From contig CANTFK010000478.1 of NCBI GenBank assembly GCA_947646735.1, positions 32,989-96,988 on the forward strand: a stretch of DNA of 64,000 bases, read 5' to 3'. Each line of letters begins with the position of its first letter. Position 1 is the first letter of the stretch. A program made the position numbers and the translations under genes. Source of the stretch: Peronospora farinosa (lineage: Eukaryota; Oomycota; Peronosporomycetes; Peronosporales; Peronosporaceae). This document shows positions 1 to 64,000 of the stretch, in pieces. The notes below the pieces were generated by a model. It saw nothing but the letters and a program-made list of their open reading frames with translations. It made no database searches and was not told where the DNA came from.

Positions 1-699
1 GCTACCGCGCGCTCAGTGCCGATAAACGATCTTCTATCAACGCCACCCTCCGTCTCCTCCGCGAGCGCAGCCTCCGCCCGCTCAGTGCGGATAAACGATC
101 CTCTACCACCGCCTTCTCGCGCGGCGCCACGCGCCTGTCTCATCCGCGAGCGCAGCCGCCGGTCGCTCAGTGCCGAAAAACGATCCTCTAGAAACTCCTT
201 CTCGCCCCGGCGCCACACATCCTTCTCCTTCGCGAGCACAGCCGCCGCCCGATCAGTGGCAATAAATGATCCTCTAGCATCGCCTTCTTGCGCGGCGCCA
301 CACGTCCGTCTCCTCCGCGAGAGCAGCCGCCGCGCGCTCAGTGCGGATAAACGATTCTCTACTACCGCCTTCTCGCACGGCGCCACGCACCCGTCTCCTC
401 CGCGAGAGCAGCTGCCGCCCGCTCAGTGCCAATAAACGATCCTCTAGCAACACCTTCTTGCGCGGCGCCACGCGCCCGTCTCCTCCGCGAACGCGGCCGC
501 CGTGGCATCCTTCTGCGTCTAAACCTCTGCTACCGCGCGCTCAGTGCCGATAAACGATCTTCTATCAACGCCACCCTCCGTCTCCTCCGCGAGCGCAGCC
601 TCCGCCCGCTCAGTGCGGATAAACGATCCTCTACCACCGCCTTCTCGCGCGGCGCCACGCGCCTGTCTCATCCGCGAGCGCAGCCGCTGGTCGCTCAGT
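1..699. repeat. 528-bp-offset duplication inside the left array
   Basis: Bases 1-171 recur at 529-699 with only about one or two mismatches. The repeated block spans two minisatellite units (69 and 85 bp) plus flanks. The intervening DNA (172-528) is ordinary minisatellite. This is higher-order structure produced by duplication of a multi-unit block. Confidence 0.85.
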
Positions 700-1193
700 A
701 CCAATATACGATCCTCTAGCATCGCCTTCTTGCGCGGCGCCACGGACCCGTCGCCTTCGCGAACGCAGCCACCGCGGTGGCATCGTTCTGCATCTGAATT
801 TCTGCTGCCGCGCGCTCAGTGCCGATAAAAGATCATTTATCAACGCCTTCTCGCGCGGCGCCACCCTCCGTTTCCTCCGCGAGCGCAGCCGCCGCCCGCT
901 TAGTGCCGATAAACGATCCTCTAGCACCGCCTTCTCGCGTGGCGCCACCCTCCGTTTCCTCCGCTAGCGCTGCCGCTGCCCGCTCAGTGCCAATAAACGA
1001 TCTTCTAGCATCGCCTTCTCGCGCGGCGCCACGCGCTTGTTCTTCCGCGAACGCAGTCGCCGCGGCATCCTTCTGCGTCTGAACCTCTGCTGCCGCGCGC
1101 TCAGTGCCAATAAATGATCTTCTAGCAACGACTTCTCGCGCGGCGCCACGCGCCCGTCTCCTCCGCGAGCGCAGCCGCCGCCCGCTTAGTGCC

Positions 1194-1941
1194 GATAAAC
1201 GATCCTCTAGCAACGACTTCTCGCGCGGCGCCACGCGCCCGTCTCCTCCGCGAGCGCAGCCGACGCCCGCTTAGTGCCGATAAACGATCCTCTAGCACCG
1301 CCTTCTCGCGTGGCGCCACACATCCGTCTCCTCCGCGAGCGCAGACGCTGCCCGCTCAGTGCCAATAAACGATCCTCTAGCATCGCCTTCTTGCGCGGCG
1401 CCACGCGCCCGTCTCCTCCGCGAACGCAGTTACCGAGGCTTCCTTCTGCATCTGAACCTCCACAGCCTCGCGCTCAGTGCAATTAAACGATTCTCTATCA
1501 ACGCCCTTTGCGCGCGATGCCACAAGTCCGTCTCCTCCGCGAGCGCAGACGCCGCCCGCTCAGTGCCGACAAATGATCTTCTAGCAACGACTTCTCGCGC
1601 GGCGCCACGCCCCCGTCTCCTCCGCGAGCGCAGCCGCCGCCCGCTTAGTGCCGATAAACGATCCTCTAGCACCGCCTTCTCGCGTGGCGCCACACATCCG
1701 TCTCCTCCGCGAGCGCAGACGCTGCCCGCTCAGTGCCAATAAACGATCCTCTAGCATCGCCTTCTTGCGCGGCGCCACGCGCCCGTCTCCTCCGCGAGAG
1801 CAGTTACCGATGCTTCCTTCTGCATCTGAACCTCCACAGCCTCGCGCTCAGTTCAATTAAACGATTCTCTATCAACGCCCTTCGCGCGCGATGCCACAAG
1901 TCCGTCTCCTCCGCGAGCGCAGACGCCGCCCGCTCAGTGCC
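1194..1941. repeat. 374-bp higher-order repeat, two tandem copies
   Basis: Bases 1194-1567 and 1568-1941 are two consecutive copies of a four-unit block with spacings 85+85+117 and 87 bp. Both copies share diagnostic variants: 'cgtggcgccacacatcc', the odd marker 'aattaaacgattctcta', and the divergent 'gcgcgatgccacaagtcc' unit. The block is therefore a higher-order unit rather than independent monomers. Confidence 0.85.
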
Positions 1942-2040
1942 GACAAATGGTCGTCTAGCATCGCCTTCTTGCGCAGCGCCACGCGTCCGTCTCTCCCGCA
2001 AACGCGGCCGCTGTGGCATCCTTCTGCGTCTGAAGCTCTA

Positions 2041-2187
2041 CAGCCGCGCGCTTAGTACCGATAAACGATCCTCACGCACTGACTTCTCGCTCCACAGGGC
2101 ACTTATCTCGTCACCCGCCTCAACATTCGACGATGCCAGTTTTGCCTTCTCGGCATGCAGTTGCTTCGTCAGGAAAGCAGCTCGCTC
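2041..2187 (-). pseudogene. non-repetitive coiled-coil segment flanking the left array
   Basis: Read on the minus strand, this is a 49-codon open stretch bounded by TGA at 2188-2190 and TAG at 2038-2040. It begins ERAAFLTKQLHAEKAKLASS and ends KSVREDRLSVLSARL. The last part is clearly the same peptide as the minisatellite unit (EKAVLEDRLSALSG), so this segment lies just 5' of the array in the ancestral gene and runs into it without a break. The upstream part is a typical charged heptad-like helix and is unique in the window. No start codon or promoter is visible. It most likely marks the N-terminal border of the expanded region of a coiled-coil protein gene that is now disrupted. I cannot name the protein. 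Confidence 0.6.
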
Positions 2188-2278
2188 TCAAGCTTCGACG
2201 AATGATGAAGACGTGAGGTGTTGTATAAGTTGGCGCCCCTCACAATAAACACGAGAGCGCTCTGTCTACCCTTTCTTT

Positions 2279-2393
2279 CAATGATGAAGAGAATACTTAG
2301 AAGAGATTGAATTACGGGTTTTTCTCTTCCTGTCAATGATGAAGAAAAGATTCCTTCCTGTCAATGATAAAGAGAAGATTAGAAAGAGACTGG
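2279..2393. repeat. three imperfect short direct repeats
   Basis: The motif 'caatgatgaagagaa' or a close variant begins at 2279, 2334 and 2362. The last two copies are exactly 28 bp apart and share the preceding 'cttcctgt'. The first and third share a following 'ttagaa(a)gaga'. This is a small decayed tandem repeat with no assigned function. Confidence 0.7.
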
Positions 2394-2726
2394 AACAGAC
2401 TGATACAGAGCTTACATCAGCAAAAAAAGTCGCGATTTGCTGCTACGACGCTCTTAAATGCCAACGGCTTACATCCGTCCTAGTTTTTAGAAAAGAGATC
2501 ACAAATCGTCAATTCAAAGCTATTTTATTTTTTGCATTTTTACACTCTGGGAAAGTAGAGCTAGTATAAAATGGTACAAGTCAGCTATTGTTTTACATCA
2601 AATGTGCAGCTGGACACTAGAAATCGTGAGCGATACTTCAAAGCAAAATATGTTTTTGTGACACTTAACCTCCCCTTACAGCAAATGGGTAGGTAATCAA
2701 TATGTGAAAATCTACTAGTGTGCAAA

Positions 2727-3134
2727 CTAATACCCTTGCATACGGTCCAAAACATGCCGTAATGACCGTCGTGCGTCGGACTCCTTTTTTTTACCCTTCA
2801 GCTTGGCTTTGTCTCGTGCACCACCTCCTACATGCGTTTCACAAATAAAGTCGACGATGACAGCGACTTTTGGGCAATTGTGATCTGGGGACTTAGCGCA
2901 CTGAAAGTAGATTATTCGTGCAACGTAGCAGCTCAACTGTGTCAAATTTACCGATAATACCACCGCCATGATGATGATGGTGTCCATTTTTCCAAGCAGA
3001 CCATCGGTGTTGTTATCATCGCTCGACCGAATAGACTTGCATGTTTGTCGTCGGATCGTATTACCAGCGATCGCGCCTGCTCTAAAATTTGCCTTGGATA
3101 CACTGTTTGCTGAGTCCTCTTTGCGATTTTTCAA
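2727..3134 (-). CDS. hypothetical 135-codon open frame, doubtful
   Basis: This is the longest open frame in the unique DNA of the window, ATG to TAG on the minus strand. The product is basic. It carries a hydrophobic stretch around residues 55-75 (IIIMAVVLSVNLTQL), then a Cys/His cluster (YFQCAKSPDHNCPK) and a Lys-rich tail (AKLKGKKK). The cluster vaguely recalls a degenerate retrotransposon Gag zinc knuckle, but the first cysteine is missing and the spacing does not fit CX2CX4HX4C. No neighbouring protease, integrase or reverse transcriptase sequence is visible. It may be a chance open frame or the remnant of a mobile element. I do not recognise a family. Confidence 0.15.
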   Translation of the reverse strand: MKNRKEDSANSVSKANFRAGAIAGNTIRRQTCKSIRSSDDNNTDGLLGKMDTIIIMAVVLSVNLTQLSCYVARIIYFQCAKSPDHNCPKVAVIVDFICETHVGGGARDKAKLKGKKKESDARRSLRHVLDRMQGY

Positions 3135-5193
3135 TCGGCCCAGTCCCCGCTACCCAGTATTTCTGCGCGTTTCATGACTGCTTTTTTTGATACCAACGAG
3201 TTTAAGGAATTCATGGTTTCTCAGATCCGGTGAATACTTATCAAGCGAGCCACAAAGCTTCAACAAACTGCAATTCTTCACGGTTTGTCGACATGCGTGC
3301 TAGCTCTGCTTGAATTAGGCCTGCAACTCATCACGTTTGGACTCACACAACTTGCGGCTCTTTGACGCCTCTTGGATCCAAAATTGGTACAGAATGTTTG
3401 TTGTCATGTACCCTTCCTTCTCTTTACAGAGATACTCAAGCGCTTCGGCACGAGGTCCTTCCAGATGTGGGTTTTGCCATGGATTACTGCCTGATCTCAT
3501 TGACGGTTCGCCATCTGCACGCTTCTCATTCTGGTCTTCTTCGAGCCTGCGCAGGTTCACTTCGGCTCGACTATACCGCAGGCGTTGGCTTCAAGTGCCT
3601 TCTTACAGGCTCCTCTACAAGCTGGATCTACGTCCGTTGTGTTGATCACTGACCGCAAAGCATTCATTTCTGTCCAAAACGGCTCCATATCCTGCTGAAT
3701 AGCCTCCATGTTGCTACGTAACTTGGCTGTTTCTTCGTTGTGACTCTCGAAATTACCCTGTAGCACTTGCTCTTGAGTTTCGCCTGCAATTTCTCTACTT
3801 CCTTTTCCAACTCCGGCACTAGCTCTTCATTTTCCTGCACTTTTGCCCAAATTGTTCTTCTGTTTCTTTAGCTCTTTCTTCTGCGTTGACTGCAGCTCCT
3901 TCTGCTGTTCCTTGGCGTATTTTAGCTCTTCTCGCAACTTCGCTTCTTGCTTTTCAAAGTCAGCGTATTTCGACTTTGTCTCGTCCACTTGTTTGGCAAG
4001 CTCTTCACTCGTTGGTACAAAGCTTCAACAAACTGCAATTCTTCACGGTTTGTCGACATGCGTGCTAGCTCTGCTTGAATTAGGCCTGCAACTCATCACG
4101 TTTAGACTCACACAACTTGCGGTTCTTTGACGCCTCTTGGATCCAAAATTGGTACAGAATGTTTGTTGTCATGTACCCTTCCTTCTCTTTACAGAGATAC
4201 TCAAGCGCTTCGGCACGAAATCCTTCCAGATGTGGGTTTTGCCATGAATTACTGCCTGATCTCATTGACGGTTCGCCATCTGCACGCTTCTCATTCTGGT
4301 CTTCTTCGAGCCTGCGCAGGTTCACTTCGGCTCGACTATACCGCAGGCGTTGGCTTCAAGTGCCTTCTTACAGGCTCCTCTACAAGCTGGATCTACGTCC
4401 GTTGTGTTGATCACTGACCGCAAAGCATTCATTTCTGTCCAAAACGGCTCCATATCCTGCTGAATAGCCTCCATGTTGCTACGTAACTTGGCTGTTTCTT
4501 CGTTGTGACTCTCGAAAATACCCTGTAGCACTTGCTCTTGAGTTTCGCCTGCAATTTCTCTACTTCCTTTTCCAACTCCGGCACTAGCTCTTCATTTTCC
4601 TGCACTTTTGCCCAAATTGTTCTTCTGTTTCTTTAGCTCTTTCTTCTGCATTGACTGCAGCTCCTTCTGCTGTTCCTTGGCGTATGTTAGCTCTTCTCGC
4701 AACTTCGCTTCTTGCTTTTCAAAGTCAGCGTATTTCGACTTTGTCTCGTCCACTTGTTTGGCAAGCTCTTCACTCGTTGGTACAAAGCTTCAACAAACTG
4801 CAATTCTTCACGGTTTGTCGACATGCGTGCTAGCTCTGCTTGAATTAGGCCTGCAACTCATCACGTTTAGACTCACACAACTTGCGGTTCTTTGACGCCT
4901 CTTGGATCCAAAATTGGTACAGAATGTTTGTTGTCATGTACCCTTCCTTCTCTTTACAGAGATACTCAAGCGCTTCGGCACGAAATCCTTCCAGATGTGG
5001 GTTTTGCCATGAATTACTGCCTGATCTCATTGACGGTTCGCCATCTGCACGCTTCTCATTCTGGTCTTCTTCGAGCCTGCGCAGGTTCACTTCGGCTCGA
5101 CTATACCGCAGGCGTTGGCTTCAAGTGCCTTCTTACAGGCTCCTCTACAAGCTGGATCTACGTCCGTTGTGCTGATCACTGACCGCAAAGCAT

Positions 5194-5520
5194 TCATTTC
5201 TGTCCAAAACGGCTCCATATCCTGCTGAATAGCCTCCATGTTGCTACGTAACTTGGCTGTTTCTTCGTTGTGACTCTCGAAAATACCCTGTAGCACTTGC
5301 TCTTGAGTTTCGCCTGCAATTTCTCTACTTCCTTTTCCAACTCCGGCACTAGCTCTTCATTTTCCTGCACTTTTTGCCCAAATTGTTCTTCTGTTTCTTT
5401 AGCTCTTTCTTCTGCATTGACTGCAGCTCCTTCTGCTGTTCCTTGGGCGTATTTTAGCTCTTCTCGCAACTTCGCTTCTTGCTTTTCAAAGTCAGCGTAT
5501 TTCGACTTTGTCTCGTCCAC
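5194..5520 (-). pseudogene. copy 3 coiled-coil frame rejoined by a base insertion
   Basis: Copy 3 carries an extra G near 5445 ('ccttgggcg' where other copies have 'ccttggcg'). On the minus strand this joins two frames that are separate elsewhere, giving a 108-codon open stretch. It starts MDETKSKYADFEKQEAKLRE and continues through EERAKETEEQFGQKVQ and LVPELEKEVEKLQAKLK, then drifts into an unrelated frame and stops. The joined peptide has good heptad character, so this reading may approximate the ancestral protein. Either copy 3 keeps an older state or the insertion is a later compensating change or a sequencing error. Confidence 0.5.
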
Positions 5521-6377
5521 TTGTTTGGCAAGCTCTTCACTCGTTGGTACAAAGCTTCAACAGACTGCAATTCTTCACGGTTTTTCGACATGCGTGCTAG
5601 CTCTGCTTGAATTAGGCCTGCAACTCATCACGTTTAGACTCACACAACTTGCGGTTCTTTGACGCCTCTTGGATCCAAAATTGGTACAGAATGTTTGTTG
5701 TCATGTACCCTTCCTTCTCTTTACGGAGATACTCAAGCGCTTCGGCACGAGGTCCTTCCAGATGTGGGTTTTGCCATAAATTACTGCCTGATCTCATTGA
5801 CGGTTCGCCATCTGCACGCTTCTCATTCTGGTCTTCTTCGAGCCTGCGCAGGTTCACTTCGGCTCGACTATACCGCAGGCGTTGGCTTCAAGTGCCTTCT
5901 TACAGGCTCCTCTACAAGCTGGATCTACGTCCGTTGTGCTGATCACTGACCGCAAAGCATTCATTTCTGTCCAAAACGGCTCCATATCCTGCTGAATAGC
6001 CTCCATGTTGCTACGTAACTTGGCTGTTTCTTCGTTGTGACTCTCGAAAATACCCTGTAGCACTTGCTCTTGAGTTTCGCCTGCAATTTCTCTACTTCCT
6101 TTTCCAACTCCGGCACTAGCTCCTCATTTTCCTGCACTTTTTGCCCAAATTGTTCTTCTGTTTCTTTAGCTCTTTCTTCTGCATTGACTGCAGCTCCTTC
6201 TGCTGTTCCTTGGCGTATGTTAGCTCTTCTCGCAACTTCGCTTCTTGCTTTTCAAAGTCAGCGTATTTCGACTTTGTCTCGTCCACTTGTTTGGCAAGCT
6301 CTTCACTCGTTGGTACAAAGCTTCAACAAACTGCAATTCTTCACGGTTTGTCGACATGCGTGCTAGCTCTGCTTGAA

Positions 6378-6830
6378 TTAGGCCTGCAACTCATCACGTT
6401 TAGACTCACACAACTTGCGGTTCTTTGACGCCTCTTGGATCCAAAATTGGTACAGAATGTTTGTTGTCATGTACCCTTCCTTCTCTTTACGGAGATACTC
6501 AAGCGCTTCGGCACGAGGTCCTTCCAGATGTGGGTTTTGCCATGGATTACTGCCTGATCTCATTGACGGTTCGCCATCTGCACGCTTCTCATTCTGGTCT
6601 TCTTCGAGCCTGCGCAGGTTCACTTCAGGCTCGACTATACCGCAGGCGTTGGCTTCAAGTGCCTTCTTACAGGCTCCTCTACAAGCTGGATCTACGTCCG
6701 TTGTGCTGATCACTGACCGCAAAGCATTCATTTCTGTCCAAAACGGCTCCATATCCTGCTGAATAGCCTCCATGTTGCTACGTAACTTGGCTGTTTCTTC
6801 GTTGTGACTCTCGAAAATACCCTGTAGCAC
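6378..6830 (-). pseudogene. copy 5 frame of 150 codons rejoined by a base insertion
   Basis: Copy 5 has one extra base near 6626 ('cacttcaggctcg' against 'cacttcggctcg'). On the minus strand this fuses the 69-codon and 81-codon frames found separately in other copies into a single 150-codon frame. It starts MLQGIFESHNEETAKLRSN, passes VDPACRGACKKALEANACG, then RRLEEDQNEKRADGEPS and KNRKLCESKRDELQA, and ends at TAA. The N-terminal half is coiled-coil-like. The middle has three cysteines, in ACRGAC and ANAC. No known domain is recognised. The smooth join suggests that the parent gene was continuous here. Confidence 0.5.
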
Positions 6831-9800
6831 TTGCTCTTGAGTTTCGCCTGCAATTTCTCTACTTCCTTTTCCAACTCCGGCACTAGCTCTTTATTTTCGT
6901 GCACTTTTTGCCCAAATTGTTCTTCTGTTTCTTTAGCTCTTTCTTCTGCATTGACTGCAGCTCCTTCTGCTGTTCCTTGGCGTATTTTAGCTCTTCTCGC
7001 AACTTCGCTTCTTGCTTTTCAAAGTCAGCGTATTTCGACTTTGTCTCGTCCACTTGTTTGGCAAGCTCTTCACTCGTTGGTACAAAGCTTCAACAAACTG
7101 CAATTCTTCACGGTTTGTCGACATGCGTGCTAGCTCTGCTTGAATTAGGCCTGCAACTCATCACGTTTGGACTCACACAACTTGCGGTTCTTTGACGCCT
7201 CTTGGATCCAAAATTGGTACAGAATGTTTGTTGTCATGTACCCTTCCTTCTCTTTACGGAGATACTCAAGCGCTTCGGCACGAGGTCCTTCCAGATGTGG
7301 GTTTTGCCATGGATTACTGCCTGATCTCATTGACGGTTCGCCATCTGCACGCTTCTCATTCTGGTCTTCTTCGAGCCTGCGCAGGTTCACTTCGGCTCGA
7401 CTATACCGCAGGCGTTGGCTTCAAGTGCCTTCTTACAGGCTCCTCTACAAGCTGGATCTACGTCCGTTGTGTTGATCACTGACCGCAAAGCATTCATTTC
7501 TGTCCAAAACGGCTCCATATCCTGCTGAATAGCCTCCATGTTGCTACGTAACTTGGCTGTTTCTTCGTTGTGACTCTCGAAAATACCCTGTAGCACTTGC
7601 TCTTGAGTTTCGCCTGCAATTTCTCTACTTCCTTTTCCAACTCCGGCACTAGCTCTTCATTTTCCTGCACTTTTTGCCCAAATTGTTCTTCTGTTTCTTT
7701 AGCTCTTTCTTCTGCATTGACTGCAGCTCCTTCTGCTGTTCCTTGGCGTATTTTAGCTCTTCTCGCAACTTCGCTTCTTGCTTTTCAAAGTCAGCGTATT
7801 TCGACTTTGTCTCGTCCACTTGTTTGGCAAGCTCTTCACTCGTTGGTACAAAGCTTCAACAGACTGCAATTCTTCACGGTTTGTCGACATGCGTGCTAGC
7901 TCTGCTTGAATTAGGCCTGCAACTCATCACGTTTAGACTCACACAACTTGCGGTTCTTTGACGCCTCTTGGATCCAAAATTGGTACAGAATGTTTGTTGT
8001 CATGTACCCTTCCTTCTCTTTACAGAGATACTCAAGCGCTTCGGCACGAAATCCTTCCAGATGTGGGTTTTGCCATGGATTACTGCCTGATCTCATTGAC
8101 GGTTCGCCATCTGCACGCTTCTCATTCTGGTCTTCTTCGAGCCTGCGCAGGTTCACTTCGGCTCGACTATACCGCAGGCGTTGGCTTCAAGTGCCTTCTT
8201 ACAGGCTCCTCTACAAGCTGGATCTACGTCCGTTGTGTTGATCACTGACCGCAAAGCATTCATTTCTGTCCAAAACGGCTCCATATCCTGCTGAATAGCC
8301 TCCATGTTGCTACGTAACTTGGCTGTTTCTTCGTTGTGACTCTCGAAAATACCCTGTAGCACTTGCTCTTGAGTTTCGCCTGCAATTTCTCAACCTCCTT
8401 TTCCAATTCCGGCACTAGCTCCTCATTTTCCTGCACTTTTTGCCCAAATTGTTCTTCTGTTTCTTTAGCTCTTTCTTCTGCATTGACTGCAGCTCCTTCT
8501 GCTGTTCCTTGGCGTATTTTAGCTCTTCTCGCAACTTCGCTTCTTGCTTTTCAAAGTCAGCGTATTTCGACTTTGTCTCGTCCACTTGTTTGGCAAGCTC
8601 TTCACTCGTTGGTACAAAGCTTCAACAAACTGCAATTCTTCACGGTTTGTCGACATGCGTGCTAGCTCTGCTTGAATTAGGCCTGCAACTCATCACGTTT
8701 AGACTCACACAACTTGCGGTTCTTTGACGCCTCTTGGATCCAAAATTGGTACAGAATGTTTGTTGTCATGTACCCTTCCTTCTCTTTACAGAGATACTCA
8801 AGCGCTTCGGCACGAAATCCTTCCAGATGTGGGTTTTGCCATGGATTACTGCCTGATCTCATTGACGGTTCGCCATCTGCACGCTTCTCATTCTGGTCTT
8901 CTTCGAGCCTGCGCAGGTTCCCTTCGGCTCGACTATACCGCAGGCGTTGGCTTCAAGTGCCTTCTTACAGGCTCCTCTACAAGCTGGATCTACGTCCGTT
9001 GTGCTGATCACTGACCGCAAAGCATTCATTTCTGTCCAAAACGGCTCCATATCCTGCTGAATAGCCTCCATGTTGCTACGTAACTTGGCTGTTTCTTCGT
9101 TGTGACTCTCGAAAATACCCTGTAGCACTTGCTCTTGAGTTTCGCCTGCAATTTCTCAACCTCCTTTTCCAACTCCGGCACTAGCTCTTCATTTTCGTGC
9201 ACTTTTTGCCCAAATTGTTCTTCTGTTTCTTTAGCTCTTTCTTCTGCATTGACTGCAGCTCCTTCTGCTGTTCCTTGGCGTATTTTAGCTCTTCTCGCAA
9301 CTTCGCTTCTTGCTTTTCAAAGTCAGCGTATTTCGACTTTGTCTCGTCCACTTGTTTGGCAAGCTCTTCACTCGTTGGTACAAAGCTTCAACAAACTGCA
9401 ATTCTTCACGGTTTGTCGACATGCGTGCTAGCTCTGCTTGAATTAGGCCTGCAACTCATCACGTTTAGACTCACACAACTTGCGGTTCTTTGACGCCTCT
9501 TGGATCCAAAATTGGTACAGAATGTTTGTTGTCATGTACCCTTCCTTCTCTTTACAGAGATACTCAAGCGCTTCGGCACGAGGTCCTTCCAGATGTGGGT
9601 TTTGCCATGGATTACTGCCTGATCTCATTGACGGTTCGCCATCTGCACGCTTCTCATTCTGGTCTTCTTCGAGCCTGCGCAGGTTCACTTCGGCTCGACT
9701 ATACCGCAGGCGTTGGCTTCAAGTGCCTTCTTACAGGCTCCTCTACAAGCTGGATCTACGTCCGTTGTGCTGATCACTGACCGCAAAGCATTCATTTCTG

Positions 9801-12800
9801 TCCAAAACGGCTCCATATCCTGCTGAATAGCCTCCATGTTGCTACGTAACTTGGCTGTTTCTTCGTTGTGACTCTCGAAAATACCCTGTAGCACTTGCTC
9901 TTGAGTTTCGCCTGCAATTTCTCAACCTCCTTTTCCAACTCCGGCACTAGCTCCTCATTTTCCTGCACTTTTTGCCCAAATTGTTCTTCTGTTTCTTTAG
10001 CTCTTTCTTCTGCATTGACTGCAGCTCCTTCTGCTGTTCCTTGGCGTATTTTAGCTCTTCTCGCAACTTCGCTTCTTGCTTTTCAAAGTCAGCGTATTTC
10101 GACTTTGTCTCGTCCACTTGTTTGGCAAGCTCTTCACTCGTTGGTACAAAGCTTCAACAAACTGCAATTCTTCACGGTTTGTCGACATGCGTGCTAGCTC
10201 TGCTTGAATTAGGCCTGCAACTCATCACGTTTAGACTCACACAACTTGCGGTTCTTTGACGCCTCTTGGATCCAAAATTGGTACAGAATGTTTGTTGTCA
10301 TGTACCCTTCCTTCTCTTTACGGAGATACTCAAGCGCTTCGGCACGAGATCCTTCCAGATGTGGGTTTTGCCATGGATTACTGCCTGATCTCATTGACGG
10401 TTCGCCATCTGCACGCTTCTCATTCTGGTCTTCTTCGAGCCTGCGCAGGTTCACTTCGGCTCGACTATACCGCAGGCGTTGGCTTCAAGTGCCTTCTTAC
10501 AGGCTCCTCTACAAGCTGGATCTACGTCCGTTGTGTTGATCACTGACCGCAAAGCATTCATTTCTGTCCAAAACGGCTCCATATCCTGCTGAATAGCCTC
10601 CATGTTGCTACGTAACTTGGCTGTTTCTTCGTTGTGACTCTCGAAAATACCCTGTAGCACTTGCTCTTGAGTTTCGCCTGCAATTTCTCTACTTCCTTTT
10701 CCAACTCCGGCACTAGCTCCTCATTTTCGTGCACTTTTTGCCCAAATTGTTCTTCTGTTTCTTTAGCTCTTTCTTCTGCATTGACTGCAGCTCCTTCTGC
10801 TGTTCCTTGGCGTATTTTAGCTCTTCTCGCAACTTCGCTTCTTGCTTTTCAAAGTCAGCGTATTTCGACTTTGTCTCGTCCACTTGTTTGGCAAGCTCTT
10901 CACTCGTTGGTACAAAGCTTCAACAAACTGCAATTCTTCACGGTTTGTCGACATGCGTGCTAGCTCTGCTTGAATTAGGCCTGCAACTCATCACGTTTAG
11001 ACTCACACAACTTGCGGTTCTTTGACGCCTCTTGGATCCAAAATTGGTACAGAATGTTTGTTGTCATGTACCCTTCCTTCTCTTTACGGAGATACTCAAG
11101 CGCTTCGGCACGAAATCCTTCCAGATGTGGGTTTTGCCATGGATTACTGCCTGATCTCATTGACGGTTCGCCATCTGCACGCTTCTCATTCTGGTCTTCT
11201 TCGAGCCTGCGCAGGTTCACTTCGGCTCGACTATACCGCAGGCGTTGGCTTCAAGTGCCTTCTTACAGGCTCCTCTACAAGCTGGATCTACGTCCGTTGT
11301 GCTGATCACTGACCGCAAAGCATTCATTTCTGTCCAAAACGGCTCCATATCCTGCTGAATAGCCTCCATGTTGCTACGTAACTTGGCTGTTTCTTCGTTG
11401 TGACTCTCGAAAATACCCTGTAGCACTTGCTCTTGAGTTTCGCCTGCAATTTCTCAACCTCCTTTTCCAACTCCGGCACTAGCTCTTCATTTTCGTGCAC
11501 TTTTTGCCCAAATTGTTCTTCTGTTTCTTTAGCTCTTTCTTCTGCATTGACTGCAGCTCCTTCTGCTGTTCCTTGGCGTATTTTAGCTCTTCTCGCAACT
11601 TCGCTTCTTGCTTTTCAAAGTCAGCGTATTTCGACTTTGTCTCGTCCACTTGTTTGGCAAGCTCTTCACTCGTTGGTACAAAGCTTCAACAAACTGCAAT
11701 TCTTCACGGTTTGTCGACATGCGTGCTAGCTCTGCTTGAATTAGGCCTGCAACTCATCACGTTTAGACTCACACAACTTGCGGTTCTTTGACGCCTCTTG
11801 GATCCAAAATTGGTACAGAATGTTTGTTGTCATGTACCCTTCCTTCTCTTTACGGAGATACTCAAGCGCTTCGGCACGAGGTCCTTCCAGATGTGGGTTT
11901 TGCCATGGATTACTGCCTGATCTCATTGACGGTTCGCCATCTGCACGCTTCTCATTCTGGTCTTCTTCGAGCCTGCGCAGGTTCACTTCGGCTCGACTAT
12001 ACCGCAGGCGTTGGCTTCAAGTGCCTTCTTACAGGCTCCTCTACAAGCTGGATCTACGTCCGTTGTGCTGATCACTGACCGCAAAGCATTCATTTCTGTC
12101 CAAAACGGCTCCATATCCTGCTGAATAGCCTCCATGTTGCTACGTAACTTGGCTGTTTCTTCGTTGTGACTCTCGAAAATACCCTGTAGCACTTGCTCTT
12201 GAGTTTCGCCTGCAATTTCTCTACTTCCTTTTCCAACTCCGGCACTAGCTCCTCATTTTCGTGCACTTTTTGCCCAAATTGTTCTTCTGTTTCTTTAGCT
12301 CTTTCTTCTGCATTGACTGCAGCTCCTTCTGCTGTTCCTTGGCGTATTTTAGCTCTTCTCGCAACTTCGCTTCTTGCTTTTCAAAGTCAGCGTATTTCGA
12401 CTTTGTCTCGTCCACTTGTTTGGCAAGCTCTTCACTCGTTGGTACAAAGCTTCAACAAACTGCAATTCTTCACGGTTTGTCGACATGCGTGCTAGCTCTG
12501 CTTGAATTAGGCCTGCAACTCATCACGTTTAGACTCACACAACTTGCGGTTCTTTGACGCCTCTTGGATCCAAAATTGGTACAGAATGTTTGTTGTCATG
12601 TACCCTTCCTTCTCTTTACGGAGATACTCAAGCGCTTCGGCACGAGGTCCTTCCAGATGTGGGTTTTGCCATGGATTACTGCCTGATCTCATTGACGGTT
12701 CGCCATCTGCACGCTTCTCATTCTGGTCTTCTTCGAGCCTGCGCAGGTTCACTTCGGCTCGACTATACCGCAGGCGTTGGCTTCAAGTGCCTTCTTACAG

Positions 12801-14741
12801 GCTCCTCTACAAGCTGGATCTACGTCCGTTGTGCTGATCACTGACCGCAAAGCATTCATTTCTGTCCAAAACGGCTCCATATCCTGCTGAATAGCCTCCA
12901 TGTTGCTACGTAACTTGGCTGTTTCTTCGTTGTGACTCTCGAAAATACCCTGTAGCACTTGCTCTTGAGTTTCGCCTGCAATTTCTCTACTTCCTTTTCC
13001 AACTCCGGCACTAGCTCCTCATTTTCGTGCACTTTTTGCCCAAATTGTTCTTCTGTTTCTTTAGCTCTTTCTTCTGCATTGACTGCAGCTCCTTCTGCTG
13101 TTCCTTGGCGTATTTTAGCTCTTCTCGCAACTTCGCTTCTTGCTTTTCAAAGTCAGCGTATTTCGACTTTGTCTCGTCCACTTGTTTGGCAAGCTCTTCA
13201 CTCGTTGGTACAAAGCTTCAACAAACTGCAATTCTTCACGGTTTGTCGACATGCGTGCTAGCTCTGCTTGAATTAGGCCTGCAACTCATCACGTTTAGAC
13301 TCACACAACTTGCGGTTCTTTGACGCCTCTTGGATCCAAAATTGGTACAGAATGTTTGTTGTCATGTACCCTTCCTTCTCTTTACAGAGATACTCAAGCG
13401 CTTCGGCACGAAATCCTTCCAGATGTGGGTTTTGCCATGAATTACTGCCTGATCTCATTGACGGTTCGCCATCTGCACGCTTCTCATTCTGGTCTTCTTC
13501 GAGCCTGCGCAGGTTCACTTCGGCTCGACTATACCGCAGGCGTTGGCTTCAAGTGCCTTCTTACAGGCTCCTCTACAAGCTGGATCTACGTCCGTTGTGC
13601 TGATCACTGACCGCAAAGCATTCATTTCTGTCCAAAACGGCTCCATATCCTGCTGAATAGCCTCCATGTTGCTACGTAACTTGGCTGTTTCTTCGTTGTG
13701 ACTCTCGAAAATACCCTGTAGCACTTGCTCTTGAGTTTCGCCTGCAATTTCTCAACCTCCTTTTCCAACTCCGGCACTAGCTCTTCATTTTCGTGCACTT
13801 TTTGCCCAAATTGTTCTTCTGTTTCTTTAGCTCTTTCTTCTGCATTGACTGCAGCTCCTTCTGCTGTTCCTTGGCGTATTTTAGCTCTTCTCGCAACTTC
13901 GCTTCTTGCTTTTCAAAGTCAGCGTATTTCGACTTTGTCTCGTCCACTTGTTTGGCAAGCTCTTCACTCGTTGGTACAAAGCTTCAACAAACTGCAATTC
14001 TTCACGGTTTGTCGACATGCGTGCTAGCTCTGCTTGAATTAGGCCTGCAACTCATCACGTTTAGACTCACACAACTTGCGGTTCTTTGACGCCTCTTGGA
14101 TCCAAAATTGGTACAGAATGTTTGTTGTCATGTACCCTTCCTTCTCTTTACAGAGATACTCAAGCGCTTCGGCACGAAATCCTTCCAGATGTGGGTTTTG
14201 CCATGGATTACTGCCTGATCTCATTGACGGTTCGCCATCTGCACGCTTCTCATTCTGGTCTTCTTCGAGCCTGCGCAGGTTCACTTCGGCTCGACTATAC
14301 CGCAGGCGTTGGCTTCAAGTGCCTTCTTACAGGCTCCTCTACAAGCTGGATCTACGTCCGTTGTGCTGATCACTGACCGCAAAGCATTCATTTCTGTCCA
14401 AAACGGCTCCATATCCTGCTGAATAGCCTCCATGTTGCTACGTAACTTGGCTGTTTCTTCGTTGTGACTCTCGAAAATACCCTGTAGCACTTGCTCTTGA
14501 GTTTCGCCTGCAATTTCTCAACCTCCTTTTCCAACTCCGGCACTAGCTCTTCATTTTCGTGCACTTTTTGCCCAAATTGTTCTTCTGTTTCTTTAGCTCT
14601 TTCTTCTGCATTGACTGCAGCTCCTTCTGCTGTTCCTTGGCGTATTTTAGCTCTTCTCGCAACTTCGCTTCTTGCTTTTCAAAGTCAGCGTATTTCGACT
14701 TTGTCTCGTCCACTTGTTTGGCAAGCTCTTCACTCGTTGGT

Positions 14742-17700
14742 ACAAAGCTTCAACAAACTGCAATTCTTCACGGTTTGTCGACATGCGTGCTAGCTCTGCT
14801 TGAATTAGGCCTGCAACTCATCACGTTTAGACTCACACAACTTGCGGTTCTTTGACGCCTCTTGGATCCAAAATTGGTACAGAATGTTTGTTGTCATGTA
14901 CCCTTCCTTCTCTTTACGGAGATACTCAAGCGCTTCGGCACGAAATCCTTCCAGATGTGGGTTTTGCCATGGATTACTGCCTGATCTCATTGACGGTTCG
15001 CCATCTGCACGCTTCTCATTCTGGTCTTCTTCGAGCCTGCGCAGGTTCACTTCGGCTCGACTATACCGCAGGCGTTGGCTTCAAGTGCCTTCTTACAGGC
15101 TCCTCTACAAGCTGGATCTACGTCCGTTGTGTTGATCACTGACCGCAAAGCATTCATTTCTGTCCAAAACGGCTCCATATCCTGCTGAATAGCCTCCATG
15201 TTGCTACGTAACTTGGCTGTTTCTTCGTTGTGACTCTCGAAAATACCCTGTAGCACTTGCTCTTGAGTTTCGCCTGCAATTTCTCAACCTCCTTTTCCAA
15301 CTCCGGCACTAGCTCTTCATTTTCGTGCACTTTTTGCCCAAATTGTTCTTCTGTTTCTTTAGCTCTTTCTTCTGCATTGACTGCAGCTCCTTCTGCTGTT
15401 CCTTGGCGTATTTTAGCTCTTCTCGCAACTTCGCTTCTTGCTTTTCAAAGTCAGCGTATTTCGACTTTGTCTCGTCCACTTGTTTGGCAAGCTCTTCACT
15501 CGTTGGTACAAAGCTTCAACAAACTGCAATTCTTCACGGTTTGTCGACATGCGTGCTAGCTCTGCTTGAATTAGGCCTGCAACTCATCACGTTTAGACTC
15601 ACACAACTTGCGGTTCTTTGACGCCTCTTGGATCCAAAATTGGTACAGAATGTTTGTTGTCATGTACCCTTCCTTCTCTTTACAGAGATACTCAAGCGCT
15701 TCGGCACGAAATCCTTCCAGATGTGGGTTTTGCCATGGATTACTGCCTGATCTCATTGACGGTTCGCCATCTGCACGCTTCTCATTCTGGTCTTCTTCGA
15801 GCCTGCGCAGGTTCACTTCGGCTCGACTATACCGCAGGCGTTGGCTTCAAGTGCCTTCTTACAGGCTCCTCTACAAGCTGGATCTACGTCCGTTGTGCTG
15901 ATCACTGACCGCAAAGCATTCATTTCTGTCCAAAACGGCTCCATATCCTGCTGAATAGCCTCCATGTTGCTACGTAACTTGGCTGTTTCTTCGTTGTGAC
16001 TCTCGAAAATACCCTGTAGCACTTGCTCTTGAGTTTCGCCTGCAATTTCTCTACTTCCTTTTCCAACTCCGGCACTAGCTCCTCATTTTCGTGCACTTTT
16101 TGCCCAAATTGTTCTTCTGTTTCTTTAGCTCTTTCTTCTGCATTGACTGCAGCTCCTTCTGCTGTTCCTTGGCGTATTTTAGCTCTTCTCGCAACTTCGC
16201 TTCTTGCTTTTCAAAGTCAGCGTATTTCGACTTTGTCTCGTCCACTTGTTTGGCAAGCTCTTCACTCGTTGGTACAAAGCTTCAACAAACTGCAATTCTT
16301 CACGGTTTGTCGACATGCGTGCTAGCTCTGCTTGAATTAGGCCTGCAACTCATCACGTTTAGACTCACACAACTTGCGGTTCTTTGACGCCTCTTGGATC
16401 CAAAATTGGTACAGAATGTTTGTTGTCATGTACCCTTCCTTCTCTTTACGGAGATACTCAAGCGCTTCGGCACGAAATCCTTCCAGATGTGGGTTTTGCC
16501 ATGGATTACTGCCTGATCTCATTGACGGTTCGCCATCTGCACGCTTCTCATTCTGGTCTTCTTCGAGCCTGCGCAGGTTCACTTCGGCTCGACTATACCG
16601 CAGGCGTTGGCTTCAAGTGCCTTCTTACAGGCTCCTCTACAAGCTGGATCTACGTCCGTTGTGTTGATCACTGACCGCAAAGCATTCATTTCTGTCCAAA
16701 ACGGCTCCATATCCTGCTGAATAGCCTCCATGTTGCTACGTAACTTGGCTGTTTCTTCGTTGTGACTCTCGAAAATACCCTGTAGCACTTGCTCTTGAGT
16801 TTCGCCTGCAATTTCTCTACTTCCTTTTCCAACTCCGGCACTAGCTCCTCATTTTCGTGCACTTTTTGCCCAAATTGTTCTTCTGTTTCTTTAGCTCTTT
16901 CTTCTGCATTGACTGCAGCTCCTTCTGCTGTTCCTTGGCGTATTTTAGCTCTTCTCGCAACTTCGCTTCTTGCTTTTCAAAGTCAGCGTATTTCGACTTT
17001 GTCTCGTCCACTTGTTTGGCAAGCTCTTCACTCGTTGGTACAAAGCTTCAACAAACTGCAATTCTTCACGGTTTGTCGACATGCGTGCTAGCTCTGCTTG
17101 AATTAGGCCTGCAACTCATCACGTTTAGACTCACACAACTTGCGGTTCTTTGACGCCTCTTGGATCCAAAATTGGTACAGAATGTTTGTTGTCATGTACC
17201 CTTCCTTCTCTTTACAGAGATACTCAAGCGCTTCGGCACGAAATCCTTCCAGATGTGGGTTTTGCCATGGATTACTGCCTGATCTCATTGACGGTTCGCC
17301 ATCTGCACGCTTCTCATTCTGGTCTTCTTCGAGCCTGCGCAGGTTCACTTCGGCTCGACTATACCGCAGGCGTTGGCTTCAAGTGCCTTCTTACAGGCTC
17401 CTCTACAAGCTGGATCTACGTCCGTTGTGCTGATCACTGACCGCAAAGCATTCATTTCTGTCCAAAACGGCTCCATATCCTGCTGAATAGCCTCCATGTT
17501 GCTACGTAACTTGGCTGTTTCTTCGTTGTGACTCTCGAAAATACCCTGTAGCACTTGCTCTTGAGTTTCGCCTGCAATTTCTCTACTTCCTTTTCCAACT
17601 CCGGCACTAGCTCTTCATTTTCGTGCACTTTTTGCCCAAATTGTTCTTCTGTTTCTTTAGCTCTTTCTTCTGCATTGACTGCAGCTCCTTCTGCTGTTCC

Positions 17701-17805
17701 TTGGCGTATTTTAGCTCTTCTCGCAACTTCGCTTCTTGCTTTTCAAAGTCAGCGTATTTCGACTTTGTCTCGTCCACTTGTTTGGCAAGCTCTTCACTCG
17801 TTGGT
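14742..17805. repeat. alternating variants in macrosatellite copies 16-19
   Basis: Across copies 16, 17, 18 and 19 two sites alternate together: 'tttacggag' with 'gtgttgat' in copies 16 and 18, and 'tttacagag' with 'gtgctgat' in copies 17 and 19. This suggests a 1532-bp two-copy block that was itself duplicated. Other variant sites do not alternate, so later exchange or conversion has blurred the pattern. Confidence 0.55.
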
Positions 17806-20800
17806 ACAAAGCTTCAACAAACTGCAATTCTTCACGGTTTGTCGACATGCGTGCTAGCTCTGCTTGAATTAGGCCTGCAACTCATCACGTTTAGACTCAC
17901 ACAACTTGCGGTTCTTTGACGCCTCTTGGATCCAAAATTGGTACAGAATGTTTGTTGTCATGTACCCTTCCTTCTCTTTACAGAGATACTCAAGCGCTTC
18001 GGCACGAGGTCCTTCCAGATGTGGGTTTTGCCATGGATTACTGCCTGATCTCATTGACGGTTCGCCATCTGCACGCTTCTCATTCTGGTCTTCTTCGAGC
18101 CTGCGCAGGTTCACTTCGGCTCGACTATACCGCAGGCGTTGGCTTCAAGTGCCTTCTTACAGGCTCCTCTACAAGCTGGATCTACGTCCGTTGTGCTGAT
18201 CACTGACCGCAAAGCATTCATTTCTGTCCAAAACGGCTCCATATCCTGCTGAATAGCCTCCATGTTGCTACGTAACTTGGCTGTTTCTTCGTTGTGACTC
18301 TCGAAAATACCCTGTAGCACTTGCTCTTGAGTTTCGCCTGCAATTTCTCTACTTCCTTTTCCAACTCCGGCACTAGCTCTTCATTTTCGTGCACTTTTTG
18401 CCCAAATTGTTCTTCTGTTTCTTTAGCTCTTTCTTCTGCATTGACTGCAGCTCCTTCTGCTGTTCCTTGGCGTATTTTAGCTCTTCTCGCAACTTCGCTT
18501 CTTGCTTTTCAAAGTCAGCGTATTTCGACTTTGTCTCGTCCACTTGTTTGGCAAGCTCTTCACTCGTTGGTACAAAGCTTCAACAGACTGCAATTCTTCA
18601 CGGTTTGTCGACATGCGTGCTAGCTCTGCTTGAATTAGGCCTGCAACTCATCACGTTTAGACTCACACAACTTGCGGTTCTTTGACGCCTCTTGGATCCA
18701 AAATTGGTACAGAATGTTTGTTGTCATGTACCCTTCCTTCTCTTTACAGAGATACTCAAGCGCTTCGGCACGAAATCCTTCCAGATGTGGGTTTTGCCAT
18801 GGATTACTGCCTGATCTCATTGACGGTTCGCCATCTGCACGCTTCTCATTCTGGTCTTCTTCGAGCCTGCGCAGGTTCACTTCGGCTCGACTATACCGCA
18901 GGCGTTGGCTTCAAGTGCCTTCTTACAGGCTCCTCTACAAGCTGGATCTACGTCCGTTGTGCTGATCACTGACCGCAAAGCATTCATTTCTGTCCAAAAC
19001 GGCTCCATATCCTGCTGAATAGCCTCCATGTTGCTACGTAACTTGGCTGTTTCTTCGTTGTGACTCTCGAAAATACCCTGTAGCACTTGCTCTTGAGTTT
19101 CGCCTGCAATTTCTCTACTTCCTTTTCCAACTCCGGCACTAGCTCTTCATTTTCGTGCACTTTTTGCCCAAATTGTTCTTCTGTTTCTTTAGCTCTTTCT
19201 TCTGCATTGACTGCAGCTCCTTCTGCTGTTCCTTGGCGTATTTTAGCTCTTCTCGCAACTTCGCTTCTTGCTTTTCAAAGTCAGCGTATTTCGACTTTGT
19301 CTCGTCCACTTGTTTGGCAAGCTCTTCACTCGTTGGTACAAAGCTTCAACAAACTGCAATTCTTCACGGTTTGTCGACATGCGTGCTAGCTCTGCTTGAA
19401 TTAGGCCTGCAACTCATCACGTTTAGACTCACACAACTTGCGGTTCTTTGACGCCTCTTGGATCCAAAATTGGTACAGAATGTTTGTTGTCATGTACCCT
19501 TCCTTCTCTTTACAGAGATACTCAAGCGCTTCGGCACGAAATCCTTCCAGATGTGGGTTTTGCCATGGATTACTGCCTGATCTCATTGACGGTTCGCCAT
19601 CTGCACGCTTCTCATTCTGGTCTTCTTCGAGCCTGCGCAGGTTCACTTCGGCTCGACTATACCGCAGGCGTTGGCTTCAAGTGCCTTCTTACAGGCTCCT
19701 CTACAAGCTGGATCTACGTCCGTTGTGCTGATCACTGACCGCAAAGCATTCATTTCTGTCCAAAACGGCTCCATATCCTGCTGAATAGCCTCCATGTTGC
19801 TACGTAACTTGGCTGTTTCTTCGTTGTGACTCTCGAAAATACCCTGTAGCACTTGCTCTTGAGTTTCGCCTGCAATTTCTCTACTTCCTTTTCCAACTCC
19901 GGCACTAGCTCTTCATTTTCGTGCACTTTTTGCCCAAATTGTTCTTCTGTTTCTTTAGCTCTTTCTTCTGCATTGACTGCAGCTCCTTCTGCTGTTCCTT
20001 GGCGTATTTTAGCTCTTCTCGCAACTTCGCTTCTTGCTTTTCAAAGTCAGCGTATTTCGACTTTGTCTCGTCCACTTGTTTGGCAAGCTCTTCACTCGTT
20101 GGTACAAAGCTTCAACAAACTGCAATTCTTCACGGTTTGTCGACATGCGTGCTAGCTCTGCTTGAATTAGGCCTGCAACTCATCACGTTTAGACTCACAC
20201 AACTTGCGGTTCTTTGACGCCTCTTGGATCCAAAATTGGTACAGAATGTTTGTTGTCATGTACCCTTCCTTCTCTTTACAGAGATACTCAAGCGCTTCGG
20301 CACGAAGTCCTTCCAGATGTGGGTTTTGCCATGGATTACTGCCTGATCTCATTGACGGTTCGCCATCTGCACGCTTCTCATTCTGGTCTTCTTCGAGCCT
20401 GCGCAGGTTCACTTCGGCTCGACTATACCGCAGGCGTTGGCTTCAAGTGCCTTCTTACAGGCTCCTCTACAAGCTGGATCTACGTCCGTTGTGCTGATCA
20501 CTGACCGCAAAGCATTCATTTCTGTCCAAAACGGCTCCATATCCTGCTGAATAGCCTCCATGTTGCTACGTAACTTGGCTGTTTCTTCGTTGTGACTCTC
20601 GAAAATACCCTGTAGCACTTGCTCTTGAGTTTCGCCTGCAATTTCTCTACTTCCTTTTCCAACTCCGGCACTAGCTCTTCATTTTCGTGCACTTTTTGCC
20701 CAAATTGTTCTTCTGTTTCTTTAGCTCTTTCTTCTGCATTGACTGCAGCTCCTTCTGCTGTTCCTTGGCGTATTTTAGCTCTTCTCGCAACTTCGCTTCT

Positions 20801-20869
20801 TGCTTTTCAAAGTCAGCGTATTTCGACTTTGTCTCGTCCACTTGTTTGGCAAGCTCTTCACTCGTTGGT

Positions 20870-23167
20870 ACAAAGCTTCAACAGACTGCAATTCTTCACG
20901 GTTTGTCTACATGCGTGCTAGCTCTGCTTGAATTAGGCCTGCAACTCATCACGTTTAGACTCACACAACTTGCGGTTCTTTGACGCCTCTTGGATCCAAA
21001 ATTGGTACAGAATGTTTGTTGTCATGTACCCTTCCTTCTCTTTACAGAGATACTCAAGCGCTTCGGCACGAAATCCTTCCAGATGTGGGTTTTGCCATGG
21101 ATTACTGCCTGATCTCATTGACGGTTCGCCATCTGCACGCTTCTCATTCTGGTCTTCTTCGAGCCTGCGCAGGTTCACTTCGGCTCGACTATACCGCAGG
21201 CGTTGGCTTCAAGTGCCTTCTTACAGGCTCCTCTACAAGCTGGATCTACGTCCGTTGTGCTGATCACTGACCGCAAAGCATTCATTTCTGTCCAAAACGG
21301 CTCCATATCCTGCTGAATAGCCTCCATGTTGCTACGTAACTTGGCTGTTTCTTCTTTGTGACTCTCGAAAATACCCTGTAGCACTTGCTCTTGAGTTTCG
21401 CCTGCACTTTCTCTACTTCCTTTTCCAACTCCGGCACTAGCTCTTCATTTTCGTGCACTTTTTGCCCAAATTGTTCTTCTGTTTCTTTAGCTCTTTCTTC
21501 TGCATTGACTGCAGCTCCTTCTGCTGTTCCTTGGCGTATTTTAGCTCTTCTCGCAACTTCGCTTCTTGCTTTTCAAAGTCAGCGTATTTCGACTTTGTCT
21601 CGTCCACTTGTTTGGCAAGCTCTTCACTCGTTGGTACAAAGCTTCAACAAACTGCAATTCTTCACGGTTTGTCTACATGCGTGCTAGCTCTGCTTGAATT
21701 AGGCCTGCAACTCATCACGTTTAGACTCACACAACTTGCGGTTCTTTGACGCCTCTTGGATCCAAAATTGGTACAGAATGTTTGTTGTCATGTACCCTTC
21801 CTTCTCTTTACAGAGATACTCAAGCGCTTCGGCACAAAATCCTTCCAGATGTGGGTTTTGCCATGGATTACTGCCTGATCTCATTGACGGTTCGCCATCT
21901 GCACGCTTCTCATTCTGGTCTTCTTCGAGCCTGCGCAGGTTCACTTCGGCTCGACTATACCGCAGGCGTTGGCTTCAAGTGCCTTCTTACAGGCTCCTCT
22001 ACAAGCTGGATCTACGTCCGTTGTGCTGATCACTGACCGCAAAGCATTCATTTCTGTCCAAAACGGCTCCATATCCTGCTGAATAGCCTCCATGTTGCTA
22101 CGTAACTTGGCTGTTTCTTCTTTGTGACTCTCGAAAATACCCTGTAGCACTTGCTCTTGAGTTTCGCCTGCAATTTCTCAACCTCCTTTTCCAATTCCGG
22201 CACTAGCTCCTCATTTTCGTGCACTTTTTGCCCAAATTGTTCTTCTGTTTCTTTAGCTCTTTCTTCTGCATTGACTGCAGCTCCTTCTGCTGTTCCTTGG
22301 CGTATTTTAGCTCTTCTCGCAACTTCGCTTCTTGCTTTTCAAAGTCAGCGTATTTCGACTTTGTCTCGTCCACTTGTTTGGCAAGCTCTTCACTCGTTGG
22401 TACAAAGCTTCAACAAACTGCAATTCTTCACGGTTTGTCGACATGCGTGCTAGCTCTGCTTGAATTAGGCCTGCAACTCATCACGTTTAGACTCACACAA
22501 CTTGCGGTTCTTTGACGCCTCTTGGATCCAAAATTGGTACAGAATGTTTGTTGTCATGTACCCTTCCTTCTCTTTACAGAGATACTCAAGCGCTTCGGCA
22601 CAAAATCCTTCCAGATGTGGGTTTTGCCATGGATTACTGCCTGATCTCATTGACGGTTCGCCATCTGCACGCTTCTCATTCTGGTCTTCTTCGAGCCTGC
22701 GCAGGTTCACTTCGGCTCGACTATACCGCAGGCGTTGGCTTCAAGTGCCTTCTTACAGGCTCCTCTACAAGCTGGATCTACGTCCGTTGTGTTGATCACT
22801 GACCGCAAAGCATTCATTTCTGTCCAAAACGGCTCCATATCCTGCTGAATAGCCTCCATGTTGCTACGTAACTTGGCTGTTTCTTCGTTGTGACTCTCGA
22901 AAATACCCTGTAGCACTTGCTCTTGAGTTTCGCCTGCAATTTCTCTACTTCCTTTTCCAACTCCGGCACTAGCTCTTCATTTTCGTGCACTTTTTGCCCA
23001 AATTGTTCTTCTGTTTCTTTAGCTCTTTCTTCTGCATTGACTGCAGCTCCTTCTGCTGTTCCTTGGCGTATTTTAGCTCTTCTCGCAACTTCGCTTCTTG
23101 CTTTTCAAAGTCAGCGTATTTCGACTTTGTCTCGTCCACTTGTTTGGCAAGCTCTTCACTCGTTGGT
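20870..23167. repeat. macrosatellite copies 24-26 sharing private variants
   Basis: Three variants each occur in exactly two adjacent copies and nowhere else: 'gtttgtctacatg' near 20901 and 21667, 'ttcttctttgtg' near 21349 and 22115, and 'ggcacaaaatcc' near 21831 and 22597. Their staggered positions span more than one unit, so at least two local duplication or conversion events occurred at this end. Confidence 0.75.
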
Positions 23168-23378
23168 ACAAAGCTTCAACAAACTGCAATTCTTCACGGT
23201 TTGTCGACATGCGTGCTAGCTCTGCTTGAATTAGGCCTGCAACTCATCACGTTTAGACTCACACAACTTGCGGTTCTTTGACGCCTCTTGGATCCAAAAT
23301 TGGTACAGAATGTTTGTTGTCATGTACCCTTCCTTCTCTTTACAGAGATACTCAAGCGCTTCGGCACGAAATCCTTCC
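23168..23378. repeat. truncated last macrosatellite copy and right boundary
   Basis: Copy 27 follows the unit consensus for 211 bp and breaks off after 'cacgaaatccttcc' at 23378, where other copies continue 'agatgtggg'. The following sequence (tatcgcacatcg) is unique. No target-site duplication or terminal inverted repeat is visible at this edge. Confidence 0.9.
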
Positions 23379-23641
23379 TATCGCACATCGAAGGTGTCGG
23401 CTATAGGGGTACCCTTCTTTGGACCGGCGTTTGATTCTACAGTACAACTTGTCTAAAATGTTTCTGCACTTACTGATAACCTGTCTAATCTGCTAACCTA
23501 TGGTCAATCCCGAGAACGTCCATCCAATTAGTATAAAACTGCCGTATTTTGTAGCCTTTATTATCTTATAAAACCTTTTAGTGTCAGCTTAGACAGGTTC
23601 TTCTATACTATATACACTGCTGAGGCTTTGATTACACGTAA
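23379..23641. other. AT-richer unique spacer
   Basis: About 260 bp of unique, relatively AT-rich sequence between the truncated macrosatellite copy and the lysyl-tRNA synthetase remnant. TATA-like strings occur near 23532 and 23567, but nothing downstream is intact, so no promoter is called. No gene is seen. Confidence 0.7.
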
Positions 23642-24346
23642 GAAACTGCAACTCTTGCAGATGAAAAAGAATTGGACCCTACTGCCTATTTTTCAATCGT
23701 GTAAGTGAACTAGAAGGTGAACCCTTACCCTCACAAATTTCATGTATCCATTCCGTTACCTGAATTTCAAGAAAAATTTGGCAATGTAGAAGCTAGTAGC
23801 CATATCACTGAGACCGTCTAAGTTGCTGGTCGACTTGTCAACTTCGTAATAAACGTTCTTCTGGAGCGAAATTGGTCTTTTATGATCTTCGTACCGATGG
23901 AAAAAGCTTCAAATAATGTCGGACATTGGATCCGATGAAAATGACCAAGCTTCTATCAAAATCCACAGCATTTTACGTCGTGGAGATATCATAGGGGTCT
24001 AAGAGTACCCTGGTAAATTCAAAAGGGTGAATTGCCGTATCCATTTATCGCAACAATTGGTACTATTGTCTCCTTGTATGCACATGCTGTCAAAAAGTCA
24101 TACTGGACTCACTCTTCAACAGGACACACGGTATCGTCAAAGGTGATTGGATCTTATTATGAATGATGACACGCGTGGAGCATTTTCACTTGAGCCAAAA
24201 TCATAAACGCCATTCGTCGATTTTTGTGCGATAAGAACTTTTTGGAAGTTGAGACTCAAATGGTGTAAATGATTGTCGGAGGTGCTGCTGCAAAACCTTT
24301 TGTTACGTATCACAATGATCTGCACATGAACTTGTTTAACCGTTAA
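23642..24346 (+). pseudogene. decayed lysyl-tRNA synthetase fragment
   Basis: The family charges tRNA-Lys with lysine (class II aminoacyl-tRNA synthetase). Recognisable segments, in the right order for a eukaryotic cytosolic enzyme, are: DEKELDPTAYF (from 23660), NPYPHKFHVSIPLPEFQEKF, VAGRLVN then KRSSGAKLVFYDLRTDGKSF (anticodon-binding OB fold, 23822-23910), ILRRGDIIGV, LLSPCMHML, DTRYRQR-LDLIMNDDTRG, AKIINAIRRFL, FLEVET (class II motif 1) and GGAAAKPFVTYHNDLHMNL (24269-24337). The reading frame changes at least five times. In-frame stops include 23819, 24000, 24144 (replacing the Tyr of RQRYLDL) and 24266. The proline expected after EVET in motif 1 is CAA (Gln). About 235 codons are represented and the catalytic C-terminal half is absent. 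It is clearly non-functional. No intron is evident, which fits either a retrocopy or an intron-poor genome. Confidence 0.9.
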
Positions 24347-24378
24347 GTTTATGGAGAGCGTGCGTTTTCACCAGTGAA

Positions 24379-24600
24379 ATGCCCGTCATCCGTGCCAGCA
24401 TCGATGAGTTGCTCACGTTGATCCGCCTTCATGCTGTAACGTTCGTAGATGGCTTCAACCTCTCGGATCACATGTTGAACTCGACTCTCGACCGGTATGA
24501 CGGTAACGTATACGAGGCTCTGTAAAAGTCTGCGCAGTACGATCCTCTGAATCACTCGTCGGACAAGGTCGCGGTGTACGAGTTGCTACACCCGATTTGC
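24379..24600 (+). pseudogene. acyl-CoA oxidase C-terminal fragment
   Basis: The family catalyses the first, FAD-dependent step of peroxisomal fatty-acid beta-oxidation. The frame from 24379 reads [39 protein letters not shown], a TAA stop at 24523-24525, then KSAQYDPLNHSSDKVAVYEL and LHPI. The pattern L-R-x-x-A-V-x-x-V-D-x-F, then D-H-x-L-N-S-x-L-x-R-Y-D-G-N-V-Y, then D-P-L-N matches the conserved C-terminal end of acyl-CoA oxidases. About 73 codons are kept. The FAD-binding and catalytic parts are missing. The frame stays open to TAA at 24694-24696, but the sequence after LHPI is no longer family-like. It begins within about 35 bp of the end of the lysyl-tRNA synthetase remnant, on the same strand. 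Confidence 0.82.
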
Positions 24601-25089
24601 GTTGAAATATCACAGTCATGTCTGGAAGAGGTTGGTGTTAAAAAGAGCTTGGGTCGTCTACTTGAAAAACCAAGTACACACGAATTTCTACTGTAAGAAG
24701 CCACGATTTGTGCAATGCCATTTGCCACAACGTGCGAACTAACTTCAACATGGGCGATACAACGATCAAGTCACTGACAAGCGAATATTAGTGACCTTTC
24801 ATTATTAAATTTGCGTTGTGGCTTGCACCTCAAGATTGACTTGTCAGTGGCACTAAGCTCAGTGATAAAAGCGACTGAACTTGGGCTTTTCCCCTGAGCA
24901 ATCGACGGTGGCCACGGAGACTGGGTAGACGGTGAGGCCATACAAAATTTGACTTTTGGAGGGACTGAGACAATTACAAATAATAGCGACGTAGTAAGCG
25001 AAGCAGCAGCAGCAGCAGCACCCGGTCGATGTGGAATCCTGATGGGTAATGTCGGCTACACCATGTAAGGAGGAACATATCAATCAAAC
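24601..25089. other. unique spacer with short unassigned open frames
   Basis: Unique DNA after the acyl-CoA oxidase remnant. A plus-strand frame is open from 24898 to 25065 (56 codons, stop 25066-25068). It reads GDWVDGEAIQNLTFGGTET, then a run of six alanines encoded by the GCA microsatellite, then GRCGILMGNVGYTM. It has no early Met and matches nothing I know. The DNA around 24700-24790 has short open stretches on both strands, also unassigned. It may hold further decayed gene pieces. Confidence 0.6.
25002..25020. repeat. AGC trinucleotide microsatellite
   Basis: Six uninterrupted AGC units, then a final A. In the plus-strand frame that ends at 25068 they read as poly-Ala. On the minus strand one frame reads poly-Cys. 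Confidence 0.9.
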
Positions 25090-25373
25090 CTATTCCTCCT
25101 CGTTACTGTCTTCATCCTCGGTGTGCTCCTCCTTTTGCTCAAAGATTGCTTCGCCTCGGTCAGCAATCTTGCTCTTCTTTTGACGCTTCCAAGCGGGCAA
25201 ATCTGATTCATCCTCGAAAACACTCGCACTGTGTTCTTGCTCCGTGATGAAAGCTGTTTGGAGAGACGTGAGTTTTGCTTTACAGTATGTCTCTTCTTTG
25301 CGTTTTCTTCCAGCATTTTTCGCAGACCTCCAAGATGTTGGATAGCTGTCTCATACGCGCGCGTAATCGCCAC
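25090..25373 (-). pseudogene. C-terminal tail of the right-array coiled-coil gene
   Basis: On the minus strand the array runs out into non-repetitive coding-like sequence. One frame continues from the last repeat unit (DLQTQQFAVAITRAYETAIQ, then HLGGLRKMLEEN). A second frame, open from 25350 down to a TAG at 25090-25092 (86 codons), takes over near 25300. It reads KEETYCKAKLTSLQTAFITE, ESDLPAWKRQKKSKIAD and an acidic end, EEHTEDEDSNEEE. The basic patch (KRQKKSK) followed by an acidic tail is typical of a genuine C-terminus. The frame change implies at least one indel, so I call it a pseudogene fragment. It fixes the ancestral strand of the right array as minus and places the gene's 3' end here, with the body extending rightwards. 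The parent protein is not recognised. Confidence 0.6.
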
Positions 25374-25420
25374 GGCAAACTGCTGCGTCTGAAGATCCGC
25401 CGCCGCCGCGCGCTCAGAGC

Positions 25421-25904
25421 CGATACACGATCCTCAGCCCTGACTTCTCGCACCGCGCCACAAGCGCGTCCTTCTCCTCCGGGCAAGCCGCCACCTCGGC
25501 ATTCTTCTGCGTCTAAAGCTCCGCAGATGCGCGCTCTGTGCCGATAAACGATCCTCAGCCCTGTCTTCTTGCGCCGCGCCACAAGCGCGTCCTTCTCCTC
25601 CGGGCAAGCCGCCACCACGGCATTATTCTGCGTCTAAAGCTCCGCAGATGCGCGCTCTGTGCCGATAAACGATCCTCAGCCCTGAATTCTCGCGACGCGC
25701 CACAAGCGCGTCCTTCTCCTCCGGGCAAGCCGCCACCACGGCATTATTCTGCGTCTAAAGCTCCGCAGATGCGCGCTCTGTGCCGATAAACGATCCTCAG
25801 CCCTGACTTCTCGCGCCGCGCCGCAAACGCGTCCTTTTCCTCCGCGCGCGCTGCCGCCACGGCATTCATTTGTGTTTGACGCTTCGCCGCCGCGCGCTGC
25901 GAGC
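25421..25904 (-). repeat. edge units of the right array
   Basis: The units nearest the C-terminal tail form a distinct 121-bp subtype. They carry 'cgatcctcagccctg' instead of 'cgatcctccagcactg' and 'ctcctccgggcaagccgcc' instead of 'ctcctccgcgcgcgctgcc'. Starts fall near 25421, 25542, 25663 and 25784. A similar pair reappears near 35040-35160, so edge-type units were copied into the array interior about 9.5 kb away. Confidence 0.8.
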
Positions 25905-27204
25905 CGATAAACGATCCTCCAGCACTGACTTCTTGCGCCGCGCCGCATGCGCGTCCTTCTCCTTCTCGCGCGCTGCCGCCATGGTATTCTTTTGTGTCTA
26001 AAGCTCCACCGCCGCGCGCTGCGAGCCGTTAACGATCCTCCAGCACTGACTTCTTGCGCCGCGCCGTAAGCGCGTCCTTCTCCTTCTCGCGCGCTGCCGC
26101 CACGGCATTCTGCTGTGTCTAAATTTCTGCAGCCGCGCGCTGCGAGTCGATAACGATCCTCCAGCACTGACTTCTTGCGCCGCGCCGCATGCGCGTCCTT
26201 CTCCTTCTCGCGCGCTGCCGCCACGGCATTCTTTCGTGTCTAAAGCTCCGCCGCCGCGCTGCGAGCCGATACACGATCCTCCAGCCCTGACTTCTCGCGC
26301 CGCGCCACAAGCGCGTCCTTCTCTTCCGCGCGCACAGCCACCACGGCATTATAGCGTGTCTACAGCTCCGCCGCCGCGCGCTGCGAGCCGATAACGATCC
26401 TCCAGCACTGACTTCTCGCGCCGCGCCGCATGCGCGTCCTTCTCCTTCTCGCGCGCTGCCGCCACGGCATTCTTTCGTGTCTAAAGCTCCGCCGCCGCGC
26501 TGCGAGCCGATACACGATCTTTGAGCACTGACTTCTTTCGCCGCGCCACAAGCGCGTCATTCTCCTCCGCGCGCGCTGCCGCCACGACATTCTTTTGTGT
26601 CTAACGCTCCGCCGCCGCGCGCTGCGAGCCGATAACGATCTTTGAGCACTGACTTCTTTCGCCGCGCCGTAAGCGCGTCCTTTTCCTCCGCGCGCGCTGC
26701 CGCCATGGCATTCATTTCTGTCTATCGCTCCGATACCGCGCGCTGCAAGCCGATAAACGATCTTTTAGCACTGACTTCTTGCGCCGCGCCGTAGGCGTCC
26801 TTCTCCTTCTCGCGCGCTGCCGCCACGGCATTCTTTCGTGTCTAAAGCTCCGCCGCCGCGCTGCGAGCCGATACACGATCCTCCAGCCCTGACTTCTCGC
26901 GCCGCGCCACAAGCGCGTCCTTCTCTTCCGCGCGCACAGCCACCACGGCATTCTGCTGCGTCTGAAGCTCCTCAGACGCGCGCTCAGAGCCGATACACGA
27001 TCCTCCAGCACTGACTTCTTGCGCCGCGCCGCATGCGCGTCCTTCTCCTTCTCGCGCGCTGCCGCCATGGTATTCTTTTGTGTCTAAAGCTCCACCGCCG
27101 CGCGCTGCGAGCCGTTAACGATCCTCTAGCACTGACTTCTTGCGCCGCGCCGTAAGCGCGTCCTTCTCCTTCTTGCGCGCTGCCGCCATGGTATTCTTTT
27201 GTGT

Positions 27205-30200
27205 CTAAAGCTCCACCGCCGCGCGCTGCGAGCCGTTAACGATCCTCCAGCACTGACTTCTTGCGCCGCGCCACAAGCGCGTCCTTCTCTTCCGCGCGCA
27301 CAGCCACCACGGCATTCTGCTGCGTCTGAAGCTCCTCAGACGCGCGCTCAGAGCCGATACACGATCCTCCAGCACTGACTTCTTGCGCCGCGCCGCATGC
27401 GCGTCCTTCTCCTTCTCGCGCGCTGCCGCCATGGTATTCTTTTGTGTCTAAAGCTCCACCGCCGCGCGCTGCGAGCCGTTAACGATCCTCTAGCACTGAC
27501 TTCTTGCGCCGCGCCGTAAGCGCGTCCTTCTCCTTCTTGCGCGCTGCCGCCATGGTATTCTTTTGTGTCTAAAGCTCCACCGCCGCGCGCTGCGAGCCGT
27601 TAACGATCCTCCAGCACTGACTTCTTGCGCCGCGCCGTAAGCGCGTCCTTCTCCTTCTCGCGCGCTGCCGCCACGGCATTATAGCGTGTCTACAGCTCCG
27701 CCGCCGCGCGCTGCGAGCCGATAACGATCCTCCAGCACTGACTTCTCGCGCCGCGCCGCATGCGCGTCCTTCTCCTTCTCGCGCGCTGCCGCCACGGCAT
27801 TCTTTCGTGTCTAAAGCTCCGCCGCCGCGCTGCGAGCCGATACACGATCCTCCAGCCCTGACTTCTCGCGCCGCGCCACAAGCGCGTCCTTCTCTTCCGC
27901 GCGCACAGCCACCACGGCATTCTGCTGCGTCTAAAGCTCCTCAGACGCGCGCTCAGAGCCGATACACGATCCTCCAGCACTGACTTCTTGCGCCGCGCCG
28001 CATGCGCGTCCTTCTCCTTCTCGCGCGCTGCCGCCATGGTATTCTTTTGTGTCTAAAGCTCCACCGCCGCGCGCTGCGAGCCGTTAACGATCCTCTAGCA
28101 CTGACTTCTTGCGCCGCGCCGTAAGCGCGTCCTTCTCCTTCTCGCGCGCTGCCGCCACGGCATTCTTTCGTGTCTAAAGCTCCGCCGCCGCGCTGCGAGC
28201 CGATACACGATCCTCCAGCCCTGACTTCTCGCGCCGCGCCACAAGCGCGTCCTTCTCTTCCGCGCGCACAGCCACCACGGCATTCTGCTGCGTCTAAAGC
28301 TCCTCAGACGCGCGCTCAGAGCCGATACACGATCCTCCAGCACTGACTTCTTGCGCCGCGCCGCATGCGCGTCCTTCTCCTTCTCGCGCGCTGCCGCCAC
28401 GGCATTATATTGTGTCTAAAGCTCCGCCGCCGCGCTGCGAGCCGATAAACGATCCTCCAGCACTGACTTCTTGCGCCGCGCCGCATGCGCGTCCTTCTCC
28501 TTCTCTCGCGCTGCCGCCACGACATAACTTTCTGTCTAACGCTCCGCCGCCACGACATTACTTTGTGTCTAATGCTCCGCCGCCGCGCGCTGCGAGCCGA
28601 TAACGATACTCCAGCACTGACTTCTTGCGCCGAGCCGTAAACGCGTCCTTCTCCTTCTCGCGCGCTGCCGCCACGGCATTATATTGTGTCTAAAGCTCCG
28701 CCGCCGCGCTGCGAGCCGATACACGATCCTCCAGCCCTGACTTCTCGCGCCGCGCCACAAGCGCGTCCTTCTCTTCCGCGCGCACAGCCACCACGGCATT
28801 CTGCTGCGTCTGAAGCTCCTCAGACGCGCGCTCAGAGCCGATACACGATCCTCCAGCCCTGACTTCTCGCACCGCGCCGTAAGCGCGTCCTTCTCCTTCT
28901 CGCGCGCTGCCGCCATGGTATTCTTTTGTGTCTAAAGCTCCACCGCCGCGCGCTGCGAGCCGTTAACGATCCTCTAGCACTGACTTCTTGCGCCGCGCCG
29001 TAAGCGCGTCCTTCTCCTTCTTGCGCGCTGCCGCCATGGTATTCTTTTGTGTCTAAAGCTCCACCGCCGCGCGCTGCGAGCCGTTAACGATCCTCCAGCA
29101 CTGACTTCTTGCGCCGCGCCGCATGCGCGTCCTTCTCCTTCTCGCGCGCTGCCGCCACGGCATTCTTTCGTGTCTAAAGCTCCGCCGCCGCGCTGCGAGC
29201 CGATACACGATCCTCCAGCCCTGACTTCTCGCGCCGCGCCACAAGCGCGTCCTTCTCTTCCGCGCGCACAGCCACCACGGCATTCTGCTGCGTCTGAAGC
29301 TCCTCAGACGCGCGCTCAGAGCCGATACACGATCCTCCAGCACTGACTTCTTGCGCCGCGCCGCATGCGCGTCCTTCTCCTTCTCGCGCGCTGCCGCCAT
29401 GGTATTCTTTTGTGTCTAAAGCTCCACCGCCGCGCGCTGCGAGCCGTTAACGATCCTCTAGCACTGACTTCTTGCGCCGCGCCGTAAGCGCGTCCTTCTC
29501 CTTCTTGCGCGCTGCCGCCATGGTATTCTTTTGTGTCTAAAGCTCCACCGCCGCGCGCTGCGAGCCGTTAACGATCCTCCAGCACTGACTTCTTGCGCCG
29601 CGCCGTAAGCGCGTCCTTCTCCTTCTCGCGCGCTGCCGCCACGGCATTATAGCGTGTCTACAGCTCCGCCGCCGCGCGCTGCGAGCCGATAACGATCCTC
29701 CAGCACTGACTTCTCGCGCCGCGCCGCATGCGCGTCCTTCTCCTTCTCGCGCGCTGCCGCCACGGCATTCTTTCGTGTCTAAAGCTCCGCCGCCGCGCTG
29801 CGAGCCGATACACGATCCTCCAGCCCTGACTTCTCGCGCCGCGCCACAAGCGCGTCCTTCTCTTCCGCGCGCACAGCCACCACGGCATTCTGCTGCGTCT
29901 AAAGCTCCTCAGACGCGCGCTCAGAGCCGATACACGATCCTCCAGCACTGACTTCTTGCGCCGCGCCGCATGCGCGTCCTTCTCCTTCTCGCGCGCTGCC
30001 GCCACGGCATTCTTTCGTGTCTAAAGCTCCGCCGCCGCGCTGCGAGCCGATACACGATCCTCTAGCACTGACTTCTTGCGCCGCGCCGTAAGCGCGTCCT
30101 TCTCCTTCTCGCGCGCTGCCGCCACGGCATTCTTTCGTGTCTAAAGCTCCGCCGCCGCGCTGCGAGCCGATACACGATCCTCCAGCCCTGACTTCTCGCG

Positions 30201-30763
30201 CCGCGCCACAAGCGCGTCCTTCTCTTCCGCGCGCACAGCCACCACGGCATTCTGCTGCGTCTAAAGCTCCTCAGACGCGCGCTCAGAGCCGATACACGAT
30301 CCTCCAGCACTGACTTCTTGCGCCGCGCCGCATGCGCGTCCTTCTCCTTCTCGCGCGCTGCCGCCACGACATAACTTTCTGTCTAACGCTCCGCCGCCAC
30401 GACATTACTTTGTGTCTAATGCTCCGCCGCCGCGCGCTGCGAGCCGATAACGATCCTCCAGCACTGACTTCTTGCGCCGAGCCGTAAACGCGTCCTTCTC
30501 CTTCTCGCGCGCTGCCGCCACGGCATAATATTGTGTCTAAAGCTCCGCCGCCGCGCTGCGAGCCGATACACGATCCTCCAGCCCTGACTTCTCGCGCCGC
30601 GCCACAAGCGCGTCCTTCTCTTCCGCGCGCACAGCCACCACGGCATTCTGCTGCGTCTGAAGCTCCTCAGACGCGCGCTCAGAGCCGATACACGATCCTC
30701 CAGCCCTGACTTCTCGCACCGCGCCGTAAGCGCGTCCTTCTCCTTCTCGCGCGCTGCCGCCAT
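27205..30763. repeat. approximately 1.97-kb higher-order block, at least two copies
   Basis: Multi-unit patterns at 27690-28037 and 28095-28400 recur at 29658-30005 and 30062-30367, an offset of 1967-1968 bp. The unit order (taggable by 'gcattatagcgtg', 'gcattctttcgtg' and 'catggtattctttt') is preserved. Part of the same pattern recurs again at 32696-33043 and 41431-41939. Confidence 0.75.
28520..28585. repeat. 33-bp internal duplication within an array unit
   Basis: A segment starting 'cgacataactttctgtcta' (28520-28552) is followed directly by a diverged copy starting 'cgacattactttgtgtcta' (28553-28585). This lengthens the unit by 33 bp, or 11 codons, and keeps frame locally. The extended unit type recurs many times, for example near 30368, 31616, 32386, 32650, 35358, 36000, 36523, 37067, 41865, 42133, 43208 and 45226. 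It is absent from the 25.4-28.5 kb part and from the last 18 kb. Confidence 0.85.
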
Positions 30764-33100
30764 GGTATTCTTTTGTGTCTAAAGCTCCACCGCCGCGCGC
30801 TGCGAGCCGTTAACGATCCTCTAGCACTGACTTCTTGCGCCGCGCCGTAAGCGCGTCCTTCTCCTTCTTGCGCGCTGCCGCCATGGTATTCTTTTGTGTC
30901 TAAAGCTCCACCGCCGCGCGCTGCGAGCCGTTAACGATCCTCCAGCACTGACTTCTCGCGCCGCGCCACAAGCGCGTCCTTCTCTTCCGCGCGCACAGCC
31001 ACCACGGCATTCTGCTGCGTCTAAAGCTCCTCAGACGCGCGCTCAGAGCCGATACACGATCCTCCAGCACTGACTTCTCGCACCGCGCCGCATGCGCGTC
31101 CTTCTCCTTCTCGCGCGCTGCCGCCATGGTATTCTTTTGTGTCTAAAGCTCCACCGCCGCGCGCTGCGAGCCGTTAACGATCCTCTAGCACTGACTTCTT
31201 GCGCCGCGCCGTAAGCGCGTCCTTCTCCTTCTTGCGCGCTGCCGCCATGGTATTCTTTTGTGTCTAAAGCTCCACCGCCGCGCGCTGCGAGCCGTTAACG
31301 ATCCTCCAGCACTGACTTCTCGCGCCGCGCCACAAGCGCGTCCTTCTCTTCCGCGCGCACAGCCACCACGGCATTCTGCTGCGTCTAAAGCTCCTCAGAC
31401 GCGCGCTCAGAGCCGATACACGATCCTCCAGCACTGACTTCTTGCGCCGCGCCGCATGCGCGTCCTTCTCCTTCTCGCGCGCTGCCGCCACGACATTACA
31501 TTCTGTCTGACGCTTTGCCGCCGCGCGCTGCGAGCCGATAAACGATCCTCCAGCACTGACTTCTTGCGCCGCGCCGCATGCGCGTCCTTCTCCTTCTCGC
31601 GCGCTGCCGCCACGACATAACTTTCTGTCTAACGCTCCGCCGCCACGACATTACTTTGTGTCTAATGCTCCGCCGCCGCGCGCTGCGAGCCGATAACGAT
31701 CCTCCAGCACTGACTTCTTGCGCCGAGCCGTAAACGCGTCCTTCTCCTTCTCGCGCGCTGCCGCCACGGCATAATATTGTGTCTAAAGCTCCGCCGCCGC
31801 GCTGCGAGCCGATACACGATCCTCCAGCCCTGACTTCTCGCGCCGCGCCACAAGCGCGTCCTTCTCTTCCGCGCGCACAGCCACCACGGCATTCTGCTGC
31901 GTCTAAAGCTCCTCAGACGCGCGCTCAGAGCCGATACACGATCCTCCAGCACTGACTTCTTGCGCCGCGCCGCATGCGCGTCCTTCTCCTTCTCGCGCGC
32001 TGCCGCCACGGCATTCTTTCGTGTCTAAAGCTCCGCCGCCGCGCTGCGAGCCGATACACGATCCTCCAGCCCTGACTTCTCGCGCCGCGCCACAAGCGCG
32101 TCCTTCTCTTCCGCGCGCACAGCCACCACGGCATTCTGCTGCGTCTAAAGCTCCTCAGACGCGCGCTCAGAGCCGATACACGATCCTCCAGCACTGACTT
32201 CTTGCGCCGCGCCGCATGCGCGTCCTTCTCCTTCTCGCGCGCTGCCGCCACGGCATTATATTGTGTCTAAAGCTCCGCCGCCGCGCTGCGAGCCGATAAA
32301 CGATCCTCCAGCACTGACTTCTTGCGCCGCGCCGCATGCGCGTCCTTCTCCTTCTCGCGCGCTGCCGCCACGACATAACTTTCTGTCTAACGCTCCGCCG
32401 CCACGACATTACTTTGTGTCTAATGCTCCGCCGCCGCGCGCTGCGAGCCGATAACGATCCTCCAGCACTGACTTCTTGCGCCGAGCCGTAAACGCGTCCT
32501 TCTCCTTCTCGCGCGCTGCCGCCACGGCATAATATTGTGTCTGACGCTTTGCCGCCGCGCGCTGCGAGCCGATAAACGATCCTCCAGCACTGACTTCTTG
32601 CGCCGCGCCGCATGCGCGTCCTTCTCCTTCTCGCGCGCTGCCGCCACGACATAACTTTCTGTCTAACGCTCCGCCGCCACGACATTACTTTGTGTCTAAT
32701 GCTCCGCCGCCGCGCGCTGCGAGCCGATAACGATCCTCCAGCACTGACTTCTTGCGCCGAGCCGTAAACGCGTCCTTCTCCTTCTCGCGCGCTGCCGCCA
32801 CGGCATAATATTGTGTCTAAAGCTCCGCCGCCGCGCTGCGAGCCGATACACGATCCTCCAGCCCTGACTTCTCGCGCCGCGCCACAAGCGCGTCCTTCTC
32901 TTCCGCGCGCACAGCCACCACGGCATTCTGCTGCGTCTGAAGCTCCTCAGACGCGCGCTCAGAGCCGATACACGATCCTCCAGCCCTGACTTCTCGCACC
33001 GCGCCGTAAGCGCGTCCTTCTCCTTCTCGCGCGCTGCCGCCATGGTATTCTTTTGTGTCTAAAGCTCCACCGCCGCGCGCTGCGAGCCGTTAACGATCCT

Positions 33101-34688
33101 CTAGCACTGACTTCTTGCGCCGCGCCGTAAGCGCGTCCTTCTCCTTCTTGCGCGCTGCCGCCATGGTATTCTTTTGTGTCTAAAGCTCCACCGCCGCGCG
33201 CTGCGAGCCGTTAACGATCCTCCAGCACTGACTTCTTGCGCCGCGCCGCATGCGCGTCCTTCTCCTTCTCGCGCGCTGCCGCCACGGCATTCTTTTGTGT
33301 CTAACGCTCCGCCGCCGCGCGCTGCGAGCCGATAACGATCCTCCAGCACTGACTTCTCGCGCCGCGCCACAAGCGCGTCCTTCTCTTCCGCGCGCACAGC
33401 CACCACGGCATTCTGCTGCGTCTGAAGCTCCTCAGACGCTCGCTCAGAGCCGATATACGATCCTCCAGCACTGACTTCTCGCGCCGCGCCACAAGCGCGT
33501 CCTTCTCTTCCGCGCGCACAGCCACCACGGCATTCTGCTGCGTCTGAAGCTCCTCAGACGCGCGCTCAGAGCCGATAACGATCCTCCAGCACTGACTTCT
33601 CGCGCCGCGCCACAAGCGCGTCCTTCTCTTCCGCGCGCACAGCCACCACGGCATTCTGCTGCGTCTGAAGCTCCTCAGACGCGCGCTCAGAGCCGATACA
33701 CGATCCTCCAGCACTGACTTCTCGCGCCGCGCCACAAGCGCGTCCTTCTCTTCCGCGCGCACAGCCACCACGGCATTCTGCTGCGTCTGAAGCTTGTCAG
33801 ACGCGCGCTCAGAGCCGATACACGATCCTCCAGCACTGACTTCTTGCGCCGCGCCGCATGCGCGTCCTTCTCCTTCTCGCGCGCTGCCGCCATGGTATTC
33901 TTTTGTGTCTAAAGCTCCACCGCCGCGCGCTGCGAGCCGTTAACGATCCTCCAGCACTGACTTCTTGCGCCGCGCCGCATGCGCGTCCTTCTCCTTCTCG
34001 CGCGCTGCCGCCACGGCATTCTTTTGTGTCTAACGCTCCGCCGCCGCGCGCTGCGAGCCGATAACGATCCTCCAGCACTGACTTCTCGCGCCGCGCCACA
34101 AGCGCGTCCTTCTCTTCCGCGCGCACAGCCACCACGGCATTCTGCTGCGTCTGAAGCTTGTCAGACGCGCGCTCAGAGCCGATACACGATCCTCCAGCCC
34201 TGACTTCTCGCACCGCGCCGTAAGCGCGTCCTTCTCCTTCTCGCGCGCTGCCGCCATGGTATTCTTTTGTGTCTAAAGCTCCACCGCCGCGCGCTGCGAG
34301 CCGTTAACGATCCTCTAGCACTGACTTCTTGCGCCGCGCCGTAAGCGCGTCCTTCTCCTTCTTGCGCGCTGCCGCCATGGTATTCTTTTGTGTCTAAAGC
34401 TCCACCGCCGCGCGCTGCGAGCCGTTAACGATCCTCCAGCACTGACTTCTTGCGCCGCGCCGCATGCGCGTCCTTCTCCTTCTCGCGCGCTGCCGCCACG
34501 GCATTCTTTTGTGTCTAACGCTCCGCCGCCGCGCGCTGCGAGCCGATAACGATCCTCCAGCACTGACTTCTCGCGCCGCGCCACAAGCGCGTCCTTCTCT
34601 TCCGCGCGCACAGCCACCACGGCATTCTGCTGCGTCTGAAGCTCCTCAGACGCTCGCTCAGAGCCGATATACGATCCTCCAGCACTGA
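33101..34688. repeat. 1214-bp-offset duplication (ten units)
   Basis: The block at 33101-33474 recurs at 34315-34688. Both copies include the rare variants 'gacgctcgctcagagc' and 'cgatatacgatcc', which mark them as copies of the same segment. The offset equals ten array units. Confidence 0.8.
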
Positions 34689-36034
34689 CTTCTCGCGCCG
34701 CGCCACAAGCGCGTCCTTCTCTTCCGCGCGCACAGCCACCACGGCATTCTGCTGCGTCTGAAGCTTGTCAGACGCGCGCTCAGAGCCGATACACGATCCT
34801 CCAGCCCTGACTTCTCGCACCGCGCCGTAAGCGCGTCCTTCTCCTTCTCGCGCGCTGCCGCCACGACATTCTTTTGTGTCTACAGCTCCGCCGCCGCGCG
34901 CTGCGAGCCGATAACGATCCTCCAGCACTGACTTCTTGCGCCGCGCCGCATGCGCGTCCTTCTCCTTCTCGCGCGCTGCCGCCACGGCATTCTGCTGCGT
35001 CTGAAACTGAAGCTCCGCAGACGCGCGCTCTGAGCCGATACACGATCCTCCAGCCCTGTCTTCTCGCGACGCGCCACAAGCGCGTCCTTCTCCTCCGGGC
35101 AAGCCGCCACCACGGCATTATTCTGCGTCTAAAGCTCCGCAGATGCGCGCTCTGTGCCATCAAACGATCCTCAGCCCTGACTTCTCGCGCCGCGCCGCAA
35201 ACGCGTCCTTTTCCTCCGCGCGCGCTGCCGCCACGGCATTCATTTGTGTTTGACACTTCGCCTCCGCGCGCTGCGAGCCGATAAACGATCCTCCAGCACT
35301 GACTTCTTGCGCCGCGCCGCATGCGCGTCCTTCTCCTTCTCGCGCGCTGCCGCCACGACATAACTTTCTGTCTAACGCTCCGCCGCCACGACATTACTTT
35401 GTGTCTAATGCTCCGGCGCCGCGCGCTGCGAGCCGATAACGATCCTCCAGACCTGACTTCTTGCGCCGAGCCGTAAACGCGTCCTTCTCCTTCTCGCGCG
35501 CTGCCGCCACGACATTACTTTGTGTCTGACGCTTTGCCGCCGCGCGCTGCGAGCCGATAAACGATCCTCCAGCACTGACTTCTTGCGCCGCGCCGCATGC
35601 GCGTCCTTCTCCTCCATGCGCGCTGCCGCCACGGCATTCTTTTGTGTCTGACGCTCCGCCGCCGCGCGCTGCGAGCCGATAAACGATCCTCCAGCACTGA
35701 CTTCTTGCGCAGCGCCGCATGCTCGTCGTTCTCCTCCGCTCGCGCTGCCGCCACGACATTCTTTTGTGTCTAACGCTCCGCCGCCGCGCGCTGCGAGCCG
35801 ATAACGATCTTTGAGCACTGACTTCTTTCGCCGCGCCGTAAGCGCGTCCTTTTCCTCCGCGCGCGCTGCCGCCATGGCATTCATTTCTGTCTATCGCTCC
35901 GATACCGCGCGCTGCGAGCCGATAAACGATCCTCCAGCACTGACTTCTTGCGCCGCGCCGCATGCGCGTCCTTCATCTTCTCGCGCGCTGCCGCCACGAC
36001 ATAACTTTCTGTCTAACGCTCCGCCGCCACGACA

Positions 36035-39000
36035 TTACTTTGTGTCTAATGCTCCGCCGCCGCGCGCTGCGAGCCGATAACGATCCTCCAGCACTGACTT
36101 CTTGCGCCGATCCGTAAACGCGTCCTTCTCCTTCTCGCGCGCTGCCGCCACAACATTACTTTGTGTCTGACGCTTTGCCGCCGCGCGCTGCGAGCCGATA
36201 AACGATCCTCCAGCACTGACTTCTTGCGCCACGCCGCATGCGCGTCCTTCTCCTCCATGCGCGCTGCCGCCACGGCATTCTTTTGTGTCTAACGCTCCGC
36301 CGCCGCGCGCTGCGAGCCGATAACGATCCTCCAGCACTGACTTCTTGCGCCGAGCCGTAAATGCGTCCTTCTCCTCCATGCGCGCTGCCGCCACGGCATT
36401 TTTTTGTGTCTGACGCTCCGCCGCCGCGCGCTGCGAGCCGATAAACGATCCTCCAGCACTGACTTCTTGCGCTGCGCCGCATGCGCGTCCTTCATCTTCT
36501 CGCGCGCTGCCGCCACGACATAACTTTCTGTCTAACGCTCCGCCGCCACGACATTACTTTGTGTCTAACGCTCCGCCGCCGCGCGCTGCGAGCCGATAAC
36601 GATCCTCCAGCACTGACTTCTTGCGCCGAGCCGTAAACGCGTCCTTCTCCTTCTCGCGCGCTGCCGCCACGACATTACATTCTGTCTGACGCTTTGCCGC
36701 CGCGCGCTGCGAGCCGATAAACGATCCTCCAGCACTGACTTCTTGCGCCGCGCCGCATGCGTGTCCTTCATCTTCTCGCGCGCTGCCGCCACGACATAAC
36801 TTTCTGTCTAACGCTCCGCCGCCACGACATTACTTTGTGTCTAACGCTCCGCCGCCGCGCGCTGCGAGCCGATAACGATACTCCAGCACTGACTTCTTGC
36901 GCCGAGCCGTAAATGCGTCCTTCTCCTCCATGCGCGCTGCCGCCACGACATTCTTTTGTGTCTGACGCTCCGCCGCCGCGCGCTGCGAGCCGATAAACGA
37001 TCCTCCAGCACTGACTTCTTGCGCCGCACCGCATGCGCGTCCTTCATCTTCTCGCGCGCTGCCGCCACGACATTACTTTCTGTCTAACGCTCCGCCGCCA
37101 CGACATTACTTTGTGTCTAACGCTCCGCCGCCGCGCGCTGCGAGCCGATAACGATCCTCCAGCACTGACTTCTTGCGCCGAGCCGTAAACGCGTCCTTCT
37201 CCTTCTCGCGCGCTGCCGCCACGACATTACTTTCTGTCTGACGCTTTGCCGCCGCGCGCTGCGAGCCGATAAACGATCCTCCAGCACTGACTTCTTGCGC
37301 CGCGCCGCATGCGCGTCCTTCTCCTCCATGCGCGCTGCCGCCACGGCATTCTTTTGTGTCTGACGCTCCGCCGCCGCGCGCTGCGAGCCGATAAACGATC
37401 CTCCAGCACTGACTTCTTGCGCAGCGCCGCATGCTCGTCGTTCTCCTCCGCTCGCGCTGCCGCCACGACATTCTTTTGTGTCTAACGCTCCGCCGCCGCG
37501 CGCTGCGAGCCGATAACGATCTTTGAGCACTGACTTCTTTCGCCGCGCCGTAAGCGCGTCCTTTTCCTCCGCGCGCGCTGCCGCCATGGCATTCATTTCT
37601 GTCTATCGCTCCGATACCGCGCGCTGCAAGCCGATAAACGATCTTTCAGCACTGACTTCTTGCGCCGCGCCGTAGGCGTCCTTCTCCTTCTCGCGCGCTG
37701 CCGCCACGGTATTCTTTTGTGTCTAACGCTCCGCCGCCGCGCGCTGCGAGCCGATAACGATCCTCCAGCACTGACTTCTTGCGCTGCGCCGCATGCGCGT
37801 CCTTCATCTTCTCGCGCGCTGCCGCCACGACATAACTTTCTGTCTAACGCTCCGCCGCCACGACATTACTTTGTGTCTAACGCTCCGCCGCCGCGCACTG
37901 CGAGCCGATAACGATCCTCCAGCACTGACTTCTTGCGCCGAGCCGTAAACGCGTCCTTCTCCTCCGCGCGCGCTGCCGCCATGGCATTCATTTCTGTCTA
38001 TCGCTCCGATACCGCGCGCTGCAAGCCGATAAACGATCTTTCAGCACTGACTTCTTGCGCCGCGCCGCATGCTCGTCATTCTCCTCCGCGCGCGCTGCCG
38101 CCACGACATTCTTTTGTGTCTAACGCTCCGCCGCCGCGCGCTGCGAGCCGATAACGATCTTTGAGCACTGACTTCTTTCGCCGCGCCGTAAGCGCGTCCT
38201 TTTCCTCCGCGCGCGCTGCCGCCATGGCATTCATTTCTGTCTATCGCTCCGATACCGCGCGCTGCAAGCCGATAAACGATCTTTCAGCACTGACTTCTTG
38301 CGCCGCGCCGTAGGCGTCCTTCTCCTTCTCGCGCGCTGCCGCCACGGTATTCTTTTGTGTCTAACGCTCCGCCGCCGCGCGCTGCGAGCCGATAACGATC
38401 CTCCAGCACTAACTTCTTGCGCCGCGCCGCATGCGCGTCCTTCTCCTCCATGCGCGCTGCCGCCACGGCATTCTTTTGTGTCTAACGCTCCGCCGCCGCG
38501 CGCTGCGAGCCGATAACGATCTTTGAGCACTGACTTCTTTCGCCGCGCCGTAAGCGCGTCCTTTTCCTCCGCGCGCACTGCCGCCATGGCATTCATTTCT
38601 GTCTATCGCTCCGATACCGCGCGCTGCAAGCCGATAAACGATCTTTCAGCACTGACTTCTTGCGCCGCGCCGCATGCTTGTCATTCTCCTCCGCGCGCGC
38701 TGCCGCCACGACATTCTTTTGTGTCTAACGCTCCGCCGCCGCGCGCTGCGAGCCGATAACGATCTTTGAGCACTGACTTCTTTCGCCGCGCCGTAAGCGC
38801 GTCCTTTTCCTCCTCGCGCGCTGCCGCCATGGCATTCATTTCTGTCTATCGCTCCGATACCGCGCGCTGCAAGCCGATAAACGATCTTTTAGCACTGACT
38901 TCTTGCGCCGCGCCGTATGGCGTCCTTCTCCTTCTCGCGCGCTGCCGCCACGGCATTCTTTCGTGTCTAAAGCTCCGCCGCCGCGCTGCGAGCCGATACA

Positions 39001-40159
39001 CGATCCTCCAGCCCTGACTTCTCGCGCCGCGCCACAAGCGCGTCCTTCTCTTCCGCGCGCACAGCCACCACGGCATTCTGCTGCGTCTGAAGCTCCTCAG
39101 ACGCGCGCTCAGAGCCGATACACGATCCTCCAGCACTGACTTCTTGCGCCGCGCCGCATGCGCGTCCTTCTCCTTCTCGCGCGCTGCCGCCATGGTATTC
39201 TTTTGTGTCTAAAGCTCCACCGCCGCGCGCTGCGAGCCGTTAACGATCCTCCAGCACTGACTTCTTGCGCCGCGCCGCATGCGCGTCCTTCTCCTCCGCG
39301 CGCGCTGCCGCCACGACATTCTTTTGTGTCTAACGCTCCGCCGCCGCGCGCTGCGAGCCGATAACGATCTTTCAGCACTGACTTCTTTCGCCGCGCCGTA
39401 AGCGCGTCCTTTTCCTCCGCGCGCGCTGCCGCCATGGCATTCATTTCTGTCTATCGCTCCGATACCGCGCGCTGCAAGCCGATAAACGATCTTTCAGCAC
39501 TGACTTCTTGCGCCGCGCCGTAGGCGTCCTTCTCCTTCTCGCGCGCTGCCGCCACGGCATTCTTTTGTGTCTAACGCTCCGCCGCCGCGCGCTGCGAGCC
39601 GATAACGATCCTCCAGCACTGACTTCTTTCGCCGCGCCGCATGCGCGTCCTTCTCCTCCGCGCGCGCTGCCGCCATGGCATTCATTTCTGTCTATCGCTC
39701 CGATACCGCGCGCTGCAAGCCGATAAACGATCTTTCAGCACTGACTTCTTGCGCCGCGCCGCATGCTCGTCATTCTCCTCCGCGCGCGCTGCCGCCACGA
39801 CATTCTTTTGTGTCTAACGCTCCGCCGCCGCGCGCTGCGAGCCGATAACGAGCTTTCAGCACTGACTTCTTTCGCCGCGCCGTAGGCGTCCTTCTCCTTC
39901 TCGCGCGCTGCCGCCACGGTATTCTTTTGTGTCTAACGCTCCGCCGCCGCGCGCTGCGAGCCGATAACGATCCTCCAGCACTAACTTCTTGCGCCGCGCC
40001 GCATGCGCGTCCTTCTCCTCCGCGCGCGCTGCCGCCACGGCATTCTTTTGTGTCTAACGCTCCGCCGCCGCGCGCTGCGAGCCGATAACGATCTTTGAGC
40101 ACTGAATGCTTTCGCCGCGCCGCATGCGCGTCCTTCTCCTCCATGCGCGCTGCCGCCAC
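36035..40159. repeat. segmental duplication, left member
   Basis: About 4.1 kb of array whose unit order is reproduced at 42170-47554. The first part (36035-37068) is offset by 6135 bp and the second part (37106-40159) by 7395 bp. Diagnostic rare variants are shared: 'gatccgtaaacgcg', 'cagcgccgcatgctcgtcg', 'gataacgagctttcagc' and 'cactgaatgctttcg'. Confidence 0.8.
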
Positions 40160-42169
40160 GGCATTCTTTTGTGTCTAACGCTCCGCCGCCGCGCGCTGCG
40201 AGCCGATAACGATCCTCCAGCACTGACTTCTTTCGCCGCGCCGTAAGCGCGTCCTTTTCCTCCGCGCGCGCTGCCGCCATGGCATTCATTTCTGTCTATC
40301 GCTCCGATACCGCGCGCTGCAAGCCGATAAACGATCTTTCAGCACTGACTTCTTGCGCCGCGCCGCATGCTCGTCATTCTCCTCCGCGCGCGCTGCCGCC
40401 ACGACATTCTTTTGTGTCTAACGCTCCGCCGCCGCGCGCTGCGAGCCGATAACGATCTTTGAGCACTGACTTCTTTCGCCGCGCCGTAAGCGCGTCCTTT
40501 TCCTCCGCGCGCGCTGCCGCCATGGCATTCATTTCTGTCTATCGCTCCGATACCGCGCGCTGCAAGCCGATAAACGATCTTTCAGCACTGACTTCTTGCG
40601 CCGCGCCGCATGCTCGTCATTCTCCTCCGCGCGCGCTGCCGCCACGACATTCTTTTGTGTCTAACGCTCCGCCGCCGCGCGCTGCGAGCCGATAACGATC
40701 TTTCAGCACTGACTTCTTTCGCCGCGCCGTAAGCGCGTCCTTTTCCTCCGCGCGCGCTGCCGCCATGGCATTCATTTCTGTCTAACGCTCCGCCGCCGCG
40801 CGCTGCGAGCCGATAACGATCCTCCAGCACTAACTTCTTGCGCCGCGCCGCATGCGCGTCCTTCTCCTCCGCGCGCGCTGCCGCCACGGCATTCTTTTGT
40901 GTCTAACGCTCCGCCGCCGCGCGCTGCGAGCCGATAACGATCTTTGAGCACTGAATGCTTTCGCCGCGCCGCATGCGCGTCCTTCTCCTCCATGCGCGCT
41001 GCCGCCACGGCATTCTTTTGTGTCTAACGCTCCGCCGCCGCGCGCTGCGAGCCGATAACGATCCTCCAGCACTGACTTCTTTCGCCGCGCCGTAAGCGCG
41101 TCCTTTTCCTCCGCGCGCGCTGCCGCCATGGCATTCATTTCTGTCTATCGCTCCGATACCGCGCGCTGCAAGCCGATAAACGATCTTTCAGCACTGACTT
41201 CTTGCGCCGCGCCGCATGCTCGTCATTCTCCTCCGCGCGCGCTGCCGCCACGACATTCTTTTGTGTCTAACGCTCCGCCGCCGCGCGCTGCGAGCCGATA
41301 ACGATCTTTGAGCACTGACTTCTTTCGCCGCGCCGTAAGCGCGTCCTTTTCCTCCGCGCGCGCTGCCGCCATGGCATTCATTTCTGTCTATCGCTCCGAT
41401 ACCGCGCGCTGCAAGCCGATAAACGATCTTTCAGCACTGACTTCTTGCGCCGCGCCGTAAGCGCGTCCTTCTCCTTCTCGCGCGCTGCCGCCACGGCATT
41501 CTTTCGTGTCTAAAGCTCCGCCGCCGCGCTGCGAGCCGATACACGATCCTCCAGCCCTGACTTCTCGCGCCGCGCCACAAGCGCGTCCTTCTCTTCCGCG
41601 CGCACAGCCACCACGGCATTCTGCTGCGTCTAAAGCTCCTCAGACGCGCGCTCAGAGCCGATACACGATCCTCCAGCACTGACTTCTTGCGCCGCGCCGC
41701 ATGCGCGTCCTTCTCCTTCTCGCGCGCTGCCGCCACGGCATTATATTGTGTCTAAAGCTCCGCCGCCGCGCTGCGAGCCGATAAACGATCCTCCAGCACT
41801 GACTTCTTGCGCCGCGCCGCATGCGCGTCCTTCTCCTTCTCGCGCGCTGCCGCCACGACATAACTTTCTGTCTAACGCTCCGCCGCCACGACATTACTTT
41901 GTGTCTAATGCTCCGCCGCCGCGCGCTGCGAGCCGATAACGATCCTCCAGCACTGACTTCTTGCGCCGATCCGTAAACGCGTCCTTCTCCTTCTCGCGCG
42001 CTGCCGCCACAACATTACTTTGTGTCTGACGCTTTGCCGCCGCGCGCTGCGAGCCGATAAACGATCCTCCAGCACTGACTTCTTGCGCCGCGCCGCATGC
42101 GCGTCCTTCATCTTCTCGCGCGCTGCCGCCACGACATAACTTTCTGTCTAACGCTCCGCCGCCACGACA

Positions 42170-45100
42170 TTACTTTGTGTCTAATGCTCCGCCGCCGCGC
42201 GCTGCGAGCCGATAACGATCCTCCAGCACTGACTTCTTGCGCCGATCCGTAAACGCGTCCTTCTCCTTCTCGCGCGCTGCCGCCACAACATTACTTTGTG
42301 TCTGACGCTTTGCCGCCGCGCGCTGCGAGCCGATAAACGATCCTCCAGCACTGACTTCTTGCGCCGCGCCGCATGCGCGTCCTTCTCCTCCATGCGCGCT
42401 GCCGCCACGGCATTCTTTTGTGTCTAACGCTCCGCCGCCGCGCGCTGCGAGCCGATAACGATCCTCCAGCACTGACTTCTTGCGCCGAGCCGTAAATGCG
42501 TCCTTCTCCTCCATGCGCGCTGCCGCCACGGCATTTTTTTGTGTCTGACGCTCCGCCGCCGCGCGCTGCGAGCCGATAAACGATCCTCCAGCACTGACTT
42601 CTTGCGCTGCGCCGCATGCGCGTCCTTCATCTTCTCGCGCGCTGCCGCCACGACATAACTTTCTGTCTAACGCTCCGCCGCCACGACATTACTTTGTGTC
42701 TAACGCTCCGCCGCCGCGCGCTGCGAGCCGATAACGATCCTCCAGCACTGACTTCTTGCGCCGAGCCGTAAACGCGTCCTTCTCCTTCTCGCGCGCTGCC
42801 GCCACGACATTACATTCTGACTGACGCTTTGCCGCCGCGCGCTGCGAGCCGATAAACGATCCTCCAGCACTGACTTCTTGCGCCGCGCCGCATGCGTGTC
42901 CTTCATCTTCTCGCGCGCTGCCGCCACGACATAACTTTCTGTCTAACGCTCCGCCGCCACGACATTACTTTGTGTCTAACGCTCCGCCGCCGCGCGCTGC
43001 GAGCCGATAACGATACTCCAGCACTGACTTCTTGCGCCGAGCCGTAAATGCGTCCTTCTCCTCCATGCGCGCTGCCGCCACGACATTCTTTTGTGTCTGA
43101 CGCTCCGCCGCCGCGCGCTGCGAGCCGATAAACGATCCTCCAGCACTGACTTCTTGCGCTGCGCCGCATGCGCGTCCTTCATCTTCTCGCGCGCTGCCGC
43201 CACGACATAACTTTCTGTCTAACGCTCCGCCGCCACGACATTACTTTGTGTCTAACGCTCCGCCGCCGCGCGCTGCGAGCCGATAACGATCCTCCAGCAC
43301 TGACTTCTTGCGCTGCGCCGCATGCGCGTCCTTCATCTTCTCGCGCGCTGCCGCCACGACATAACTTTCTGTCTAACGCTCCGCCGCCACGACATTACTT
43401 TGTGTCTAACGCTCCGCCGCCGCGCGCTGCGAGCCGATAACGATCCTCCAGCACTGACTTCTTGCGCCGATCCGTAAACGCGTCCTTCTCCTTCTCGCGC
43501 GCTGCCGCCACGACATTACTTTCTGTCTGACGCTTTGCCGCCGCGCGCTGCGAGCCGATAAACGATCCTCCAGCACTGACTTCTTGCGCCGCGCCGCATG
43601 CGTGTCCTTCATCTTCTCGCGCGCTGCCGCCACGACATAACTTTCTGTCTAACGCTCCGCCGCCACGACATTACTTTGTGTCTAACGCTCCGCCGCCGCG
43701 CGCTGCGAGCCGATAACGATACTCCAGCACTGACTTCTTGCGCCGAGCCGTAAATGCGTCCTTCTCCTCCATACGCGCTGCCGCCACGACATTCTTTTGT
43801 GTCTGACGCTCCGCCGCCGCGCGCTGCGAGCCGATAAACGATCCTCCAGCACTGACTTCTTGCGCCGCGCTGCATGCGCGTCCTTCATCTTCTCGCGCGC
43901 TGCCGCCACGACATAACTTTCTGTCTAACGCTCCGCCGCCACGACATTACTTTGTGTCTAACGCTCCGCCGCCGCGCGCTGCGAGCTGATAAACGATCCT
44001 ACAGCACTGACTTCTTGCGCCGAGCCGTAAACGCGTCCTTCTCCTTCTCGCGCGCTGCCGCCACGACATTACTTTCTGTCTGACGCTTTGCCGCCGCGCG
44101 CTGCGAGCCGATAAACGATCCTCCAGCACTGACTTCTTGCGCCGCGCCGCATGCGCGTCCTTCTCCTCCATGCGCGCTGCCGCCACGGCATTCTTTTGTG
44201 TCTGACGCTCCGCCGCCGCGCGCTGCGAGCCGATAAACGATCCTCCACCACTGACTTCTTGCGCCGCGCCGCATGCGCGTCCTTCTCCTTCTCGCGCGCT
44301 GCCGCCACGACATTCTTTTCTGTCTAACGCTCCGCCGCCACGACATTACTTTGTGTCTAACGCTCCGCCGCCGCGCGCTGCGAGCCGATAAACGATCCTC
44401 CAGCACTGACTTCTTGCGCCGCGCCGTATGCGCGTCCTTCATCTTCTCGCGCGCTGCCGCCACGACATTACTTTCTGTCTAACGCTCCGCCGCCACGACA
44501 TTACTTTGTGTCTAACGCTCCGCCGCCGCGCGCTGCGAGCCGATAACGATCCTCCAGCACTGACTTCTTGCGCCGAGCCGTAAACGCGTCCTTCTCCTTC
44601 TCGCGCGCTGCCGCCACGACATTACTTTCTGTCTGACGCTTTGCCGCCGCGCGCTGCGAGCCGATAAACGATCCTCCAGCACTGACTTCTTGCGCCGCGC
44701 CGCATGCGCGTCCTTCTCCTCCATGCGCGCTGCCGCCACGGCATTCTTTTGTGTCTGACGCTCCGCCGCCGCGCGCTGCGAGCCGATAAACGATCCTCCA
44801 GCACTGACTTCTTGCGCAGCGCCGCATGCTCGTCGTTCTCCTCCGCTCGCGCTGCCGCCACGACATTCTTTTGTGTCTAACGCTCCGCCGCCGCGCGCTG
44901 CGAGCCGATAACGATCTTTGAGCACTGACTTCTTTCGCCGCGCCGTAAGCGCGTCCTTTTCCTCCGCGCGCGCTGCCGCCATGGCATTCATTTCTGTCTA
45001 TCGCTCCGATACCGCGCGCTGCAAGCCGATAAACGATCTTTCAGCACTGACTTCTTGCGCCGCGCCGTAGGCGTCCTTCTCCTTCTCGCGCGCTGCCGCC

Positions 45101-47554
45101 ACGGTATTCTTTTGTGTCTAACGCTCCGCCGCCGCGCGCTGCGAGCCGATAACGATCCTCCAGCACTGACTTCTTGCGCTGCGCCGCATGCGCGTCCTTC
45201 ATCTTCTCGCGCGCTGCCGCCACGACATAACTTTCTGTCTAACGCTCCGCCGCCACGACATTACTTTGTGTCTAACGCTCCGCCGCCGCGCGCTGCGAGC
45301 CGATAACGATCCTCCAGCACTGATTTCTTGCGCCGAGCCGTAAACGCGTCCTTCTCCTCCGCGCGCGCTGCCGCCATGGCATTCATTTCTGTCTATCGCT
45401 CCGATACCGCGCGCTGCAAGCCGATAAACGATCTTTCAGCACTGACTTCTTGCGCCGCGCCGCATGCTCGTCATTCTCCTCCGCGCGCGCTGCCGCCACG
45501 ACATTCTTTTGTGTCTAACGCTCCGCCGCCGCGCGCTGCGAGCCGATAACGATCTTTCAGCACTGACTTCTTTCGCCGCGCCGTAAGCGCGTCCTTTTCC
45601 TCCGCGCGCGCTGCCGCCATGGCATTCATTTCTGTCTATCGCTCCGATACCGCGCGCTGCAAGCCGATAAACGATCTTTCAGCACTGACTTCTTGCGCCG
45701 CGCCGTAGGCGTCCTTCTCCTTCTCGCGCGCTGCCGCCACGGTATTCTTTTGTGTCTAACGCTCCGCCGCCGCGCGCTGCGAGCCGATAACGATCCTCCA
45801 GCACTAACTTCTTGCGCCGCGCCGCATGCGCGTCCTTCTCCTCCATGCGCGCTGCCGCCACGGCATTCTTTTGTGTCTGACGCTCCGCCGCCGCGCGCTG
45901 CGAGCCGATAACGATCTTTGAGCACTGACTTCTTTCGCCGCGCCGTAAGCGCGTCCTTTTCCTCCGCGCGCACTGCCGCCATGGCATTCATTTCTGTCTA
46001 TCGCTCCGATACCGCGCGCTGCAAGCCGATAAACGATCTTTCAGCACTGACTTCTTGCGCCGCGCCGCATGCTCGTCATTCTCCTCCGCGCGCGCTGCCG
46101 CCACGACATTCTTTTGTGTCTAACGCTCCGCCGCCGCGCGCTGCGAGCCGATAACGATCCTCCAGCACTGACTTCTTGCGCCGCGCCGTAAGCGCGTCCT
46201 TTTCCTTCTCGCGCGCTGCCGCCACGGCATTCTGCTGTGTCTAAATTTCTGCAGCCGCGCGCTGCGAGTCGATAACGATCCTCCAGCACTGACTTCTTGC
46301 GCCGCGCCGCATGCGCGTCCTTCTCCTTCTCGCGCGCTGCCGCCACGGCATTCTTTCGTGTCTAAAGCTCCGCCGCCGCGCTGCGAGCCGATACACGATC
46401 CTCCAGCCCTGACTTCTCGCGCCGCGCCACAAGCGCGTCCTTCTCTTCCGCGCGCACAGCCACCACGGCATTCTGCTGCGTCTGAAGCTCCTCAGACGCG
46501 CGCTCAGAGCCGATACACGATCCTCCAGCACTGACTTCTTGCGCCGCGCCGCATGCGCGTCCTTCTCCTTCTCGCGCGCTGCCGCCATGGTATTCTTTTG
46601 TGTCTAAAGCTCCACCGCCGCGCGCTGCGAGCCGTTAACGATCCTCTAGCACTGACTTCTTGCGCCGCGCCGCATGCTCGTCATTCTCCTCCGCGCGCGC
46701 TGCCGCCACGACATTCTTTTGTGTCTAACGCTCCGCCGCCGCGCGCTGCGAGCCGATAACGATCTTTCAGCACTGACTTCTTTCGCCGCGCCGTAAGCGC
46801 GTCCTTTTCCTCCGCGCGCGCTGCCGCCATGGCATTCATTTCTGTCTATCGCTCCGATACCGCGCGCTGCAAGCCGATAAACGATCTTTCAGCACTGACT
46901 TCTTGCGCCGCGCCGTAGGCGTCCTTCTCCTTCTCGCGCGCTGCCGCCACGGCATTCTTTTGTGTCTAACGCTCCGCCGCCGCGCGCTGCGAGCCGATAA
47001 CGATCCTCCAGCACTGACTTCTTTCGCCGCGCCGCATGCGCGTCCTTCTCCTCCGCGCGCGCTGCCGCCATGGCATTCATTTCTGTCTATCGCTCCGATA
47101 CCGCGCGCTGCAAGCCGATAAACGATCTTTCAGCACTGACTTCTTGCGCCGCGCCGCATGCTCGTCATTCTCCTCCGCGCGCGCTGCCGCCACGACATTC
47201 TTTTGTGTCTAACGCTCCGCCGCCGCGCGCTGCGAGCCGATAACGAGCTTTCAGCACTGACTTCTTTCGCCGCGCCGTAGGCGTCCTTCTCCTTCTCGCG
47301 CGCTGCCGCCACGGTATTCTTTTGTGTCTAACGCTCCGCCGCCGCGCGCTGCGAGCCGATAACGATCCTCCAGCACTAACTTCTTGCGCCGCGCCGCATG
47401 CGCGTCCTTCTCCTCCGCGCGCGCTGCCGCCACGGCATTCTTTTGTGTCTAACGCTCCGCCGCCGCGCGCTGCGAGCCGATAACGATCTTTGAGCACTGA
47501 ATGCTTTCGCCGCGCCGCATGCGCGTCCTTCTCCTCCATGCGCGCTGCCGCCAC
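42170..47554. repeat. segmental duplication, right member with about 1.26 kb extra
   Basis: This is the second copy of the 36035-40159 block. It is longer by about 1260 bp because 43.2-44.5 kb holds extra units that are themselves near-copies of neighbours (42903-43203 recurs at 43609-43909, offset 706 bp). Either this copy expanded or the left one contracted after duplication. Confidence 0.8.
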
Positions 47555-49186
47555 GGCATTCTTTTGTGTCTAACGCTCCGCCGCCGCGCGCTGCGAGCCG
47601 ATAACGATCTTTGAGCACTGAATGCTTTCGCCGCGCCGCATGCGCGTCCTTCTCCTCCATGCGCGCTGCCGCCACGGCATTCTTTTGTGTCTAACGCTCC
47701 GCCGCCGCGCGCTGCGAGCCGATAACGATCCTCCAGCACTGACTTCTTTCGCCGCGCCGTAAGCGCGTCCTTTTCCTCCGCGCGCGCTGCCGCCATGGCA
47801 TTCATTTCTGTCTATCGCTCCGATACCGCGCGCTGCAAGCCGATAAACGATCTTTCAGCACTGACTTCTTGCGCCGCGCCGCATGCTCGTCATTCTCCTC
47901 CGCGCGCGCTGCCGCCACGACATTCTTTTGTGTCTAACGCTCCGCCGCCGCGCGCTGCGAGCCGATAACGATCTTTCAGCACTGACTTCTTTCGCCGCGC
48001 CGCATGCGCGTCCTTCTCCTCCATGCGCGCTGCCGCCACGGCATTCTTTTGTGTCTGACGCTCCGCCGCCGCGCGCTGCGAGCCGATAACGATCTTTGAG
48101 CACTGACTTCTTTCGCCGCGCCGTAAGCGCGTCCTTTTCCTCCATGCGCGCTGCCGCCATGGCATTCATTTCTGTCTATCGCTCCGATACCGCGCGCTGC
48201 AAGCCGATAAACGATCTTTCAGCACTGACTTCTTGCGCCGCGCCGCATGCTCGTCCTTTTCCTCCGCGCGCGCTGCCGCCACGGCATTCTTTTGTGTCTA
48301 ACGCTCCGCCGCCGCGCGCTGCGAGCCGATAACGATCTTTGAGCACTGACTTCTTTCGCCGCGCCGTAAGCGCGTCCTTTTCCTCCGCGCGCGCTGCCGC
48401 CATGGCATTCATTTCTGTCTATCGCTCCGATACCGCGCGCTGCAAGCCGATAAACGATCTTTCAGCACTGACTTCTTGCGCCGCGCCGCATGCTCGTCAT
48501 TCTCCTCCGCGCGCGCTGCCGCCACGACATTCTTTTGTGTCTAACGCTCCGCCGCCGCGCGCTGCGAGCCGATAACGATCTTTGAGCACTGACTTCTTTC
48601 GCCGCGCCGTAAGCGCGTCCTTTTCCTCCGCGCGCGCTGCCGCCATGGCATTCATTTCTGTCTATCGCTCCGATACCGCGCGCTGCAAGCCAATAAACGA
48701 TCTTTCAGCACTGACTTCTTGCGCCGCGCCGTAGGCGTCCTTCTCCTTCTCGCGCGCTGCCGCCACGGTATTCTTTTGTGTCTAACGCTCCGCCGCCGCG
48801 CGCTGCAAGCCGATAACGATCCTCCAGCACTAACTTCTTGCGCCGCGCCGCATGCGCGTCCTTCTCCTCCATGCGCGCTGCCGCCACGGCATTCTTTTGT
48901 GTCTAACGCTCCGCCGCCGCGCGCTGCGAGCCGATAACGATCTTTCAGCACTGACTTCTTTCGCCGCGCCGTAAGCGCGTCCCTTTCCTCCGCGCGCGCT
49001 GCCGCCATGGCATTCATTTCTGTCTATCGCTCCGATACCGCGCGCTGCAAGCCGATAAACGATCTTTCAGCACTGACTTCTTGCGCCGCGCCGCATGCTC
49101 GTCATTCTCCTCCGCGCGCGCTGCCGCCACGACATTCTTTTGTGTCTAACGCTCCGCCGCCGCGCGCTGCGAGCCGATAACGATCT

Positions 49187-50957
49187 TTGAGCACTGACTT
49201 CTTTCGCCGCGCCGTAAGCGCGTCCTTTTCCTCCGCGCGCGCTGCCGCCATGGCATTCATTTCTGTCTATCGCTCCGATACCGCGCGCTGCAAGCCGATA
49301 AACGATCTTTCAGCACTGACTTCTTGCGCCGCGCCGCATGCTCGTCATTCTCCTCCGCGCGCGCTGCCGCCACGACATTCTTTTGTGTCTAACGCTCCGC
49401 CGCCGCGCGCTGCGAGCCGATAACGATCTTTGAGCACTGACTTCTTTCGCCGCGCCGTAAGCGCGTCCTTTTCCTCCGCGCGCGCTGCCGCCATGGCATT
49501 CATTTCTGTCTATCGCTCCGATACCGCGCGCTGTAAGCCGATAAACGATCTTTCAGCACTGACTTCTTGCGCCGCGCCGTAGGCGTCCTTCTCCTTCTCG
49601 CGCGCTGCCGCCACGGTATTCTTTTGTGTCTAACGCTCCGCCGCCGCGCGCTGCGAGCCGATAACGATCTTTGAGCACTGACTTCTTTCGCCGCGCCGCA
49701 TGCGCGTCCTTCTCCTCCATGCGCGCTGCCGCCACGGCATTCTTTTGTGTCTGACGCTCCGCCGCCGCGCGCTGCGAGCCGATAACGATCTTTCAGCACT
49801 GACTTCTTTCGCCGCGCCGTAAGCGCGTCCTTTTCCTCCGCGCGCGCTGCCGCCATGGCATTCATTTCTGTCTATCGCTCCGATACCGCGCGCTGCAAGC
49901 CGATAAACGATCTTTCAGCACTGACTTCTTGCGCCGCGCCGCATGCGCGTCCTTCTCCTCCGCGCGCGCTGCCGCCACGACATTCTTTTGTGTCTAACGC
50001 TCCGCCGCCGCGCGCTGCGAGCCGATAAACGATCTTTCAGCACTGACTTCTTTCGCCGCGCCGTAAGCGCGTCCTTTTCCTCCGCGCGCGCTGCCGCCAT
50101 GGCATTCATTTCTGTCTATCGCTCCGATACCGCGCGCTGCAAGCCGATAAACGATCTTTCAGCACTGACTTCTTGCGCCGCGCCGCATGCTCGTCATTCT
50201 CCTCCGCGCGCGCTGCCGCCACGACATTCTTTTGTGTCTAACGCTCCGCCGCCGCGCGCTGCGAGCCGATAACGATCTTTGAGCACTGACTTCTTTCGCC
50301 GCGCCGTAAGCGCGTCCTTTTCCTCCGCGCGCGCTGCCGCCATGGCATTCATTTCTGTCTATCGCTCCGATACCGCGCGCTGCAAGCCGATAAACGATCT
50401 TTCAGCACTGACTTCTTGCGCCGCGCCGCATGCTCGTCATTCTCCTCCGCGCGCGCTGCCGCCACGACATTCTTTTGTGTCTAACGCTCCGCCGCCGCGC
50501 GCTGCGAGCCGATAACGATCTTTGAGCACTGACTTCTTTCGCCGCGCCGTAAGCGCGTCCTTTTCCTCCGCGCGCGCTGCCGCCATGGCATTCATTTCTG
50601 TCTATCGCTCCGATACCGCGCGCTGTAAGCCGATAAACGATCTTTCAGCACTGACTTCTTGCGCCGCGCCGTAGGCGTCCTTCTCCTTCTCGCGCGCTGC
50701 CGCCACGGTATTCTTTTGTGTCTAACGCTCCGCCGCCGCGCGCTGCGAGCCGATAACGATCTTTGAGCACTGACTTCTTTCGCCGCGCCGCATGCGCGTC
50801 CTTCTCCTCCATGCGCGCTGCCGCCACGGCATTCTTTTGTGTCTGACGCTCCGCCGCCGCGCGCTGCGAGCCGATAACGATCTTTCAGCACTGACTTCTT
50901 TCGCCGCGCCGTAAGCGCGTCCTTTTCCTCCGCGCGCGCTGCCGCCATGGCATTCAT
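49187..50957. repeat. 1092-bp-offset duplication (nine units)
   Basis: Bases 49187-49865 match 50279-50957 in unit order. Both carry 'cgctgtaagccgataaacg' where nearly all other units have 'cgctgcaagcc'. A third copy of the distal part lies at 55191-55556. Confidence 0.75.
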
Positions 50958-51006
50958 TTCTGTCTATCGCTCCGATACCGCGCGCTGCAAGCCGATAAAC
51001 GATCTT

Positions 51007-53738
51007 TCAGCACTGACTTCTTGCGCCGCGCCGCATGCTCGTCATTCTCCTCCGCGCGCGCTGCCGCCACGACATTCTTTTGTGTCTAACGCTCCGCCGC
51101 CGCGCGCTGCGAGCCGATAAACGATCTTTCAGCACTGACTTCTTGCGCCGCGCCGCATGCTCGTCATTCTCCTCCGCGCGCGCTGCCGCCACGACATTCT
51201 TTTGTGTCTAACGCTCCGCCGCCGCGCGCTGCGAGCCGATAACGATCTTTCAGCACTGACTTCTTTCGCCGCGCCGTAAGCGCGTCCTTTTCCTCCGCGC
51301 GCGCTGCCGCCATGGCATTCATTTCTGTCTATCGCTCCGATACCGCGCGCTGCAAGCCGATAAACGATCTTTCAGCACTGACTTCTTGCGCCGCGCCGTA
51401 GGCGTCCTTCTCCTTCTCGCGCGCTGCCGCCACGGTATTCTTTTGTGTCTAACGCTCCGCCGCCGCGCGCTGCGAGCCGATAACGATCCTCCAGCACTAA
51501 CTTCTTGCGCCGCGCCGCATGCGCGTCCTTCTCCTCCATGCGCGCTGCCGCCACGGCATTCTTTTGTGTCTAACGCTCCGCCGCCGCGCGCTGCGAGCCG
51601 ATAACGATCTTTCAGCACTGACTTCTTTCGCCGCGCCGTAAGCGCGTCCCTTTCCTCCGCGCGCGCTGCCGCCATGGCATTCATTTCTGTCTATCGCTCC
51701 GATACCGCGCGCTGCAAGCCGATAAACGATCTTTCAGCACTGACTTCTTGCGCCGCGCCGCATGCTCGTCATTCTCCTCCGCGCGCGCTGCCGCCACGAC
51801 ATTCTTTTGTGTCTAACGCTCCGCCGCCGCGCGCTGCGAGCCGATAACGATCTTTCAGCACTGACTTCTTTCGCCGCGCCGTAAGCGCGTCCTTTTCCTC
51901 CGCGCGCGCTGCCGCCATGGCATTCATTTCTGTCTATCGCTCCGATACCGCGCGCTGCAAGCCGATAAACGATCTTTCAGCACTGACTTCTTGCGCCGCG
52001 CCGTAGGCGTCCTTCTCCTTCTCGCGCGCTGCCGCCACGACATTACTTTCTGTCTGACGCTTTGCCGCCGCGCGCTGCGAGCCGATAACGATCCTCCAGC
52101 ACTAACTTCTTGCGCCGCGCCGCATGCGCGTCCTTCTCCTCCATGCGCGCTGCCGCCACGGCATTCTTTTGTGTCTGACGCTCCGCCGCCGCGCGCTGCG
52201 AGCCGATAACGATCTTTGAGCACTGACTTCTTTCGCCGCGCCGCATGCGCGTCCTTCTCCTCCATGCGCGCTGCCGCCACGGCATTCTTTTGTGTCTGAC
52301 GCTCCGCCGCCGCGCGCTGCGAGCCGATAACGATCTTTCAGCACTGACTTCTTTCGCCGCGCCGTAAGCGCGTCCTTTTCCTCCGCGCGCGCTGCCGCCA
52401 TGGCATTCATTTCTGTCTATCGCTCCGATACCGCGCGCTGCAAGCCGATAAACGATCTTTCAGCACTGACTTCTTGCGCCGCGCCGCATGCTCGTCATTC
52501 TCCTCCGCGCGCGCTGCCGCCACGACATTCTTTTGTGTCTAACGCTCCGCCGCCGCGCGCTGCGAGCCGATAAACGATCTTTCAGCACTGACTTCTTGCG
52601 CCGCGCCGCATGCTCGTCATTCTCCTCCGCGCGCGCTGCCGCCACGACATTCTTTTGTGTCTAACGCTCCGCCGCCGCGCGCTGCGAGCCGATAACGATC
52701 TTTCAGCACTGACTTCTTTCGCCGCGCCGTAAGCGCGTCCTTTTCCTCCGCGCGCGCTGCCGCCATGGCATTCATTTCTGTCTATCGCTCCGATACCGCG
52801 CGCTGCAAGCCGATAAACGATCTTTCAGCACTGACTTCTTGCGCCGCGCCGTAGGCGTCCTTCTCCTTCTCGCGCGCTGCCGCCACGGTATTCTTTTGTG
52901 TCTAACGCTCCGCCGCCGCGCGCTGCGAGCCGATAACGATCCTCCAGCACTAACTTCTTGCGCCGCGCCGCATGCGCGTCCTTCTCCTCCATGCGCGCTG
53001 CCGCCACGGCATTCTTTTGTGTCTAACGCTCCGCCGCCGCGCGCTGCGAGCCGATAACGATCTTTCAGCACTGACTTCTTTCGCCGCGCCGTAAGCGCGT
53101 CCCTTTCCTCCGCGCGCGCTGCCGCCATGGCATTCATTTCTGTCTATCGCTCCGATACCGCGCGCTGCAAGCCGATAAACGATCTTTCAGCACTGACTTC
53201 TTGCGCCGCGCCGCATGCTCGTCATTCTCCTCCGCGCGCGCTGCCGCCACGACATTCTTTTGTGTCTAACGCTCCGCCGCCGCGCGCTGCGAGCCGATAA
53301 CGATCTTTCAGCACTGACTTCTTTCGCCGCGCCGTAAGCGCGTCCTTTTCCTCCGCGCGCGCTGCCGCCATGGCATTCATTTCTGTCTATCGCTCCGATA
53401 CCGCGCGCTGCAAGCCGATAAACGATCTTTCAGCACTGACTTCTTGCGCCGCGCCGTAGGCGTCCTTCTCCTTCTCGCGCGCTGCCGCCACGACATTACT
53501 TTCTGTCTGACGCTTTGCCGCCGCGCGCTGCGAGCCGATAACGATCCTCCAGCACTAACTTCTTGCGCCGCGCCGCATGCGCGTCCTTCTCCTCCATGCG
53601 CGCTGCCGCCACGGCATTCTTTTGTGTCTGACGCTCCGCCGCCGCGCGCTGCGAGCCGATAACGATCTTTGAGCACTGACTTCTTTCGCCGCGCCGTAAG
53701 CGCGTCCTTCTCCTCCATGCGCGCTGCCGCCACGGCAT
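51007..53738. repeat. 1453-bp-offset duplication (twelve units)
   Basis: The block 51007-52280 recurs from 52460. Shared rare variants include 'gcgcgtccctttcctcc' near 51644 and 53097, seen again near 54910 and 48976. Confidence 0.75.
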
Positions 53739-56572
53739 TCTTTTGTGTCTGACGCTCCGCCGCCGCGCGCTGCGAGCCGATAACGATCTTTGAGCACTGA
53801 CTTCTTTCGCCGCGCCGCATGCTCGTCATTCTCCTCCGCGCGCGCTGCCGCCACGACATTCTTTTGTGTCTAACGCTCCGCCGCCGCGCGCTGCGAGCCG
53901 ATAACGATCTTTGAGCACTGACTTCTTTCGCCGCGCCGTAAGCGCGTCCTTTTCCTCCGCGCGCGCTGCCGCCATGGCATTCATTTCTGTCTATCGCTCC
54001 GATACCGCGCGCTGCAAGCCGATAAACGATCTTTCAGCACTGACTTCTTGCGCCGCGCCGTAGGCGTCCTTCTCCTTCTCGCGCGCTGCCGCCACGGTAT
54101 TCTTTTGTGTCTAACGCTCCGCCGCCGCGCGCTGCGAGCCGATAACGATCTTTGAGCACTGACTTCTTTCGCCGCGACGTAAGCGCGTCCTTCTCCTCCA
54201 TGCGCGCTGCCGCCACGGCATTCTTTTGTGTCTGACGCTCCGCCGCCGCGCGCTGCGAGCCGATAACGATCTTTGAGCACTGACTTCTTTCGCCGCGCCG
54301 TAAGCGCGTCCTTTTCCTCCGCGCGCGCTGCCGCCATGGCATTCATTTCTGTCTATCGCTCCGATACCGCGCGCTGCAAGCCGATAAACGATCTTTCAGC
54401 ACTGACTTCTTGCGCCGCGCCGCATGCGCGTCCTTCTCCTCCATGCGCGCTGCCGCCACGGCATTCTTTTGTGTCTAACGCTCCGCCGCCGCGCGCTGCG
54501 AGCCGATAACGATCTTTGAGCACTGACTTCTTTCGCCGCGCCGTAAGCGCGTCCTTTTCCTCCGCGCGCGCTGCCGCCATGGCATTCATTTCTGTCTATC
54601 GCTCCGATACCGCGCGCTGCAAGCCGATAAACGATCTTTCAGCACTGACTTCTTGCGCCGCGCCGTAGGCGTCCTTCTCCTTCTCGCGCGCTGCCGCCAC
54701 GGTATTCTTTTGTGTCTAACGCTCCGCCGCCGCGCGCTGCGAGCCGATAACGATCCTCCAGCACTAACTTCTTGCGCCGCGCCGCATGCGCGTCCTTCTC
54801 CTCCATGCGCGCTGCCGCCACGGCATTCTTTTGTGTCTAACGCTCCGCCGCCGCGCGCTGCGAGCCGATAACGATCTTTCAGCACTGACTTCTTTCGCCG
54901 CGCCGTAAGCGCGTCCCTTTCCTCCGCGCGCGCTGCCGCCATGGCATTCATTTCTGTCTATCGCTCCGATACCGCGCGCTGCAAGCCGATAAACGATCTT
55001 TCAGCACTGACTTCTTGCGCCGCGCCGCATGCTCGTCATTCTCCTCCGCGCGCGCTGCCGCCACGACATTCTTTTGTGTCTAACGCTCCGCCGCCGCGCG
55101 CTGCGAGCCGATAACGATCTTTGAGCACTGACTTCTTTCGCCGCGCCGTAAGCGCGTCCTTTTCCTCCGCGCGCGCTGCCGCCATGGCATTCATTTCTGT
55201 CTATCGCTCCGATACCGCGCGCTGTAAGCCGATAAACGATCTTTCAGCACTGACTTCTTGCGCCGCGCCGTAGGCGTCCTTCTCCTTCTCGCGCGCTGCC
55301 GCCACGGTATTCTTTTGTGTCTAACGCTCCGCCGCCGCGCGCTGCGAGCCGATAACGATCTTTGAGCACTGACTTCTTTCGCCGCGCCGCATGCGCGTCC
55401 TTCTCCTCCATGCGCGCTGCCGCCACGGCATTCTTTTGTGTCTGACGCTCCGCCGCCGCGCGCTGCGAGCCGATAACGATCTTTCAGCACTGACTTCTTT
55501 CGCCGCGCCGTAAGCGCGTCCTTTTCCTCCGCGCGCGCTGCCGCCATGGCATTCATTTCTGTCTATCGCTCCGATACCGCGCGCTGCAAGCCGATAAACG
55601 ATCTTTCAGCACTGACTTCTTGCGCCGCGCCGCATGCTCGTCATTCTCCTCCGCGCGCGCTGCCGCCACGACATTCTTTTGTGTCTAACGCTCCGCCGCC
55701 GCGCGCTGCGAGCCGATAACGATCTTTGAGCACTGACTTCTTTCGCCGCGCCGTAAGCGCGTCCTTTTCCTCCGCGCGCGCTGCCGCCATGGCATTCATT
55801 TCTGTCTATCACTCCGATACCGCGCGCTGCAAGCCGATAAACGATCTTTCAGCACTGACTTCTTGCGCCGCGCCGTAGGCGTCCTTCTCCTTCTCGCGCG
55901 CTGCCGCCACGACATTACTTTCTGTCTGACGCTTTTCCGCCGCGCGCTGCGAGCCGATAACGATCCTCCAGCACTAACTTCTTGCGCCGCGCCGCATGCG
56001 CGTCCTTCTCCTCCATGCGCGCTGCCGCCACGGCATTCTTTTGTGTCTGACGCTCCGCCGCCGCGCGCTGCGAGCCGATAACGATCTTTGAGCACTGACT
56101 TCTTTCGCCGCGCCGTAAGCGCGTCCTTTTCCTCCATGCGCGCTGCCGCCATGGCATTCATTTCTGTCTATCGCTCCGATACCGCGCGCTGCAAGCCGAT
56201 AAACGATCTTTGAGCACTGACTTCTTGCGCCGCGCCGTAGGCGTCCTTCTCCTTCTCGCGCGCTGCCGCCACGGTATTCTTTTGTGTCTAACGCTCCGCC
56301 GCCGCGCGCTGCGAGCCGATAACGATCTTTGAGCACTGACTTCTTTCGCCGCGACGTAAGCGCGTCCTTCTCCTCCATGCGCGCTGCCGCCACGGCATTC
56401 TTTTGTGTCTGACGCTCCGCCGCCGCGCGCTGCGAGCCGATAACGATCTTTCAGCACTGACTTCTTTCGCCGCGCCGTAAGCGCGTCCTTTTCCTCCGCG
56501 CGCGCTGCCGCCATGGCATTCATTTCTGTCTATCGCTCCGATACCGCGCGCTGCAAGCCGATAAACGATCTT

Positions 56573-59500
56573 TCAGCACTGACTTCTTGCGCCGCGCCGC
56601 ATGCTCGTCATTCTCCTCCGCGCGCGCTGCCGCCACGACATTCTTTTGTGTCTAACGCTCCGCCGCCGCGCGCTGCGAGCCGATAAACGATCTTTCAGCA
56701 CTGACTTCTTGCGCCGCGCCGCATGCTCGTCATTCTCCTCCGCGCGCGCTGCCGCCACGACATTCTTTTGTGTCTAACGCTCCGCCGCCGCGCGCTGCGA
56801 GCCGATAACGATCTTTCAGCACTGACTTCTTTCGCCGCGCCGTAAGCGCGTCCTTTTCCTCCGCGCGCGCTGCCGCCATGGCATTCATTTCTGTCTATCG
56901 CTCCGATACCGCGCGCTGCAAGCCGATAAACGATCCTTCAGCACTGACTTCTTGCGCCGCGCCGTAGGCGTCCTTCTCCTTCTCGCGCGCTGCCGCCACG
57001 ACATTACTTTCTGTCTGACGCTTTGCCGCCGCGCGCTGCGAGCCGATAACGATCCTCCAGCACTAACTTCTTGCGCCGCGCCGCATGCGCGTCCTTCTCC
57101 TCCATGCGCGCTGCCGCCATGGCATTCTTTTGTGTCTGACGCTCCGCCGCCGCGCGCTGCGAGCCGATAACGATCTTTGAGCACTGACTTCTTTCGCCGC
57201 GCCGTAAGCGCGTCCTTCTCCTCCATGCGCGCTGCCGCCACGGCATTCTTTTGTGTCTGACGCTCCGCCGCCGCGCGCTGCGAGCCGATAACGATCTTTG
57301 AGCACTGACTTCTTTCGCCGCGCCGTAAGCGCGTCCTTTTCCTCCGCGCGCGCTGCCGCCATGGCATTCATTTCTGTCTATCACTCCGATACCGCGCGCT
57401 GCAAGCCGATAAACGATCTTTCAGCACTGACTTCTTGCGCCGCGCCGCATGCTCGTCATTCTCCTCCGCGCGCGCTGCCGCCACGACATTCTTTTGTGTC
57501 TAACGCTCCGCCGCCGCGCGCTGCGAGCCGATAACGATCTTTGAGCACTGACTTCTTTCGCCGCGCCGCATGCGCGTCCTTCTCCTCCATGCGCGCTGCC
57601 GCCACGGCATTCTTTTGTGTCTGACGCTCCGCCGCCGCGCGCTGCGAGCCGATAACGATCTTTGAGCACTGACTTCTTTCGCCGCGCCGTAAGCGCGTCC
57701 TTTTCCTCCGCGCGCGCTGCCGCCATGGCATTCATTTCTGTCTATCGCTCCGATACCGCGCGCTGCAAGCCGATAAACGATCTTTCAGCACTGACTTCTT
57801 GCGCCGCGCCGCATGCTCGTCATTCTCCTCCGCGCGCGCTGCCGCCACGACATTCTTTTGTGTCTAACGCTCCGCCGCCGCGCGCTGCGAGCCGATAACG
57901 ATCTTTGAGCACTGACTTCTTTCGCCGCGCCGTAAGCGCGTCCTTTTCCTCCGCGCGCGCTGCCGCCACGGCATTCTTTTGTGTCTAACGCTCCGCCGCC
58001 GCGCGCTGCGAGCCGATAACGATCTTTCAGCACTGACTTCTTTCGCCGCGCCGTAAGCGCGTCCTTTTCCTCCGCGCGCGCTGCCGCCATGGCATTCATT
58101 TCTGTCTATCGCTCCGATACCGCGCGCTGCAAGCCGATAAACGATCTTTCATCACTGACTTCTTGCGCCGCGCCGTAGGCGTCCTTCTCCTTCTCGCGCG
58201 CTGCCGCCACGACATTACTTTCTGTCTGACGCTTTTCCGCCGCGCGCTGCGAGCCGATAACGATCCTCCAGCACTAACTTCTTGCGCCGCGCCGCATGCG
58301 CGTCCTTCTCCTCCATGCGCGCTGCCGCCACGGCATTCTTTTGTGTCTGACGCTCCGCCGCCGCGCGCTGCGAGCCGATAACGATCTTTGAGCACTGACT
58401 TCTTTCGCCGCGCCGTAAGCGCGTCCTTTTCCTCCGCGCGCGCTGCCGCCATGGCATTCATTTCTGTCTATCACTCCGATACCGCGCGCTGCAAGCCGAT
58501 AAACGATCTTTCAGCACTGACTTCTTGCGCCGCGCCGCATGCTCGTCATTCTCCTCCGCGCGCGCTGCCGCCACGACATTCTTTTGTGTCTAACGCTCCG
58601 CCGCCGCGCGCTGCGAGCCGATAAACGATCTTTCAGCACTGACTTCTTGCGCCGCGCCGCATGCTCGTCATTCTCCTCCGCGCGCGCTGCCGCCACGACA
58701 TTCTTTTGTGTCTAACGCTCCGCCGCCGCGCGCTGCGAGCCGATAACGATCTTTCAGCACTGACTTCTTTCGCCGCGCCGTAAGCGCGTCCTTTTCCTCC
58801 GCGCGCGCTGCCGCCATGGCATTCATTTCTGTCTATCACTCCGATACCGCGCGCTGCAAGCCGATAAACGATCTTTCAGCACTGACTTCTTGCGCCGCGC
58901 CGCATGCTCGTCATTCTCCTCCGCGCGCGCTGCCGCCACGACATTCTTTTGTGTCTAACGCTCCGCCGCCGCGCGCTGCGAGCCGATAACGATCTTTGAG
59001 CACTGACTTCTTTCGCCGCGCCGTAAGCGCGTCCTTTTCCTCCGCGCGCGCTGCCGCCATGGCATTCATTTCTGTCTATCACTCCGATACCGCGCGCTGC
59101 AAGCCGATAAACGATCTTTCAGCACTGACTTCTTGCGCCGCGCCGCATGCTCGTCATTCTCCTCCGCGCGCGCTGCCGCCACGACATTCTTTTGTGTCTA
59201 ACGCTCCGCCGCCGCGCGCTGCGAGCCGATAACGATCTTTGAGCACTGACTTCTTTCGCCGCGCCGCATGCGCGTCCTTCTCCTCCATGCGCGCTGCCGC
59301 CACGACATTCTTTTGTGTCTAACGCTCCGCCGCCGCGCGCTGCGAGCCGATAACGATCTTTGAGCACTGACTTCTTTCGCCGCGCCGCATGCTCGTCATT
59401 CTCCTCCGCGCGCGCTGCCGTCACGACATTCTTTTGTGTCTAACGCTCCGCCGCCGCGCGCTGCGAGCCGATAACGATCTTTGAGCACTGACTTCTTTCG

Positions 59501-61245
59501 CCGCGCCGTAAGCGCGTCCTTTTCCTCCGCGCGCGCTGCCGCCACGGCATTCTTTTGTGTCTAACGCTCCGCCGCCGCGCGCTGCGAGCCGATAACGATC
59601 TTTCAGCACTGACTTCTTTCGCCGCGCCGTAAGCGCGTCCTTTTCCTCCGCGCGCGCTGCCGCCATGGCATTCATTTCTGTCTATCACTCCGATACCGCG
59701 CGCTGCAAGCCGATAAACGATCTTTCAGCACTGACTTCTTGCGCCGCGCCGCATGCTCGTCATTCTCCTCCGCGCGCGCTGCCGCCACGACATTCTTTTG
59801 TGTCTAACGCTCCGCCGCCGCGCGCTGCGAGCCGATAACGATCTTTGAGCACTGACTTCTTTCGCCGCGCCGTAAGCGCGTCCTTTTCCTCCGCGCGCGC
59901 TGCCGCCACGGCATTCTTTTGTGTCTAACGCTCCGCCGCCGCGCGCTGCGAGCCGATAACGATCTTTGAGCACTGACTTCTTTCGCCGCGCCGTAAGCGC
60001 GTCCTTTTCCTCCGCGCGCGCTGCCGCCATGGCATTCATTTCTGTCTATCGCTCCGATACCGCGCGCTGCAAGCCGATAAACGATCTTTCAGCACTGACT
60101 TCTTGCGCCGCGCCGTAGGCGTCCTTCTCCTTCTCGCGCGCTGCCGCCACGACATTACTTTCTGTCTGACGCTTTTCCGCCGCGCGCTGCGAGCCGATAA
60201 CGATCCTCCAGCACTAACTTCTTGCGCCGCGCCGCATGCGCGTCCTTCTCCTCCATGCGCGCTGCCGCCACGGCATTCTTTTGTGTCTGACGCTCCGCCG
60301 CCGCGCGCTGCGAGCCGATAACGATCTTTGAGCACTGACTTCTTTCGCCGCGCCGTAAGCGCGTCCTTTTCCTCCGCGCGCGCTGCCGCCATGGCATTCA
60401 TTTCTGTCTATCACTCCGATACCGCGCGCTGCAAGCCGATAAACGATCTTTCAGCACTGACTTCTTGCGCCGCGCCGCATGCTCGTCATTCTCCTCCGCG
60501 CGCGCTGCCGCCACGACATTCTTTTGTGTCTAACGCTCCGCCGCCGCGCGCTGCGAGCCGATAAACGATCTTTCAGCACTGACTTCTTGCGCCGCGCCGC
60601 ATGCTCGTCATTCTCCTCCGCGCGCGCTGCCGCCACGACATTCTTTTGTGTCTAACGCTCCGCCGCCGCGCGCTGCGAGCCGATAACGATCTTTCAGCAC
60701 TGACTTCTTTCGCCGCGCCGTAAGCGCGTCCTTTTCCTCCGCGCGCGCTGCCGCCATGGCATTCATTTCTGTCTATCGCTCCGATACCGCGCGCTGCAAG
60801 CCGATAAACGATCTTTCAGCACTGACTTCTTGCGCCGCGCCGTAGGCGTCCTTCTCCTTCTCGCGCGCTGCCGCCACGACATTACTTTCTGTCTGACGCT
60901 TTGCCGCCGCGCGCTGCGAGCCGATAACGATCCTCCAGCACTAACTTCTTGCGCCGCGCCGCATGCGCGTCCTTCTCCTCCATGCGCGCTGCCGCCATGG
61001 CATTCTTTTGTGTCTGACGCTCCGCCGCCGCGCGCTGCGAGCCGATAACGATCTTTGAGCACTGACTTCTTTCGCCGCGCCGTAAGCGCGTCCTTCTCCT
61101 CCATGCGCGCTGCCGCCACGGCATTCTTTTGTGTCTGACGCTCCGCCGCCGCGCGCTGCGAGCCGATAACGATCTTTGAGCACTGACTTCTTTCGCCGCG
61201 CCGTAAGCGCGTCCTTTTCCTCCGCGCGCGCTGCCGCCATGGCAT
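56573..61245. repeat. interleaved higher-order copies (3878- and 1940-bp offsets)
   Basis: Bases 56573-57367 match 60451-61245 (offset 3878), including the variant 'gccgccatggcattctttt'. Bases 58096-58624 match 60036-60564 (offset 1940), including 'tctgacgcttttccgcc' and 'tctatcactccgatacc'. The interleaving shows at least two rounds of block duplication. Confidence 0.75.
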
Positions 61246-62992
61246 TCATTTCTGTCTATCGCTCCGATACCGCGCGCTGCAAGCCGATAAACGATCTTTC
61301 AGCACTGACTTCTTGCGCCGCGCCGTAGGCGTCCTTCTCCTTCTCGCGCGCTGCCGCCACGGTATTCTTTTGTGTCTAACGCTCCGCCGCCGCGCGCTGC
61401 GAGCCGATAACGATCTTTGAGCACTGACTTCTTTCGCCGCGACGTAAGCGCGTCCTTCTCCTCCATGCGCGCTGCCGCCACGGCATTCTTTTGTGTCTGA
61501 CGCTCCGCCGCCGCGCGCTGCGAGCCGATAACGATCTTTGAGCACTGACTTCTTTCGCCGCGCCGTAAGCGCGTCCTTTTCCTCCGCGCGCGCTGCCGCC
61601 ATGGCATTCATTTCTGTCTATCGCTCCGATACCGCGCGCTGCAAGCCGATAAACGATCTTTCAGCACTGACTTCTTGCGCCGCGCCGCATGCTCGTCATT
61701 CTCCTTCTCGCGCGCTGCCGCCACGGTATTCTTTTGTGTCTAACGCTCCGCCGCCGCGCGCTGCGAGCCGATAACGATCTTTCAGCACTGACTTCTTGCG
61801 CCGCGCCGCATGCGCGTCCTTCTCCTCCATGCGCGCTGCCGCCACGGCATTCTTTTGTGTCTAACGCTCCGCCGCCGCCGCGCGCTGCGAGCCGATAACG
61901 ATCCTCCAGCACTAACTTCTTGCGCCGCGCCGCATGCGCGTCCTTCTCCTCCATGCGCGCTGCCGCCACGGCATTCTTTTGTGTCTGACGCTCCGCCGCC
62001 GCGCGCTGCGAGCCGATAACGATCTTTGAGCACTGACTTCTTTCGCCGCGCCGTAAGCGCGTCCTTTTCCTCCGCGCGCGCTGCCGCCATGGCATTCATT
62101 TCTGTCTATCGCTCCGATACCGCGCGCTGCAAGCCGATAAACGATCTTTCAGCACTGACTTCTTTCGCCGCGCCGTAAGCGCGTCCTTCTCCTCCATGCG
62201 CGCTGCCGCCACGGCATTCTTTTGTGTCTGACGCTCCGCCGACGCGCGCTGCGAGCCGATAACGATCTTTCAGCACTGACTTCTTTCGCCGCGCCGTAAG
62301 CGCGTCCTTTTCCTCCGCGCGCGCTGCCGCCATGGCATTCATTTCTGTCTATCGCTCCGATACCGCGCGCTGCAAGCCGATAAACGATCTTTCAGCACTG
62401 ACTTCTTGGGCCGCGCCGCATGCGCGTCCTTCTCCTTCTCGCGCGCTGCCGCCACGGTATTCTTTTGTGTCTAACGCTCCGCCGCCGCGCGCTGCGAGCC
62501 GATAACGATCTTTCAGCACTGACTTCTTGCGCCGCGCCGCATGCGCGTCCTTCTCCTCCATGCGCGCTGCCGCCACGGCATTCTTTTGTGTCTAACGCTC
62601 CGCCGCCGCGCGCTGCGAGCCGATAACGATCTTTCAGCACTGACTTCTTTCGCCGCGCCGTAAGCGCGTCCTTTTCCTCCGCGCGCGCTGCCGCCATGGC
62701 ATTCATTTCTGTCTATCGCTCCGATACCGCGCGCTGCAAGCCGATAAACGATCTTTCAGCACTGACTTCTTGCGCCGCGCCGCATGCTCGTCATTCTCCT
62801 CCGCGCGCGCTGCCGCCACGACATTCTTTTGTGTCTAACGCTCCGCCGCCGCGCGCTGCGAGCCGATAACGATCTTTGAGCACTGACTTCTTTCGCCGCG
62901 CCGTAAGCGCGTCCTTTTCCTCCGCGCGCGCTGCCGCCATGGCATTCATTTCTGTCTATCGCTCCGATACCGCGCGCTGCAAGCCGATAAAC

Positions 62993-63474
62993 GATCTTTT
63001 AGCACTGACTTCTTGCGCCGCGCCGTAGGCGTCCTTCTCCTTCTCGCGCGCTGCCGCCACGGTATTCTTTTGTGTCTAACGCTCCGCCGCCGCGCGCTGC
63101 GAGCCGATAACGATCCTCCAGCACTAACTTCTTGCGCCGCGCCGCATGCGCGTCCTTCGCCTCCATGCGCGCTGCCGCCATGGCATTCATTTCTGTCTAT
63201 CGCTCCGATACCGCGCGCTGCAAGCCGATAAACGATCTTTTAGCACTGACTTCTTGCGCCGCGCCGTAGGCGTCCTTCTCCTTCTCGCGCGCTGCCGCCA
63301 CGGTATTCTTTTGTGTCTAACGCTCCGCCGCCGCGCGCTGCGAGCCGATAACGATCCTCCAGCACTAACTTCTTGCGCCGCGCCGCATGCGCGTCCTTCG
63401 CCTCCATGCGCGCTGCCGCCATGGCATTCATTTCTGTCTATCGCTCCGATACCGCGCGCTGCAAGCCGATAAAC
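62993..63474. repeat. perfect or near-perfect 241-bp dimer, two tandem copies
   Basis: Bases 62993-63233 and 63234-63474 appear identical by eye. Both start 'gatcttttagcactgac' and contain 'gtccttcgcctccatgcgcg', a variant not seen elsewhere. This is among the youngest events in the window. Confidence 0.85.
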
Positions 63475-64000
63475 GATCTTTCAGCACTGACTTCTTGCGC
63501 CGCGCCGCATGCTCGTCATTCTCCTCCGCGCGCGCTGCCGCCACGACATTCTTTTGTGTCTAACGCTCCGCCGCCGCGCGCTGCGAGCCGATAACGATCT
63601 TTGAGCACTGACTTCTTTCGCCGCGCCGTAAGCGCGTCCTTTTCCTCCGCGCGCGCTGCCGCCATGGCATTCATTTCTGTCTATCGCTCCGATACCGCGC
63701 GCTGCAAGCCGATAAACGATCTTTCAGCACTGACTTCTTGCGCCGCGCCGCATGCTCGTCATTCTCCTCCGCGCGCGCTGCCGCCACGACATTCTTTTGT
63801 GTCTAACGCTCCGCCGCCGCGCGCTGCGAGCCGATAACGATCTTTGAGCACTGACTTCTTTCGCCGCGCCGTAAGCGCGTCCTTTTCCTCCGCGCGCGCT
63901 GCCGCCATGGCATTCATTTCTGTCTATCGCTCCGATACCGCGCGCTGCAAGCCGATAAACGATCTTTTAGCACTGACTTCTTGCGCCGCGCCGTAGGCGT

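What the first reader, a model, noticed from the sequence alone, without database searches (positions are those of the whole stretch)
3252..23378. A macrosatellite made from a coiled-coil gene segment
Twenty-six copies of a 766-bp unit keep a minus-strand protein signal (heptad-like helices, EVEKLQAKLK, NEETAKLRSNMEAIQQDME), but the frame is interrupted at the same places in nearly all copies. The damage therefore came first and amplification later. The array consists of amplified pseudogene sequence rather than an expanded functional domain. A 766-bp unit is not a multiple of three, so no single frame could run through the array.
Basis: partly seen in the sequence, partly recalled or inferred. 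Interest (0 to 1): 0.75.

Follow-up and report, generated by a model that had tools for sequence, protein, structure and literature searches.

The report
Satellite DNA from dead SMC4 gene
A stretch of 26 near-identical DNA repeats in a downy mildew genome is an already broken copy of the chromosome-packing gene SMC4, fused to a scrap of a jumping gene and then copied over and over, so it is most likely junk-like satellite DNA whose birth can be read, not a working protein.

Summary
The array is real: window 3252-23378 holds 25 full 766-bp units plus 620-nt and 356-nt partials (26.28 units). The genome is, by inference, Peronospora farinosa. In each unit about 724 bp come from the N-terminal coiled coil of SMC4 (condensin). 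The only near-full-length SMC4 frame found in the assembly (contig C63) is open across the segment (252 codons, no stop). The other 42 bp are an antisense piece of a dispersed LINE-type retrotransposon. One non-repeated LINE|SMC4 pseudogene (C138:22857-23658) has the same fusion and 6 of the array's 7 frame-changing indels. All 55 complete segments in the three arrays found carry the 13-, 10-, 7- and 2-nt deletions. Variation among 57 copies is flat across codon positions (14/13/14). A P. effusa protein suggests that the pseudogene predates that species split. Most likely this is neutral satellite DNA. The closest working analogue is Drosophila Su(Ste). A small-RNA role on SMC4 is possible but untested. 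New member of a known kind.

The parts
3252..23378 (-). 766-bp tandem array, 26.28 units; sense strand of the SMC4-derived part is the minus strand
3252..3871 (-). partial unit (620 nt) at the left end; similarity to C138 ends at 3245, leaving 6 nt of other sequence before the array
16895..17660 (-). a unit identical to the majority sequence of the 25 full copies (copy c18)
17264..17305 (.). LINE-derived 42-nt piece inside that unit (minus-strand unit positions 356-397); the piece recurs through the array (26 found); antisense to the SMC4 part
   Evidence: reverse transcriptase domain RVT_1 in two fuller elements
6378..6830 (-). longest ORF listed in the array (150 aa); lies in copy 6170-6936, which has a 1-nt insertion
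23023..23378 (-). partial unit (356 nt) at the right end; this boundary is shared by the three arrays (C133:5871, C138:19885, window 23378)
23379..25399 (.). right flank, shared with the other two arrays (95% over about 1960 nt); a mosaic that holds gene fragments
24346..24706 (+). broken acyl-CoA oxidase fragment (a 48-aa piece matches PF01756, E 1.4e-15; the next 45-aa piece matches nothing; DNA 84% to C260:85495-85862)
25093..25345 (-). second, separate SMC4 fragment (C-terminal part of the gene), 91% to C63:130605-130859

Best explanation
The array is satellite DNA born from a dead gene copy. (1) An extra copy of SMC4 lost function through small indels, and a piece of a LINE retrotransposon, 5'-truncated as far as I can tell, came to lie against it in antisense (shown: C138 pseudogene; inferred: the truncation and the order of these two events). 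(2) A segment running from 42 nt inside the LINE to a point about 750 bp further on in the SMC4 coiled coil was joined head to tail, at a junction with 2 nt of microhomology (shown: the junction; inferred: end joining, a replication slip or a circular intermediate). (3) The unit was amplified to tens of copies beside the pseudogene remnant, probably by unequal crossing-over (inferred from mosaic variants and fewer differences in the middle of the array). (4) The array with its near flank was duplicated, giving three arrays and about 60 units in the assembly (arrays shown; duplication inferred; two could be haplotypes). It has no coding function, since no frame survives and no codon constraint is seen. 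Most likely it is neutral satellite DNA.
For: Parent: the 817-aa query from C63 matches solved SMC4 first (PDB 9f5w_B, E 9.3e-142; best SMC1 chain E 5.6e-31), carries Pfam SMC_N and SMC_hinge, and is 100% identical to a P. farinosa protein on a 155,544-bp contig, the length of C63. Of 70 places matched in the genome it is the only near-full-length one at SMC4-level identity; two other stop-free long matches, on C266, are only 23-25% identical. Damage first: the array differs from the parent by 7 frame-changing indels, 6 of them shared in place and size with the single-copy C138 pseudogene; of 73 substituted sites 52 are shared, 10 array-only and 11 pseudogene-only. Chimera: unit positions 356-403 match short stretches on 11 other contigs; the 8 fetched align with one another over more than a kilobase, and the two tested encode a reverse transcriptase domain. 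At C138 the same LINE|SMC4 junction stands once outside an array, with at least 1 kb of the element beyond it. No coding selection: 43 polymorphic columns in 57 copies, 14/13/14 at parental codon positions 1/2/3 and 2 in the LINE piece. Segment duplication: the near flank (first 1.15 kb) differs by 0.3-1.8% between arrays, like the arrays themselves, 0.8-1.1% on average.
Against: Transcription was not tested; public databases already name pieces of the array as predicted proteins. The array does not lie next to the LINE|SMC4 junction but about 3 kb away from it on C138, so an extra move is needed that I cannot reconstruct. At parental offset 657 the array and the C138 copy differ (a 10-nt deletion against a 24-nt insertion), so C138 is a sister of the true founder, not the founder. 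The LINE open frame that contains the unit's 42-nt piece matches no Pfam family; the element is named from its reverse transcriptase frames. The parent frame itself carries one single-base frame change further downstream in this assembly. C133 and C138 begin inside arrays, so true copy number is unknown.
Confidence: 0.9

Rival explanations
1. Small-RNA source: the array works like Drosophila Su(Ste). Transcripts from its frame-broken, transposon-bearing gene copies are cut into small RNAs that act on SMC4 or on its pseudogenes.
For: Similar anatomy to Su(Ste): tandem gene-derived repeats with frameshifts and a transposon in the unit (PMC7874207 passages). In an oomycete the PpSat satellites are covered by small RNAs (28-38 nt for PpSat1) while ordinary RNA libraries hold few reads (PMC7290008 section 12). 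124 of 4214 parental 21-mer positions occur exactly in the window's array, longest exact match 48 nt.
Against: No RNA data here. The LINE piece in the unit is 42 nt of coding sequence and no promoter is shown in it; in Su(Ste) the transposon supplies antisense start sites. A condensin-gene pseudogene on a grasshopper B chromosome is reported, by the paper's title, not to influence condensin genes (PMC5732253, search listing only).
Confidence: 0.08
2. Expanded functional coiled-coil gene, with the frame breaks removed as introns.
For: Five predicted protein models cover array DNA in public databases.
Against: The parent is one open frame across the segment (252 codons, 0 stops). The models choose mutually different introns in near-identical DNA. 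Variation is flat across codon positions. The breaks are deletions of 13, 10, 7, 2, 1 and 1 nt and an insertion of 2 nt relative to the parent.
Confidence: 0.02
3. Sequencing or assembly artefact: systematic base-call errors create the frame breaks, or the copies are a mis-assembly.
For: Two contigs begin inside arrays, and the parent has one single-base frame change absent from four pseudogene copies, so small errors in this assembly are possible.
Against: The larger indels are shared with a non-repeated pseudogene copy; a predicted P. effusa protein, P0127, shows the reading frame that the 13-nt deletion produces; 33 of 43 polymorphic columns are not singletons and variants are shared by scattered copies.
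Confidence: 0.03
4. Centromere or pericentromere repeat with a structural role.
For: Long satellite-rich contigs; a Copia-type element with an open frame of 918 aa on C138. Copia-like elements are enriched at most P. effusa centromeres (PMC11540230 passages).
Against: No chromatin or contact data here; in the capped lists array copies lie on two contigs only, few for all chromosomes unless the assembly lost them; the identity of the Copia family was not tested.
Confidence: 0.07

Closest known systems
Su(Ste) repeats of Drosophila melanogaster
   Same: Tandem repeats derived from a protein-coding gene, frame broken by point mutations and deletions, with a transposon in the unit (PMC7874207 passages).
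   Different: Parent is a testis kinase-subunit gene, not SMC4; Su(Ste) units are transcribed into piRNAs; here transcription and small RNAs are untested and the TE piece is 42 nt of LINE coding sequence.
PpSat1 and PpSat2 satellites of Phytophthora parasitica
   Same: Oomycete satellite DNA in long arrays (PMC7290008 abstract and section 12).
   Different: No gene origin is given in the parts I read; PpSat1 has homologues in other oomycetes. No sequence comparison was made here.
Satellites containing LINE ORF2 pieces (PROsat, Pvc 20, chicken HinfI)
   Same: A LINE coding piece inside a satellite unit (PMC9659126 passages).
   Different: Here the LINE piece is a small part and the bulk is a host housekeeping-gene fragment.
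B-chromosome gene-derived repeats (sbno2-B and simc1-B in Psalidodon; CAP-G in a grasshopper)
   Same: Truncated host-gene copies multiplied in repeat-rich DNA (PMC12758807 abstract); CAP-G is also a condensin subunit (PMC5732253, title and listing only).
   Different: No sign that C133 or C138 belong to an accessory chromosome; the LINE here matches many contigs, whereas the LINE, satellite and unknown repeats of P. effusa chromosome 18 are described as unique to it.

Membership tests
Satellite DNA | Many head-to-tail, near-identical units in long arrays | tested here: met
   26.28, 25.96 and 7.66 units in three arrays; mean pairwise divergence within arrays 0.68-1.23%
Satellite DNA | Non-coding | tested here: met
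   9, 10 and 10 stops in the three frames of the SMC4 part; flat codon-position variation 14/13/14; transcription not tested
Macrosatellite | Unit of about 1 kb or more (definition recalled) | tested here: not met
   Unit is 766 bp; satellite is the safer word
SMC4 pseudogene | Derived from SMC4 and frame-broken | tested here: met
   Parent named by PDB and Pfam matches; 7 frame-changing indels
SMC4 pseudogene | Processed (intron-less copy) or duplicated | not tested
   The amplified segment lies in one open frame of the parent, so it cannot tell the two apart
LINE (non-LTR retrotransposon) piece | Part of a dispersed element that encodes a reverse transcriptase | tested here: met
   Eight fetched loci align over more than 1 kb; RVT_1 E 1.4e-14 (L021) and 9.1e-13 (L020), no family for the frame that holds the 42-nt piece; assignment to non-LTR type rests on RVT_1 as against RVT_2 and on recall
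Su(Ste)-like silencing repeat | Antisense transcription and small RNAs against the parent gene | not testable with these tools
   No RNA data; only exact-match potential shown, 124 of 4214 21-mer positions
Expanded coding domain | Open frame through units under coding constraint | tested here: not met

The most novel reading that the evidence does not exclude
The array is an oomycete counterpart of Su(Ste): a transposon-tagged, frame-broken SMC4 array that yields small RNAs matching SMC4, so that a satellite born from a condensin gene tunes condensin, the machine that compacts such DNA.
Probability: 0.07. Interest if true: 0.88.

Novelty: new member of a known kind. Interest (0 to 1): 0.42.

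Why it matters
Origins of satellite DNA are usually lost because the founder decays. Here the parent gene, a non-repeated chimeric sister of the founder, the unit junction and three derived arrays sit in one assembly, so the steps (gene death, LINE fusion, tandem junction, amplification, segment duplication) can be read. It also warns annotators: at least five database protein clusters called unnamed products of P. farinosa are pieces of this satellite.

Tried and rejected
Early idea that single-base losses (sequencing error) made the frame breaks, because adding five bases would make the unit a multiple of three: dropped once the parent showed indels of 13, 10, 7, 2 and 1 nt, six of seven shared with a single-copy pseudogene. 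Early idea that the 48-bp dispersed match was a flanking direct repeat used for unequal crossing-over: dropped, because it is an internal piece of a longer element and the unit junction has only 2 nt of microhomology. Idea of homogenisation between arrays, because whole flanks of the window array and the others differ by 5% and the arrays by about 1%: dropped, because the flank nearest the array is as similar as the array itself. Idea that C133 and C138 belong to an accessory chromosome 18: not supported, since its repeats are described as unique to it, but not tested. Telomere-type repeats on C133 and C138: none with four patterns. Rfam and tRNA scans of the window: nothing. Pfam on a 156-aa peptide of the 121-bp array: nothing. 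No structure prediction was run. Papers on this array: none seen in what searches listed; the library is open-access only and several of these listings show a part of the papers that matched (15 of 1,117, 20 of 51, 15 of 357, 10 of 87, 12 of 20).
Full report
WHAT IS THERE. The window lies at C133:32989-96988 of a 46.85-Mb assembly in 274 contigs. I infer that the organism is Peronospora farinosa, a downy mildew: the SMC4 query from C63 is 100% identical to a P. farinosa protein on a 155,544-bp contig, the length of C63, and predicted P. farinosa proteins from the array come from contigs of 96,988 and 44,583 bp, the lengths of C133 and C138. The array fills 3252-23378: 25 full units and two partial ones. 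Two more arrays of the same unit were found, C133:1-5871 (7.66 units) and C138:1-19885 (25.96 units), about 45.9 kb and 60 units in all. The genome search scores only its best candidates (40 of 74), so other copies may exist.

PARENT. Beside the single-copy match on C63 runs an open frame of 978 aa. The first 817 aa of it carry Pfam SMC_N and SMC_hinge and match solved SMC4 chains far better than other SMC chains (E 9.3e-142 against 5.6e-31 for the best SMC1). Of 70 places in the genome that match this protein it is the only near-full-length one at high identity; two long stop-free matches on C266 are 23-25% identical and are taken as other SMC genes. It is the parent. One blemish: a single-base frame change near C63:130,450, downstream of the amplified segment, is absent from the four pseudogene copies that align across that place (C138, C133, C134 and C263), and the three orthologous proteins read run on there. 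The public model P0003 leaves out residues there. It may be a sequencing error.

THE UNIT IS A CHIMERA. Of 766 nt, 724 are SMC4 (756 nt in the parent), from the N-terminal coiled coil before the hinge. The other 42 (minus-strand unit positions 356-397) are not in SMC4; positions 356-403 match places on 11 other contigs listed. The 8 of these that I fetched align with one another over more than a kilobase, all 28 pairs. Open frames of two of them, L021 and L020, contain a reverse transcriptase domain (RVT_1), so the piece is from a LINE-type element, in antisense to SMC4; the frame that holds the 42-nt piece itself matches no Pfam family. On C138 the LINE|SMC4 junction occurs once outside an array, with at least 1 kb of the element beyond it. 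The repeat junction joins SMC4 to a point 42 nt inside the LINE with a 2-nt overlap.

ORDER OF EVENTS. Against the parent, the array has deletions of 1, 13, 7, 2, 10 and 1 nt and an insertion of 2 nt. The C138 single copy shares all but the 10-nt deletion, where it has a 24-nt insertion instead. Of 722 sites compared, 52 differences are shared, 10 are array-only and 11 are C138-only. The shared differences lie 17/11/24 on codon positions 1/2/3, a lean to third positions as expected if part of that divergence arose under coding constraint. So most of the damage predates the array. All 55 complete segments in the three arrays carry the 13-, 10-, 7- and 2-nt deletions, and 50 of 55 give one identical signature; the pairwise alignments of that call add one further 1-nt deletion and 1-nt insertion. 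In P. effusa the predicted protein P0127 reads through the frame that the 13-nt deletion makes and shows the residues of the LINE|SMC4 joint; a second protein, P0129, fits the deletion less clearly and does not show the joint. This is peptide evidence only, but it suggests that the pseudogene predates the split of the two species. Whether P. effusa has an array is unknown.

NO CODING CONSTRAINT. Forty-three polymorphic columns in 57 full copies fall 14/13/14 on parental codon positions 1/2/3, with 2 in the LINE piece. The frames of the SMC4 part contain 9, 10 and 10 stops. The parent is one open frame there, so old introns cannot explain the breaks. Five database proteins from the two array contigs splice near-identical DNA in five different ways.

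DYNAMICS. Copies near the left end differ most from the majority (3-10 differences in copies 1-8), copies 16-22 by 0-3, and one copy near the right end by 7. Variants are shared by scattered copies. Divergence tends to rise with separation, from 0.58% for neighbours to 0.97% at 20 units, though not steadily (0.58% at 8). This fits unequal crossing-over (inferred). The three arrays share one right boundary. Near flanks differ by 0.3-1.8% in the first 1.15 kb, as little as the arrays; beyond it the two comparisons with the window flank jump to 6-7%, and to a third in the last 57 nt, while C133-left and C138 stay close. Array plus near flank were therefore duplicated together recently, or two of the copies are alternate haplotypes, which I cannot tell. 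The flank is itself a mosaic with an acyl-CoA oxidase fragment and another SMC4 fragment.

FUNCTION. Most likely none. The most interesting alternative is a small-RNA role as in Su(Ste), whose repeats also carry frameshifts and a transposon (PMC7874207 passages). In an oomycete, satellites are covered by small RNAs (PMC7290008 section 12). The window's array offers exact 21-mers for 124 of 4214 parental positions. None of this shows activity.

KNOWN KINDS. Satellites from transposons, some with LINE coding pieces, and multiplied pseudogene copies are known. I saw no paper on this array in the searches named under Tried and rejected. It is a new, unusually readable member of a known kind.

Noticed in passing
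window 25400-64000 and 1-2090: Two further tandem arrays (121-bp and 85-bp units) flank the 766-bp array. The 121-bp unit matches the 85-bp arrays of C133 and C138 at 69-76%; by eye both show coiled-coil-like frames that shift by one base per unit. Relatives lie on C134, C135, C84 and C144. Their parent gene was not found, and Pfam gives nothing for one peptide.
   Followed up: partly
C63 near 130,450 (L016 about 440-460): The only near-full-length SMC4 frame found in the assembly has a single-base frame change absent from four pseudogene copies; possibly an assembly error.
   Followed up: partly
C138:21796-23658, C133:7779-8952, C134:5-793, C263:637739-638028, C36:140828-141211: Dispersed SMC4 fragments; the first four are close to C63 SMC4, C36 is a weaker match (73%) with two stops.
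   Followed up: partly
C138:40817-43570 (L027): Copia-type element with a 918-aa open frame; related sequence begins near C138:38962, where C138 and the window part company (window 3245). Whether it is the centromere-linked Copia family of oomycetes was not tested.
   Followed up: partly
public proteins P0123, P0124, P0125, P0128, P0130: Database protein models predicted from this satellite, with mutually inconsistent introns.
   Followed up: yes
P. effusa and P. farinosa literature: An accessory chromosome 18 with repeats of its own is described, and condensin II subunits seem to be absent in P. effusa (PMC11540230 passages and section 8); no link to C133 or C138 was shown.
   Followed up: no
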